Source: Kordiimonadaceae bacterium
GTDB taxonomy: Bacteria; Pseudomonadota; Alphaproteobacteria; Sphingomonadales; Emcibacteraceae
Direction of reading: 5' to 3'
Length of the DNA stretch: 45,422 bases
Assembly: GCA_018675425.1 (NCBI GenBank)
Contig: JABGYD010000025.1
Span: 1-45,422 of the forward strand
Part shown: one piece after another, positions 1 through 45,422 of the stretch
Layout: every line of letters begins with the position of its first letter
Position numbering within the stretch: position 1 is the first letter of the stretch
Position numbers and translations under genes: made by a program
Notes under the pieces: generated by a model
Database searches by the model: none
What the model was told of the DNA's origin: nothing
The model's input: the letters and a program-made list of their open reading frames with translations, nothing else

Positions 1-269
1 TGCGTAATCACCCAAAACCTTAAGGACTAGATACTCCACGTACTGGTCAACGGGGTAGTGTCGGAATGATGGTAACAAATCCAGAGGGGCGTGAATGGGA
101 AACAATGCTTCGTGCTTGTGATAAATCAAATGGCGAGCAAGTTAGCGAGATCTGGATGCCATCACGTCAGTCTGGTTCTTCGATGACTTACGGTATAGGA
201 ATGAAACAATATATCTATATGTCAGAGGCGGCGCCTCACCCTGCGAAATTAGGGCTTATGCCTTGCTGA
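1..269 (+). pseudogene. 3' remnant of a PQQ-dependent dehydrogenase-like gene
   Basis: The frame ending at the TGA at 267-269 resembles the C-terminus of quinoprotein (PQQ) dehydrogenases: GLDTPRTGQRG, then MMVT, then LRACDKSNGEQV, then MTYGIGMKQYI. Family members usually have a GxLVTKTLLF strand, an LRAxDKxTGE strand and an MTYxxxGKQYI strand here. The same frame carries an in-frame TAA at 21-23, directly before the GLDTPRTG segment, and the strand after MMVT looks shortened. The 67-codon ORF from the ATG at 66 would make only the last propeller blade and has no signal peptide. I infer a decayed gene whose 5' part lies outside the window. A sequencing error at 21-23 or a divergent live gene cannot be excluded. 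Confidence 0.5.
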
Positions 270-291
270 ATGATTAATCTAATTTTATAAT

Positions 292-324
292 AAAAACCCC
301 CGATGATTTCTCATAGGGGGTTTT
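292..324. terminator. bidirectional hairpin terminator
   Basis: AAAAACCCCC at 292-301 pairs with GGGGGTTTT at 316-324 around a 14-nt loop. The T-run on one side and A-run on the other let it serve both the plus-strand remnant and the minus-strand gene that ends at 348. Confidence 0.8.
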
Positions 325-347
325 AAAAAATATGATTACTAATTTAT

Positions 348-1550
348 CTATTTAGTACCAGCTGGCCATAATGCGCCTTGATCTTTTGCCGGTATATCCT
401 TAAGCCCTTGATAGACAAACTTTTGAATGCGCTTGCCCTCATATGTTTCAGTTGTATAGATATTACCCTTCGAATCAGTTGCAATACTATGTGGTGCAAA
501 CCAAAGGCCAGGTTGACGACCACCGCCACCGAACATTGTTATCATTTCAAGGTTTTCCCGAAGTAATATGTAAACACGCTGGTTTTGGCCATCTGCTAGA
601 TAAACATATTTTTGCTCAGGGTCTTTTGAAAAATCAAGATCCCAAGTTGATCCTTGAGAAAGTGTCTCTGGCATAATCAGTTTTTCGTACATAAACGTGC
701 CGTCTTGCTTAAAAACCTGAATACGGTCACTAGAGCGGTCACAAACATATAGAAGCCCATCATTTGATGGTTCTGCGCAGTGCACTGGGCCTGTAAACTG
801 AGGGTGTGGAGGGGTTGTAGGGTCGTGACGATATCTCTCAGTTGGATCTTCTGGCTTGTTGCCATAAGCACCCCAATAGCGTTTAAATTCGCCAGTGGTA
901 GCGTCTAAAACAGCAATACGACGATTACCATATCCGTCAGATACAAATGCTTCGTTGGTTTCAGGAACTACAGCTACTTCCGCAACTCTTGAGAAGCGTG
1001 TTGTATCATTACTATCTGATTCTATAATTCCTGGAGTACCTAATTGTTCAAGAAATGTACCATCCCGCGTAAATTTCAAAATATGACTGTCTCCTTGACC
1101 ATTACCACCAATCCAAATGTTACCGTGATGATCAATTTCGATGCCGTGATTTGAGGATGGCCAAGTATAGGGTGCTCCTTCAACAGGCCCGCCCCAGGCA
1201 TTAACTACATTTCCATCAGGATCAAATTCAATAATTGGTGGCGCAGGTGTACAGCAAATTGATACTCCTGTTTGGAGTCCAATCTCAGTCCTTGAACCGA
1301 ATATTCCTTCTCCACTCGCACGGTGGACAATAAAAATATGATCACGTTCGTCGATAGCCACACCAATCACATTACCAAGTATCCATTCATTGCCCAGCGG
1401 TTTAGGCCAAAATGGGTCAACTTCGAATGAAGGGGCTTGAGGTGCTTGCGCAGTTGCATCCCCTCCTGGACTGCAAGACTGTATGCCAAAGCTTAATGTG
1501 AGAAGAGAAGCAGCAAGAGCGGCCCCTATCAGTAATTTGTTTTTTTTCAT
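348..1550 (-). CDS. NHL-repeat beta-propeller lipoprotein
   Basis: This 400-residue protein starts with a lipoprotein signal: KK, a hydrophobic stretch, then GIQSC with the lipidated cysteine near residue 26. The rest is built of NHL/six-bladed propeller repeats (for example IIEFDPDGNVVNAWGG, HGIEIDHHGNIWIGG, HSIATDSKGNIYTTE). This is the layout of the bacterial peptidyl-alpha-hydroxyglycine alpha-amidating lyase-like (PAL-like) group. It should sit at the cell surface or in the periplasm. The substrate is unknown and no lyase activity should be assumed. The start is an ATG after a GGGAAC-like site. The gene is transcribed divergently from the HupE-like gene and is related in type to the propeller gene at 3888-4937. 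Confidence 0.8.
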   Translation of the reverse strand: MKKNKLLIGAALAASLLTLSFGIQSCSPGGDATAQAPQAPSFEVDPFWPKPLGNEWILGNVIGVAIDERDHIFIVHRASGEGIFGSRTEIGLQTGVSICCTPAPPIIEFDPDGNVVNAWGGPVEGAPYTWPSSNHGIEIDHHGNIWIGGNGQGDSHILKFTRDGTFLEQLGTPGIIESDSNDTTRFSRVAEVAVVPETNEAFVSDGYGNRRIAVLDATTGEFKRYWGAYGNKPEDPTERYRHDPTTPPHPQFTGPVHCAEPSNDGLLYVCDRSSDRIQVFKQDGTFMYEKLIMPETLSQGSTWDLDFSKDPEQKYVYLADGQNQRVYILLRENLEMITMFGGGGRQPGLWFAPHSIATDSKGNIYTTETYEGKRIQKFVYQGLKDIPAKDQGALWPAGTK

Positions 1551-1698
1551 GATTATCTGTTCCCTTATTTTTTTATTTGATGTTTATCCAGGCGCATCAC
1601 TTTACACTCCCCCAATGATAAACGAAAACTATCCCAAAAATCCTACAATATTTAAGTATTATGTTCAAGAATTGAATCTATGTAGAGTTTTTTAAAAA

Positions 1699-1727
1699 TT
1701 GACTCTTCGCCTTTGTTTTTTTATGAA
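1699..1727 (+). promoter_or_regulatory. candidate sigma70 promoter for the HupE-like gene
   Basis: TTGACT (1699-1704), a 17-nt spacer and TATGAA (1722-1727) lie about 50 nt before the ATG at 1780. The 229-nt gap 1551-1779 must also hold the promoter of the divergent minus-strand gene; I see no other clear structure in it. Confidence 0.4.
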
Positions 1728-1779
1728 CAATAGGATCAATCAAAAAATCAGACAAAAATATCAGTGAAATAGGGCAAAA

Positions 1780-3114
1780 ATGATTAAATTTAATTTCATC
1801 CACTCATCTATTATTCGTTTTATATTTGCAATAATAATGATGAATTTGACAATGACATCGTTTGTAAAGGCTCATGATATTCCTTCCTCAGTGACCGTTC
1901 ATATGTATGTAAAGCCAGAAGGAAATACTCTTAAACTTCTACTAAGAGTGCCCCTCGAAAGCATGAGCGAGCTCGTCTACCCAACTTTTGGGCCAGGTTA
2001 TCTTGATTTTGAAAAATCAGAGGCTGTTTTACTCGATGCAGCACATATTTACCTTACAGAAGAGCTTCGTGTTTTTGAAGAAGGTCAATTAATTGAAGAT
2101 AAAATGATCACCGCACTTCGAGCGACTACGCCTCAAGATAGATCAATTCAAAGTTGGGATACGGCTATCAAAAGTATTAAATCTCCAACCAGAACAAATG
2201 AAGATAAAATTTATTACAAACAAATAGCTTTAGATGTCCTCTATGAATTCCCAATAAAATCAGATCAATCAAGATTTTCTCTACAGCCAACACTTAATAA
2301 ATTAGCGAGCATTACAAATACTGTGCTTCATTTCATACCGGCTGGCAAAGGTGAGCGTGTCTTTAATTATACAGGTAATCCAGGTATTGTTGAACTTGAT
2401 CCCAGCCTACTGCACGCTTTGTATGAATTTATGAAACTTGGTTTTTTTCATATTCTTGATGGTACAGATCATATTTTATTCCTTCTTTGTCTTGTAATAC
2501 CATTACGTAGCTTTATCGGACTTATTCCTGTTGTAACATCCTTCACCGTTGCACATTCCATCACTCTTATATCAACCGCTTTTGGACTGGCTCCCCAAGC
2601 ACTCTGGTTCGCACCATTAATTGAAATGCTCATAGCGCTTTCAATCGTTTATATGGCTTTTGAAAACATTGTAGGGGCTAAGCTTGAAAAACGATGGATT
2701 GTAGGATTTGCCTTTGGCCTTATTCATGGTTTTGGTTTTTCATTCCTTCTTTCCGATAGTATGCAGTTTGCCGGGCAACACTTATTTACATCATTACTTT
2801 CTTTTAACCTCGGAGTAGAAATTGGTCAGATATTTATTCTGATTTGTGTACTACCTCTACTTAATTTACTTTTTAAATATATTGTCAAAGAAAAAGTTGG
2901 TATTATTTTACTGTCTGCCATTGTTGCTCATAGTGGCTGGCATTGGATGACAGAACGCAGCGAACGCTTAGGCGAATACTTCTTTATCATGCCAGAAATT
3001 GATAGTAATTTTTATGCAGAACTTATGCGCTGGGGGTTACTTTTAATTATAATATTGATAGCATCATGGCTAATGTATGAGCTATCCAGATATATTAAAA
3101 AAAGAAGTGAGTAA
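1780..3114 (+). CDS. HupE/UreJ-family membrane protein with extracytoplasmic N-domain
   Basis: A 444-residue protein. Residues 1-32 form a signal peptide ending near VKAHD. A soluble region follows to about residue 205, then a C-terminal hydrophobic domain with about six or more membrane segments. That domain has the HupE/UreJ_2 features: FFHILDGTDHILFLLCL, VAHSITLIS, FGLIHGFGFSFLL and an FNLGVEIGQ segment, with conserved His and Asp inside the membrane. HupE and UreJ are proposed nickel/cobalt permeases, but this long form with a periplasmic domain is common in genomes without neighbouring hydrogenase or urease, and neither is present here. The metal role is therefore only inference. It is a single-gene transcription unit that converges on the cupin gene at 3143. 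Confidence 0.8.
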   Translation: MIKFNFIHSSIIRFIFAIIMMNLTMTSFVKAHDIPSSVTVHMYVKPEGNTLKLLLRVPLESMSELVYPTFGPGYLDFEKSEAVLLDAAHIYLTEELRVFEEGQLIEDKMITALRATTPQDRSIQSWDTAIKSIKSPTRTNEDKIYYKQIALDVLYEFPIKSDQSRFSLQPTLNKLASITNTVLHFIPAGKGERVFNYTGNPGIVELDPSLLHALYEFMKLGFFHILDGTDHILFLLCLVIPLRSFIGLIPVVTSFTVAHSITLISTAFGLAPQALWFAPLIEMLIALSIVYMAFENIVGAKLEKRWIVGFAFGLIHGFGFSFLLSDSMQFAGQHLFTSLLSFNLGVEIGQIFILICVLPLLNLLFKYIVKEKVGIILLSAIVAHSGWHWMTERSERLGEYFFIMPEIDSNFYAELMRWGLLLIIILIASWLMYELSRYIKKRSE

Positions 3115-3142
3115 ATATTTTATAAAACCTTGCTTAGACGGT

Positions 3143-3808
3143 TCACAGTTCTAATAAATGGCCAGTTTTCACATAAATCAGAGCGCCATCATCTTTGGTA
3201 TAGGGACAATGTTTACTGAGGTGTGGGCTTCTCATCCAGGTACCTTGTGGATAAGTTCCATGCTCATCGTAAAAAGTGCCCTCAAGAACTAATATTTCTT
3301 CACCTCCCCAATGCTGGTGAGGTTCAAAGATGGTATTTGGCGCCCACTTAACTAACGCAACGTGCTCTGTAATATACTCATGAAGTGGCATGACGGAGAG
3401 CCCTGAAACCAATCCAGGATACCAGTCCGCTTCTTTCGTTTTAATGTGAAACTTTTTCGCATCCTTTTTATCAAACTGACATAATTTAACAAATATGGTT
3501 GCGCCTTCTTTTCCAACATGAGGGGTATGGTTGGTGCCGATAGGGTTGCGCACATAGGTACCAGCTGGGTAATCGTCATGTTCATCAGAAAAAACTCCTT
3601 CAAGAACATAAAACTCTTCCCCTCCGCCATGATAATGTGGCAAAAATTCAGCGTTGGGGGCGAAGCGAACAATACTAGTAGCTCGTGCCACCTCATTTCC
3701 AACCCGGTCTAGCATCATACGTTCAACGCCAGGCATGGGTGAAGGTGCCCATTTATAATCTTCAACTCGAATGACCGCTACCTGGTCAAATTTTGCATTA
3801 ATTTTCAT
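3143..3808 (-). CDS. double-cupin (ChrR-like cupin) protein
   Basis: The 221 residues contain two tandem cupin domains. The first has HYHGGGEEFYVLEG, then PAGTYVRNP and a later NHTPH; the second has PHQHWGGEEILVLEG, then PQGTWMRSP and KHCPY. Each keeps the His-x-His, Glu and downstream His pattern of metal-binding cupins of the ChrR_Cupin type. There is no anti-sigma N-terminal zinc domain and no ECF sigma gene beside it, so it is not a ChrR anti-sigma factor. It could be a small dioxygenase or a sensor of oxidised compounds. It lies downstream of the propeller gene at 3888-4937, separated by a terminator hairpin. Confidence 0.75.
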   Translation of the reverse strand: MKINAKFDQVAVIRVEDYKWAPSPMPGVERMMLDRVGNEVARATSIVRFAPNAEFLPHYHGGGEEFYVLEGVFSDEHDDYPAGTYVRNPIGTNHTPHVGKEGATIFVKLCQFDKKDAKKFHIKTKEADWYPGLVSGLSVMPLHEYITEHVALVKWAPNTIFEPHQHWGGEEILVLEGTFYDEHGTYPQGTWMRSPHLSKHCPYTKDDGALIYVKTGHLLEL

Positions 3809-3823
3809 TTTTTACTCATTAAA

Positions 3824-3859
3824 AAGAAGCCTCTATAATTTTAAATATGGAGGCTTCTT
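3824..3859 (-). terminator. rho-independent terminator after the second propeller gene
   Basis: AAGAAGCCTC (3824-3833) and GAGGCTTCTT (3850-3859) form a perfect 10-bp stem with a 16-nt loop. Read on the minus strand the stem is followed by a T-run, placing it correctly for the gene that stops at 3888. Confidence 0.75.
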
Positions 3860-3887
3860 CAATCTTGTTTAGCTTAATTTCACAATA

Positions 3888-4937
3888 TTAATTTCTACGC
3901 CGTGGCTCACCCCTATATGTTTTAGGAATATATTTACGCATTCTCTTCTGAGCTACTTCAGCACCGTATATATTTCCTTCCTCATCAGCGGTTACACCTT
4001 CAGCAACGCTCGTGCCAGGCATATATCCCTGATTAGGGTCAGGAATGAATCCTGTTACCCAGCCCGTAATGGAACTACCTATACGAATACCGCGTTCCCA
4101 ACCTGGATTACGTCGAAAGCCAGTGTTGGATTCGCTGTCTGCAGAATATAGAATATCGTTACCATCAATATAAAGTCCGCTTGGGCGACCAAACTGGGTC
4201 CACTGGTCAATATGATTTCCTTCAAGATCAAAAATTTGGACGCGACCATTATGACGATCACCGACAAATAATTTTCCTTCCGAATTTATAGCGAGTGCAT
4301 GAGGTTCACGAAACTGACCGCGCTCAGAACCTGTTTCACCAAATTCCATAAGATATTCACCCTTACTATTATATTTTACAATTCGGTTGTTACCTCCTGC
4401 ACCATGGCCGTCCGCAACAAAAATATCCCCATTCTCTGAAACAGCAACATCATTTGGATTATTGAAAACATATTTATCCTGTCCACCAACACCCGCTGTG
4501 CCAATAGAAAGCAAAAGTTCTCCGTCTGGACTAAATTTATGAACTTGATGACCTTTCATGCGCTCTGCATCGCCTCTAGCATCGGCAATCCAAAGGTTAC
4601 CATCCGGAGCAAGATGAAGACCATGCGGCCAAACAATCATGTTTCTTCCAAAGCTTTTTAAAATTTTACCATCAACATCAACTAACATAATAGGATCAAT
4701 TTCTGGAGTATCTAGGCAGTTTGTATTGCCACCACACCGTTCAGCAACCCAAATATTACCATTACCAGCATAATATACAGTGCTAGTAGCACCCCATGTA
4801 CGGCCATTGGGAAGTTCAACCCATTCGCCTTGAATAGGCTCATATGGATTATCTTGCGCAATACTAGTAGTAGAAAAAAATGTGGCCATCACACCAACTG
4901 CCAAAAGAATTTTTTCAAATTTTTTATTAATATTCAT
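3888..4937 (-). CDS. secreted NHL-repeat beta-propeller protein (PAL-like)
   Basis: A 349-residue protein with a cleavable signal peptide (MNINKKFEKILLAVGVMATF, cut near SIAQD). NHL repeats follow: NIWVAERCGG, HGLHLAPDGNLWIADARGD, DVAVSENGDIFVADGHG, HALAINSEGKLFVGDRHNG, and others. The spacing fits a six-bladed propeller of the peptidyl-alpha-hydroxyglycine alpha-amidating lyase-like family. Unlike the protein at 348-1550 it lacks a lipobox, so it should be soluble in the periplasm or secreted. The ATG follows GGAGAATTC. The roughly 100-nt leader contains a strong inverted repeat (4991-5022). Substrate and reaction are unknown. Confidence 0.8.
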   Translation of the reverse strand: MNINKKFEKILLAVGVMATFFSTTSIAQDNPYEPIQGEWVELPNGRTWGATSTVYYAGNGNIWVAERCGGNTNCLDTPEIDPIMLVDVDGKILKSFGRNMIVWPHGLHLAPDGNLWIADARGDAERMKGHQVHKFSPDGELLLSIGTAGVGGQDKYVFNNPNDVAVSENGDIFVADGHGAGGNNRIVKYNSKGEYLMEFGETGSERGQFREPHALAINSEGKLFVGDRHNGRVQIFDLEGNHIDQWTQFGRPSGLYIDGNDILYSADSESNTGFRRNPGWERGIRIGSSITGWVTGFIPDPNQGYMPGTSVAEGVTADEEGNIYGAEVAQKRMRKYIPKTYRGEPRRRN

Positions 4938-4990
4938 CTATGAATTCTCCTTATATTTTAATTTATAATATTTATTAGAGCCCCAACTCC

Positions 4991-5022
4991 GATGTCTAAC
5001 ATAGGACAATAAATTAGACATC
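4991..5022 (-). promoter_or_regulatory. 9-bp inverted repeat in the leader of the 3888-4937 gene
   Basis: GATGTCTAA (4991-4999) and TTAGACATC (5014-5022) are perfect arms 14 nt apart. They lie between the candidate promoter (5047-5074) and the ATG at 4937, so the element would be an RNA hairpin in the leader or a dimeric repressor site. No T-run follows, so it is not a plain terminator. Confidence 0.5.
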
Positions 5023-5046
5023 TTGTAAAGGTTAACTTGAGGCAAA

Positions 5047-5074
5047 ATACTATAAGGCTGTGTATCTAAGTCAA
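5047..5074 (-). promoter_or_regulatory. candidate sigma70 promoter for the 3888-4937 gene
   Basis: On the minus strand, TTGACT (5069-5074), a 16-nt spacer and TAGTAT (5047-5052). This predicts a start near 5040 and a leader of about 100 nt. Confidence 0.45.
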
Positions 5075-5163
5075 AATTTTAAATTAATAATTACTTTACT
5101 GCGAAGAAAAACCCAAAATAAAAATATTTTAACTAGGTAAATTAATAGCTCTTTAATTAACTA

Positions 5164-7494
5164 TTAATTTCTCTTGAGACGGCCGTGAGCAGCAACAATT
5201 GCCGCACTATCCATCATAAAATGATCATAAAGATCCGGTAAATCACCTGTCTGACCGAAGTCTTCAACACCGAGGGGTACTACAGGATTACCATTTATAC
5301 TGCCAAGCCAGGACAAATGAAGAGGGTGGGCATCACAAACTGTAACAACAATACAGTCCCGAGCTAACCCGCTCATAAGATTTTCAATATGAGAGAGAGT
5401 TTCAGTTTTTTTGATCACACTATTCTTACGAGATTCCGACCAATCACGATAAAGAATATCAGACGATGTAACTGCAAGCACGGCCATATCTTTATTTTCT
5501 TGCTGAAGATCCTGAACAGCCCTCATTACTTCCGGTGCCACGGCGCCAGCATATACGATAGCTCTAGAAGTCGTACTTGTCGGTTGTCGAAGCCAATAGG
5601 CTCCCCTAATAATATTATTTTTATCCGCAACCGTCAGCACTCGGGGTAACTGTTCAATCTTACGGGTTGAAAGACGGAGATAAACCGAGGAACCACGTTC
5701 TTGCTGCATGTAATCGAAGCCCCATTCCATAAGAACAGCAAGCTCATCTGCATAAGACGGTTCGACTGATGTAAGCCCTGGCTGTGAAAGACCAATAAGT
5801 GGCGTACCTATGGACTGGTGAGCCCCACCTTCAGGACCGAGCGTAATTCCAGATGGGGTGGCTACCAACATAAAACGGGCCCCTTGATAAGCAGCATAAT
5901 TGAGGGCATCAAGGCCGCGAGCTATGAAAGGATCATAGAGAGTTCCGACTGGGAAAATACGCTCATTAAAATTACGGTATGTGAGACCAAATTGACCTAA
6001 CAAAGAAAACAAATTATTTTCTGCTATTCCAAGCTCCATGTGCTGACCCGAAGGTCCCTTCTGCCATAGTTGAGAACTTGGAATATGCTTATCTTTAAAT
6101 ACATCTGATACCTGGTCGCGTGAATAAAGTTTACGCCTATTTACCCAACCACCAAGATTAGTTGAGGATGTCACGTCAGGGCTAGTTGTTACTATCCGAC
6201 TTGCAAGTTCGCTATCACCTCTAGCAAGCTCAAACATAATTTTACCAAACGCTTCCTGCGTCGATTGACTTTCACTGAGCGGAGCATTAATTGCTGGAAT
6301 TTTTATTGATGCTACACTTTTTTTAATTTTAGCTCTTTTTTGATAATCGCAATTATCAATAAAATATTGTAGATTTTGACCTTCTTTTTCAATACCACCA
6401 AATTTATCCCATTCAGCACCATCAGGAACACCCTGAGTTTTCTTAAATTCTGCCATTTGGTCAACACTCATCAACCCGGCATGATTATCCTTATGTCCAG
6501 CGAGAGGAAGCCCCTTTCCTTTTACAGTATATGCAATAAAGCATTGCGGTTGCTCGCTATCATCAGCTTCATTAAAGGCCTCTATTAACGTTTCAATATC
6601 GTGCCCTCCAAGATTAGTCATGACATCAGCTAACGAGCTATCATCATAACTATCAAGAAATTCACCTATTCCAAAGGTACCTGCAAGATCAAGTTCAAGA
6701 TGGCGGCGCCATTCCAATCCACCTTGGTAGGTAAGTGCCGAATAAAGTTGATTAGGACAATTGTCTATCCAGTTTAGGATTGCCTCTCCAGCCGGACCCT
6801 TTTGTGCCTTTAATAATTTTTTCCCGTATTTAAGCGGGGAAACCTTCCAGCCCAAACTATCAAAAACCCCACTGATTCTCTCAAAAAGTGCATCATCAAC
6901 TACGCTATCAAGGCTTTGCCTATTATAGTCTATAACCCACCAAAGATTTTGCACCTTATGTTTCCAGCCTTCAAGAAGACTTTCAAATATATTACCTTCA
7001 TCGAATTCAGCGTCGCCTGCCAGAGCAATCATACGCCCTTTTGATTGTTCTCCACACCATTTATGATCAACCATATAATCCTGAACAAGCGTATTAAACA
7101 GCGTTGCCGCAACTCCCATTCCCACGGATCCTGTTGAAAAGTCCACATCCGTTGTATCCTTAGTAATGGATGGATAAGACTGTGCACCACCGAAGCCACG
7201 AAAGTTTTGCATTTTAGGTAAGGTTTGCCGGTCCATCAGATACATAATAGCATGCATGGTTGGTGAAGCATGCGGCTTAACTGCGACCCGATCATTTGGA
7301 TTTAAAACATGAAAATAGAGCGCTGTCATAATACTAACTAGTGATGCGCTTGAAGCCTGATGTCCCCCTACCTTAAGCCCGTCGCGGGAAGGACGAATAT
7401 GGTTGGCATTATGTATCATATAGCTTGCTAGCCACAGGACTTTTTTTTCTATTATTTTTAAATTTTCTAAATCTGATCTAGATAGAGATTTCAT
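5164..7494 (-). CDS. AceE/transketolase-like thiamine diphosphate enzyme
   Basis: A 776-residue protein of the homodimeric pyruvate dehydrogenase E1 (AceE)/transketolase superfamily. Seen: HIRPSRDGLKVGGHQASSAS (residues about 32-51), VKPHASPTMHAIMYL (72-86), GGAQSYPS and DVDFSTGSVGMG (102-127), then the diphosphate-binding GDAEFDEGN (160-168) with the downstream DYNRQSLD. A pyrimidine-binding central domain and C-terminal domain follow (GIAENNLF, LGVEDFGQTGDLPDLY). E. coli AceE is about 890 residues, so this is the shorter form often annotated as transketolase; the 2-oxobutyrate dehydrogenase MdeB is a possible model. No E2 or E3 gene is adjacent, so the natural substrate is uncertain. It has its own promoter with an operator-like palindrome. 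Confidence 0.8.
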   Translation of the reverse strand: MKSLSRSDLENLKIIEKKVLWLASYMIHNANHIRPSRDGLKVGGHQASSASLVSIMTALYFHVLNPNDRVAVKPHASPTMHAIMYLMDRQTLPKMQNFRGFGGAQSYPSITKDTTDVDFSTGSVGMGVAATLFNTLVQDYMVDHKWCGEQSKGRMIALAGDAEFDEGNIFESLLEGWKHKVQNLWWVIDYNRQSLDSVVDDALFERISGVFDSLGWKVSPLKYGKKLLKAQKGPAGEAILNWIDNCPNQLYSALTYQGGLEWRRHLELDLAGTFGIGEFLDSYDDSSLADVMTNLGGHDIETLIEAFNEADDSEQPQCFIAYTVKGKGLPLAGHKDNHAGLMSVDQMAEFKKTQGVPDGAEWDKFGGIEKEGQNLQYFIDNCDYQKRAKIKKSVASIKIPAINAPLSESQSTQEAFGKIMFELARGDSELASRIVTTSPDVTSSTNLGGWVNRRKLYSRDQVSDVFKDKHIPSSQLWQKGPSGQHMELGIAENNLFSLLGQFGLTYRNFNERIFPVGTLYDPFIARGLDALNYAAYQGARFMLVATPSGITLGPEGGAHQSIGTPLIGLSQPGLTSVEPSYADELAVLMEWGFDYMQQERGSSVYLRLSTRKIEQLPRVLTVADKNNIIRGAYWLRQPTSTTSRAIVYAGAVAPEVMRAVQDLQQENKDMAVLAVTSSDILYRDWSESRKNSVIKKTETLSHIENLMSGLARDCIVVTVCDAHPLHLSWLGSINGNPVVPLGVEDFGQTGDLPDLYDHFMMDSAAIVAAHGRLKRN

Positions 7495-7522
7495 AACTAA
7501 TTATCGACCCTTGCATTTAGAA

Positions 7523-7564
7523 GTTACTCTTGAGTAACATTATTGTCATAGTTTTGCAAGTCAA
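7523..7564 (-). promoter_or_regulatory. promoter with overlapping palindromic operator
   Basis: On the minus strand, TTGACT (7559-7564), a 16-nt spacer and TAATGT (7537-7542). Overlapping the -10 is GTTACTC-TT-GAGTAAC (7523-7538), a 7-bp inverted repeat with a 2-nt centre, 28 nt before the ATG at 7494. This layout fits repression by a dimeric regulator (GntR, MarR or TetR type; not determinable). Confidence 0.5.
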
Positions 7565-7652
7565 GCTTTTTAGACAAATGTGAAACTATTTCACGATACG
7601 AGTCTAATTTTTATTATAAATAGAAGTTGATATTTAGGCATATAACATGCTG

Positions 7653-9704
7653 CTATTTATTTTCTCTAACTAAACTCACAAGAAGGGAAGATGGGGTCCA
7701 CCATCGATTTCCATGTACTTTGGCAAACTTGTTTATTCTTTTGAGAATATAATCCAATCCCAAATGCTCAGCATAGTGAAGTGGACCTCCTTTATAACGG
7801 GGAAACCCAAAGGCGCTAGTATAGACCACATCCACATCGCTAGCCCTTATAGCTATTCCCTCTTCAACAATTTTAAATCCCTCATTGATGAGAGAAAAAA
7901 GACATCTTTCTTCAATTTCTTTTGGAGTAATTTTTCGGCGTTTAATCCCATACTCTTCTGCATATTTTTGAGTAAGGGCTTCTACTTCTGGATTTAGAGT
8001 TTTTTCTTTTCCATTATAACAATAAAACCCAGCATTTGTTTTTTGCCCCTTACTTCCTGATGCAACTAGTGCCTCGTGTATACGAAAAGCCCTTTCGTCA
8101 AAACTTTCTGTGGGTATGTTTTTTCTGGCAAGAACACCAATATCAATTCCAGCTATATCAAGCATTGAAAACATACCCATAGGCATACCAAATTTATAAA
8201 GAACATTATCAATCTGCTCTGGGTCAGCCCCCTCAAGCAGCAGCAATCCTGCTTCACGGCCATAGCAGCTCGACATACGGTTAGCTATGAAACCAGTACA
8301 GACTCCAGATACAACCGTTTTCTTTCCAATTAACTTACCTAATTTAAGTGCAGCTGCTAAAACATCTGTCGAAGTATGTTTAGTTCTTATAATTTCAAGA
8401 AGCGGCATAATGTAAGCCGGGCTAAAAAAGTGAAGACCTATCACATCTTGAGGTTTTGATGTTGTTGAAGCTATTTCATCTAAATCGAGGAATGATGTAT
8501 TGGAAGCCATAACAACATCCTGCTTTGCAAATTTTTGTATTTTTTGGAAAACCTGCTTCTTTATTTCCATATCTTCAAAAACGGCCTCTATAACAAGGTC
8601 TGACAAAGATAAGTCTGAGTATTCCGTGCTTATAGTCAGGTTTTCTGTAGTAAAATTTTTCTGATTTTCACTCAAACGACCTTTCACAAAAAGAGTATTT
8701 ATTATCTCCTCAATATTACTCTTAGCCAGCAAGGCCGTTTTAGCCGATTGTTCTAAAACTAGAACTGGAATACTATTAGTAAGAAAACTTATGGCTATTC
8801 CACACCCCATAGTTCCACCACCAACTATAGCTATTTTTTCTATCTTGCGGATAGATGTGTCTTTTCCTATATCTGGAACTTTAGTTGCCAGTCGTTCAGC
8901 AAAAAATAAGTGCCGCTGGGCCAATGATTCTGGTGATTTCATAAGCTTTTCAAAACACTCTTGTTCAAATTTAACGCCCTCAACAAAAGATTTCTCTGTT
9001 GCTGCCCTAACTGCAGAAATTGCTATATTTGGAGCAAGAAAGCCTCTGGTTCTTTTTAATATTTTTTTTGAAAATTCTTCAAAAATCTCTGGCGAAGCAA
9101 GTAATTCAAGTTCACTTGTTTTTATAAACGGCTTCCCGATGATATCCTTAGCAAATTTAGTAGCAGAAACTAATAAATTATTGTCACAAATTCTATCCAC
9201 GACACCAACTTCAAAAGCCTTGCGAGCTGATATTGGTTTTCCGGAAGTAATCATCTCAAGTGCAGCAGCAACGCCAATTAGGCGTGGTAATCTCTGCGTG
9301 CCACCTGCACCAGGAATAAGACCAAGGTTTACTTCTGGAAGACCTACTTTGGCGCCTTCAATCATTATTCTATAATGACAGCCTAAGGCTAATTCAAAGC
9401 CACCCCCAAGAGCTGTTCCATGGATTGCTGCGATAAGTGGTTTATTTATCTGGTCCATTTTAGCCATCAGATTAGAAAGACTTGGCGACAGTGGTGGTTT
9501 ACCAAACTCTGAAATATCGGCCCCTGCACAAAAGGTTCGGCCTACACAAATAAGAATAATAGCCTTTACGGATGTATCTTTACAAAGCTCCTGAATAGCG
9601 TCAGAAACACCAGACCTAACTACATGCGAAAGAGCATTTACAGGCGGGTTATCAATAGTGACAACTGCAATATTTTCCTTAATTTCTGTTAAAACAATAT
9701 TCAC
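7653..9704 (-). CDS. bifunctional enoyl-CoA hydratase / 3-hydroxyacyl-CoA dehydrogenase
   Basis: A 683-residue fusion in the order hydratase then dehydrogenase. Crotonase domain (about 1-190): GRTFCAGADISEF oxyanion region, GTALGGGFELALGCHYRI with the first catalytic Glu, and GLPEVNLGLIPGAGGTQRLP with the second. NAD-binding dehydrogenase domain (about 295-480): IAIVGGGTMGCGIA (GxGxxG), ASNTSFLDL and GLHFFSPAYIMPLLE with the catalytic His; C-terminal dimerisation domains follow. This is the FadB/FadJ/peroxisomal multifunctional enzyme layout. GTG start after AAAGG. It begins 59 nt after the monooxygenase gene on the same strand, so it is probably cotranscribed and supplies hydration and dehydrogenation steps after ring opening. 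Confidence 0.9.
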   Translation of the reverse strand: MNIVLTEIKENIAVVTIDNPPVNALSHVVRSGVSDAIQELCKDTSVKAIILICVGRTFCAGADISEFGKPPLSPSLSNLMAKMDQINKPLIAAIHGTALGGGFELALGCHYRIMIEGAKVGLPEVNLGLIPGAGGTQRLPRLIGVAAALEMITSGKPISARKAFEVGVVDRICDNNLLVSATKFAKDIIGKPFIKTSELELLASPEIFEEFSKKILKRTRGFLAPNIAISAVRAATEKSFVEGVKFEQECFEKLMKSPESLAQRHLFFAERLATKVPDIGKDTSIRKIEKIAIVGGGTMGCGIAISFLTNSIPVLVLEQSAKTALLAKSNIEEIINTLFVKGRLSENQKNFTTENLTISTEYSDLSLSDLVIEAVFEDMEIKKQVFQKIQKFAKQDVVMASNTSFLDLDEIASTTSKPQDVIGLHFFSPAYIMPLLEIIRTKHTSTDVLAAALKLGKLIGKKTVVSGVCTGFIANRMSSCYGREAGLLLLEGADPEQIDNVLYKFGMPMGMFSMLDIAGIDIGVLARKNIPTESFDERAFRIHEALVASGSKGQKTNAGFYCYNGKEKTLNPEVEALTQKYAEEYGIKRRKITPKEIEERCLFSLINEGFKIVEEGIAIRASDVDVVYTSAFGFPRYKGGPLHYAEHLGLDYILKRINKFAKVHGNRWWTPSSLLVSLVRENK

Positions 9705-9763
9705 TTACATTGGCCTTTATTTAAAACGTAGTCATTAGCCCTAAACTTATGACTATTTTCTAT

Positions 9764-12109
9764 TTATTTATGACGCTTGGGTTTTGATTTTTGCTGCCAT
9801 TCTAATTGCTGTCGCCTTGCTTTCTGTTTTAAGCTATAGGCTTGAGCTTTACCAGTAAGATATTGTTTTTCCCAGTCGCCTTCTTCAAGATTTACACCAT
9901 ACCAGGCTGCAGCTTCACGTGTAAAATTAGGGTTCCATAAATGCGGTCTTCCAATAGCTACAAGATCAGCACGCCTGGTATGAATAATAGTATTTACTTG
10001 TGCCGGTTCAGTAATATTGCCCACCGCCATTGTAGCCACTTTAGGTACATTACGAATAGCATCAGCAAAACCAAGCTGAAACATACGGCCGTAAACTGGC
10101 TTTTGGTCTGAAACCGTTTGTCCTGCGGAAACATCAATAAGGTCAACTCCTGCATTCTTAAAGGCTTCAGCGATATAAAAAGTATCCTCCTCGGTTATAC
10201 CCCCCTCTTTCCAATCACTTGCAGAGATTCTTACCGACATAGGCTTCGTATTAGGCCACTCTTCTCGCATGGCCATGAAGATTGCCAAAGGAAATCGCAT
10301 TCTATTTTTAATAGATCCGCCAAAATCATCAGATCTAATATTGGTTAAAGGCGACAAAAATGAAGCAATCAAGTAACCATGAGCAGCGTGCATTTCAATC
10401 ATATCAAAACCAGCACGGTCAGCACGGACAGTCGCTTGACGAAAATCTGCAATAATTTTTTCCATCTCTGCGCGTCCCAGCTCCTCTGGTATCTTTGATA
10501 TACCCTCAAAATAGGGAAGAGCTGATGCAGATTTTATAGGCCAATTTTTATTCGATTTTTCCATTGGAATATCCATCTTTTCCCAACCAAGCTGGCTTGA
10601 GCCTTTACGACCCGCATGACCCAATTGCATACATATTTTTGTCTCAGTATTTTTATGAACAAAATCAACAATGCCCTTCCAACTCTTTTCTTGCTCATCG
10701 GTCCAGAGGCCCGGACAACCGAGGGTAATACGCGCTTCTGGGGATGGACACGTCATTTCAACATACATCAGCCCCATACCGCCTTTGGCCGCACCGCCAT
10801 AATGTATCAAGTGCCAATCAGTCAAATTACCATTTTCATCAGCAGAATATTGAGCCATCGGTGACATTACCACTCGATTTCGCAACTCCATTTTACCGAG
10901 CTTAAATTTTGTAAACATAGGGGTTGGACGGCTCTCACGATAATCATACCCGCTCTCTTGATAATAACGTTCATACCATGCCGTATCGATTTTTTCTGTA
11001 AATTCAGGATCCCGTAGTATCAAATTATCATATGTAACCGATTTTGATCGACACATGACCACCGCAGCAAATTGCATAAGGTCCATATCCCATGAACGGT
11101 CCATATGTTCAAACCAACTCATGGAAACATCTGCACTATGTTGCAAAATCTGCACTGGGGTTTCACGTTTTGATACATATGCCTTGAAAGCATCTTCAAC
11201 CGATTTTTCACCGTGTTCCAAAACAGAATCTGATAGTGCGATGGCACACTCCATAGCTAATTTTGTTCCTGATCCGATAGAAAAGTGGGCAGATGCTTTT
11301 GCATCCCCAAGAATAGTGATGTTTTTATGATACCAATTATTACAGTATATGCGGGGAAATTGTCGCCACATAGATCGGTTTAGTATAAGATTGTGTCCCT
11401 CAAGTTCATCTGCAAATATAGTCTCAAGCTTATCGGCTGAATCCTGTTCATTACATTTTTCAAACTGCCACCCCTGCCAACACTCATCAGACATTTCAAA
11501 CACCCAGGTCGACATACCTTCCTCATATTGATAAGTATGGGCACAGATGGGGCCATGCTCAGTATCTTTAAAAAAATATGTAAAGTCTTCCACTTTTCGA
11601 GACGAACCCATCCAGGTGAATCGATTAGATTTTGTTGTAATCACAGGATTAAAATAATCGCTATAATGCTCTCGTATTGCAGAGGCAATACCATCACTGG
11701 CCAGAATTATATCTGAAGAAGCAAAGTCCGTTTCAAGTTTTTCAACGTCAACGGACTTTCCGTATGTTAATTTGACACCTAGAGCCTCACACCTGTTTTG
11801 TAGAACTTTTAAAAGGCCTAACCTAGAGCAGCCAGCAAAACCGTTACCGCCACAGCGTACTTCTTCGCCTTTGTAACGGATGATAATATCATCCCAGTAA
11901 GCGAACTCACCACGAATTAATTCGTAAGATTCGGGATCTCGACTTAGAAACTCATCCAACGTATCATCAGAAAAAACAACCCCAAAGCCAAAGGTATCAT
12001 CAGGCTTATTTTTTTCAAAAAGCTCTATATCCCAATCAGGTCTGGCTTTTTTCGTCAGTAAAGCAAAATAAAGGCCTCCTGGCCCACCGCCTATAATACT
12101 GATTTTCAT
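9764..12109 (-). CDS. abmA: 2-aminobenzoyl-CoA monooxygenase/reductase (salicylyl-CoA 5-hydroxylase-like fusion)
   Basis: A 781-residue two-domain flavoprotein. Residues 1 to about 385 are a class A FAD monooxygenase: IIGGGPGGL (6-13) is the Rossmann motif, and GDAKASAHFSIGSGTKLAME the second FAD segment. From about residue 397 it is an old-yellow-enzyme reductase: FTKFKLGKMELRNRVVMSPM, MIEMHAAHGYLIASFLSP with the paired His, and DVSAGQTV. This fusion and length match the 2-aminobenzoyl-CoA monooxygenase/reductase described from Azoarcus evansii; database lines often call it bifunctional salicylyl-CoA 5-hydroxylase/oxidoreductase. It would hydroxylate and then reduce anthranilyl-CoA, removing aromaticity. 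The neighbouring CoA ligase, beta-oxidation-like genes and Rid protein favour the 2-amino substrate over salicylyl-CoA. AGGAAGG ribosome site before the ATG. Divergent from marR. Confidence 0.85.
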   Translation of the reverse strand: MKISIIGGGPGGLYFALLTKKARPDWDIELFEKNKPDDTFGFGVVFSDDTLDEFLSRDPESYELIRGEFAYWDDIIIRYKGEEVRCGGNGFAGCSRLGLLKVLQNRCEALGVKLTYGKSVDVEKLETDFASSDIILASDGIASAIREHYSDYFNPVITTKSNRFTWMGSSRKVEDFTYFFKDTEHGPICAHTYQYEEGMSTWVFEMSDECWQGWQFEKCNEQDSADKLETIFADELEGHNLILNRSMWRQFPRIYCNNWYHKNITILGDAKASAHFSIGSGTKLAMECAIALSDSVLEHGEKSVEDAFKAYVSKRETPVQILQHSADVSMSWFEHMDRSWDMDLMQFAAVVMCRSKSVTYDNLILRDPEFTEKIDTAWYERYYQESGYDYRESRPTPMFTKFKLGKMELRNRVVMSPMAQYSADENGNLTDWHLIHYGGAAKGGMGLMYVEMTCPSPEARITLGCPGLWTDEQEKSWKGIVDFVHKNTETKICMQLGHAGRKGSSQLGWEKMDIPMEKSNKNWPIKSASALPYFEGISKIPEELGRAEMEKIIADFRQATVRADRAGFDMIEMHAAHGYLIASFLSPLTNIRSDDFGGSIKNRMRFPLAIFMAMREEWPNTKPMSVRISASDWKEGGITEEDTFYIAEAFKNAGVDLIDVSAGQTVSDQKPVYGRMFQLGFADAIRNVPKVATMAVGNITEPAQVNTIIHTRRADLVAIGRPHLWNPNFTREAAAWYGVNLEEGDWEKQYLTGKAQAYSLKQKARRQQLEWQQKSKPKRHK

Positions 12110-12158
12110 GTAATATCCTTCCTAAATTGAGATTAAAAATAACCTAACTATAATTATC

Positions 12159-12214
12159 TTATGTGTAAACTAATTTTGCACTCTTGAAGTTTTTCTATTG
12201 AAAGATATAGTGCA
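12159..12214. promoter_or_regulatory. divergent control region between monooxygenase and marR
   Basis: TTATGTGTAAA (12159-12169; reverse TTTACACATAA) resembles the palindrome before the SDR gene (14439-14449). For marR, TTGAAG (12184-12189), a 16-nt spacer and TATAGT (12206-12211) form a candidate promoter. TGCACT (12177-12182) and AGTGCA (12209-12214) are inverted copies flanking it, the second overlapping the -10. Confidence 0.4.
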
Positions 12215-12236
12215 GTAACAAGGGGAGATATATCAA

Positions 12237-12692
12237 GTGCCTAATACAAAATATAGCGAACGACAGCGTGCGTCGCTCAAACTTTGGATTGAATTAATGC
12301 TTTATTCAAACAAACTGGAACAAATTATTGATGATAAACTCCGACATAATTATGGTCAGAATATTTCACGTTTTGACGTCCTTTCCCAGCTGGAAAGAGA
12401 ACCTGAAAAGGGAATAAGCGTAGGTGATCTTGCTGGACGTCTAATTGCTTCAAAGGGAAATATAACAGGGCTTCTCCACCGGATGGGTGAAGACAATTTG
12501 ATAAAGAAAGTAGCAAGGATCGATGATCGACGCAGCACGCTTGTCCACATAACAAAAAAAGGTCAAAATCTTTTTAACGAAATGGCCGAAAACAACGCAA
12601 AATGGGTAGAGCAAACTTTAAAGACCATAGATATTAACCATATGCATGATTTCACAAGTTTTTTAAGTAAAGCAAGAAGTTTACTAGACTAA
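12237..12692 (+). CDS. MarR-family transcriptional regulator
   Basis: A 151-residue protein with the MarR winged helix: FDVLSQLEREPEKGISVGDL, a recognition segment ASKGNITGLLHRMGEDNLI, and the wing IDDRRSTLVHITKKG with the family-typical DxRxxxxxLT pattern. Dimerisation helices flank it. GTG start after GGGGAG. It is divergent from the monooxygenase gene and its stop codon overlaps that of the CoA ligase convergently by a few bases. By analogy with MarR regulators of aromatic-CoA pathways it probably represses the anthranilyl-CoA genes and responds to a CoA thioester, but this is inference. Confidence 0.85.
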   Translation: MPNTKYSERQRASLKLWIELMLYSNKLEQIIDDKLRHNYGQNISRFDVLSQLEREPEKGISVGDLAGRLIASKGNITGLLHRMGEDNLIKKVARIDDRRSTLVHITKKGQNLFNEMAENNAKWVEQTLKTIDINHMHDFTSFLSKARSLLD

Positions 12693-14275
12693 TTTTTTAA
12701 ATCTTTACGAAGAAGTTTTCCAGTCGCAGATTTTGGTAAGCTTTTAATAAATTCAATAGCGCGTGGATATTTATAGGGGGCTATAGTCTCTTTTACAAAT
12801 ACCTGAATATCTTTCGCAAGTTCATCACCAGAATTAAAACCCTCATTAAGAACAATAAACGCTTTTACTATCATGCCTCTATCGGGATCTTTAGTACCCA
12901 CTACAGCACATTCAGCAACCGCATCGTGGGCAATCACTGCCTGTTCCACTTCAGGAGAGGCTATATTGTAGCCTGCAGAGATGATAATATCATCGTCACG
13001 TGCAACGAACCAAAAATAACCATCGGCGTCTTGCTTAAAAATATCTCCGGTCAAATTCCAACCATTAACAACATACTTTTCCTGCTGATCGCCATTAAGG
13101 TAGCGGCATCCTGTAGGACCTTTGACTACTAAGCGCCCGGCGATACCTGCCGGTAATTTTTTATTATTTTTATCCCATACTTCAGCACGATAACCTGGCA
13201 CTACCTTTCCAGTTGAACCAGGACGGATTTCATCCCCAGAGGATGAAATAAAAACATGGATCATTTCGGTCGCACCAATACCATCTATAAGCCTGATACC
13301 CGTGGCTTTATAAAAATCATCTGAAACAGAAACTGGTAAATATTCACCAGCTGAAACGCATGTTTTAAGACTGGTAACATCGCGATCGCCAATCTGATCA
13401 ATCAATATCTTATAGGCAGTCGGCGCGGTGAAAAATGTTGTCACTTTGTATGTTTCAATAGTGTTAAGTATTACATCAGGTCCACCACCATCAAAATAAA
13501 CCACGCTTGCACCAAATCGGGCCGGAAAGACTAATAAGCCGCCCAAACCAAAAGTAAAGGCTAGTGGCGGCGAGCCGCAAAAGACATCTTCTGCAGACGG
13601 ATTGAGAATATATTTAGCAAAACTATCAGCCATGGCTAAAATATCACAATGAAAGTGCATGGTTGCTTTTGGAAGACCTGTCGTCCCAGAAGTAAAAGCT
13701 AGAAGAGCCACATCATTAGAAGCAGTTTTGACAGCCTTAAAATTACCATTTTTATTATCCATTGCGATTAATATGTCGCTAAATGAAACAACATGTTTTG
13801 CCTTACCCACAGAGCTTTTAAGTAAATCTATTGGTAAATCATTTTCAATAATCAAGATGTTAGGTTGACCAACATCAATAATTGAGTCTAATTCTTTTTC
13901 CCTCAGCATAGTCATTGTGGTAATCACAATGCCGCCCGCCTTGAGAACACCGTACCAAAGAGCAGCAAGTATTGGTGTGTTTCCACCACGTAGTAAAACC
14001 CTATTACCTGGTTTTAGGTCCAAGTCCTGCGTAAGTATTTGAGCAATCTGGTTTGCTTTATGATTAAGCTCACTATAAGTCCAGGCTAGATCATTCATGT
14101 ATATTGCGGGGCGATTTTCAAAACCATTATTAAGAAGGGCTTCAGCAGCATTCAAATACTCTTCATAAGGAGGAACATGCTTATCAAAAATAAATTCTGG
14201 CCAGGTGCCTAGTCTAGGCAAACGTTCCGCTGAAAATCTATCAACATGTGCTGTTTTTAAAGGTTTTGTCTCCAT
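12689..14275 (-). CDS. abmG: 2-aminobenzoate/benzoate-CoA ligase family protein
   Basis: A 528-residue ANL-superfamily acyl-CoA synthetase. Seen: the P-loop LLAFTSGTTGLPKATMHFH (about 191-209), the hinge segment DGIGATEMIHVFISSSGDE, which resembles the GATEMLHIF motif of benzoate-CoA ligases, then AGYNIASPEVE and the catalytic lysine segment LPKSATGKLLRKDL at the C-terminus. It would activate anthranilate (or a related aromatic acid) with ATP and CoA, the entry step of the cluster. I chose the ATG at 14275 with AGGGTG just upstream; a GTG two codons earlier is also possible. It is divergent from the SDR operon. Confidence 0.85.
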   Translation of the reverse strand: METKPLKTAHVDRFSAERLPRLGTWPEFIFDKHVPPYEEYLNAAEALLNNGFENRPAIYMNDLAWTYSELNHKANQIAQILTQDLDLKPGNRVLLRGGNTPILAALWYGVLKAGGIVITTMTMLREKELDSIIDVGQPNILIIENDLPIDLLKSSVGKAKHVVSFSDILIAMDNKNGNFKAVKTASNDVALLAFTSGTTGLPKATMHFHCDILAMADSFAKYILNPSAEDVFCGSPPLAFTFGLGGLLVFPARFGASVVYFDGGGPDVILNTIETYKVTTFFTAPTAYKILIDQIGDRDVTSLKTCVSAGEYLPVSVSDDFYKATGIRLIDGIGATEMIHVFISSSGDEIRPGSTGKVVPGYRAEVWDKNNKKLPAGIAGRLVVKGPTGCRYLNGDQQEKYVVNGWNLTGDIFKQDADGYFWFVARDDDIIISAGYNIASPEVEQAVIAHDAVAECAVVGTKDPDRGMIVKAFIVLNEGFNSGDELAKDIQVFVKETIAPYKYPRAIEFIKSLPKSATGKLLRKDLKN

Positions 14276-14412
14276 AATCACCCTATATTATTTAATTGTA
14301 AGATCTTTATAAGAAAGTTTATAAAATCATCATATATCTATTTAATACACCTTCTCATATATTATTTAACATTGCAATTTATGTCATATTTAATGAGAAA
14401 AAAATAAATAAC

Positions 14413-14449
14413 TTGCTACAGCGGCCTTCTCTTTTTACTTTACATGTAA
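14413..14449 (+). promoter_or_regulatory. candidate promoter and MarR operator of the SDR operon
   Basis: TTGCTA (14413-14418), a 17-nt spacer and TACTTT (14436-14441). TTACATGTAA (14440-14449) is a perfect 10-bp palindrome overlapping the -10 region. The longer TTTACATGTAA differs at two positions from TTTACACATAA before the monooxygenase gene. The rest of the 195-nt gap 14276-14470 is AT-rich with no other clear element. Confidence 0.45.
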
Positions 14450-14470
14450 TGAACTTAGTAAAGGACCTAC

Positions 14471-15220
14471 ATGTCACTAGTAAATAATCATGCTGTTGTT
14501 ACAGGAGGTGCAACCGGAATTGGGCTCGCCATTACACGAGCCCTGGTCGACGCTGGTGCGATCGTTACCATAATGGGTCGCGATAAAAAGAGGCTTGATA
14601 ACATCGCCAACAAAAGTAATAAAATCAAAGCCATACAAGTTGATATTACCGACGTGGATAGTGTCAATAAAGCCTTTGTAAAAGCATCATTAACAGCACC
14701 CATTACCATCTTAATTAATAATGCAGGGAAAGCATTTTCAGCGCCGTTCCATAAGACAAGTTTTGATGAGTGGGAAAAAATAATTGCAGTGAACCTAACT
14801 GGTATTTACTTGACTATCAGCGCTGTATTAACAGAAGTTAATCAGGCTAAACACGGACGCATCATTAATATTGCAAGTATATCAGGCCTGGATGGGGCTG
14901 CATATACAAGTGCATATAGTGCATCAAAACACGGTGTAATTGGTTTGATGAAATCACTTGCGTGTGAACTATCTAAAGTAAACACCACTATAAATTCGAT
15001 ATGTCCAGCTTTCGTTAATACTGATATTGTAGAGAAAGCAATAATCAATATAATGAATATCACAGGTCGTAGCAGAGAGACTGCTCTGCAAAGTATTCTT
15101 GATACGACCGGACAAAGTAAACTAATCGAGCCGGAAGAAGTCGCACTAAAGGTTATAAAATTATGCGCCCCCGAGGCTGATACTATTAATGGTACCTCAA
15201 TCGTCATGGACGGGAAATAA
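14471..15220 (+). CDS. short-chain dehydrogenase/reductase
   Basis: A 249-residue classical [11 protein letters not shown] cofactor loop (11-18), NNAG (about 78-81), catalytic Ser in INIASISG, and YSASK with the catalytic Tyr and Lys (about 155-159). The C-terminal MDGK matches the usual DGG end. AAAGGACC precedes the ATG. It is the first gene of a tight plus-strand operon with the hydratase, acyl-CoA dehydrogenase and Rid genes. In the anthranilyl-CoA route it could reduce or oxidise the 5-oxo/5-hydroxy position of the dearomatised ring; that assignment is inference from context. Confidence 0.85.
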
Positions 15221-15230
15221 CGAGATAGAC

Positions 15231-16040
15231 ATGAACCCAGAAAAATTTAAACCTGAACATTTTAAGTGGTCATACTGCGATGGTATTGCAACCATTTGTC
15301 TTGATCGCCCCAAACGAAAAAACCCATTAACCTTCGAGAGTTATGCTGAGCTACGTGATTGCTTCAGAGACCTTGTCTATACCAAGAATGTCAAAGTAGT
15401 AGTTTTTGCGCCAAACGGTGGAAATTTCTCATCGGGCGGTGACGTTCATGACATCATCGGTCCCTTAGTTAATATGGAAATGACAGAATTACTTGATTTC
15501 ACTCGTATGACTGGCGATTTAATCAAAGCAATTCGCTCTTGCCCTCAACCTGTTATCGCTGCGGTTGAAGGAATATCTGTAGGCGCAGGAGCAATTATCC
15601 CTATGGCTTGTGATCTTAGAGTGGGAACGCCAGATTGCAAAACAGCTTTCCTATTTAACAAAGTAGGGCTCGCTGGTTGCGATATGGGGGCATGTGCAAT
15701 CCTTCCTAGAATTATTGGTCAGGGTAGGGCATCAGAATTACTCTTTCTTGGCCGCACTATGTCCGGTGAAGAGGGTGAAAAATGGGGATACTTTAATAGC
15801 CTAGCTAATTCAAAAGAATTGATGAATACGGCTATGAAATATGCCCAAAAAATTGCAAATGGTCCAACCTTCGCAAATAGCATCACAAAAAATCAACTAA
15901 ACTATGAATGGAATATGGGCCTTGATGCGGCGATTGAATCTGAGGCACAGGCACAGGCTATTTGCATGCAAACAAAGGATTTCGAGCGTGCCTATACTGC
16001 ATTTATCAATAAAGAAAAACCAAAATTTGAGGGCAACTAA
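15231..16040 (+). CDS. enoyl-CoA hydratase/isomerase family protein
   Basis: 269 residues of the crotonase fold: [18 protein letters not shown] (first oxyanion region), [21 protein letters not shown], then [21 protein letters not shown]. In the first site the usual GGG-x-E is GAG-x-I, and the second has G-x-D near the position of the second Glu, so the catalytic acids differ from standard hydratases. It may hydrolyse or isomerise a cyclic CoA ester; some ring-opening enzymes are crotonases. I preferred the ATG at 15231 over 15189, which would overlap the SDR gene by about 30 nt. It overlaps the acyl-CoA dehydrogenase start by one base. Confidence 0.85.
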
Positions 16041-17227
16041 TGACAAAAATTATTGTCGACAAAACTTATCTGGAATGGCCTTTCTTTGAAGAACACCACC
16101 GCACTCTAGCAGTTAATATTGACCTTTGGTGTCAGGCTAATCTCACAAATACACATAACCATTTAGATATTGATAAAGCCTGCAAAGATCTAGTTAGCAA
16201 ACTTGCTGATGGTGGATGGCTTCGATATGTTGTTCCAAAGGCTTACGGCGGTATATTTGACGATATTGATGTACGATCCTTATGTTTGATCCGAGAAACG
16301 CTGGCACGTTATGACGGCCTAGCTGATTTTGTATTTGCCATGCAAGGTTTAGGTAGCGGAACTATAACCCTTTTTGGTAGTACAAAAGTAAAGGAAGAAT
16401 ATCTTAGGGATGTTGCTACAGGTAAAAAAATAGCTGCATTTGCTCTGACAGAACTAGAAAGCGGTTCTGATGTAGCTAATATGACATCAGCAGCAAAAAA
16501 TATGGGTGATTATTATTTAGTCAATGGAACTAAGACTTATATTTCTAACGGGGGGATCGCTGATTATTATGTCCTCTTTGTTCGCACAGGCGAAGCTGCC
16601 GGAGCAAAAGGTCTTTCAGCGATGGTCTTAGATGCTAATACAAAAGGACTTAAAATCACAGAGCGGATTGAAGTGATAGCGCCCCATCCTTTAGCTACCA
16701 TCAAATTTGATAATTGTAAAATCCCCAAAGAAAAATTACTTGGTCCGGCGGGGTCGGGTTTCAAAGCATCGATGGCAACACTTGATATATTTCGCTCCAC
16801 TGTTGGTGCAGCAGCACTAGGTTTTGCTCGTCGGGCCCTATCAGACGCCGTCGCACGAACACAAGACCGGCACCTTTTTGGTGCTCCATTAAATGAACTT
16901 CAACTGGTGCAAGGGATGCTCGCCGAAAGCGCGGTGGACGTGGATACTAGCGCACTTCTTATATATAGAGCTGCTTGGACTAGTGATACTAAAGAACGGC
17001 GAGTGACCCGCGAAGCGGCGATGGCTAAAATGCACGCAACAGAAACAGCACAAACTGTAATTGATAAAGCCATGCAAATATTTGGTGGTATGGGAGTAGT
17101 AAAAGGGATCAAGGTCGAAGAACTGTACCGGGAAGTTAGGGCACTTCGTATTTATGAGGGTGCTACAGAAGTCCAAAAGGTCATCATTGCCAAACAACTT
17201 CTTAAAACACATAAGGATTTGAATTAA
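16040..17227 (+). CDS. acyl-CoA dehydrogenase
   Basis: A 395-residue flavoprotein of the acyl-CoA dehydrogenase family. Seen: AFALTELESGSDVANMTSAA (FAD/substrate loop), YLVNGTKTYISNGGIADYYV, the middle beta-domain to about residue 230, LFGAPLNELQLVQGMLAE, QIFGGMGVVKG and, near the C-terminus, LRIYEGATEVQ with the catalytic-base glutamate at the usual site. Its start overlaps the hydratase stop (TAATG), so the two are translationally coupled. It probably catalyses an alpha,beta-desaturation in the breakdown of the dearomatised anthranilyl-CoA ring. Confidence 0.88.
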   Translation: MTKIIVDKTYLEWPFFEEHHRTLAVNIDLWCQANLTNTHNHLDIDKACKDLVSKLADGGWLRYVVPKAYGGIFDDIDVRSLCLIRETLARYDGLADFVFAMQGLGSGTITLFGSTKVKEEYLRDVATGKKIAAFALTELESGSDVANMTSAAKNMGDYYLVNGTKTYISNGGIADYYVLFVRTGEAAGAKGLSAMVLDANTKGLKITERIEVIAPHPLATIKFDNCKIPKEKLLGPAGSGFKASMATLDIFRSTVGAAALGFARRALSDAVARTQDRHLFGAPLNELQLVQGMLAESAVDVDTSALLIYRAAWTSDTKERRVTREAAMAKMHATETAQTVIDKAMQIFGGMGVVKGIKVEELYREVRALRIYEGATEVQKVIIAKQLLKTHKDLN

Positions 17228-17228
17228 T

Positions 17229-17624
17229 ATGAAACATCTTCTTCCCCATGGCTGGCCAAGACCCAAAGGATATTCAAACGGCATAAGTGTCAAAAGTGGT
17301 CGCACAATCTATTTAGCAGGCCTGATTGGATGGAATGAAAAAGAAATTATTGAAAGTGATAAACTCACTGATCAATTTCACAAAACCCTAAAAAATATTT
17401 TAGCCGTTCTTGCCGAAGATGGGGCGGGGCCAGAGCATATTACCCGCATGACTTGGTATATTACTGATAAATCTGAATATCTAAAAAACCTCAAAGAGAT
17501 AGGCGCAATATATCGTGAAGTTATTGGTAAAAACTATCCTGCAATGGCCTGCGTGGTAGTATCTGCATTAATTGAAGATAAAGCAAAAATTGAAATAGAG
17601 ACAACGGCAGTAATTGAAGATTAA
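17229..17624 (+). CDS. RidA-like (Rid family) protein lacking the catalytic arginine
   Basis: 131 residues of the YjgF/YER057c/UK114 (Rid) fold: SGRTIYLAGLIGW, LTDQFHKTLKNILAVLAEDG, ITRMTWYITDKSEYLKNL and KIEIETTAV. RidA 2-iminoacid deaminases carry Arg in PARSCVEVA; here the aligned segment is YPAMACVVVS, so the position is Met106. The later Glu is kept. The protein is therefore not expected to be a standard iminoacid deaminase, though its position as the last gene of an operon that handles an enamine/imine CoA intermediate suggests a role on that nitrogen. It begins one base after the acyl-CoA dehydrogenase stop codon. Confidence 0.85.
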   Translation: MKHLLPHGWPRPKGYSNGISVKSGRTIYLAGLIGWNEKEIIESDKLTDQFHKTLKNILAVLAEDGAGPEHITRMTWYITDKSEYLKNLKEIGAIYREVIGKNYPAMACVVVSALIEDKAKIEIETTAVIED

Positions 17625-17761
17625 ACTCTTAAAAGTATTTATAACTTAATGAACCTTCATTATGAATTTCACCCTGCATAAAAAATATTACTGGGGATGG
17701 TTGAAATATAACATCTAAACAATCGGCTTATAGAAGTATAAGAAAATAGATAGACTAAACA

Positions 17762-18373
17762 ATGGATAATAAATTATTAGTAAAAAATCGAGAATGCGGG
17801 GAGTGCACCGCTTGCTGTGTCGAACTCGTTATTGAAGATCCTAAACTTGTTAAATTACCTGGTGTTAAATGTAAACATCTAAAACGGAGCGGCGGGTGCG
17901 GTATTTATCAGACCCGTCCCAGAACTTGCCAGGAATGGTATTGTATGTGGAGGTTTATGCCACTTCTAGATAAGAGCTGGCGTCCCGATCAAAAAGGTGT
18001 GTTGATTAAACGGATTTTTGAAAAAATACCTGCGGGATATGAAAAAAAACTGGCACTTAACTTTGAAATAATTGGAAAAAAATCAGTTATCCATGATATT
18101 AATTTTATTGAGGTATTGGCGGGTTACATCGTTCAAGGTTTTCCTTGTTTTATTTCTTATGCAAAACCTAAACGGACATTGCAGATGGTTTTTTTAAATG
18201 AAAAACTACTGCCATTCATTGAAAGTAGAAATATTAAAGTACTAAAGGAGAAATTATCATCTGTGCTAGAAAGTTGCGTTAAAAGTTCAACTAATAAAAT
18301 GATTATCAAAGACGGAAAAGTAAGCATGATGCCTCGCACATATAAATCATATAATTATAACAAAGGTCAGTAG
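17762..18373 (+). CDS. YkgJ-like cysteine-cluster protein
   Basis: A 203-residue protein. The N-terminus has ECGECTACC (CxxCxxCC), then CKHL, GGCGIYQTRPRTCQEWYC: the pattern of the YkgJ/zinc- or iron-chelating cysteine cluster family (Pfam CxxCxxCC). Function in the family is unknown; metal or Fe-S binding is likely. The C-terminal half is basic and has no motif I recognise. It stands alone on the plus strand and abuts the lyase gene convergently with no gap. The 137-nt gap before it (17625-17761) holds nothing I can name. Confidence 0.75.
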   Translation: MDNKLLVKNRECGECTACCVELVIEDPKLVKLPGVKCKHLKRSGGCGIYQTRPRTCQEWYCMWRFMPLLDKSWRPDQKGVLIKRIFEKIPAGYEKKLALNFEIIGKKSVIHDINFIEVLAGYIVQGFPCFISYAKPKRTLQMVFLNEKLLPFIESRNIKVLKEKLSSVLESCVKSSTNKMIIKDGKVSMMPRTYKSYNYNKGQ

Positions 18374-19381
18374 TTATTTTACTAACTCAGGGTAGCCAAA
18401 CAATGCTGGTGTACCACCTGTGTGAATAAATAAAACATTCTGATCTTTTGAAAACTCCCCATTTCGAATTAACTCAATAAGGCCGGCAAGTGCTTTACCA
18501 GTATAGACTGGGTCTACTAACAACCCCTCACAATTCGCAGCAAGATCAATAGCTTCGACTACTTTGTGATTAAGCTGTCCGTATCCTGGACTTAAGGTCG
18601 TGTCAGTTAACTTTATATCTGATTTATCTATTAAATTTTTGAAACCTATCATTTTTGCAACAATCTTAGATTTTTCAAAAACTCGTTTTGTCTGTGATAA
18701 TTTATCACGTCGAACACAGATACCGTAGATGGGAGCCCAATTTCCTAACGCGCGCAAACCTACCAAGAGACCGGCATGTGTAGTACCACTTCCAGACGCA
18801 CAGGCAATCGCATTTATTAGAATTTTCTGCTCAAAAACTTGGCTGATCAATTCTTCAGCACAGTCGACATAACCGAGAGATCCGAGTGGAATGTGTTTGT
18901 TAGAGAGTGGAATAACATAAGGTCTTTTCCCTTGTTCTTTGAGCTTCGTAGCCCTTTTAAAAACTGCATTATCTGCACCCTCTTCATCTTCTCCATCAGG
19001 ATAACTGAATGTCTGTGCTCCCATTAGTTTAGAAATAAAAGGGTTCCCGGAATTATAATATTCGATGGGTTGATCAGGTACACGTTCCTCTAGTTGCACT
19101 TCAACGTCCAAGCCATATTTTCTTGCGGCGGCAACTGCAGAACGGGAATAGTTAGATTGCACGGCACTAGTAATCAATATGGTATCGGCTTTATCACGCA
19201 ACGCTTCACCCAAATAATATTCGAGCTGCCGAGCCTTATTACCACCGAACGCAAGCCCAGTACAATCATCACGCTTTACCCAGATGGCTGGCCCCCCAAT
19301 TTCTTTACTTAATCTTGGGAGTAGCTCTATTGGGGTAGGTGTGTGAGCCAGTTTTGCTCTGGGATATTTAGCAGTTAACAT
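18374..19381 (-). CDS. PLP-dependent lyase, D-cysteine desulfhydrase / L-cysteate sulfo-lyase family
   Basis: A 335-residue fold-type II PLP enzyme of the ACC deaminase/D-cysteine desulfhydrase group. GLAFGGNKARQLEYY contains the PLP lysine (Lys49), SAVQSNYSR the Ser76 region at the same spacing as in ACC deaminase, and CASGSGTTHAG the phosphate-binding loop. The family includes D-cysteine desulfhydrase (sulfide product) and CuyA, L-cysteate sulfo-lyase (pyruvate, ammonia and sulfite). It follows the TauE/SafE-type exporter gene by 13 nt. That pairing favours CuyA, because sulfite release needs an exporter and cuyA is known with the membrane gene cuyZ. Residue evidence alone does not separate the two activities. 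Confidence 0.8.
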   Translation of the reverse strand: MLTAKYPRAKLAHTPTPIELLPRLSKEIGGPAIWVKRDDCTGLAFGGNKARQLEYYLGEALRDKADTILITSAVQSNYSRSAVAAARKYGLDVEVQLEERVPDQPIEYYNSGNPFISKLMGAQTFSYPDGEDEEGADNAVFKRATKLKEQGKRPYVIPLSNKHIPLGSLGYVDCAEELISQVFEQKILINAIACASGSGTTHAGLLVGLRALGNWAPIYGICVRRDKLSQTKRVFEKSKIVAKMIGFKNLIDKSDIKLTDTTLSPGYGQLNHKVVEAIDLAANCEGLLVDPVYTGKALAGLIELIRNGEFSKDQNVLFIHTGGTPALFGYPELVK

Positions 19382-19394
19382 ACATTAATCTCAC

Positions 19395-20123
19395 TTATAA
19401 ATTTATCAACATCATGCAACCTGTAATTATCAGTATTATCAATATAAAAACCTTAAACAGCATTTCGTTTATTTTTTTTGAAATTTGATGACCAACAAAA
19501 ACTCCACAAAGTGCGGCAGGAGCAAGATAAGCGCTAGTGATCCACGTTTCATGCTCAACACCAATAAAAATAACCTGTAAAATCAAAATGGCGATGTAGG
19601 TAAACACAAAGAATAAAACCATACTAGCACGTATTTCATCTTTGCTTAAAGTTGTGCGCGACAAATATAGCATTACGAGCGGGCCTGGCATCGCCATAGA
19701 AGACCCCAGCATTCCCGATAAAGCACCAATAACCGTTAACGCTAATTTATTATAATAGGCCTTGCTAAAAGTTTTTTTAAACATATTGAAGCCATTTTGA
19801 ATACTGATAAAAATAATGAAAACCGCCACTAGAATTTTGAGCAATGCTAGATTAATATTGCTGTATAAGTAAAGACCGCCTGGAAGCCCAAAAGCACAGC
19901 CTATTGCTAACCATTTAAATATTTGGGGTGGTATATTCAATTTTAATTTAGATAGGTGTGCTGTTGAAATCACGACCGAAAGAATAATAGCAATCTGGAT
20001 CACATCCGTTGTGCCAAGAAGAAACAAATAGGCGGGCACTATTATAAGTGCAAATGCAAAGCCCGTTGCAGACTGAACTGCTGATGCAACAAACGTAACA
20101 GTAAAGAGGAGAGCCCAAATCAT
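19395..20123 (-). CDS. TauE/SafE-family anion (sulfite) exporter
   Basis: A 242-residue integral membrane protein with about seven or eight hydrophobic segments. Typical TauE/SafE features: SATGFAFALIIVPAYLFLLG in the first repeat and GMLGSSMAMPGPLVMLYLS in the second, each with the family PGP/G-rich loop. Members export sulfite, sulfoacetate or similar anions. It is the first gene of an operon with the PLP lyase, consistent with disposal of sulfite (CuyZ-like role) or another sulfur anion. I chose the ATG at 20123; a TTG one codon earlier opens the same frame. Confidence 0.8.
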   Translation of the reverse strand: MIWALLFTVTFVASAVQSATGFAFALIIVPAYLFLLGTTDVIQIAIILSVVISTAHLSKLKLNIPPQIFKWLAIGCAFGLPGGLYLYSNINLALLKILVAVFIIFISIQNGFNMFKKTFSKAYYNKLALTVIGALSGMLGSSMAMPGPLVMLYLSRTTLSKDEIRASMVLFFVFTYIAILILQVIFIGVEHETWITSAYLAPAALCGVFVGHQISKKINEMLFKVFILIILIITGCMMLINL

Positions 20124-20276
20124 CAATTATTTAACATTAGCTGTAACTAGACTGTTAAATAAAACTAATACAAAGAGCAATACCCAGAATAATTTATGGA
20201 TTAGCTTCATCAATATTCTCAATTCATTTCTTTTTCTCGACAATGGCACAACCTTGTCATAACTTCAAGAAAGACA

Positions 20277-20504
20277 ATGTTTGATCCCAACCTTCAATCT
20301 TTTGTGTTAATAGATATAATGAGAATACCAATTTTTTCTGCTGAAGTTTTAATGGTAAAATTTTTAGCACCACTTGCATATCTTACCGGAATGCCGCTTG
20401 GTTTTTTAGGTTGTTCAAGTAAGGCTCAAATTATATTAAATCGTCTAACCGATGTTATTTTTGTCGGATTTGCGGTCAAGCTCTTCTGGATAGAAAATGA
20501 GTAA
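20277..20504 (+). pseudogene. LysE/RhtB-like transporter 3' remnant
   Basis: 75 codons reading FDPNLQSF, then a hydrophobic stretch, then AQIILNRLTDVIFVGFAVKL. LysE/RhtB exporters end with an FxDP segment, one helix and an LNRLxGxxFIGxGxKL helix, so this matches only the last third of that family. No LysE-like sequence is visible upstream in any frame (20124-20276). It overlaps the YjiH-like start by 8 nt. I read it as a truncated relic that may now act only as a coupling leader. A small real membrane protein is the alternative. Confidence 0.4.
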
Positions 20505-21828
20505 ATTATTTCTAAAATTTCTTCTGCCGTCATCCGTTGGAGTACTACTTTTTCTTTGTCCCATTAATTACAATGGCAATGAAACTATTTTACTTGCGGT
20601 CATAACCAGCATAGCGAGGGTACCATTCGAACCTTATATTCTGGAAATAATTGTCAGTATTGTTATTATAGCGGCCATAGGAGGTGGGTATTTTTTAATA
20701 TTTAAACCACAATGGAAAGAGACACGGCCTTCTCTCAATATTATATGTCAAACAACACCGCTTTGGTTTTTCTTTCGTCTCGTCGGAGCAACATACGCAG
20801 TTATAGTTTATTTTAAACTAGGCCCAGAATTTATTTGGGGCGAAGCAACTGGGTATATGGTTTTTACAGATATTGGCGCAACTATCTTTTTTATTATCAC
20901 AGTTGCATGTTTTTTAATGCCTTTCCTTACCGAATTTGGTTTTATGGAATTTATAGGTACCCTTGTGAGCCGCCCCTTCTTCTTTTTATTTACTTTACCG
21001 GGTCGTTCCGCAATTGATGCCATGGCATCCTTTCTAACTGCATCAAATGTAGGATTACTTATCACTATCAATCAATATGAGAAAGGTCATTATTCGTCTC
21101 GTGAAGCTGCGTGTATTGCCGTCAATTTTTCTGTTGTCTCAATTTCCTTTAGCCTCCTTATTGCTCAAGTGGCAGGTATTGATCATCTATTTGTGAAGTG
21201 GTATTTAACTGTTGTTGTTGCCTGTATCCTTTGTGCTATTATTACGGTAAGGGTGCCACCACTTTCCAAATTAAACGATAACTACTTTTCTCAGGTAGGA
21301 CGAAAAGTCCCCAAAGAGATTGGTGTTAGTGGTCATATTTTTGCGAGGGCACTCCAAAACGGTATAACGCGAGCGAAGACTGGACCAAATTTAAAGCAAT
21401 TTTTACTAAATGGTTGGCACGGAGCAGTTGGAGTCATATTTGGCGTACTAGGACCTTCGATGGCCGTCGGCACAACCACAATAATATTACTTACACACAC
21501 TCCAATTTTCAATATTTTGAGTTACCCGATTTATTATTTATTCGAAGTTTTTAATTTTCCCGAAGCATCCCTGGCAGCTCCAGGTTTGGTTATTGGTTTT
21601 TTAGATCAGTTTATGCCCGCCGTAATTGCCTCTAACGCACAGGACGAAATGGTGAAGTTTATTCTTGCGGGGATGGCTGTTACTCAACTTATTTATATGT
21701 CAGAGGTAGGGCTAATTATTTTAAGGTCAAGCCTACCTCTTAAGTTCAGTAATTTAATAGCTATTTTTTTTATGCGCTCATTAATTTCATTTCCAGTTTT
21801 ATTAATAGCGTCCATGATATTAATATGA
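20497..21828 (+). CDS. YjiH-family membrane protein (nucleoside-recognition Gate domain)
   Basis: A 443-residue polytopic membrane protein, roughly ten hydrophobic segments. Regions such as ATGYMVFTDIGATIFFI, MPFLTEFGFMEFIGTLVSRP, FTLPGRSAIDAMASFLTASN and the C-terminal FPEASLAAPGLVIGFLDQFMPA match the YjiH/Gate-domain family. Transport of a small organic solute is assumed for the family, but the substrate is unknown. The TGA overlaps an ATG (ATGA at 21825), though the next gene probably starts later at 21903. Confidence 0.75.
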   Translation: MSKLFLKFLLPSSVGVLLFLCPINYNGNETILLAVITSIARVPFEPYILEIIVSIVIIAAIGGGYFLIFKPQWKETRPSLNIICQTTPLWFFFRLVGATYAVIVYFKLGPEFIWGEATGYMVFTDIGATIFFIITVACFLMPFLTEFGFMEFIGTLVSRPFFFLFTLPGRSAIDAMASFLTASNVGLLITINQYEKGHYSSREAACIAVNFSVVSISFSLLIAQVAGIDHLFVKWYLTVVVACILCAIITVRVPPLSKLNDNYFSQVGRKVPKEIGVSGHIFARALQNGITRAKTGPNLKQFLLNGWHGAVGVIFGVLGPSMAVGTTTIILLTHTPIFNILSYPIYYLFEVFNFPEASLAAPGLVIGFLDQFMPAVIASNAQDEMVKFILAGMAVTQLIYMSEVGLIILRSSLPLKFSNLIAIFFMRSLISFPVLLIASMILI

Positions 21829-21902
21829 TGCTATTTATTTGCAGTTCATTAAAAAATAGGTCACTATTTTATTGCTGCCAATCAAATTCAAAAAGGAAAA
21901 AA

Positions 21903-23180
21903 ATGTCACTTATATATTTTATAAAAAATATTAGTTTTACTACGATATTACTTGTATTTTTAAACTTTGGGGGTGAAGTTGAAGCGCAGATAATTCAAGG
22001 TATGTCCCTTGAGCGTCTTAGTCGCATTGATCCAGTTATGCAAGGCTATGTCGACCTAAAAAAAATTGCTGGAAATGTGGTATATATAACACGAAACGGT
22101 CATCCTGTTTATCACAAAGCCTTCGGGCTTCGCGATGTCGCAAGTAGTGATGAAATGCAGCATAATGATCTATTCAGGATTGCTTCACAGTCCAAAGCTA
22201 TTACCAGCGTTGGTATAATGATGTTGCAAGAACAAGGTGAGCTTCTTATAAATCATCCCGTTGGTAAATATTTACCAGAGTATATGGAAACAAGTGTAGC
22301 TGAAAATGATGAAAATGGCGGCTACAAAATAGTTCCTGCTAAAAGACAGATTACCATCCGTGACCTACTTACCCATACAGCGGGGGTTAGTTATGGACAA
22401 GGACCTGCCGCACAATTATGGAAAAAATCTGGAATTTATGGTTGGTATACTGCAGATCGTGGTGAGCCTATCAGAGAAACTGTAAGGCGTATAGCATCGC
22501 TCCCACAAGCCGCACATCCTGGTGAAAAATTTGTTTACGGTTATAATACAGATATACTTGGTGCCGTAATTGAGGTTGTCTCTGGCAAGCCGCTAGATCA
22601 GTTTTTAAAAGATAGTATTCTGGATCCCCTTCATATGTACGACACGCATTTCTATGTTCCTGACTACAAAAAGGATCGTGTTGCCACTGTTTACTCTCTA
22701 AAGGGTGAAAAAATTAACCTTGCTGAAAACCCAGGTCAAATGGAAGGGGAGGATCATGTAGGCCAGGGCCATTATATAAATGGCCCCCGCATAAGTTTTG
22801 CTGGAGGTGCTGGACTTGTTTCAACAACGCAGAACTATGGCACTTTTTTGCAGATGATCTTAAATGGCGGTGAGCTTAATGGTACGCGCATCTTAAGTCG
22901 AAAATCGATTGAGCTAATGACACAAGACCATCTTGGAAATATCCCATACTCATCTGGTAAGGGGTTTGGGCTTGGTTTTGAGATTATCACCAATCTTGGT
23001 GATTTTGGTCAAATAGGAAGTCAGGGCGCATACGGTTGGGGAGGAGCCTATAACTCAACTTATTGGATTGACCCAATAGAAAATATAATATTTGTCTATC
23101 TCACACAGCTCATCCCCGATGGTGGACTTGATGAAGAAAATAAATTACGAGCCCTAATTTATCAGGCAATTGTCGACTAA
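21903..23180 (+). CDS. secreted beta-lactamase-fold serine hydrolase (EstB/class C-like)
   Basis: From the ATG at 21903 the protein is 425 residues with a signal peptide (MSLIYFIKNISFTTILLVFL, cut near VEAQ) and AAGG six bases upstream. An upstream ATG at 21825 adds 26 polar residues and would spoil the signal. Motifs: FRIASQSKAIT with SxxK (S-Q-S-K) nucleophile, FVYGYNTDILGAVIEVVSG as the YxN-type motif, and GAYGWGGAYNSTYWID near the third active-site strand. It resembles esterase EstB and class C penicillin-binding proteins. Periplasmic ester or lactone hydrolysis is likely; the substrate is unknown. Confidence 0.8.
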   Translation: MSLIYFIKNISFTTILLVFLNFGGEVEAQIIQGMSLERLSRIDPVMQGYVDLKKIAGNVVYITRNGHPVYHKAFGLRDVASSDEMQHNDLFRIASQSKAITSVGIMMLQEQGELLINHPVGKYLPEYMETSVAENDENGGYKIVPAKRQITIRDLLTHTAGVSYGQGPAAQLWKKSGIYGWYTADRGEPIRETVRRIASLPQAAHPGEKFVYGYNTDILGAVIEVVSGKPLDQFLKDSILDPLHMYDTHFYVPDYKKDRVATVYSLKGEKINLAENPGQMEGEDHVGQGHYINGPRISFAGGAGLVSTTQNYGTFLQMILNGGELNGTRILSRKSIELMTQDHLGNIPYSSGKGFGLGFEIITNLGDFGQIGSQGAYGWGGAYNSTYWIDPIENIIFVYLTQLIPDGGLDEENKLRALIYQAIVD

Positions 23181-23200
23181 AAAGGATTTTTTTTGAAGAA

Positions 23201-23347
23201 ATGAATTTAATCATAGTTGCGCTGGTTGCTATAGTTTATAGCCAGATCAGCTGGATACAGGATAATAATACAATAGAGTACTATACAGATAACCCTCACT
23301 CCTTTATTATCCTCTATAGTCAGGGTAGACAGCATGCTTTATCTTAA
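23201..23347 (+). CDS. small predicted membrane-anchored peptide (48 aa)
   Basis: An ATG at 23201 opens 48 codons ending in TAA at 23345. The N-terminus is hydrophobic (MNLIIVALVAIVYSQISW), then a polar tail. A purine-rich GAAGAA lies just upstream. It fits between the hydrolase and the oxygenase genes with short gaps. It could be real or chance; no family recognised. Confidence 0.3.
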   Translation: MNLIIVALVAIVYSQISWIQDNNTIEYYTDNPHSFIILYSQGRQHALS

Positions 23348-23364
23348 GAAAGTGAATTAATCGA

Positions 23365-24144
23365 ATGCAATTTAGTGAAATTGTCAATTTGGATAAATTT
23401 CCAATTACAGATCTTGATTTTCAAAAGTCCTGTAAAAGCATGCTTGATAAGAATGGTGCCCTTAATCTTGAAAAATTTTTACAGCCAGCGGCAATTAAAG
23501 AAATACGTGAAGAGGGAATTAAAAATCAACACCTCGCACACTACGTAAAGAATGATCATAATGTTTATCTGATGGCAAACGATCCTAACTACCCCGTCAG
23601 CCATCCGCGTAATAGGCCTATTTCATCATCAAAAGGTTGTATTCAAGACGATCAAATTCCCCAAAATTCACCGCTTCATACCCTTTATGATTCTGAAGTT
23701 TTTAAAAATTTCTTATCATATGTCCTTGGTGAAGAAGCCCTTTATGAATTCGCAGACAGTCTATCTTCAATTAACTTACACTTCGCTTCAAAAGGTCAAG
23801 AATTGGGTTGGCATTTCGATAACTCATCCTTTGCAACGACGCTTCTTATTCAAAAGCCAGAGGATGGTGGTGTTTTTGAATATGTCGAGAATGTTCGTGA
23901 CGCTATCGGTGGTGAAATGAATTATACCGCAGTCGATAGGATACTTAATAATACCACTAAGCCTAAAAAATTTAATTTACCCGAAGGTACACTTGCTCTT
24001 TTTCGCGGCCAAAACGCCCTTCACAGAGTTACACCTACCGAGGGAGAGCGCACGAGAATACTCGCTGTTTTTGCTTATAATTCTAAACCGGGTATCGCAA
24101 TCTCACCTGAAACTAGTATGATATTTTATGGACGTGTCGGTTAA
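23365..24144 (+). CDS. 2-oxoglutarate/Fe(II)-dependent oxygenase-like protein
   Basis: 259 residues with the double-stranded beta-helix markers: GWHFDNSSFATTLLI provides His-x-Asp, and ALHRVTPTEGERTRILAVFAY provides the distal His and the Arg expected to bind 2-oxoglutarate. GTLALFRGQNALH matches the strand leading to the distal His. It is probably a soluble hydroxylase or a related oxygenase of a small molecule; the substrate cannot be deduced. It sits in a plus-strand run with the serine hydrolase, an NTF2-like protein and an MFS transporter. Confidence 0.75.
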   Translation: MQFSEIVNLDKFPITDLDFQKSCKSMLDKNGALNLEKFLQPAAIKEIREEGIKNQHLAHYVKNDHNVYLMANDPNYPVSHPRNRPISSSKGCIQDDQIPQNSPLHTLYDSEVFKNFLSYVLGEEALYEFADSLSSINLHFASKGQELGWHFDNSSFATTLLIQKPEDGGVFEYVENVRDAIGGEMNYTAVDRILNNTTKPKKFNLPEGTLALFRGQNALHRVTPTEGERTRILAVFAYNSKPGIAISPETSMIFYGRVG

Positions 24145-24211
24145 TTTATTACATTGTTAACCATAAAATTAATCATCAAGCTTTATGCTTAAAACTTAAG
24201 GGATAACTAAA

Positions 24212-24652
24212 ATGAAATTTATTTTATTAATAGCTTTACTAATGCCACTATCATTACGTGCACAAGAAAAGGATACTCTAGAAACCCTATTCGCTCTAGA
24301 CCATGAATTTGTACAATACCGCCTTGAAAATGGCACCTATAAGGCGTTCGCAAAATATCTTGCTGAGGATGCAGTAACACTGCCACCCGGGGAAGCTCCA
24401 AAAATTGGCCTTGAGGCAATATTAAGAGATGCAGGAGATAAGCCTAACACCACTGTAACTTGGGAGCCTTCTGCTGGTGATATTTCAGATAATATGGGCT
24501 ATACTTGGGGACTGTTTTCCATCAATACCCAAAATAATGACGCCACGGTTAGCAAGCAGCATGGTAAATATGCAACCGTCTGGAAACGTCAAATAAATGG
24601 CAGTTGGAAAATTGTTGTTGACTCATTTAGCCTTAATCCACCCCCAGAATAA
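24212..24652 (+). CDS. secreted NTF2-like (DUF4440/SnoaL-type) protein
   Basis: A 146-residue protein with a signal peptide (MKFILLIALLMPLSLRAQ). The mature part has the NTF2-like pattern: ALDHEFVQYRLENGTYKAFA, LAEDAVTLPPGEAP, then GYTWGLFSI and YATVWKRQINGSWKIVVDS. DUF4440 members are small cone-shaped folds of varied role, some ketosteroid isomerase-like. It is between the oxygenase and MFS genes and only about 25 nt before the latter. No catalytic assignment is possible. Confidence 0.75.
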   Translation: MKFILLIALLMPLSLRAQEKDTLETLFALDHEFVQYRLENGTYKAFAKYLAEDAVTLPPGEAPKIGLEAILRDAGDKPNTTVTWEPSAGDISDNMGYTWGLFSINTQNNDATVSKQHGKYATVWKRQINGSWKIVVDSFSLNPPPE

Positions 24653-24677
24653 AATCTATAGATAGAGAAAAAAGTGG

Positions 24678-25994
24678 ATGTCTGAACCGACAAGTAATAT
24701 CCGAGACAGCATAAACAATGGGCCTATGACTTTTGCCCAAATTATCATTGTCACAATTGCCTTTATTTTAAACTGTATTGATGGTGTTGATGTGGTAGCT
24801 GTATCAGTAGCTGCACCAGTGTTAAGCCAGGACTGGCAAATATCTCCTGTGCAAACTGGTTATATATTAAGTGCAGCACTTATTGGGATGTGTCTTGGCG
24901 CTATATTTCTCGCCCCCCTCGGTGATATATACGGACGCAGAAAAATTGTTCTTTTATCGGCGCTCCTTACAGGGCTTTCAATGATTGCTAGTGGTTTTGT
25001 TGATCACTCTGTAGAATTGATGATTATAATTAGGGCTATATCTGGTTTGGGCGTCGGTGCCATCCTTGCAAGCGGAGCCGCCTTTGGTAGCGAATTTACC
25101 CCGGAACGATATAAGAACTTAACCGTGAGCATAATTATATCCGGATTTCCCTTTGGCGCAGCAATCGTTGGGCCAATTGCCGCCTATGTTTTGCCTAATT
25201 TCGGATGGCAGACACTCTTTATCAGTGCGGGTATTACTACTCTAATCATTTGTTTAATTGCTTTTTTTCTACTTCCAGAATCTGTACAATATCTCGAAAA
25301 ATGCAAAGGGGAAGAAAGAAGTCGAATAGACAAAATTAATAAAGTTCTTCACCACATAGGCCGTGCACCAATTGATCATTTATCTATTAAAGAGGACGAG
25401 CAAGAAATAAAAGCTGCAGATGTTAAAGCTCTGCTCGCACCAAACATACTAACCACAACCCTCAAACTCTGGACGATTTTCTTTATGGGCTATCTTGTTA
25501 TTTATTTCTTTTTAGCTTGGGTTCCATCGCTCTTTGTTGCGAATGGTTGGTCTATGAGCCAGGGTATCTATGCATTAACCATTAGCAATTTAGGCGCAGT
25601 ACTAGGGACTGTCTGTCTAGGTCTCTTGACAACCAAATATAAATTAACAAAACCAATTGGGGTTTTTTTTGCTACAACCGGATTGTTAATGTTCTATTTT
25701 TCTCTCTCAAACACGACTGATTTAGTAATGCTTTATATATTAATTTTCCTGATCGGCGTTTTTCTCAATGGAGCTTTTTGTGGAATGTTTGCAGTTGCCG
25801 CCCGCACCTACCAAACGAAAATAAAATCAACTGGTATTGGGTGGTGCGCAGGCATAGGCCGCACAGGGGCAATCGTTGCTCCAATATTAGTGGGTTACCT
25901 TGTCGCTACTAACTTTGATATATATGCCCTATTTTCAATTTTTGCAGTTCCAATTATTCTTGCTGCAGCCTTGGTTGTTACGGTAAAAGTTTAA
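24678..25994 (+). CDS. MFS transporter, AAHS (aromatic acid:H+ symporter) type
   Basis: 438 residues with about twelve membrane segments. Membrane segment 1 has NCIDGVDVVAVSVAAP, the acidic motif typical of AAHS carriers such as PcaK/BenK; the loop 2-3 signature is LGDIYGRRKIVLLS, and a second copy of the loop signature is weak. A central hydrophilic loop (about 205-260) separates the halves. In this neighbourhood an aromatic acid such as anthranilate is a plausible substrate, but the gene is 7 kb from the ligase and separated by unrelated genes, so the link is inference. Confidence 0.8.
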   Translation: MSEPTSNIRDSINNGPMTFAQIIIVTIAFILNCIDGVDVVAVSVAAPVLSQDWQISPVQTGYILSAALIGMCLGAIFLAPLGDIYGRRKIVLLSALLTGLSMIASGFVDHSVELMIIIRAISGLGVGAILASGAAFGSEFTPERYKNLTVSIIISGFPFGAAIVGPIAAYVLPNFGWQTLFISAGITTLIICLIAFFLLPESVQYLEKCKGEERSRIDKINKVLHHIGRAPIDHLSIKEDEQEIKAADVKALLAPNILTTTLKLWTIFFMGYLVIYFFLAWVPSLFVANGWSMSQGIYALTISNLGAVLGTVCLGLLTTKYKLTKPIGVFFATTGLLMFYFSLSNTTDLVMLYILIFLIGVFLNGAFCGMFAVAARTYQTKIKSTGIGWCAGIGRTGAIVAPILVGYLVATNFDIYALFSIFAVPIILAAALVVTVKV

Positions 25995-26108
25995 TTTTTA
26001 TAGGTACGCATACCAACCAATTTTGTGGATGTCTTCATAGTCATTTTTCTGGACTTAGAATGAATTTTTCTTTCTTCATTTTTATAGCGATATGGTTTTC
26101 TTATTGAA

Positions 26109-27800
26109 TTATATATCCTCTAGAACAACATTACCGTCAGCTGCATCGCCAACTTTATAACGAAGAGATTTTTTCTTAGTTAATTCAAAATTCTTACTTT
26201 CAACGTCTGACACCACATACCAGTCTGTAATTGTTTCCTCAGCTGATATTGTTAGGGTCATGTATCCACGACCGATTATACTGGCGTAGGCCATATGATC
26301 TAAATGATCATAGTAAGCCTGTTCAACCTGATTAACCTTACCAATTCTATCACCTCTTCCCGGTGATGTAATTCCCTGAACTGCAAATTCAGCTCCATAA
26401 TGCTTACCTCCCATTTTATCGCAAAGTGACATGGCCCAACCACAATGTGTATCACCCGTAAGGACAATAGGATTGCAGGCGTACTTTTCAAACATTTCGA
26501 ATACCCTGCGCCTAGCAGGCTGATAACCATCCCAGGCATCTGGATTATAAAAACCACCAAATTCTTCAGCGATATTCATACTGAGTTGTTCTCCTTCTGA
26601 AAATCTTATTCGTTCATCAGGAGAGAAAACAGATGAAAGTGGTGGTTCGGGCCGGTAACTCATAATGATTTGTTGGCCAAGTATTTGCCATGGAATGCCC
26701 GCAGCAGTTGATTTTTGAAGTGTCTTACCGAGCCAGGCTTCCTGCTCACTTCCAAGAAGTGACCTCTCTTCGGTTTCAAGACGCTTATGAAAAGCCCTAT
26801 AATCGGGCTTCATTATTCCATCGACTTCAATCATTTCAACATCACGTTCGTATTCAAGCGGTCGCTCCCGACCAACTATTCTAGTATCAAGCATTGCCAA
26901 CGTTGCAAGTTTTCCAAATTCAAATGAACGAACGGTAGGAAGACCTGACGCTGATACGCGTACGGGCAACCATTCCATATATGCTTTCGTCGCGGCGCGG
27001 CGGCGCGGCGTCCAGTCACCCTCACCTTCGTTATGATTTTGAGCGCCTGTGGCATAGGAGTTATTTGCAAATTCGTGATCATCCCAAGCACATATGAATG
27101 GATATTTTCGATGAAGTTCTTGCAGGTCTTCGTCCGTTCTATACTGTGCGTAACGAAGCCTGTAATCTGAGAGAGTTTTAATTTCATGAGGGGGATCAAC
27201 GAGACGACCCATTTTTTCTGCATTAGGTGACTGATACCTCCCAACTTCATATTCATATATATAATCACCAAGATGTATCACCGCATCAAACGGACCATTT
27301 TCAGCAATAGCTCTATAGCCATTAAAAAATCCCCAGGGATAGTTAGAGCATGAGACAATAGCTAAATTTACATGTTCTGTGCCATTGTCCTGAAGTGTTT
27401 TGGCTTCGCCAACTACTGAAACTTTATCTCCAACTAGAAATCTATAAAAATAGTTCTGACCTTTTGAGAGACCCTTAGCATCTACCTTTACAGTAAAGTC
27501 TCGATCTGCGTCAGTTACAAAGCTGCCTGAAGTAAAAATTACATTAAAATCATCTTCTTTTGAAATTTCCCATTTTACTTCCACTGCACCAGTATATAAT
27601 AGTTCAACTGGTGAAACTCGCGTCCAGATGATAAGTCGATCAGAAAGTGGGTCGCCACTGGCAACACCGTGTTTGAAATCAATATCAATAGTTTTACCTT
27701 TTTCTTGCACAACCCCACAACCACCAACTGCAAATGCAGCTCCAGCAGGTAAACTTTTCAACATAGTTCTACGCTTTATTGAATGAAATTTTTTATTCAC
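26109..27800 (-). CDS. phoD: PhoD-family alkaline phosphatase/phosphodiesterase, Tat lipoprotein
   Basis: About 563 residues from a GTG at 27800 that follows GGAG at good spacing; a TTG nine codons upstream is less likely. The N-terminus KRRTMLKSLPAGAAFAVGGC shows a twin-arginine signal with a lipobox cysteine. PhoD features: HGVASGDPLSDRLIIWTRVSP (N-terminal Fn-like domain), SCSNYPWGFFNGYRAIA, VIHLGDYIYEYEVG, CAWDDHEFANNS and LTGDTHCGWAM, giving the Asp, Tyr, Asp-His and His metal ligands of the catalytic core. It would release phosphate from phosphodiesters or monoesters in the periplasm. Transcribed after the MFS gene. Confidence 0.88.
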   Translation of the reverse strand: MNKKFHSIKRRTMLKSLPAGAAFAVGGCGVVQEKGKTIDIDFKHGVASGDPLSDRLIIWTRVSPVELLYTGAVEVKWEISKEDDFNVIFTSGSFVTDADRDFTVKVDAKGLSKGQNYFYRFLVGDKVSVVGEAKTLQDNGTEHVNLAIVSCSNYPWGFFNGYRAIAENGPFDAVIHLGDYIYEYEVGRYQSPNAEKMGRLVDPPHEIKTLSDYRLRYAQYRTDEDLQELHRKYPFICAWDDHEFANNSYATGAQNHNEGEGDWTPRRRAATKAYMEWLPVRVSASGLPTVRSFEFGKLATLAMLDTRIVGRERPLEYERDVEMIEVDGIMKPDYRAFHKRLETEERSLLGSEQEAWLGKTLQKSTAAGIPWQILGQQIIMSYRPEPPLSSVFSPDERIRFSEGEQLSMNIAEEFGGFYNPDAWDGYQPARRRVFEMFEKYACNPIVLTGDTHCGWAMSLCDKMGGKHYGAEFAVQGITSPGRGDRIGKVNQVEQAYYDHLDHMAYASIIGRGYMTLTISAEETITDWYVVSDVESKNFELTKKKSLRYKVGDAADGNVVLEDI

Positions 27801-27864
27801 TTTAATAACTCCAATTAATGGGTTCAAATATGATAACTTAGCTCTAAATATTATCTATAAAATT

Positions 27865-29049
27865 TTAAACTACTTGTTTTTTGTACGACCATACAAATTC
27901 ATTACCTGGTCCTGGTGCCGCTGGGATTAGGTTTGATGCAATTAATGATAAAGCAGCAAACCCAGCTCCTGCGTAAAAAACAATGGCAGGGTTATACATC
28001 CAGATAATTCCAAATGTTACAGGAATAATTACAGAGGCAATATGATCAATAGTAAAACTAACGCTTGCAGTTGCGGCCATATCTTCTGTATCAGCAATTT
28101 TCTGAAAGTATGTTTTAATAGCAATGGCCATAGCAAAAAATAAATGATCAAGAATATATAAGCTGGCTGCGATCATTGCGTCATCTACCAACGCATAACC
28201 AATAAATACACCGATGAGCCCTATGTACTCAAATGTGAGGGCCCGTCGTTCTCCAATTTTTTCTATAATTTTTCCGATCAAGGGCGCAATCACAATATTA
28301 GCCCCCTTGTTAATAAGATACAGGGTCGTTACTTCCGCTAATGTATAGTCAAATTTTTCTACTAACAAAAAGGCGGCAAAAACCATAAATATTTGTCGTC
28401 TAGCACCCTTCAAAAACGTCAAAACATAATAAACAGAATATTTTTTCTTCAGAAACAAGTTTTTTCTTTGAGGGATAAGTCCTTCAATATTCGGAAAAAT
28501 TTTCCACAGATGTATCACCATAGCAATTCCGATGACACCGGTAGTCGAATAGATAACCACATAATCAAGTTTAAGAACTGCGGTTGCTAACCATACCGCG
28601 CCATAAGCAATTAACCCAGCCAGCGAACTATAACCTATTACTTTCCCCAAAAATGAAGGAGCCTCTTCTTTTGATAACCACTGAAGGGTTAAACTAGTAT
28701 TTATAGTCTCAAAATAATGAAATCCAATTGACATCACCAGAGTTGTTGCAATTAGACCCACTTTGGTCGGAAAGTAGCCAGTAGCTAGAACGCCCACAGA
28801 AAGAAGAAAGAGCGCAAAAATAGCTAGAGTTTGTTCTCGCATAAAAAGAAGTACAAAGACGGCAGTAAAAGCCAGAAAGCCTGGAAGTTCCCTAAACGAC
28901 TGTAAGTCACCCATATCTGAACCAGTAAACTCAACCTTTTCAAATGCAAAATTATTCAAAAGCACATTCCATATGGAAAAAACTACTGACATAATTACTG
29001 CCATGTAAATTAGAGCAAATTTAGCTCTTTTTGCGTTTACTTCATCCAT
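27865..29049 (-). CDS. MFS-type transporter
   Basis: 394 residues with about eleven or twelve hydrophobic segments and the usual pseudo-twofold MFS layout (middle loop near residues 185-205, FLKGARRQIFMVFAAFLL opening the second half; IEKIGERRALTFEYIG resembles loop motif A in the second half). Subfamily not recognised. It begins 70 nt after the RND permease gene, on the same strand, so it may be the fourth gene of the efflux operon. Substrate unknown. Confidence 0.75.
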   Translation of the reverse strand: MDEVNAKRAKFALIYMAVIMSVVFSIWNVLLNNFAFEKVEFTGSDMGDLQSFRELPGFLAFTAVFVLLFMREQTLAIFALFLLSVGVLATGYFPTKVGLIATTLVMSIGFHYFETINTSLTLQWLSKEEAPSFLGKVIGYSSLAGLIAYGAVWLATAVLKLDYVVIYSTTGVIGIAMVIHLWKIFPNIEGLIPQRKNLFLKKKYSVYYVLTFLKGARRQIFMVFAAFLLVEKFDYTLAEVTTLYLINKGANIVIAPLIGKIIEKIGERRALTFEYIGLIGVFIGYALVDDAMIAASLYILDHLFFAMAIAIKTYFQKIADTEDMAATASVSFTIDHIASVIIPVTFGIIWMYNPAIVFYAGAGFAALSLIASNLIPAAPGPGNEFVWSYKKQVV

Positions 29050-29119
29050 TTTATATACTCAAAGATTATTTACCAAACATTATCAGTAAATTGAGCAATT
29101 AACCACGCTTATGATTAAA

Positions 29120-32100
29120 TCATTCTGTTGTAATTTCACTGACGCTAGGCGTTTTGAAAATTTCAAGAATATTTTTTCTAAAATCGTTGACGTAAAGATA
29201 GACAATTGGTACCAAAAATAAAGTCGCTATGGTCGAAAATAGAACTCCAAATGCTAATGATACAACCGTAGGGATAATAAATTGAGCCTGAAGACTAGTT
29301 TCGGCCATCATTGGGGTCAGGCCAATAAAGGTTGTAAAAGAAGTTAGGAAGATAGGACGGAACCTGTTCTCTGCGGCTATTTCGACAGCCTTTAGAGCTC
29401 TTTCACCCCTTCCGCGAAGGCGATTTATATAATCCATCAACACCAGATTATCATTAACAACTACACCAGCTGCGGCCACAATACCCATTATGGAATAAAG
29501 ACTGAAATCCATACCAAGTAAAAAATGGCCGAGAAGAGCCCCCATATAAGAGAACGGTAGTGCCGTAAGTATAATAAAAGGCTGACTGTATGAATTAAAA
29601 GCGACCGCGAGAAGAATATAAATTGCAATTAATGCTAATCCAAAACCACTAGCTAGAGAACCTACAAATTCATCTTGGTTCTTTTGTTGTCCCTCAAAGC
29701 TTATTTCAACTTCAGGATATTTTTCTTTCCACTGTCCTACAAATTTTTCCTGAATTTCAGCAACAATCTCAGAAGTGTTTGCAAGGTCTATGTTAACATT
29801 AGCTTTTATTGTTACGGTGCGTTGACGATCGGTGCGTTGGATAGATGTATAAGCACGCTGATATTTTACATCGGCAACTGCTTCAAACGGAACTTCACCA
29901 CCAGCACCGGTGCGAATACGCATTTTATCCAGAGTATCGAATGACCTACGGTCTTCCTGTGGTAGACGCACCATAACTTTGACTGTATCTTTTCCTCGAG
30001 CGATCCGTTGTACTTCTTGGCCGTAAAAGGCCTGACGCACTTGTCGGGCAAGGTCGGTAAGAGTTAGACCCATATTCTCTGCACTTGGCATAATAGATAG
30101 AACGGCTTCAGTGCGAGCCGTATCCGCTGAGTCAGTTATACTATAGAGACCACTATATTCGGAGTAGGCCTTTTTAACGTCGGAAGCCATCAGGTCAAGA
30201 GCGTTACTATTCGGAGATTTAAGCATAATATTAATGCTTTCGCCGGACCCGCCCGCAGTAGAGAAATCGAAGGAAGTTTCACGGGCATCAGGGATAAGCG
30301 GCATTATATCACGCCAACGCGCAGCATATTTTGCCACGTCGAAGTTAACTTCTTCTATATTTTGAAATACAAGAAATGCAGAAGCTGATGATCCTGGCCC
30401 GTTGGACATAACTAACAAATCTTTAAAGAGTTCAATGTCTGGATATTCTTGTTTTAATTCTACCTCAAGTTGACGCGCTTTATCTTCCAATACATATGAT
30501 GCCTCATCAACAATATCGTAAGGGGCACCTGCAGGGAATTGTACCCGTGCCTGAATAAAGTTCATAGAAACTTCTGGATTAAAAACCATTTTAATCCATC
30601 CCCCTGCGTGGATAGATGTCACAACTATACTCATGGACAAAATAATAAGCAGGGAAAGTCCTTTATGATGCAATGCTTTATCAAGAAATGGGCGATAGTG
30701 TTTATAAATGAGATGACCCAAAAATAATTTTGCTTTTTTCTGTGCAGCTTGAGTAAGGTTTCTACATCCGTTAATTATAAAATCTGGGACAAAAATACAA
30801 AAAATTCGTCCAAAATCATTAGGTTTTTTATCACTTAGATGCCGCAGGTGAGCCGGTAGTATAAAAAGGGATTCTAGGATTGAAAAGGTAAGACACAAAA
30901 TTACTACTACAGGAATTCCAAGAACAAACTGACCAATAATTCCATCAATAAATAACATGGGAGAAAAGAAAATCATCGTCGTAATTGCTGAAAAAATAAC
31001 AGGACGCGCTACCTTCGCGGCACCATCAATTGCACCTTGGTCACCCAGGTTACCTTTTTGATTTTCTAGGTGAATACTTTCACCAATAATAATCGCATCG
31101 TCGACAACAATTCCCAGTATAAGCAAAAATGCAAACAGACTAATCATACTAAGAGATACACCAGTGTAGGGAAGGATCGCAAAACACCCAAGGAACGATA
31201 TAGCAATTCCTACGGTTACCCATCCAGCAAGTGCTGGAGATAGGAAAATTAGTAATCCGAAAAAAACTAAGACCAGCCCAGTGATCGCATTCCACATCAG
31301 CATATCAAGGCGGCTTTCAAAAATTTCTGAGGTATCAAACCAATTTGTGATTTCAATACCATCCGGCAGAGATGGTCGGATCTCATCGTTAAGAACCCTA
31401 TTAATTTCAGCACTAATCTTAACCACATCAGGTGTTGATTCTGAGCGAATAAAGATAAACAGTCCTGGCTTACCATTCATACGAAGAAGAAAATGATCAT
31501 CAGTAAATCCATCAATAACAGTTGCCACATCCTTGAGGAGTAAACGAGTACCATCAGAATTTTGAAGGACAACTATATCTTCGAAGTCCTGCTTTACGTA
31601 AGCTTGTCCACGCGTCACTATCTGAATTTGACCTGAAAGACTATCCACCTTACCTGCCGGTAGATTAGTCGATGACTTTGAAATAGCGTTAGAAACTTGA
31701 TCAAAAGTCAAATTAAATTTTTGTAATTGAAGTTCAGAAACCTCAATAGAAATTTCATATTCTCTTTGTCCGTTAAGTACTGTTTTAGCGGCACCAGGGA
31801 TAGAAGCTAACCGATCACGAACCGACCGACCAAGTTCCTTTAGTTCATATTCCGTCGCATCACCGTAGATGGCTAAGTTCATAACCTCCATCTGAACAAA
31901 AGAACGAGAAACAATTGGCCTCTCAGAAAGGCTGGGAAAGGTATTAATAGCGTCAACCCGAGCCTTAACCTGATTGAGAAGACTTTCTACATCCTCGCCC
32001 TCCTCGATTTCAATTGTTACTGAACCTACGCCCTCACGAGCACGCCCCGTCAAACGCTTAATGCCACGTATATCGAATACTGCTTCCTCAAGACGAATAA

Positions 32101-32293
32101 CAATCCGATCTTCTACTTCTTTTGGTCCTGCACCAAGATAAGGAACGCTGACATTAATGATGTCCATAGCCGCTGAGGGAAAAGCGGTCTTACCTACATT
32201 GATATAACCTGTAATACCCAGGCCAAGTATTACCAACATGATCAGGTTTGGTGCAACTGGGTTTTTAACAAACCATTTCACAAAGTCAGTCAT
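29120..32293 (-). CDS. RND efflux permease (AcrB/MexB-like)
   Basis: 1057 residues, full length for an HAE-type RND permease. N-terminal helix about 17-35, two large periplasmic domains, and membrane domains in two halves. GIVVDDAIIIGESIHLE carries the paired Asp used in proton relay in segment 4, and VSVPYLGAGPKEVEDRIV is the typical porter start. The C-terminal half repeats the pattern: LPFSYMGALLGHFLLG and AAGVVVNDNLVLMDYINRLR. It forms a tripartite pump with the adaptor and outer membrane factor encoded just upstream; start overlaps the adaptor stop by 8 nt. Confidence 0.93.
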   Translation of the reverse strand: MTDFVKWFVKNPVAPNLIMLVILGLGITGYINVGKTAFPSAAMDIINVSVPYLGAGPKEVEDRIVIRLEEAVFDIRGIKRLTGRAREGVGSVTIEIEEGEDVESLLNQVKARVDAINTFPSLSERPIVSRSFVQMEVMNLAIYGDATEYELKELGRSVRDRLASIPGAAKTVLNGQREYEISIEVSELQLQKFNLTFDQVSNAISKSSTNLPAGKVDSLSGQIQIVTRGQAYVKQDFEDIVVLQNSDGTRLLLKDVATVIDGFTDDHFLLRMNGKPGLFIFIRSESTPDVVKISAEINRVLNDEIRPSLPDGIEITNWFDTSEIFESRLDMLMWNAITGLVLVFFGLLIFLSPALAGWVTVGIAISFLGCFAILPYTGVSLSMISLFAFLLILGIVVDDAIIIGESIHLENQKGNLGDQGAIDGAAKVARPVIFSAITTMIFFSPMLFIDGIIGQFVLGIPVVVILCLTFSILESLFILPAHLRHLSDKKPNDFGRIFCIFVPDFIINGCRNLTQAAQKKAKLFLGHLIYKHYRPFLDKALHHKGLSLLIILSMSIVVTSIHAGGWIKMVFNPEVSMNFIQARVQFPAGAPYDIVDEASYVLEDKARQLEVELKQEYPDIELFKDLLVMSNGPGSSASAFLVFQNIEEVNFDVAKYAARWRDIMPLIPDARETSFDFSTAGGSGESINIMLKSPNSNALDLMASDVKKAYSEYSGLYSITDSADTARTEAVLSIMPSAENMGLTLTDLARQVRQAFYGQEVQRIARGKDTVKVMVRLPQEDRRSFDTLDKMRIRTGAGGEVPFEAVADVKYQRAYTSIQRTDRQRTVTIKANVNIDLANTSEIVAEIQEKFVGQWKEKYPEVEISFEGQQKNQDEFVGSLASGFGLALIAIYILLAVAFNSYSQPFIILTALPFSYMGALLGHFLLGMDFSLYSIMGIVAAAGVVVNDNLVLMDYINRLRGRGERALKAVEIAAENRFRPIFLTSFTTFIGLTPMMAETSLQAQFIIPTVVSLAFGVLFSTIATLFLVPIVYLYVNDFRKNILEIFKTPSVSEITTE

Positions 32294-33503
32294 TTATAAT
32301 CTCCTGCGACGAAGAGACTTGCATCGAGGTTACTGCTATAGCAGCAAGCGGCGCCTGTGTGTTTGTTTCAACTAATAAACCGTCGACGCTCATACCCAAC
32401 TGAGAGAGGTTAACAATATCTCCATCTTCAACACCTGATGCGATAACAATATATTCACTATTGGTTTCAATCACATCAACCATACGTGTGCGAAGTTTAT
32501 TATCCTGGTCAACAATTAATACTTGGTTTCCCTGACGAAGGCTCTCACGGGGAAGTCGGATGACATTCTCAAAAGAACGCCCTTCAATTTCAGCTGTTAC
32601 AAATTGACCAATAGTTATTGGTCTTTCGTCAATTAGTGAAAATAATTCATAACCACTGAGCTCCGCGACGGAATATAAGATACGACTATTAATATCAATA
32701 ATACCTTCAGTTCTGATAAGGCGTGCGTTCCAACTATTTTCTCTGTTTGCAAATTCTCCAGTTAAACGAACATGATACTCTCGCTCCCCAGACTGAAGTC
32801 CTGCAAGATCAAACTGGGCAATATCACGGTTGGTGAGTGGTAATCTTACTTCAAGTTTTTCTGTCGAATGATATTTACCAATTTTATTTCCGCGATTAAG
32901 AAACTGGCCCAAGTCAACAATTTTGTTTGTCAAAATTCCATCGAAAGGCGCTCGTAATTCAGTTCGCTCAAGGTCAAGCTGTGCTCGTTTTAAACTAGCT
33001 TCTGCTGATTTTAAGGCCGCAAGAGCGCCCTCACGTTGCGGTTTTCGAAGTGTTAAGTCGCTCGCTATCTTGCCTTGTCCAAGCTCTTCCCATTCCGTGG
33101 CAGCAAGAGCTGCTTCAGCCTCCTCTTGCAGAACTCTTTGATTGCGTTCTGCAATGCTAGCTTCAGCTGAGATGACAGAGAGTTCATAATCTCGTGGATC
33201 AATTTTTGCTATTATTTCACCTTTCTTGAAGCGGCCACCCGCAACAAAATTTGGTGATACAAATATAATTTCTCCTGCTACTTGTGATACTACATCAATC
33301 ACTTGTTTAGCTGCGACAGTGCCCTGACTTTCAACAAACAGTTGGATATTTGACGATTTTGCTTCTATAGAGCGGATTGTACGCGCCAGTACTTCTGATT
33401 TCTGACTTTCAGGTTCTGGGCCAAAAAAGATAATAACACTGGCTATACTAAAGCCAACACCAAGCACAATAATTCCGGGTAAAACTCTTCTTAAAATTTT
33501 CAT
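32286..33503 (-). CDS. RND efflux periplasmic adaptor (membrane fusion protein)
   Basis: 405 residues: N-terminal membrane anchor (about 8-28, VLPGIIVLGVGFSIASVIIF), a barrel-sandwich (lipoyl-like) domain opened by VDVVSQVAGEII and closed by ELRAPFDGILTNKIVDLGQF, a helical hairpin between them (residues about 110-175, SAEASIAERNQRVLQEEAEA), then beta-barrel domains. This is the AcrA/MexA layout. It overlaps the outer membrane factor gene by 4 nt (ATGA) and the permease gene by 8 nt, so the three are translationally coupled. Confidence 0.92.
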   Translation of the reverse strand: MKILRRVLPGIIVLGVGFSIASVIIFFGPEPESQKSEVLARTIRSIEAKSSNIQLFVESQGTVAAKQVIDVVSQVAGEIIFVSPNFVAGGRFKKGEIIAKIDPRDYELSVISAEASIAERNQRVLQEEAEAALAATEWEELGQGKIASDLTLRKPQREGALAALKSAEASLKRAQLDLERTELRAPFDGILTNKIVDLGQFLNRGNKIGKYHSTEKLEVRLPLTNRDIAQFDLAGLQSGEREYHVRLTGEFANRENSWNARLIRTEGIIDINSRILYSVAELSGYELFSLIDERPITIGQFVTAEIEGRSFENVIRLPRESLRQGNQVLIVDQDNKLRTRMVDVIETNSEYIVIASGVEDGDIVNLSQLGMSVDGLLVETNTQAPLAAIAVTSMQVSSSQEIIND

Positions 33504-34975
33504 AATGCACTTTCCTGGTTAGCAGAAGATACATTCTTGTTCAGCTTATAATTTTTCGTGATCAAGTTTATATTTTCTTGAATATCTAATGTATTACCTA
33601 AAATAAAATCACCACCAAGGGATAAATAAAGCGAAATACGATTATTGATGCGTTGCTTCTTAATACTAAGAAGTTGACTTTGTTGGGTCAGGCTAGAACG
33701 CTGTGACTGAAGTAAGGTCGAAATTCGAATAAGTCCCTGTGAATATTGCTCTAAGGCTACAGCTTCCGCTGCAACTGCATTTTGTGCAGCAAGCTCAGTG
33801 TGTTCTACACGTGCGGCAAGCGAGCGATCCTGATCAAGAGCATCTTCTACTTCTTTAAAAGCACGGAGCAAAGTCTGAACATAGTTTTGTTTTTGCGCTT
33901 CAAAATTCATTTGCTCGGCCTTAGCCCCGTATCTAAGCTGGCCACCCTGAAAAATTGGTTGGGTAATACCACCAATTAAGTTCCAAAAAATATGATCAAA
34001 TTTTAACAAGTCACTAAACTGTTTGGTTGTATTTCCCCCACGTGCCGTTATTGAAATGCTAGGCAGCATTGCTTTCTCAGCAGCCTTTGCCCTGTATCCT
34101 GCTGCCCTCAGACGCGCCTTAGCAGATTGGAGATCTGGGCGGCGCTCAAGGAGATCAAGTGGCACGCCTACAGGTATGTCTCCCAATTCATTCGGCATTT
34201 CACCAGCTACCTTTATGGTGGCTAATGGGTAACGCCCTGCGAATACCTCAAGCTTTCTTAGTGCCTGATTATATAAAGATTCGCGCTGTTTTTCGGTTGC
34301 CTTTGCTGCTTCAAGACTAGTTGTAGCAAGCCTTAGATCAAGGCCGCTCGAGAGCCCCCGCCCAAAGCGATTTCTAATGATTTGGTTTGCTCTTTCATAA
34401 TTTAACACAGTAACAGAGGATAACTCATATTGCTGCTTTGCTTCAATCACATCAAACCAACTTTGAGCCACCTGCGCCGCCAAGGAAAGACGCGCACCAT
34501 AAAAATCATATTGTGCTACTTCAAAGGTTGACCTTGCCACAGCGGAACTAGCAGAAATACGACCCCAAACATCAACTTCCCAACTTGCATCCAAACCCAT
34601 TGAAAAGCTATTTGAAGTATTATTTTGTATTGAGGTTGAGGCCCGATTTCGGCTTGTTGTTCCTGATGTACCCAATCGAGGCAAAAGACGACCCGCTGCA
34701 GCATTAGCATTATAACCGGCAGCCTGCATCCTCAGAGCCACTTCATTAAAGTTAGGGTTGTGCTTCATTACTTCTGCAACAAAATTACTTAGTCCATTCA
34801 TTGCAAGATCATCAAGCCAGCCATTTTGTAGTGGTGCTGTATTTAATGCCAAACCCTGCCATTCAGAATTTATATCTATAGGAGTAGACATTTTAATATC
34901 TGCTGTGGGCGATAAGCTACAAGACGAAATCGTCAGCACAAGAATGACTATAGAGAAAAATTTGCACGCCTTCAT
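33500..34975 (-). CDS. TolC/NodT-family outer membrane efflux lipoprotein
   Basis: 491 residues from the ATG at 34975 (GTG three codons upstream possible). The lipobox is VLTISSCSLSP. The body has the OEP pattern: VAEVMKHNPNFNEVALRMQA, SWEVDVWGRISA, LDLLERRPDLQSAKARLRAA, GITQPIFQGGQLRYG and ALEQYSQGLIRISTLLQSQR, as in NodT/OprM. It supplies the outer-membrane channel of the RND pump and is the first gene of that operon. Confidence 0.92.
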   Translation of the reverse strand: MKACKFFSIVILVLTISSCSLSPTADIKMSTPIDINSEWQGLALNTAPLQNGWLDDLAMNGLSNFVAEVMKHNPNFNEVALRMQAAGYNANAAAGRLLPRLGTSGTTSRNRASTSIQNNTSNSFSMGLDASWEVDVWGRISASSAVARSTFEVAQYDFYGARLSLAAQVAQSWFDVIEAKQQYELSSVTVLNYERANQIIRNRFGRGLSSGLDLRLATTSLEAAKATEKQRESLYNQALRKLEVFAGRYPLATIKVAGEMPNELGDIPVGVPLDLLERRPDLQSAKARLRAAGYRAKAAEKAMLPSISITARGGNTTKQFSDLLKFDHIFWNLIGGITQPIFQGGQLRYGAKAEQMNFEAQKQNYVQTLLRAFKEVEDALDQDRSLAARVEHTELAAQNAVAAEAVALEQYSQGLIRISTLLQSQRSSLTQQSQLLSIKKQRINNRISLYLSLGGDFILGNTLDIQENINLITKNYKLNKNVSSANQESAL

Positions 34976-35058
34976 TTCAGACACCCATTTTAAATTTGAT
35001 TATATCTTTGTACGCGAGCTAGCTTCAAACCCCGCATAAATATAATATTTATTAAACA

Positions 35059-35889
35059 TTACCTACTCATAATTTCATCGTGCTTGATGCCGTCAGGGGT
35101 AAAGCACACAGCGTGAAGCTTCCCACTCCGGCCACAACCACCATCAATACTTGCTATATAATCTTTATTTAAAACAATACCAGAATTTGAATGATCATAA
35201 CCTCTGATGACCTTTGAAAAATCTGAAAATTTATTTTTGATTTCATTAAAATTTCCATTATCCCACCAGAATTGATCTTTTTGCATGGTTAAGGGACGCG
35301 TAGTATCGACACTTGCATGAACAAATAAAAGAGCTCCATCCTCAGTAACACATGCCCGCTTTAAACTATTTGTTAAATCAATGTGACCAGGGCAATTTTG
35401 TATTTGGCGTTTAATGCCAGTAGTCCATTTAGTAAGTGCTACAGTCCCATGCCTTACAATTGTGCGAGCAGTACTCTCCGTTTCACCATAGGCAGCGAGC
35501 GAACTGCCCATCCCATGGTCTAAAAGCCACTCCATAACCAATGCCGGATTAGGTGCAAAATGAAGTTGAAGTAGTTTAAAAAACATTTCTTCTCTGGCAC
35601 CACGTAAGTAAAAAAAGTCTTCCGGCATGAATACTTCAGGTAAAGACATAATCTTACGTCTAGCCATAAGTAGTTCATCAAGTGTTTCTTTATTATGCTT
35701 TGTATCACCAAAATAATTACCAAGATAGACTAGTTTATCCCCTCGACGAAATTTGGAAATTAATTTTTTATGAACAATGCTTAAATCTTCTAACTCACCA
35801 TGGATTGATCCGATCGCCCAGATTCTCTTAGCATTTTTTAAAATACCATATCTGCTCTCATCTAGGCCAGAGAAATTATTCATATCCAT
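35059..35889 (-). CDS. calcineurin-like phosphatase fold with degenerate active site
   Basis: 276 residues from the ATG at 35889; a TTG 15 codons upstream is also open. The fold order matches bacterial PPP-type serine/threonine phosphatases, but the motifs are altered: GSIHG (27-31) for GDxHG, LGNYFGDT (56-63) for GDxxDRG, RGAREE (96-101) for RGNHE, and IRGYDHS (228-234) where HGHT is expected. FVHAS (189-193) stands for VHAG. At least three metal ligands (Asp, Asp, Asn) and a His are missing, so hydrolysis is unlikely. The rest of the chain is coherent, so it may be a conserved non-catalytic family rather than decay. It is separated from carD by a terminator. Confidence 0.75.
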   Translation of the reverse strand: MDMNNFSGLDESRYGILKNAKRIWAIGSIHGELEDLSIVHKKLISKFRRGDKLVYLGNYFGDTKHNKETLDELLMARRKIMSLPEVFMPEDFFYLRGAREEMFFKLLQLHFAPNPALVMEWLLDHGMGSSLAAYGETESTARTIVRHGTVALTKWTTGIKRQIQNCPGHIDLTNSLKRACVTEDGALLFVHASVDTTRPLTMQKDQFWWDNGNFNEIKNKFSDFSKVIRGYDHSNSGIVLNKDYIASIDGGCGRSGKLHAVCFTPDGIKHDEIMSR

Positions 35890-35954
35890 AAAAGTTATTT
35901 TCCAAATATATTTATACCTAATAAGGCTTAGCAAGATTAAGTCAGTTTTGAAAC

Positions 35955-35981
35955 AAAAAAACCTGCACGAGGCAGGCTTTT
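35955..35981 (-). terminator. rho-independent terminator of carD
   Basis: On the minus strand GCCTGC, loop, GCAGG is followed by a run of seven T. The GC stem (35962-35966 with 35972-35976) sits 26 nt after the carD stop and has A/T-rich flanks that make it active in both directions. Confidence 0.8.
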
Positions 35982-36002
35982 AATGATTATATAATTTTAG
36001 TT

Positions 36003-36554
36003 TTACGCTTCAATTTCTGGTGAAACTTCTGGAGAAACTTCTGGCTCAATTTTTTCAGGAGTAAGTATTGTTTCAAGTTTCGAAAGAGCTTCCTTTTCAC
36101 AGGTTTCCTCAACAGCCGCAACCTCTCGAGCCAATCGACTAATGGCAGATTCATAAATTTGACGTTCACTATAGGATTGTTCAGACTGATCACCACTACG
36201 GTGTAGATCGCGCACAACCTCAGCAAGCTGAGTAATGCTACCAGAATTAATTTTTCCTTCATACTCCTGAGCGCGCCTACTCCACATTGTACGCTTAACT
36301 TTTGCTTTACCTTTTAGAGTTTTGAAAGCTTTCTTCATCGTTTCCTCATCAGAAATACACCGCATTCCAACGCCAACAGCCTTTTCCGTTGGCACCCTTA
36401 AAGTCATTCTTTCTTTTTCAAAGCGAACAACATAAAGCTCAAGGGTTATACCAGAAATTTCTTGCACCCGAATATCAGTAATAGTACCAACGCCATGTTT
36501 TGGATAAACGATATCTTGATCGATAGAAAATTCCAATTTATCAGACTTACTCAT
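36003..36554 (-). CDS. carD: CarD/CdnL-family transcriptional regulator
   Basis: 183 residues from the ATG at 36554 (GGAG upstream). N-terminal RNA polymerase-interacting Tudor-like domain: QDIVYPKHGVGTITDIRVQE, LELYVVRFEKERMTLRVP. Then the DNA-contacting helical part: AFKTLKGKAKVKRTMWSRRA with the conserved Trp, QEYEGKINSGSITQLAEVVRDLHR, QSYSERQIYESAISRLAREV. The C-terminus is a Glu/Pro/Val-rich tail (PEVSPEVSPEIEA). CarD proteins stabilise open promoter complexes, including rRNA promoters. Close to fdxA and the helicase, as in many Alphaproteobacteria. Confidence 0.93.
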   Translation of the reverse strand: MSKSDKLEFSIDQDIVYPKHGVGTITDIRVQEISGITLELYVVRFEKERMTLRVPTEKAVGVGMRCISDEETMKKAFKTLKGKAKVKRTMWSRRAQEYEGKINSGSITQLAEVVRDLHRSGDQSEQSYSERQIYESAISRLAREVAAVEETCEKEALSKLETILTPEKIEPEVSPEVSPEIEA

Positions 36555-36921
36555 TAACAAACTCTCCGTTTATGCTCAAGGTAAACCCTAAATATGGTCG
36601 TAACGGCAGCCTTGAGCTATCATAATTTATACTAACAAATATCACTCGATTTTAACGGACAAACATAATATCTAGGTTAATATTATTAAAAAATAAAAAC
36701 TTCGCAAAAATTTTTACCAAAGTTAAATGCTTACTTCAGTTAATCAATTTCTACTTCTAAGTGTTAATCCAACATCAGTTGGCTATGCCTATTACTGTAT
36801 TTCAATCAAGTTCACATGCAGAATTTTATAGCATATTTTTAACAAAAAAACACCTTTTATCTCACAGATAAAAATATACAGAATTTGTTTAATAAAAGGT
36901 CTTCTTATTATAGTCTTTAAT
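36555..36921. other. 367-nt intergenic region between fdxA and carD
   Basis: No ORF of note. It holds the fdxA terminator (36843-36900) and, presumably, the carD promoter. The middle (about 36650-36840) is AT-rich with no repeat or RNA gene I can name. Confidence 0.6.
36843..36900 (-). terminator. rho-independent-like terminator of fdxA
   Basis: ACCTTTTAT (36852-36860) and ATAAAAGGT (36892-36900) form a 9-bp stem. On the minus strand it is followed by G and a T-run (GTTTTTTTG). The 31-nt loop is long, so efficiency is uncertain. Confidence 0.55.
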
Positions 36922-37260
36922 TCAAGAACCTTCGCCAGGTTTTTCAATAAAATACTTATTAAACTTATCGTCTTCAGAAATCACATCATCCGCGCCCGGG
37001 AGTGGGGTCTTTTGTTCGGTGATGTTTGGCCAATCGTCAGAATATTTTTCAGCTAGCTCAACCCACCTCTCCATACCATCATCTGTATCCGGTAGAATTG
37101 CCTCCGCTGGGCATTCAGGTTCGCACACCCCGCAATCAATGCACTCACTTGGATTAATAATGAGCATGTTTTCACCCTCGTAAAAACAGTCAACTGGACA
37201 GACTTCCACACAGTCCGTAAATTTACATTTAATGCATGCCTCAGTGACGACGTAGGTCAT
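36922..37260 (-). CDS. fdxA: 7Fe ferredoxin FdxA
   Basis: 112 residues. N-terminal cluster region [18 protein letters not shown] and second region [16 protein letters not shown] give the cysteines for one [3Fe-4S] and one [4Fe-4S] cluster, as in Azotobacter-type FdxA. The C-terminal tail (about 60-112) with WVELAEKYS is also typical. AGGAG precedes the ATG. It carries low-potential electrons; the partner is unknown. In many Alphaproteobacteria it directly follows the S4-domain gene; here TetR and TerB genes intervene. Confidence 0.93.
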
Positions 37261-37405
37261 GGACTTCTCCTAAATTACATAATTTCTAAAATAGTTTTAT
37301 CTTACAAATAAGTTGCGTATAACATTTTTCTTTGACAGGTCAAATTAATATTAAAAATAGTCTAAGCCAGATTATCATCATTAATTCTCAATTAAATTAA
37401 AAAGT

Positions 37406-37876
37406 TTACAGTAAATTTAAATTATGCATTACTTTTTTGCGGATATCACCACTTTCCTTATCTGAGATATAGAGCAGGCCCGCAATACGTCGCATTAGAT
37501 TGCTTTCATAACTATCTTCTTCTCCGTCAGCAAATACGACTTCCCAGAGCATCTCCATGATATGAGCTCTTCCCTGATCATCAAAATGATTTTTTATTTC
37601 TTTAGTAAAGGATAAAATTTGAACTGATTGATTTTGCTTATCTTCTGCTAATTCAAGAAGTTCCTTGGCATCGTCCATTGACAAATTAAGCTTGTTTGTA
37701 AGAGATTTTTCGATAGTAGACCTCTCCGCAGAATCAAACTGTCCATCTTGAACAGCCACCTCTACCATCAAAGCTGCAGCAGCGAGTTTTTCTGCATTAA
37801 TATTATTTTTTATAACGTTGGAAAGAGTTCCCTTTTTTTCACCGAAAACGCTACTAATTTTAGCAAAAATTGACAC
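37406..37876 (-). CDS. TerB-family protein
   Basis: 156 residues, mostly helical, with the TerB-type pattern: AAALMVEVAVQDGQFDSAER, then EMLWEVVFADGEEDSYE and a final IAGLLYISD helix. The two acidic D-x-x-x-D/E clusters at the repeat starts are where TerB proteins bind divalent metal. Despite the name, single TerB-like proteins have no proven tellurite role. GTG start after AAAGG, 14 nt after the TetR gene, so they are cotranscribed. The 145-nt gap to fdxA contains nothing clear. Confidence 0.75.
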   Translation of the reverse strand: MSIFAKISSVFGEKKGTLSNVIKNNINAEKLAAAALMVEVAVQDGQFDSAERSTIEKSLTNKLNLSMDDAKELLELAEDKQNQSVQILSFTKEIKNHFDDQGRAHIMEMLWEVVFADGEEDSYESNLMRRIAGLLYISDKESGDIRKKVMHNLNLL

Positions 37877-37890
37877 TTTATTTTACCTTT

Positions 37891-38505
37891 TTATTTTTTA
37901 AACATTGATGTTAAGGTTAATGATAGAACTTCTTTTACCACAACTCTCTGATTTTCACGACCCATAATAGTACTATCCACATCATTTAAAAGAAGGTGAG
38001 ACAATCCATGGGCCAACGCCCAGTAACTTATCATAACTAGTTCTTCTGCTTTATTAGGTGCAGTTTTTAATTTCATACATTCGCTGACAAAAGGTTGAAT
38101 AATCTTGCGGGATTTTTGCTCGGATTCCTGCAATTCTGGATATTTTTCTCTTAATTCATTTATGTTGCCACCAAACATAATTCTAAAAAGGGCAGGATGC
38201 GCCGCGGCAAAATCATAATAATTTAGGCCACATTCAAGCATACTCTCAACAGGATCACTTGAAATTTCAACGGCAGTCCTCATTCCAGCCTGTAATATTT
38301 TTGAGCCTTCAAGAATAAGCACAGCAATAAGAGCTTCTCTATCTTCAAAGTGACGATATGGAGCTGTTTGTGATACGCCTGCTTTTCTGGCAAGGGCACG
38401 CAGGCTTAAATCCTCGAGGGTTCCGTCTTTCAGGATTTCAAGTGCAGACGTAATTAGGGTCTCGCGCAAGTTTCCATGATGGTACGTTGTTTTATTTAAA
38501 TTCAT
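37891..38505 (-). CDS. TetR/AcrR-family transcriptional regulator
   Basis: 204 residues: N-terminal helix-turn-helix LITSALEILKDGTLEDLSLR followed by ALARKAGVSQTAPYRHFEDREAL, the classic TetR DNA-binding segment; the C-terminal ligand domain has LNYYDFAAAHPALFRIMFGG, as in the WHG-domain (TetR_C_33) group. It is upstream of and probably cotranscribed with the TerB gene. A candidate promoter is at 38530-38557. Its target is not deducible; the RND operon, 3 kb away and with no dedicated regulator beside it, is one candidate. Confidence 0.88.
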   Translation of the reverse strand: MNLNKTTYHHGNLRETLITSALEILKDGTLEDLSLRALARKAGVSQTAPYRHFEDREALIAVLILEGSKILQAGMRTAVEISSDPVESMLECGLNYYDFAAAHPALFRIMFGGNINELREKYPELQESEQKSRKIIQPFVSECMKLKTAPNKAEELVMISYWALAHGLSHLLLNDVDSTIMGRENQRVVVKEVLSLTLTSMFKK

Positions 38506-38529
38506 ATTAACCTATTATTCCTCATAAAC

Positions 38530-38557
38530 ATCTTAGAAGTAGTGCTCATAGTGTCAA
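38530..38557 (-). promoter_or_regulatory. candidate promoter of the tetR-terB operon
   Basis: On the minus strand, TTGACA (38552-38557), a 16-nt spacer and TAAGAT (38530-38535), about 25 nt before the ATG at 38505. Confidence 0.45.
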
Positions 38558-38580
38558 TATAAATATCATTATTTAACTTA

Positions 38581-38967
38581 TCACTTTCTATTCATAAGCC
38601 GGTCGATGGCTCGTCGTTCATTTTTTGTTGGACGACCGGCGCCTCTTTCGCGATTTGATGTAAAGATTACTTTCTTAGTTTCACGTTTTTCTAACACTGG
38701 GGTAAGGTCCTCATACAAATTTTGTGCATCAGATGCTGGACCACGCCTAAGAGCAAACGCTCTTATTTTTACGATTAATAGGTCATCCGCCCTACTAAAT
38801 ATTAATACGTCTTCCGCTGAAACAGGAGTACTTGTTTTTTTACAAACCTTACCGTTCAATCGCACCTTTCCCCCCCGAACCATTTTAGTAGCAAGTGACC
38901 TGGTTTTATAAAAACGTCCATACCAAAGCCACACATCAATTCGTTGTGTACTTAGTATATCAGACAT
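38581..38967 (-). CDS. S4-domain RNA-binding protein (HslR-like)
   Basis: 128 residues. The S4 domain fills the first 60: QRIDVWLWYGRFYKTRSLA, VRGGKVRLNGKVCKKTSTPV. The C-terminal part is basic (SNRERGAGRPTKNERRAID), as in HslR/Hsp15, which binds stalled 50S-nascent chain-tRNA complexes. It starts one base after the helicase stop codon, so the two are cotranscribed. The gene order helicase-S4 is common in Alphaproteobacteria. Confidence 0.88.
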   Translation of the reverse strand: MSDILSTQRIDVWLWYGRFYKTRSLATKMVRGGKVRLNGKVCKKTSTPVSAEDVLIFSRADDLLIVKIRAFALRRGPASDAQNLYEDLTPVLEKRETKKVIFTSNRERGAGRPTKNERRAIDRLMNRK

Positions 38968-38968
38968 T

Positions 38969-41791
38969 TTATTTTTGGCTCTTTAATTGCTCTTTTAGAC
39001 CAGCAAGTAGGGCAAATGGGGAATCTGGATCAAGCGGGATAGGTTTAGATACTGATTTTCTATTTTCTTTTTTAGATAATTTTTTCTGTGAAGTATTACC
39101 TTTTAATTTAGGTTTATTCCCATTTTTGATCCGCGCAGATTTGTTGATAGGGTTAGGGCGTCGTATTTCTTGAGGTTTATGGGTAAATAATATTACCTTA
39201 TCTGGCAAATCAGTGTTTTCCTTTTTTATTTCAACAACTATTTTTACCGCAGGCACTTCTTTTATTACCTTTTTTACATTAATAGCCTCATCTGCTACCT
39301 TTAAATCTTGGCGCCTCGCTAAAATTTCTTTAGCCGCATCCTTTGAATAATGTTTGGTAATATAACCAAGGTAGCTCATTATTTCGATAAAGTCGTCGCC
39401 GCTGGTCCCCACCAAACTCATCAAATCCGCGTCCATGGGAAACGGACCTTTCATAGAAACTTCACGGGCCGCATTAGCAAGCCGCTCAAGCATATCAAGA
39501 CGAACAGCGTTGTTGCCCACAACCCTGTAACCTGATACCTCATAAAATACACGCGAAGCATCCTTATCGACTTTAATCGTGCATAGGCCTGCTGGTGGAA
39601 TATCTGGCAAACTGTCCCGATCATTAAAAAGCGCCCAGAGGAGAAGTCTAAGTTGTGCCGGAGACGGTTTTAAAAGGGCGGGGATATAAAGGCTTGCTGC
39701 ACCGAGCCATACACCAAGTTTCTTAATTTGAAAACGTCCATTACTATCAACCCCTTTAAAATCTTTGGCAATTAATCGTCTTGGGATTGTTCCAAGCTTT
39801 TCTAGTATTTGGAAGGCTATCCCTTTTGCCATACCGGTGAGGCGTTCATTACCCTCATCATCCTTGGCCCCATTAACCGCTTCCTGGAGAGAAAAAAGTG
39901 GAGCAAGAGTTTCCCCAATTTGAGTATCCAGCCAACGATCAAGTTTAGCCTGAACCATGGTATAAGCATCACCCTGTAATACTGGAGTTGGCTGAACTAA
40001 GGTTTTTGGAGTTAAAATAGATGGACCTTTGACAATTCGCCCGACAATAACACCCCGCCAATTAATAGTGCTACGAATGAGAGGATCACCGTATATAAGG
40101 CTAATCTCGCTATCGTCAGCCTGATTAAACTCTTCTGCGCGTCTTTTTATTTCATCTGCAAGAACTTTTGTTGCAGCATTGCGCAAGGTTTTACTATCCT
40201 CCCCGAATGCACCCTCATCCTCTTTAAAATGGAAGCCTTCTATAGTCCCAATAAAATGGTCCTCTACATAAACACTTCCATCGGTCTCAATATTTGCCAT
40301 TAACTTTCCTTTTTGGCGAAGTTCTCGCATTAGAACAGACGTTCGTCTGCTTACAAATCGTTTTGTTAACCCTTCATGTAGCGCATCTGATAACTTGTCT
40401 TCAATATTTCTTGTTGTTGATTGCCAATATTTTTGGTTTTCGCACCACCCCGGGCGGTTCGAAATATAGGTCAACGTTCTGATATGTGCAATACGTGTTG
40501 ATAAAGTGTCTATATTGCCAGTAACATTATTCAAAGGTTTCATCAAATTAGCCATCCAATCTTCACTTATCCTATTATGATCCGAAGTAATCTGATGATA
40601 AATACTGCTACAGAGCTGAATATGCTCATCGTCAGAAATCTGCCTAAAGTCTGGTAATTGACAAACTTCCCAAAGTATTTTTACCGCCGCAGGACCACCA
40701 AGCGAAGATTTAATAACTGGATTGTTACTCAAGAGCTGGAATGTTGACATATCAAGTTTTTCCATAGTCCGCGTAAGACCAATTCTCTCCGGGGTCTGAC
40801 ACAATGAACGTATCACCGTTTCGGCTCGTGAAAAATCAATAAAAGCGTTACGCCATTGGATTACGGTTAGTGGCGCAAACTGATGATTTTCAATCGCGAA
40901 TACCATTTCTGGAACGAGACCTGTTTGATAGTCAGCCCCCTCAGTAAGGCAGCCAAAAGTACCATTATTTAAATAGCGTCCGGCCCGTCCTGCAATTTGT
41001 GAAAGTTCAGATGGATTAAGTTCCCGCATTTGCCGGCCATCAAATTTAGCAGTTGCCGCAAAGGATACATGATCAATATCCATATTAAGTCCCATACCAA
41101 TTGCGTCAGTAGCCACCACATAATCTACATCGCCATTTTGATATAATTCAACTTGGGCATTTCTGGTTCTAGGGCTCAGTGAACCCATCACAACCGCGAC
41201 CCCACCTTTGGTGCGCCTCAGCATTTCAGCAAAACCGTAAACATTATTTGCACTAAATGTAATGAGCGCACTGCGACGCGGAAGACGACTAATTTTTTTT
41301 GGTACAACATAAATGAGCTCTGAGAAACGAGGCCGAGTGATAAACTCTACATTTGGTATGAGGCGTTGAATAAGTGGGCGAATAGTTTCTGAACCCAAAA
41401 ACATTGTCTCCTGACGCCCGCGCGCCCTTAGAAGGCGATCTGTAAAAACATGCCCTCGATCAAAATCAGCCGCTAGCTGAACCTCATCAATTGCCAAAAA
41501 TTCCACCGGCTTTTCAATCGGCATACTTTCGACTGTACAAACATAAAAACGAGCATTTTTTGGTACTATTTTCTCTTCACCCGTGATTAACGCAACATTA
41601 GATACACCTCTACTTTTTACGACCCGGTCATATATTTCACGAGCAAGTAACCTCAGCGGCAATCCAATCATACCTGAAGCGTGACCAAGCATCCTCTCTA
41701 CTGCTAGGTGAGTTTTTCCAGTGTTGGTTGGTCCCAGTACAGCCTTTATTTGACTACTACTTTCTACCGGTCTGTTAGATAAATCTTTCAT
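38969..41791 (-). CDS. SUV3-like superfamily 2 RNA/DNA helicase
   Basis: A 940-residue protein. Helicase core at the N-terminus: Walker A AVLGPTNTGKTHLA (about 18-31), DEVQLAAD (Walker B, DExx), then motif III FLGSET, VVATDAIGMGLNMDIDHV and QIAGRAGRYLN as motifs V and VI. This is the Suv3/mitochondrial degradosome-like family widely annotated in Alphaproteobacteria as helicase-related protein. The long C-terminal half has no motif I recognise; the last 70 residues are Lys-rich and low complexity (RIKNGNKPKLKGNTSQKKLS). RNA turnover or ribosome biogenesis is likely but unproven. It starts 25 nt after the P1 peptidase gene. Confidence 0.88.
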   Translation of the reverse strand: MKDLSNRPVESSSQIKAVLGPTNTGKTHLAVERMLGHASGMIGLPLRLLAREIYDRVVKSRGVSNVALITGEEKIVPKNARFYVCTVESMPIEKPVEFLAIDEVQLAADFDRGHVFTDRLLRARGRQETMFLGSETIRPLIQRLIPNVEFITRPRFSELIYVVPKKISRLPRRSALITFSANNVYGFAEMLRRTKGGVAVVMGSLSPRTRNAQVELYQNGDVDYVVATDAIGMGLNMDIDHVSFAATAKFDGRQMRELNPSELSQIAGRAGRYLNNGTFGCLTEGADYQTGLVPEMVFAIENHQFAPLTVIQWRNAFIDFSRAETVIRSLCQTPERIGLTRTMEKLDMSTFQLLSNNPVIKSSLGGPAAVKILWEVCQLPDFRQISDDEHIQLCSSIYHQITSDHNRISEDWMANLMKPLNNVTGNIDTLSTRIAHIRTLTYISNRPGWCENQKYWQSTTRNIEDKLSDALHEGLTKRFVSRRTSVLMRELRQKGKLMANIETDGSVYVEDHFIGTIEGFHFKEDEGAFGEDSKTLRNAATKVLADEIKRRAEEFNQADDSEISLIYGDPLIRSTINWRGVIVGRIVKGPSILTPKTLVQPTPVLQGDAYTMVQAKLDRWLDTQIGETLAPLFSLQEAVNGAKDDEGNERLTGMAKGIAFQILEKLGTIPRRLIAKDFKGVDSNGRFQIKKLGVWLGAASLYIPALLKPSPAQLRLLLWALFNDRDSLPDIPPAGLCTIKVDKDASRVFYEVSGYRVVGNNAVRLDMLERLANAAREVSMKGPFPMDADLMSLVGTSGDDFIEIMSYLGYITKHYSKDAAKEILARRQDLKVADEAINVKKVIKEVPAVKIVVEIKKENTDLPDKVILFTHKPQEIRRPNPINKSARIKNGNKPKLKGNTSQKKLSKKENRKSVSKPIPLDPDSPFALLAGLKEQLKSQK

Positions 41792-41816
41792 AAGCGCGAA
41801 CTAACACATTCACGGT

Positions 41817-42968
41817 TTATAACCTACCGTATTTTTTAAAAATTTCTCTCACTTTAGCTACTGGGAGTTCATAAATAGTTTTTGTCTCACCTGTTAGAAC
41901 GTTTTTTGTGGTAACGCTTCTTGCCATCAATAAAGAATTATAAACCGCCTCCTCAGTCGCCTCAGCCACCGCTTGAAAAAGTGGCGAGACGCGGTTATTG
42001 GGTAGCTCTTCTATCTCGCTCTTATTATTTCTCCGCTTTTTAGTACGCCTTACACTCTTGGCAGTCGAAAAGCTTATCACATAATCGCCACTCCCGTTGG
42101 TCATAGCCGACCCCGTTCTAGCTAAACCAGTCAGAGCACGACTTCCTAATCTTTCAAGATTTCGGTCGCTAAGAGGCGCATCGGTAGCGACTACTATCAT
42201 AATCGACCCATCAGCAATGTCACTATCTATATAATCTTTAAGGTAATACTGATTAAGTTCTTCGCCAATAGGGACCCCGTCCATCATAAGTGTGCCACCG
42301 TAGTTGGTCTGAACAAGCACACCCACTGTATAACCCCCGAGTGTGTTAGGAAGTATCCGCGATGACGTTCCTATACCACCCTTCCAGCCAAAGGCACTGG
42401 TTCCCTTGCCCGCGCCAACATCCCCTTCAGAGACCGGCCCACTTTTTGCGCCCTTGATAGCTTCAATAATAATTTCTGAAGTAAGATGCCTGCCCCGAAT
42501 ATCGTTAAGACCAGCATCGTTGGTTTCTCCTACAATAGCATTTACCGAGCGAACCTCTTCATTACCAGACTGCGGCAATACCCAGTCAAGAATAGCATCC
42601 GCAGCACGTGCGACACTTAGAGTGTTTGTAAGCAAAATCGGAGTTTCAATTTCCCCAAGTTCCTTCACTTGTGAATAGCCCATCATTTTACCAAAACCAT
42701 TACCAATGACTACCGCCGCCGGAACTTTATTCTGATAAATATTTTCACCATGCGGGAGAATTGCAGTAGCCCCAGTGCGGACGCTCTTGCCTTCATCTAA
42801 AGTAACATGCCCTACAAGAACACCCTCTACATCGGTAATAGAATTATGTACTCCTGTTTTTAATATCCCTGGTTTAATGCCGAGATCGCGGGCGCGAACC
42901 TGCTCAGCCATTGCGTCAGAAATAAATACAACACATAAAGTTAAAACTACTATTACTTTTTCGAACAT
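41817..42968 (-). CDS. P1-family (DmpA/BapA-type) aminopeptidase, secreted
   Basis: 383 residues with a signal peptide (about 1-21, ending DAMAEQ). The family features are ARDLGIKPGILKTGVHNSITDVEGV, GWKGGIGTSSRI and VGVLVQTNYGG. The autocatalytic cleavage site and N-terminal nucleophile should be G254-S255 in IADGSIMIVVATDAPL, aligning with Ser250 of DmpA. Such enzymes self-process into alpha and beta chains and remove N-terminal residues from beta- or D-containing peptides or amides. Substrate here unknown; periplasmic location inferred. GGAG before ATG. Confidence 0.9.
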   Translation of the reverse strand: MFEKVIVVLTLCVVFISDAMAEQVRARDLGIKPGILKTGVHNSITDVEGVLVGHVTLDEGKSVRTGATAILPHGENIYQNKVPAAVVIGNGFGKMMGYSQVKELGEIETPILLTNTLSVARAADAILDWVLPQSGNEEVRSVNAIVGETNDAGLNDIRGRHLTSEIIIEAIKGAKSGPVSEGDVGAGKGTSAFGWKGGIGTSSRILPNTLGGYTVGVLVQTNYGGTLMMDGVPIGEELNQYYLKDYIDSDIADGSIMIVVATDAPLSDRNLERLGSRALTGLARTGSAMTNGSGDYVISFSTAKSVRRTKKRRNNKSEIEELPNNRVSPLFQAVAEATEEAVYNSLLMARSVTTKNVLTGETKTIYELPVAKVREIFKKYGRL

Positions 42969-43101
42969 TACTCGTAAACTCCTGATTTTAATTTAAGACT
43001 AAAGTTGAATATAATAATGAAACTAAAGCCAAATATTCTAAAATAGAAAAATTATTATAATATCTTTTATATTTCGAGACTATAGCACAAAATAACTATC
43101 T

Positions 43102-43148
43102 TTTGTTTATTTATGATTATATATTCGTCATGTTTATATATAAACAAA
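43102..43148 (+). promoter_or_regulatory. palindromic control site upstream of the Lrp gene
   Basis: TGTTTATATATAAACA (43131-43146) is a perfect 16-bp palindrome, and TTTGTTTA (43102-43109) is inverted again in TAAACAAA (43141-43148). The element lies 30-75 nt before the preferred TTG start, as expected for autoregulation. Confidence 0.5.
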
Positions 43149-43174
43149 CAAATTTTCGTACAAAGGTCAAAATT

Positions 43175-43609
43175 TTGAAATTATCGCAAAGTGAAAAAAA
43201 ACTATTAGATTTACTTAAAATCAATAGTAGAATGAGCGCAGCAGAGCTTGGCCGCAAACTCAACCTAGCACGATCGACTATACATACAATGCTTATCCGC
43301 CTTGAGGAAAAAGTTATTGGTTGTTATACAATCAAACTTAAGGATGCGTCAATTGATAGCGATTCTCGGTGCTATGTGACAATCACTAGGGATCCTAAAA
43401 AATCTGCACAAATTGAAAATGCTCTCTATAATATGGCAGAGGTTGATTGCTTAGCCACTGTTGCGGGACCTATTGATTTCATGGTTCTAGTCCGTACGGA
43501 CAATAATCAAAAAATGGATACGGTGCTTACCAATATTGAAATGATTGATGGTGTAATGAAAACAGAAAGTCATATTATTCTAGTGTCAAAATTCAATAGA
43601 ATGCCATAA
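43175..43609 (+). CDS. Lrp/AsnC-family transcriptional regulator
   Basis: 144 residues from the TTG at 43175, which has AAAGG eight bases upstream; ATGs at 43103 and 43130 would add an unusual AT-rich N-terminus and run through the palindrome. HTH: LSQSEKKLLDLLKINSRMSA, AELGRKLNLARSTIHTMLIR. RAM ligand domain: CYVTITRDPKKSA, AGPIDFMVLVRTDNNQKMD, then VMKTESHIILV. It lies just before, and in the same direction as, the aldehyde dehydrogenase gene, with a phased repeat array between them. It likely controls that gene in response to an amino acid such as lysine or an intermediate, by analogy. Confidence 0.85.
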   Translation: MKLSQSEKKLLDLLKINSRMSAAELGRKLNLARSTIHTMLIRLEEKVIGCYTIKLKDASIDSDSRCYVTITRDPKKSAQIENALYNMAEVDCLATVAGPIDFMVLVRTDNNQKMDTVLTNIEMIDGVMKTESHIILVSKFNRMP

Positions 43610-43626
43610 ATTTTAGTAAAATAACG

Positions 43627-43711
43627 TTTTGATATATTTAAATAATTTTTTGATATATTTAATGTTCAATTAATATTGACTTTTGTTCATAAATACGAAA
43701 TATCGTTCATA
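43627..43711 (+). promoter_or_regulatory. phased direct-repeat array (likely Lrp operator) and promoter of the ALDH gene
   Basis: TTTTGATATATTTAA occurs twice, exactly, at 43627-43641 and 43648-43662 (21 nt apart). GTTCA then occurs at 43664, 43685 and 43705 (21 and 20 nt apart). Two helical turns between copies would place them on one DNA face, as for Lrp/AsnC octamers. TTGACT (43676-43681) with AATATC (43699-43704) at a 17-nt spacing is a candidate promoter inside the array. Confidence 0.6.
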
Positions 43712-43736
43712 TTGATTATTGTGAAGGATTTAAAAT

Positions 43737-45245
43737 ATGATGAATAAAAAAGAAATATATAAAGCTCTCGGCCTCACTGCAAAGGATGTAGAAGGCGGGA
43801 ACCTTGTAGTTCACACGCCAATCGATGGAACTGTGATGGCTAATGTTACCATGGATACAGTCGCTCAAACAGAATTAAAAATTGGCAAATCCGTTGATGC
43901 TTTCAAAATATGGCGTAACGTTCCAGCTCCACGCCGTGGGGAGCTTGTTCGTATTCTCGGTAATATTCTTCGGGACAAAAAAGAAGCCCTTGGTGCACTC
44001 GTAACACTTGAGTGCGGTAAAATTTATCAAGAAGGCCTTGGTGAAGTTCAAGAAATGATTGATATTTGTGATTTTGCAGTTGGCCAAAGCCGCATGCTAC
44101 ACGGCTTGACAATTGTTTCAGAGCGCCCCCTACATAAGATGCGTGAAATTTGGCAACCCCTAGGACCAGTTGGCATCATCAGCGCTTTTAACTTCCCAGT
44201 TGCCGTTTGGTCATGGAATACTGCACTCGCTCTTGTTTGTGGTAACTCCGTTATCTGGAAACCTTCAGAAAAATCACCTGTAACTGCACTAGCTTGTCAA
44301 AAAATATTTGAGATGGCATGCGCTGAATTTGGCGATGATGCGCCCGCAAACCTATCCCAAGTTCTTACAGGTGAGCGTGATATTGGTGAGGTACTTGTTG
44401 CAGACGAACGTATTCCTCTTATTTCTGCCACAGGGAGTAGCGCAATGGGTAAAGTTGTTGGAGCCAAGGTTGCGGGACGTTTTGGAAAATCGATTCTTGA
44501 GCTTGGTGGAAATAACGCCATCATAGTTTCAAAGCATGCTGATCTTGATCTTGCTTACCAAGGTATTGTATTTGGATCAGTTGGAACTTGTGGACAACGT
44601 TGTACTACAACTCGCCGTCTTTTTATCCACGAAGATGTTTATGATGAAATAATTCCACGTATCAAAAAAGCCTTCTCAGGCGTGACTATAGGCAACCCAC
44701 TAGATGAAGAAACACTCATGGGACCGCTTGTTGATGAAGATAGCTTCAACAATATGGAAAATGCCTTAAGTGTCGCTAAAAAGAATGGTGCCTCCATCAC
44801 TGGGGGTGGTCGTGCCATGGCTGATGACTATCCCGGCGGTTACTATGTTAATCCTGCACTTGTTGAAATAGATGGCACAGATGCTAATGTTAAAACGGAA
44901 ACATTTGCTCCGATCCTATATGCTTTTAAATATAATGATCTGGATAATGCTATTTATCGTCAAAATGATGTGCCTCAGGGTTTATCTTCGGCCATCTTCA
45001 CTACTAATATGCTCGAAGCCGAAATTTTCACATCTGAAGTTGGCAGTGACTGCGGTATAGCCAATGTTAATATCGGTACAAGTGGTGCAGAAATTGGTGG
45101 TGCATTTGGTGGTGAAAAAGAAACTGGTGGAGGGCGCGAAAGCGGATCAGATGCTTGGCGCGGCTATATGCGTCGTATGACAAGCACAACAAACTATTCT
45201 ACTAAATTACCCCTAGCACAAGGTATTAAGTTTGACACTGATTAG
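43737..45245 (+). CDS. ALDH7-type aldehyde dehydrogenase (aminoadipate semialdehyde dehydrogenase-like)
   Basis: 502 residues. The catalytic Cys is in GTCGQRCTTTRR (Cys289), the general base Glu in KSILELGGNN (Glu255) and the oxyanion Asn in SAFNFPVAVW (Asn152). The EIWQPLGPVGIISAFNFPVA stretch and FAPILYAFKY resemble ALDH7/AmaB proteins, which oxidise L-2-aminoadipate 6-semialdehyde (or its cyclic form) in lysine and pipecolate breakdown. Ending: GEKETGGGRESGSDAWRGYM. GAAGGA ribosome site before the ATG. The preceding Lrp regulator supports an amino acid catabolic role; substrate remains inferred. Confidence 0.88.
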   Translation: MMNKKEIYKALGLTAKDVEGGNLVVHTPIDGTVMANVTMDTVAQTELKIGKSVDAFKIWRNVPAPRRGELVRILGNILRDKKEALGALVTLECGKIYQEGLGEVQEMIDICDFAVGQSRMLHGLTIVSERPLHKMREIWQPLGPVGIISAFNFPVAVWSWNTALALVCGNSVIWKPSEKSPVTALACQKIFEMACAEFGDDAPANLSQVLTGERDIGEVLVADERIPLISATGSSAMGKVVGAKVAGRFGKSILELGGNNAIIVSKHADLDLAYQGIVFGSVGTCGQRCTTTRRLFIHEDVYDEIIPRIKKAFSGVTIGNPLDEETLMGPLVDEDSFNNMENALSVAKKNGASITGGGRAMADDYPGGYYVNPALVEIDGTDANVKTETFAPILYAFKYNDLDNAIYRQNDVPQGLSSAIFTTNMLEAEIFTSEVGSDCGIANVNIGTSGAEIGGAFGGEKETGGGRESGSDAWRGYMRRMTSTTNYSTKLPLAQGIKFDTD

Positions 45246-45265
45246 GCTCAAATAAAATATATATG

Positions 45266-45308
45266 AAAAAGGGGTCAGTTGGTTTAAATTCTAACAGGCC
45301 TTTTTTTT
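45266..45308 (+). terminator. rho-independent terminator of the ALDH gene
   Basis: AAAAAGG (45266-45272) pairs with CCTTTTT starting at 45299, with inner GTT/AAC pairing, and ends in a run of eight T. It sits about 20 nt after the stop codon. Confidence 0.65.
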
Positions 45309-45377
45309 GTTTCCAAAATTCAAAGAATCATTTAATACTCTATTGATAATAAGAATTATAATTAATAAGAACGTTAA

Positions 45378-45422
45378 ATGACAAAATACTTAAGTAATTT
45401 AAAAATTGGTGAAACTAGTACA
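45378..45422 (+). CDS. start of a further gene, truncated by the window end
   Basis: An ATG at 45378 opens MTKYLSNLKIGETST with no stop before the window edge. The gap to the previous terminator contains no other clear element. Too short to identify. Confidence 0.35.
   Translation, partial: MTKYLSNLKIGETST

Follow-up and report, generated by a model that had tools for sequence, protein, structure and literature searches.

A putative Lrp operator of phased GTTCA boxes at the ALDH7 promoter in the Kordiimonadaceae/Emcibacteraceae group

The lrp–ALDH7 junction

In a stretch of 45,422 nt from a marine alphaproteobacterium (Kordiimonadaceae bacterium), analysed as a whole and termed here the window, a gene for an Lrp/AsnC-family regulator (lrp; 43175–43609, plus strand, 144 aa) is followed on the same strand by ALDH7 (43737–45245, 502 aa), and the 127 nt between them are 83% AT. 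The product of lrp carries the AsnC-type helix-turn-helix and ligand-binding (RAM) domains of Lrp/AsnC regulators (PF01037 at 46.9 bits, cut-off 25; PF13404 at 28.2 bits, cut-off 27; scanned on the reading frame from 43103), and we place its start at a TTG codon at 43175 because this codon aligns with the ATG of orthologues and is preceded by AAAGG. Since the protein reached no NCBIfam equivalog cut-off, its subfamily is one without a name; its top PDB matches (7fby and 9w4v, E about 1e-11) are both other Lrp-type proteins, and entries that we take to be structures of mycobacterial LrpA (2w25, 2qz8 and others) match weakly (E about 1e-5). ALDH7 scores 779.2 bits against the NCBIfam equivalog NF050084 (cut-off 730), which identifies it as an L-piperidine-6-carboxylate (P6C) dehydrogenase, an enzyme of lysine and pipecolate breakdown, and a likely ribosome-binding site, AAGGA, lies before it (43724–43728, plus strand). 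On its other side lrp adjoins a divergent gene for an S58-family peptidase (PF03576; 41817–42968, minus strand), as it does at 11/11 loci of the genus.

The gap holds two kinds of repeat, both noticed in an earlier note made from the DNA letters, whose description of them proved accurate: two exact 15-bp copies of TTTTGATATATTTAA, 21 nt apart (43627–43641 and 43648–43662), are followed by three copies of GTTCA at 43664, 43685 and 43705, spaced by 21 and 20 nt, and the gene upstream of the array does encode an Lrp/AsnC regulator. A GTTCA triple at 20/21 nt arose in 0/20000 dinucleotide shuffles of the gap, and an exact repeat of at least 15 nt in 0/2000 shuffles of the 127 nt, where the longest measured 14 nt; chance accounts for neither unit, AT-rich as the gap is.

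The GTTCA copies form a ladder around a promoter-like arrangement on the plus strand. Operator box 1, TGTTCAA (43663–43669), stands upstream of a -35-like element, TTGACT (43676–43681), that is probably also the left half of site 2, TGACTTTTGTTCAT (43677–43690), whose core TGAC-N3-TGTTCA runs from 43677 to 43689; after a 16-nt spacer comes a weak -10-like element, AAATAT (43698–43703), read by eye, and then box 3, TCGTTCAT (43703–43710), expected to lie over the transcription start. The AT-rich stretch at the -10 position is retained in relatives. A consensus promoter scan did not list AAATAT and gave TTGATA/AATATT (43650–43677) instead, the first hexamer of which falls inside the second TTTTGATATATTTAA copy; its three promoter-like sites, against 2.2 in shuffles, are at chance level. 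A terminator scan found none. With a weight matrix built from relatives, the boxes of the window score 13.8, 12.9 and 8.1 bits, and a weak match of 6.7 bits lies on the minus strand of the gap at 43726. By eye, site 2 fits a semipalindromic 15-bp TTG...CAA-like form (TTGACTTTTGTTCAT); an Lrp dimer site would be semipalindromic, whereas boxes 1 and 3 strongly conserve only the GTTCA half and its AT-rich flank. The ladder nonetheless sets several similar sites at integral helical turns, which is the arrangement of a phased multi-site Lrp operator.

Conservation of the ladder and its link to lrp

Genus and family serve here as kinship labels, and the lrp–ALDH7 junction is present in 11 genomes of the genus, the window's own included. 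All three boxes are exact in eight of these and one box is altered in the other three; the boxes follow one another at 21/21 nt in each of the ten relatives, against 21/20 nt in the window. Box 2 reads GTTCA throughout (11/11), box 1 in ten genomes (GTTCT in the eleventh, so that GTTC is invariant) and box 3 in nine (the remaining two have GTTCG and GTACG), and TTGA[CT] stands between boxes 1 and 2 in 11/11. Mean identity over the 55 pairs is 74% across the array, or 56% once the boxes and TTGAY are left out, compared with 42% in the 28 nt before it and 37% in the 48 nt after it. Because the fourfold sites of lrp are near random in the same pairs (37% identical; random expectation 35%), the 74% of the array argues that it is under selection. 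Conservation upstream of orthologues, to which the earlier note had looked for support, extends to the ladder with TTGAY, which is present in 10/10 genus relatives with the gene pair (three with one altered box) and linked to lrp, in favour of a phased Lrp operator; it does not extend to TTTTGATATATTTAA, found at 0/10. In four of the 11 genus members (L002, L006, L008 and L010), an inverted TGAACA-N3-GTCA-like site (0–1 mismatch) also lies between the array and ALDH7, 146–160 nt past the lrp stop, and is perhaps an auxiliary operator; the window, with its shorter leader, has no such site in the array–ALDH7 gap.

The genes themselves go together. Among 32 family genomes, lrp orthologues (at least 61% identity, the next matches reaching at most 38%) occur in 21 of the 24 with ALDH7 (E <= 1e-150) and in none of the eight without, counts that come from related, partly incomplete genomes and are not independent events; five of those eight assemblies are only 53–83% complete, and a truncated ALDH7 could miss the cut-off. 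The orthologue is found in 11/13 genus genomes (own included), where the relatives' proteins are 74–85% identical to that of the window, and in 10/19 other family genomes.

Related sites recur before lrp. TGTTCAT lies 29–30 nt before the gene in 8/9 genus relatives with a readable promoter (G001 has N), and at -72 in the exception, G003; a second site, good in G007 (-72) and a weak near-site in G004, G008, G009, G010 and G012 (-71/-72), gives a spacing of 41–42 nt (four turns) in six relatives. The longer TGAC-N3-TGTTCA (at most one mismatch) occurs within 200 nt before lrp at 8/21 loci, seven times inverted: at 2/11 in the genus and 6/10 elsewhere, against a null mean of 0.23 and a maximum of 2 in 200 resamplings. 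Its recurrence there suggests that the TTGAC preceding box 2 probably doubles as -35 element and operator half-site. In the window, the lrp promoter (43100–43175) has no TGAC-N3-TGTTCA within one mismatch and a best box of 7.4 bits, compared with about 10–13.5 bits in relatives; this lack of a strong box, in a gene that starts with TTG, suggests that lrp autoregulation may have been lost or changed in the window's smaller (2.2 Mb) genome.

Across 60 genomes, the pattern TGTTC-N7,9-TTGAY-N3-TGTTC matched at 19 places (one control hit), 15 of them at the lrp–ALDH7 locus (11 in the genus, four in another genus) and four off it (G006 C355, G008 C21 and C48, G039 C141). Of 385 genomes of the class, among which the window's own was the sole family member, that one alone matched a stricter form of the pattern. 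Only 4/60 genomes matched an early two-box pattern that ended in TATCGTTCA and demanded too much of box 3; all four matches were at the lrp–ALDH7 locus. The single box TTGTTCAT was uninformative in the window's own genome, with 67+68 hits (135) where its reversed control had 65+51 (116).

For ten other family genomes, the anchor was a GTTCA chosen by eye ahead of the catabolic genes, a choice that biases box 1; from this anchor, TTGAC lies at the same distance in 7/10 and GTTC at 20–21 nt in 6/10. Counting against the operator reading, TTGAC is missing from its expected place in G013 and G015, and in G019, where lrp adjoins ALDH7, the anchor box alone is present. The array stands before ALDH7 or, where a TPP enzyme heads the operon, before the gene for the latter (NCBIfam PRK08199 as tested in G030 only; sequence resemblance in G013, G014 and G015). 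In one genus member (L011, genome G008), the lrp–ALDH7 gap contains a small frame in which the end of the L086 TPP enzyme is recognisable (54% identity across 56 aa, E 3e-14) and its beginning weakly so (E 0.009), but not its middle; it is probably a relic of the gene that heads the operon in other genera.

Where a further gene parts lrp from the catabolic genes, it is the latter that the array, or its box 1–TTGAC part, accompanies: G014 and G031 (L080, L087) have a Wzy_C-domain (O-antigen ligase-like) gene between lrp and the array, with two boxes on its catabolic side, and G021, G022 and G024 (L083–L085), where the intervening gene is similar in size to the Wzy_C one, keep box 1 and TTGAC only, likewise with the catabolic genes. 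All of these loci belong to another genus. Of the three ALDH7 genomes with no detected lrp orthologue, G005 is truncated by the contig end, G017 lacks the array, and G029 has ALDH7 with the core TTGACTTATGTTC and no box 1 in register; the lack of an lrp orthologue in the latter (assembly 88% complete) counts against an Lrp reading of the boxes. As far as sequence comparison can tell, the operator–promoter is real and conserved, is seen only in this family among the genomes searched, and is of a known kind.

A candidate operator and its reader

We consider it probable, from the layout, its conservation and its linkage to lrp, that the GTTCA ladder is a pathway-specific operator on the ALDH7 promoter, most likely read by the Lrp/AsnC protein encoded next to it, which would serve as a local repressor of ALDH7, the gene presumed to be under its control. 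Lrp binding, repression, the ligand and wrapping are all what we infer for the ladder. The three sites share the consensus TTGTTCAT, extended to TTGAC-N3-TGTTCAT in the middle one, and would face one side of the helix at two-turn intervals: the first precedes the -35 element, the second falls within the -35/-10 spacer and the third would coincide with the transcription start, so that with a start predicted near 43709 the boxes would begin at about -45, -24 and -4. The adjacent Lrp/AsnC protein would most likely occupy them cooperatively in multimeric form, with a dimer on each site, and, because such a multimer would cover the promoter, repression would follow, RNA polymerase being excluded until an amino acid or intermediate of the pathway alters the assembly. 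In most relatives, Lrp would probably also control lrp itself, through similar, weaker sites.

Such a layout has precedents. In the part of PMC2995911 available to us, which concerns archaeal members, Lrp sites come in clusters, helically aligned, with two or three turns between centres, and it is because this two-turn spacing is on record for Lrp proteins that wrapping of DNA on an Lrp octamer at the ladder is possible. The multi-site operators described there resemble the ladder in having imperfect sites on one face, often with autoregulation; they differ in sequence, in that neither GTTCA nor TGAC-N3-TGTTCA is given in that part of the source. BarR of Sulfolobales, a beta-alanine-responsive Lrp-type regulator, forms octamers for which DNA wrapping has been proposed, and binds semipalindromic sites of 15 bp at regular spacing; TTG opens each of the three Ah-BarR sites, and similar residues lie two helical turns apart in the Sa- and St-BarR sites (PMC10201364, in the portion seen). 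The window shares with that system, so far as the portion describes it, an Lrp gene beside its target and several regularly spaced sites. However, BarR serves an archaeal promoter, divergent genes and another pathway, whereas the genes of the window are co-oriented, and against the semipalindromes of BarR, boxes 1 and 3 conserve well only their GTTCA half. Mycobacterial LrpA, according to earlier work cited in the accessible text of PMC4726150, adjoins the lysine 6-aminotransferase gene (lat) and binds upstream of it; the likeness, on that text, is an Lrp-family regulator beside a lysine-catabolism gene, and the differences are that lat does not encode a P6C dehydrogenase and that the protein is distant from the window's Lrp. 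A literature search, with most subscription journals outside its coverage, found no description of this operator.

The same protein on the same boxes could instead activate ALDH7. Some Lrp proteins activate or are dual, according to the available part of PMC2995911, and box 1, near -45, is at a possible activator position before a weak -10 element. However, a protein bound to box 2, within the -35/-10 spacer, or to box 3, at the expected start, would block the polymerase, and we regard activation as unlikely, though deserving of more weight than the alternatives that follow.

It is rather improbable that the boxes are read by some other regulator (e.g., LexA-, LysR- or CtrA-type), with the Lrp gene merely a neighbour. 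The core site of G029, in a genome with no detected lrp orthologue, speaks for this reading; against it stand the related sites before lrp in relatives, the co-occurrence of lrp and ALDH7, and the confinement of the pattern to one place per genome in most genomes that have it, with no other match in the 385 of the class (a sample with no other family member), which fits a local, family-specific regulator. Alphaproteobacterial LexA sites have the spacing GTTC-N7-GTTC, from which the 21-nt period of the ladder differs, and a LexA-type site was rejected on this ground.

The duplication beside the ladder

A longer tandem repeat of period 21 (43619–43662, no strand assigned; 2.1 copies, 91% match by TRF) has the TTTTGATATATTTAA copies as its core; the GTTCA array is separate from it and lies downstream. 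At distances of 4–60 nt, no other exact direct repeat in the window reaches 14 nt. Among 31 genomes searched (the window's own, 18 from the family, among them all 12 genus relatives, and 12 from the order), TTTTGATATATTTAA occurs twice in the window's own genome, both times here, and once elsewhere, in G041 of the order; it is absent from the 12 genus relatives and thus from all ten genus loci with the gene pair. In the window, 54 nt separate the lrp stop from box 1, against 31 or 34 nt in each of the ten relatives; one duplication of 21 bp explains this difference of 20–23 nt. A weight matrix from the genus relatives finds no box within the copies. On this comparison of loci, the TTTTGATATATTTAA pair is a recent 21-bp duplication of the window's lineage, in the spacer that parts lrp from the operator, outside the recognition sequence. 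That the duplication, being exactly one ladder step (21 bp, two turns), was kept for helical phase and a longer wrapped DNA, read by a family-specific Lrp repressor whose operator half-site is the -35 element (TTGAC-N3-TGTTCAT), is a doubtful idea to which we give little credence.

The earlier note had gone further in joining both units into one operator lattice, a five-step array on a 21-nt period with the DNA wrapped on an Lrp octamer. The two units do stand side by side on that period, but this proposal fails because TTTTGATATATTTAA is missing at the ten other genus loci and does not fit the box motif; the relatives' spacers, too, are shorter by what a tandem duplication would add, and we now think the five-step operator very improbable. 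Hardly credible is a GTTCA triple that is promoter and leader sequence only, with no regulator: TTGAC would indeed make a good -35 element, but a sigma-70 promoter includes no GTTC in its spacer or past the -10 stretch, the motif persists there although synonymous sites are saturated, and no Rfam family reaches its gathering score in 42900–43900.

Phased multi-site Lrp operators are already established as a kind, to which the candidate reported here adds a member, and it was the comparison of relatives that separated this operator from a neighbouring duplication of the same period. Being compact and conserved, the ladder is suited to testing how Lrp proteins make use of sites spaced by two helical turns. 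For the Kordiimonadaceae/Emcibacteraceae group, an uncharacterised Lrp-type regulator would thereby gain a likely target, a likely site and a likely step in a pathway.
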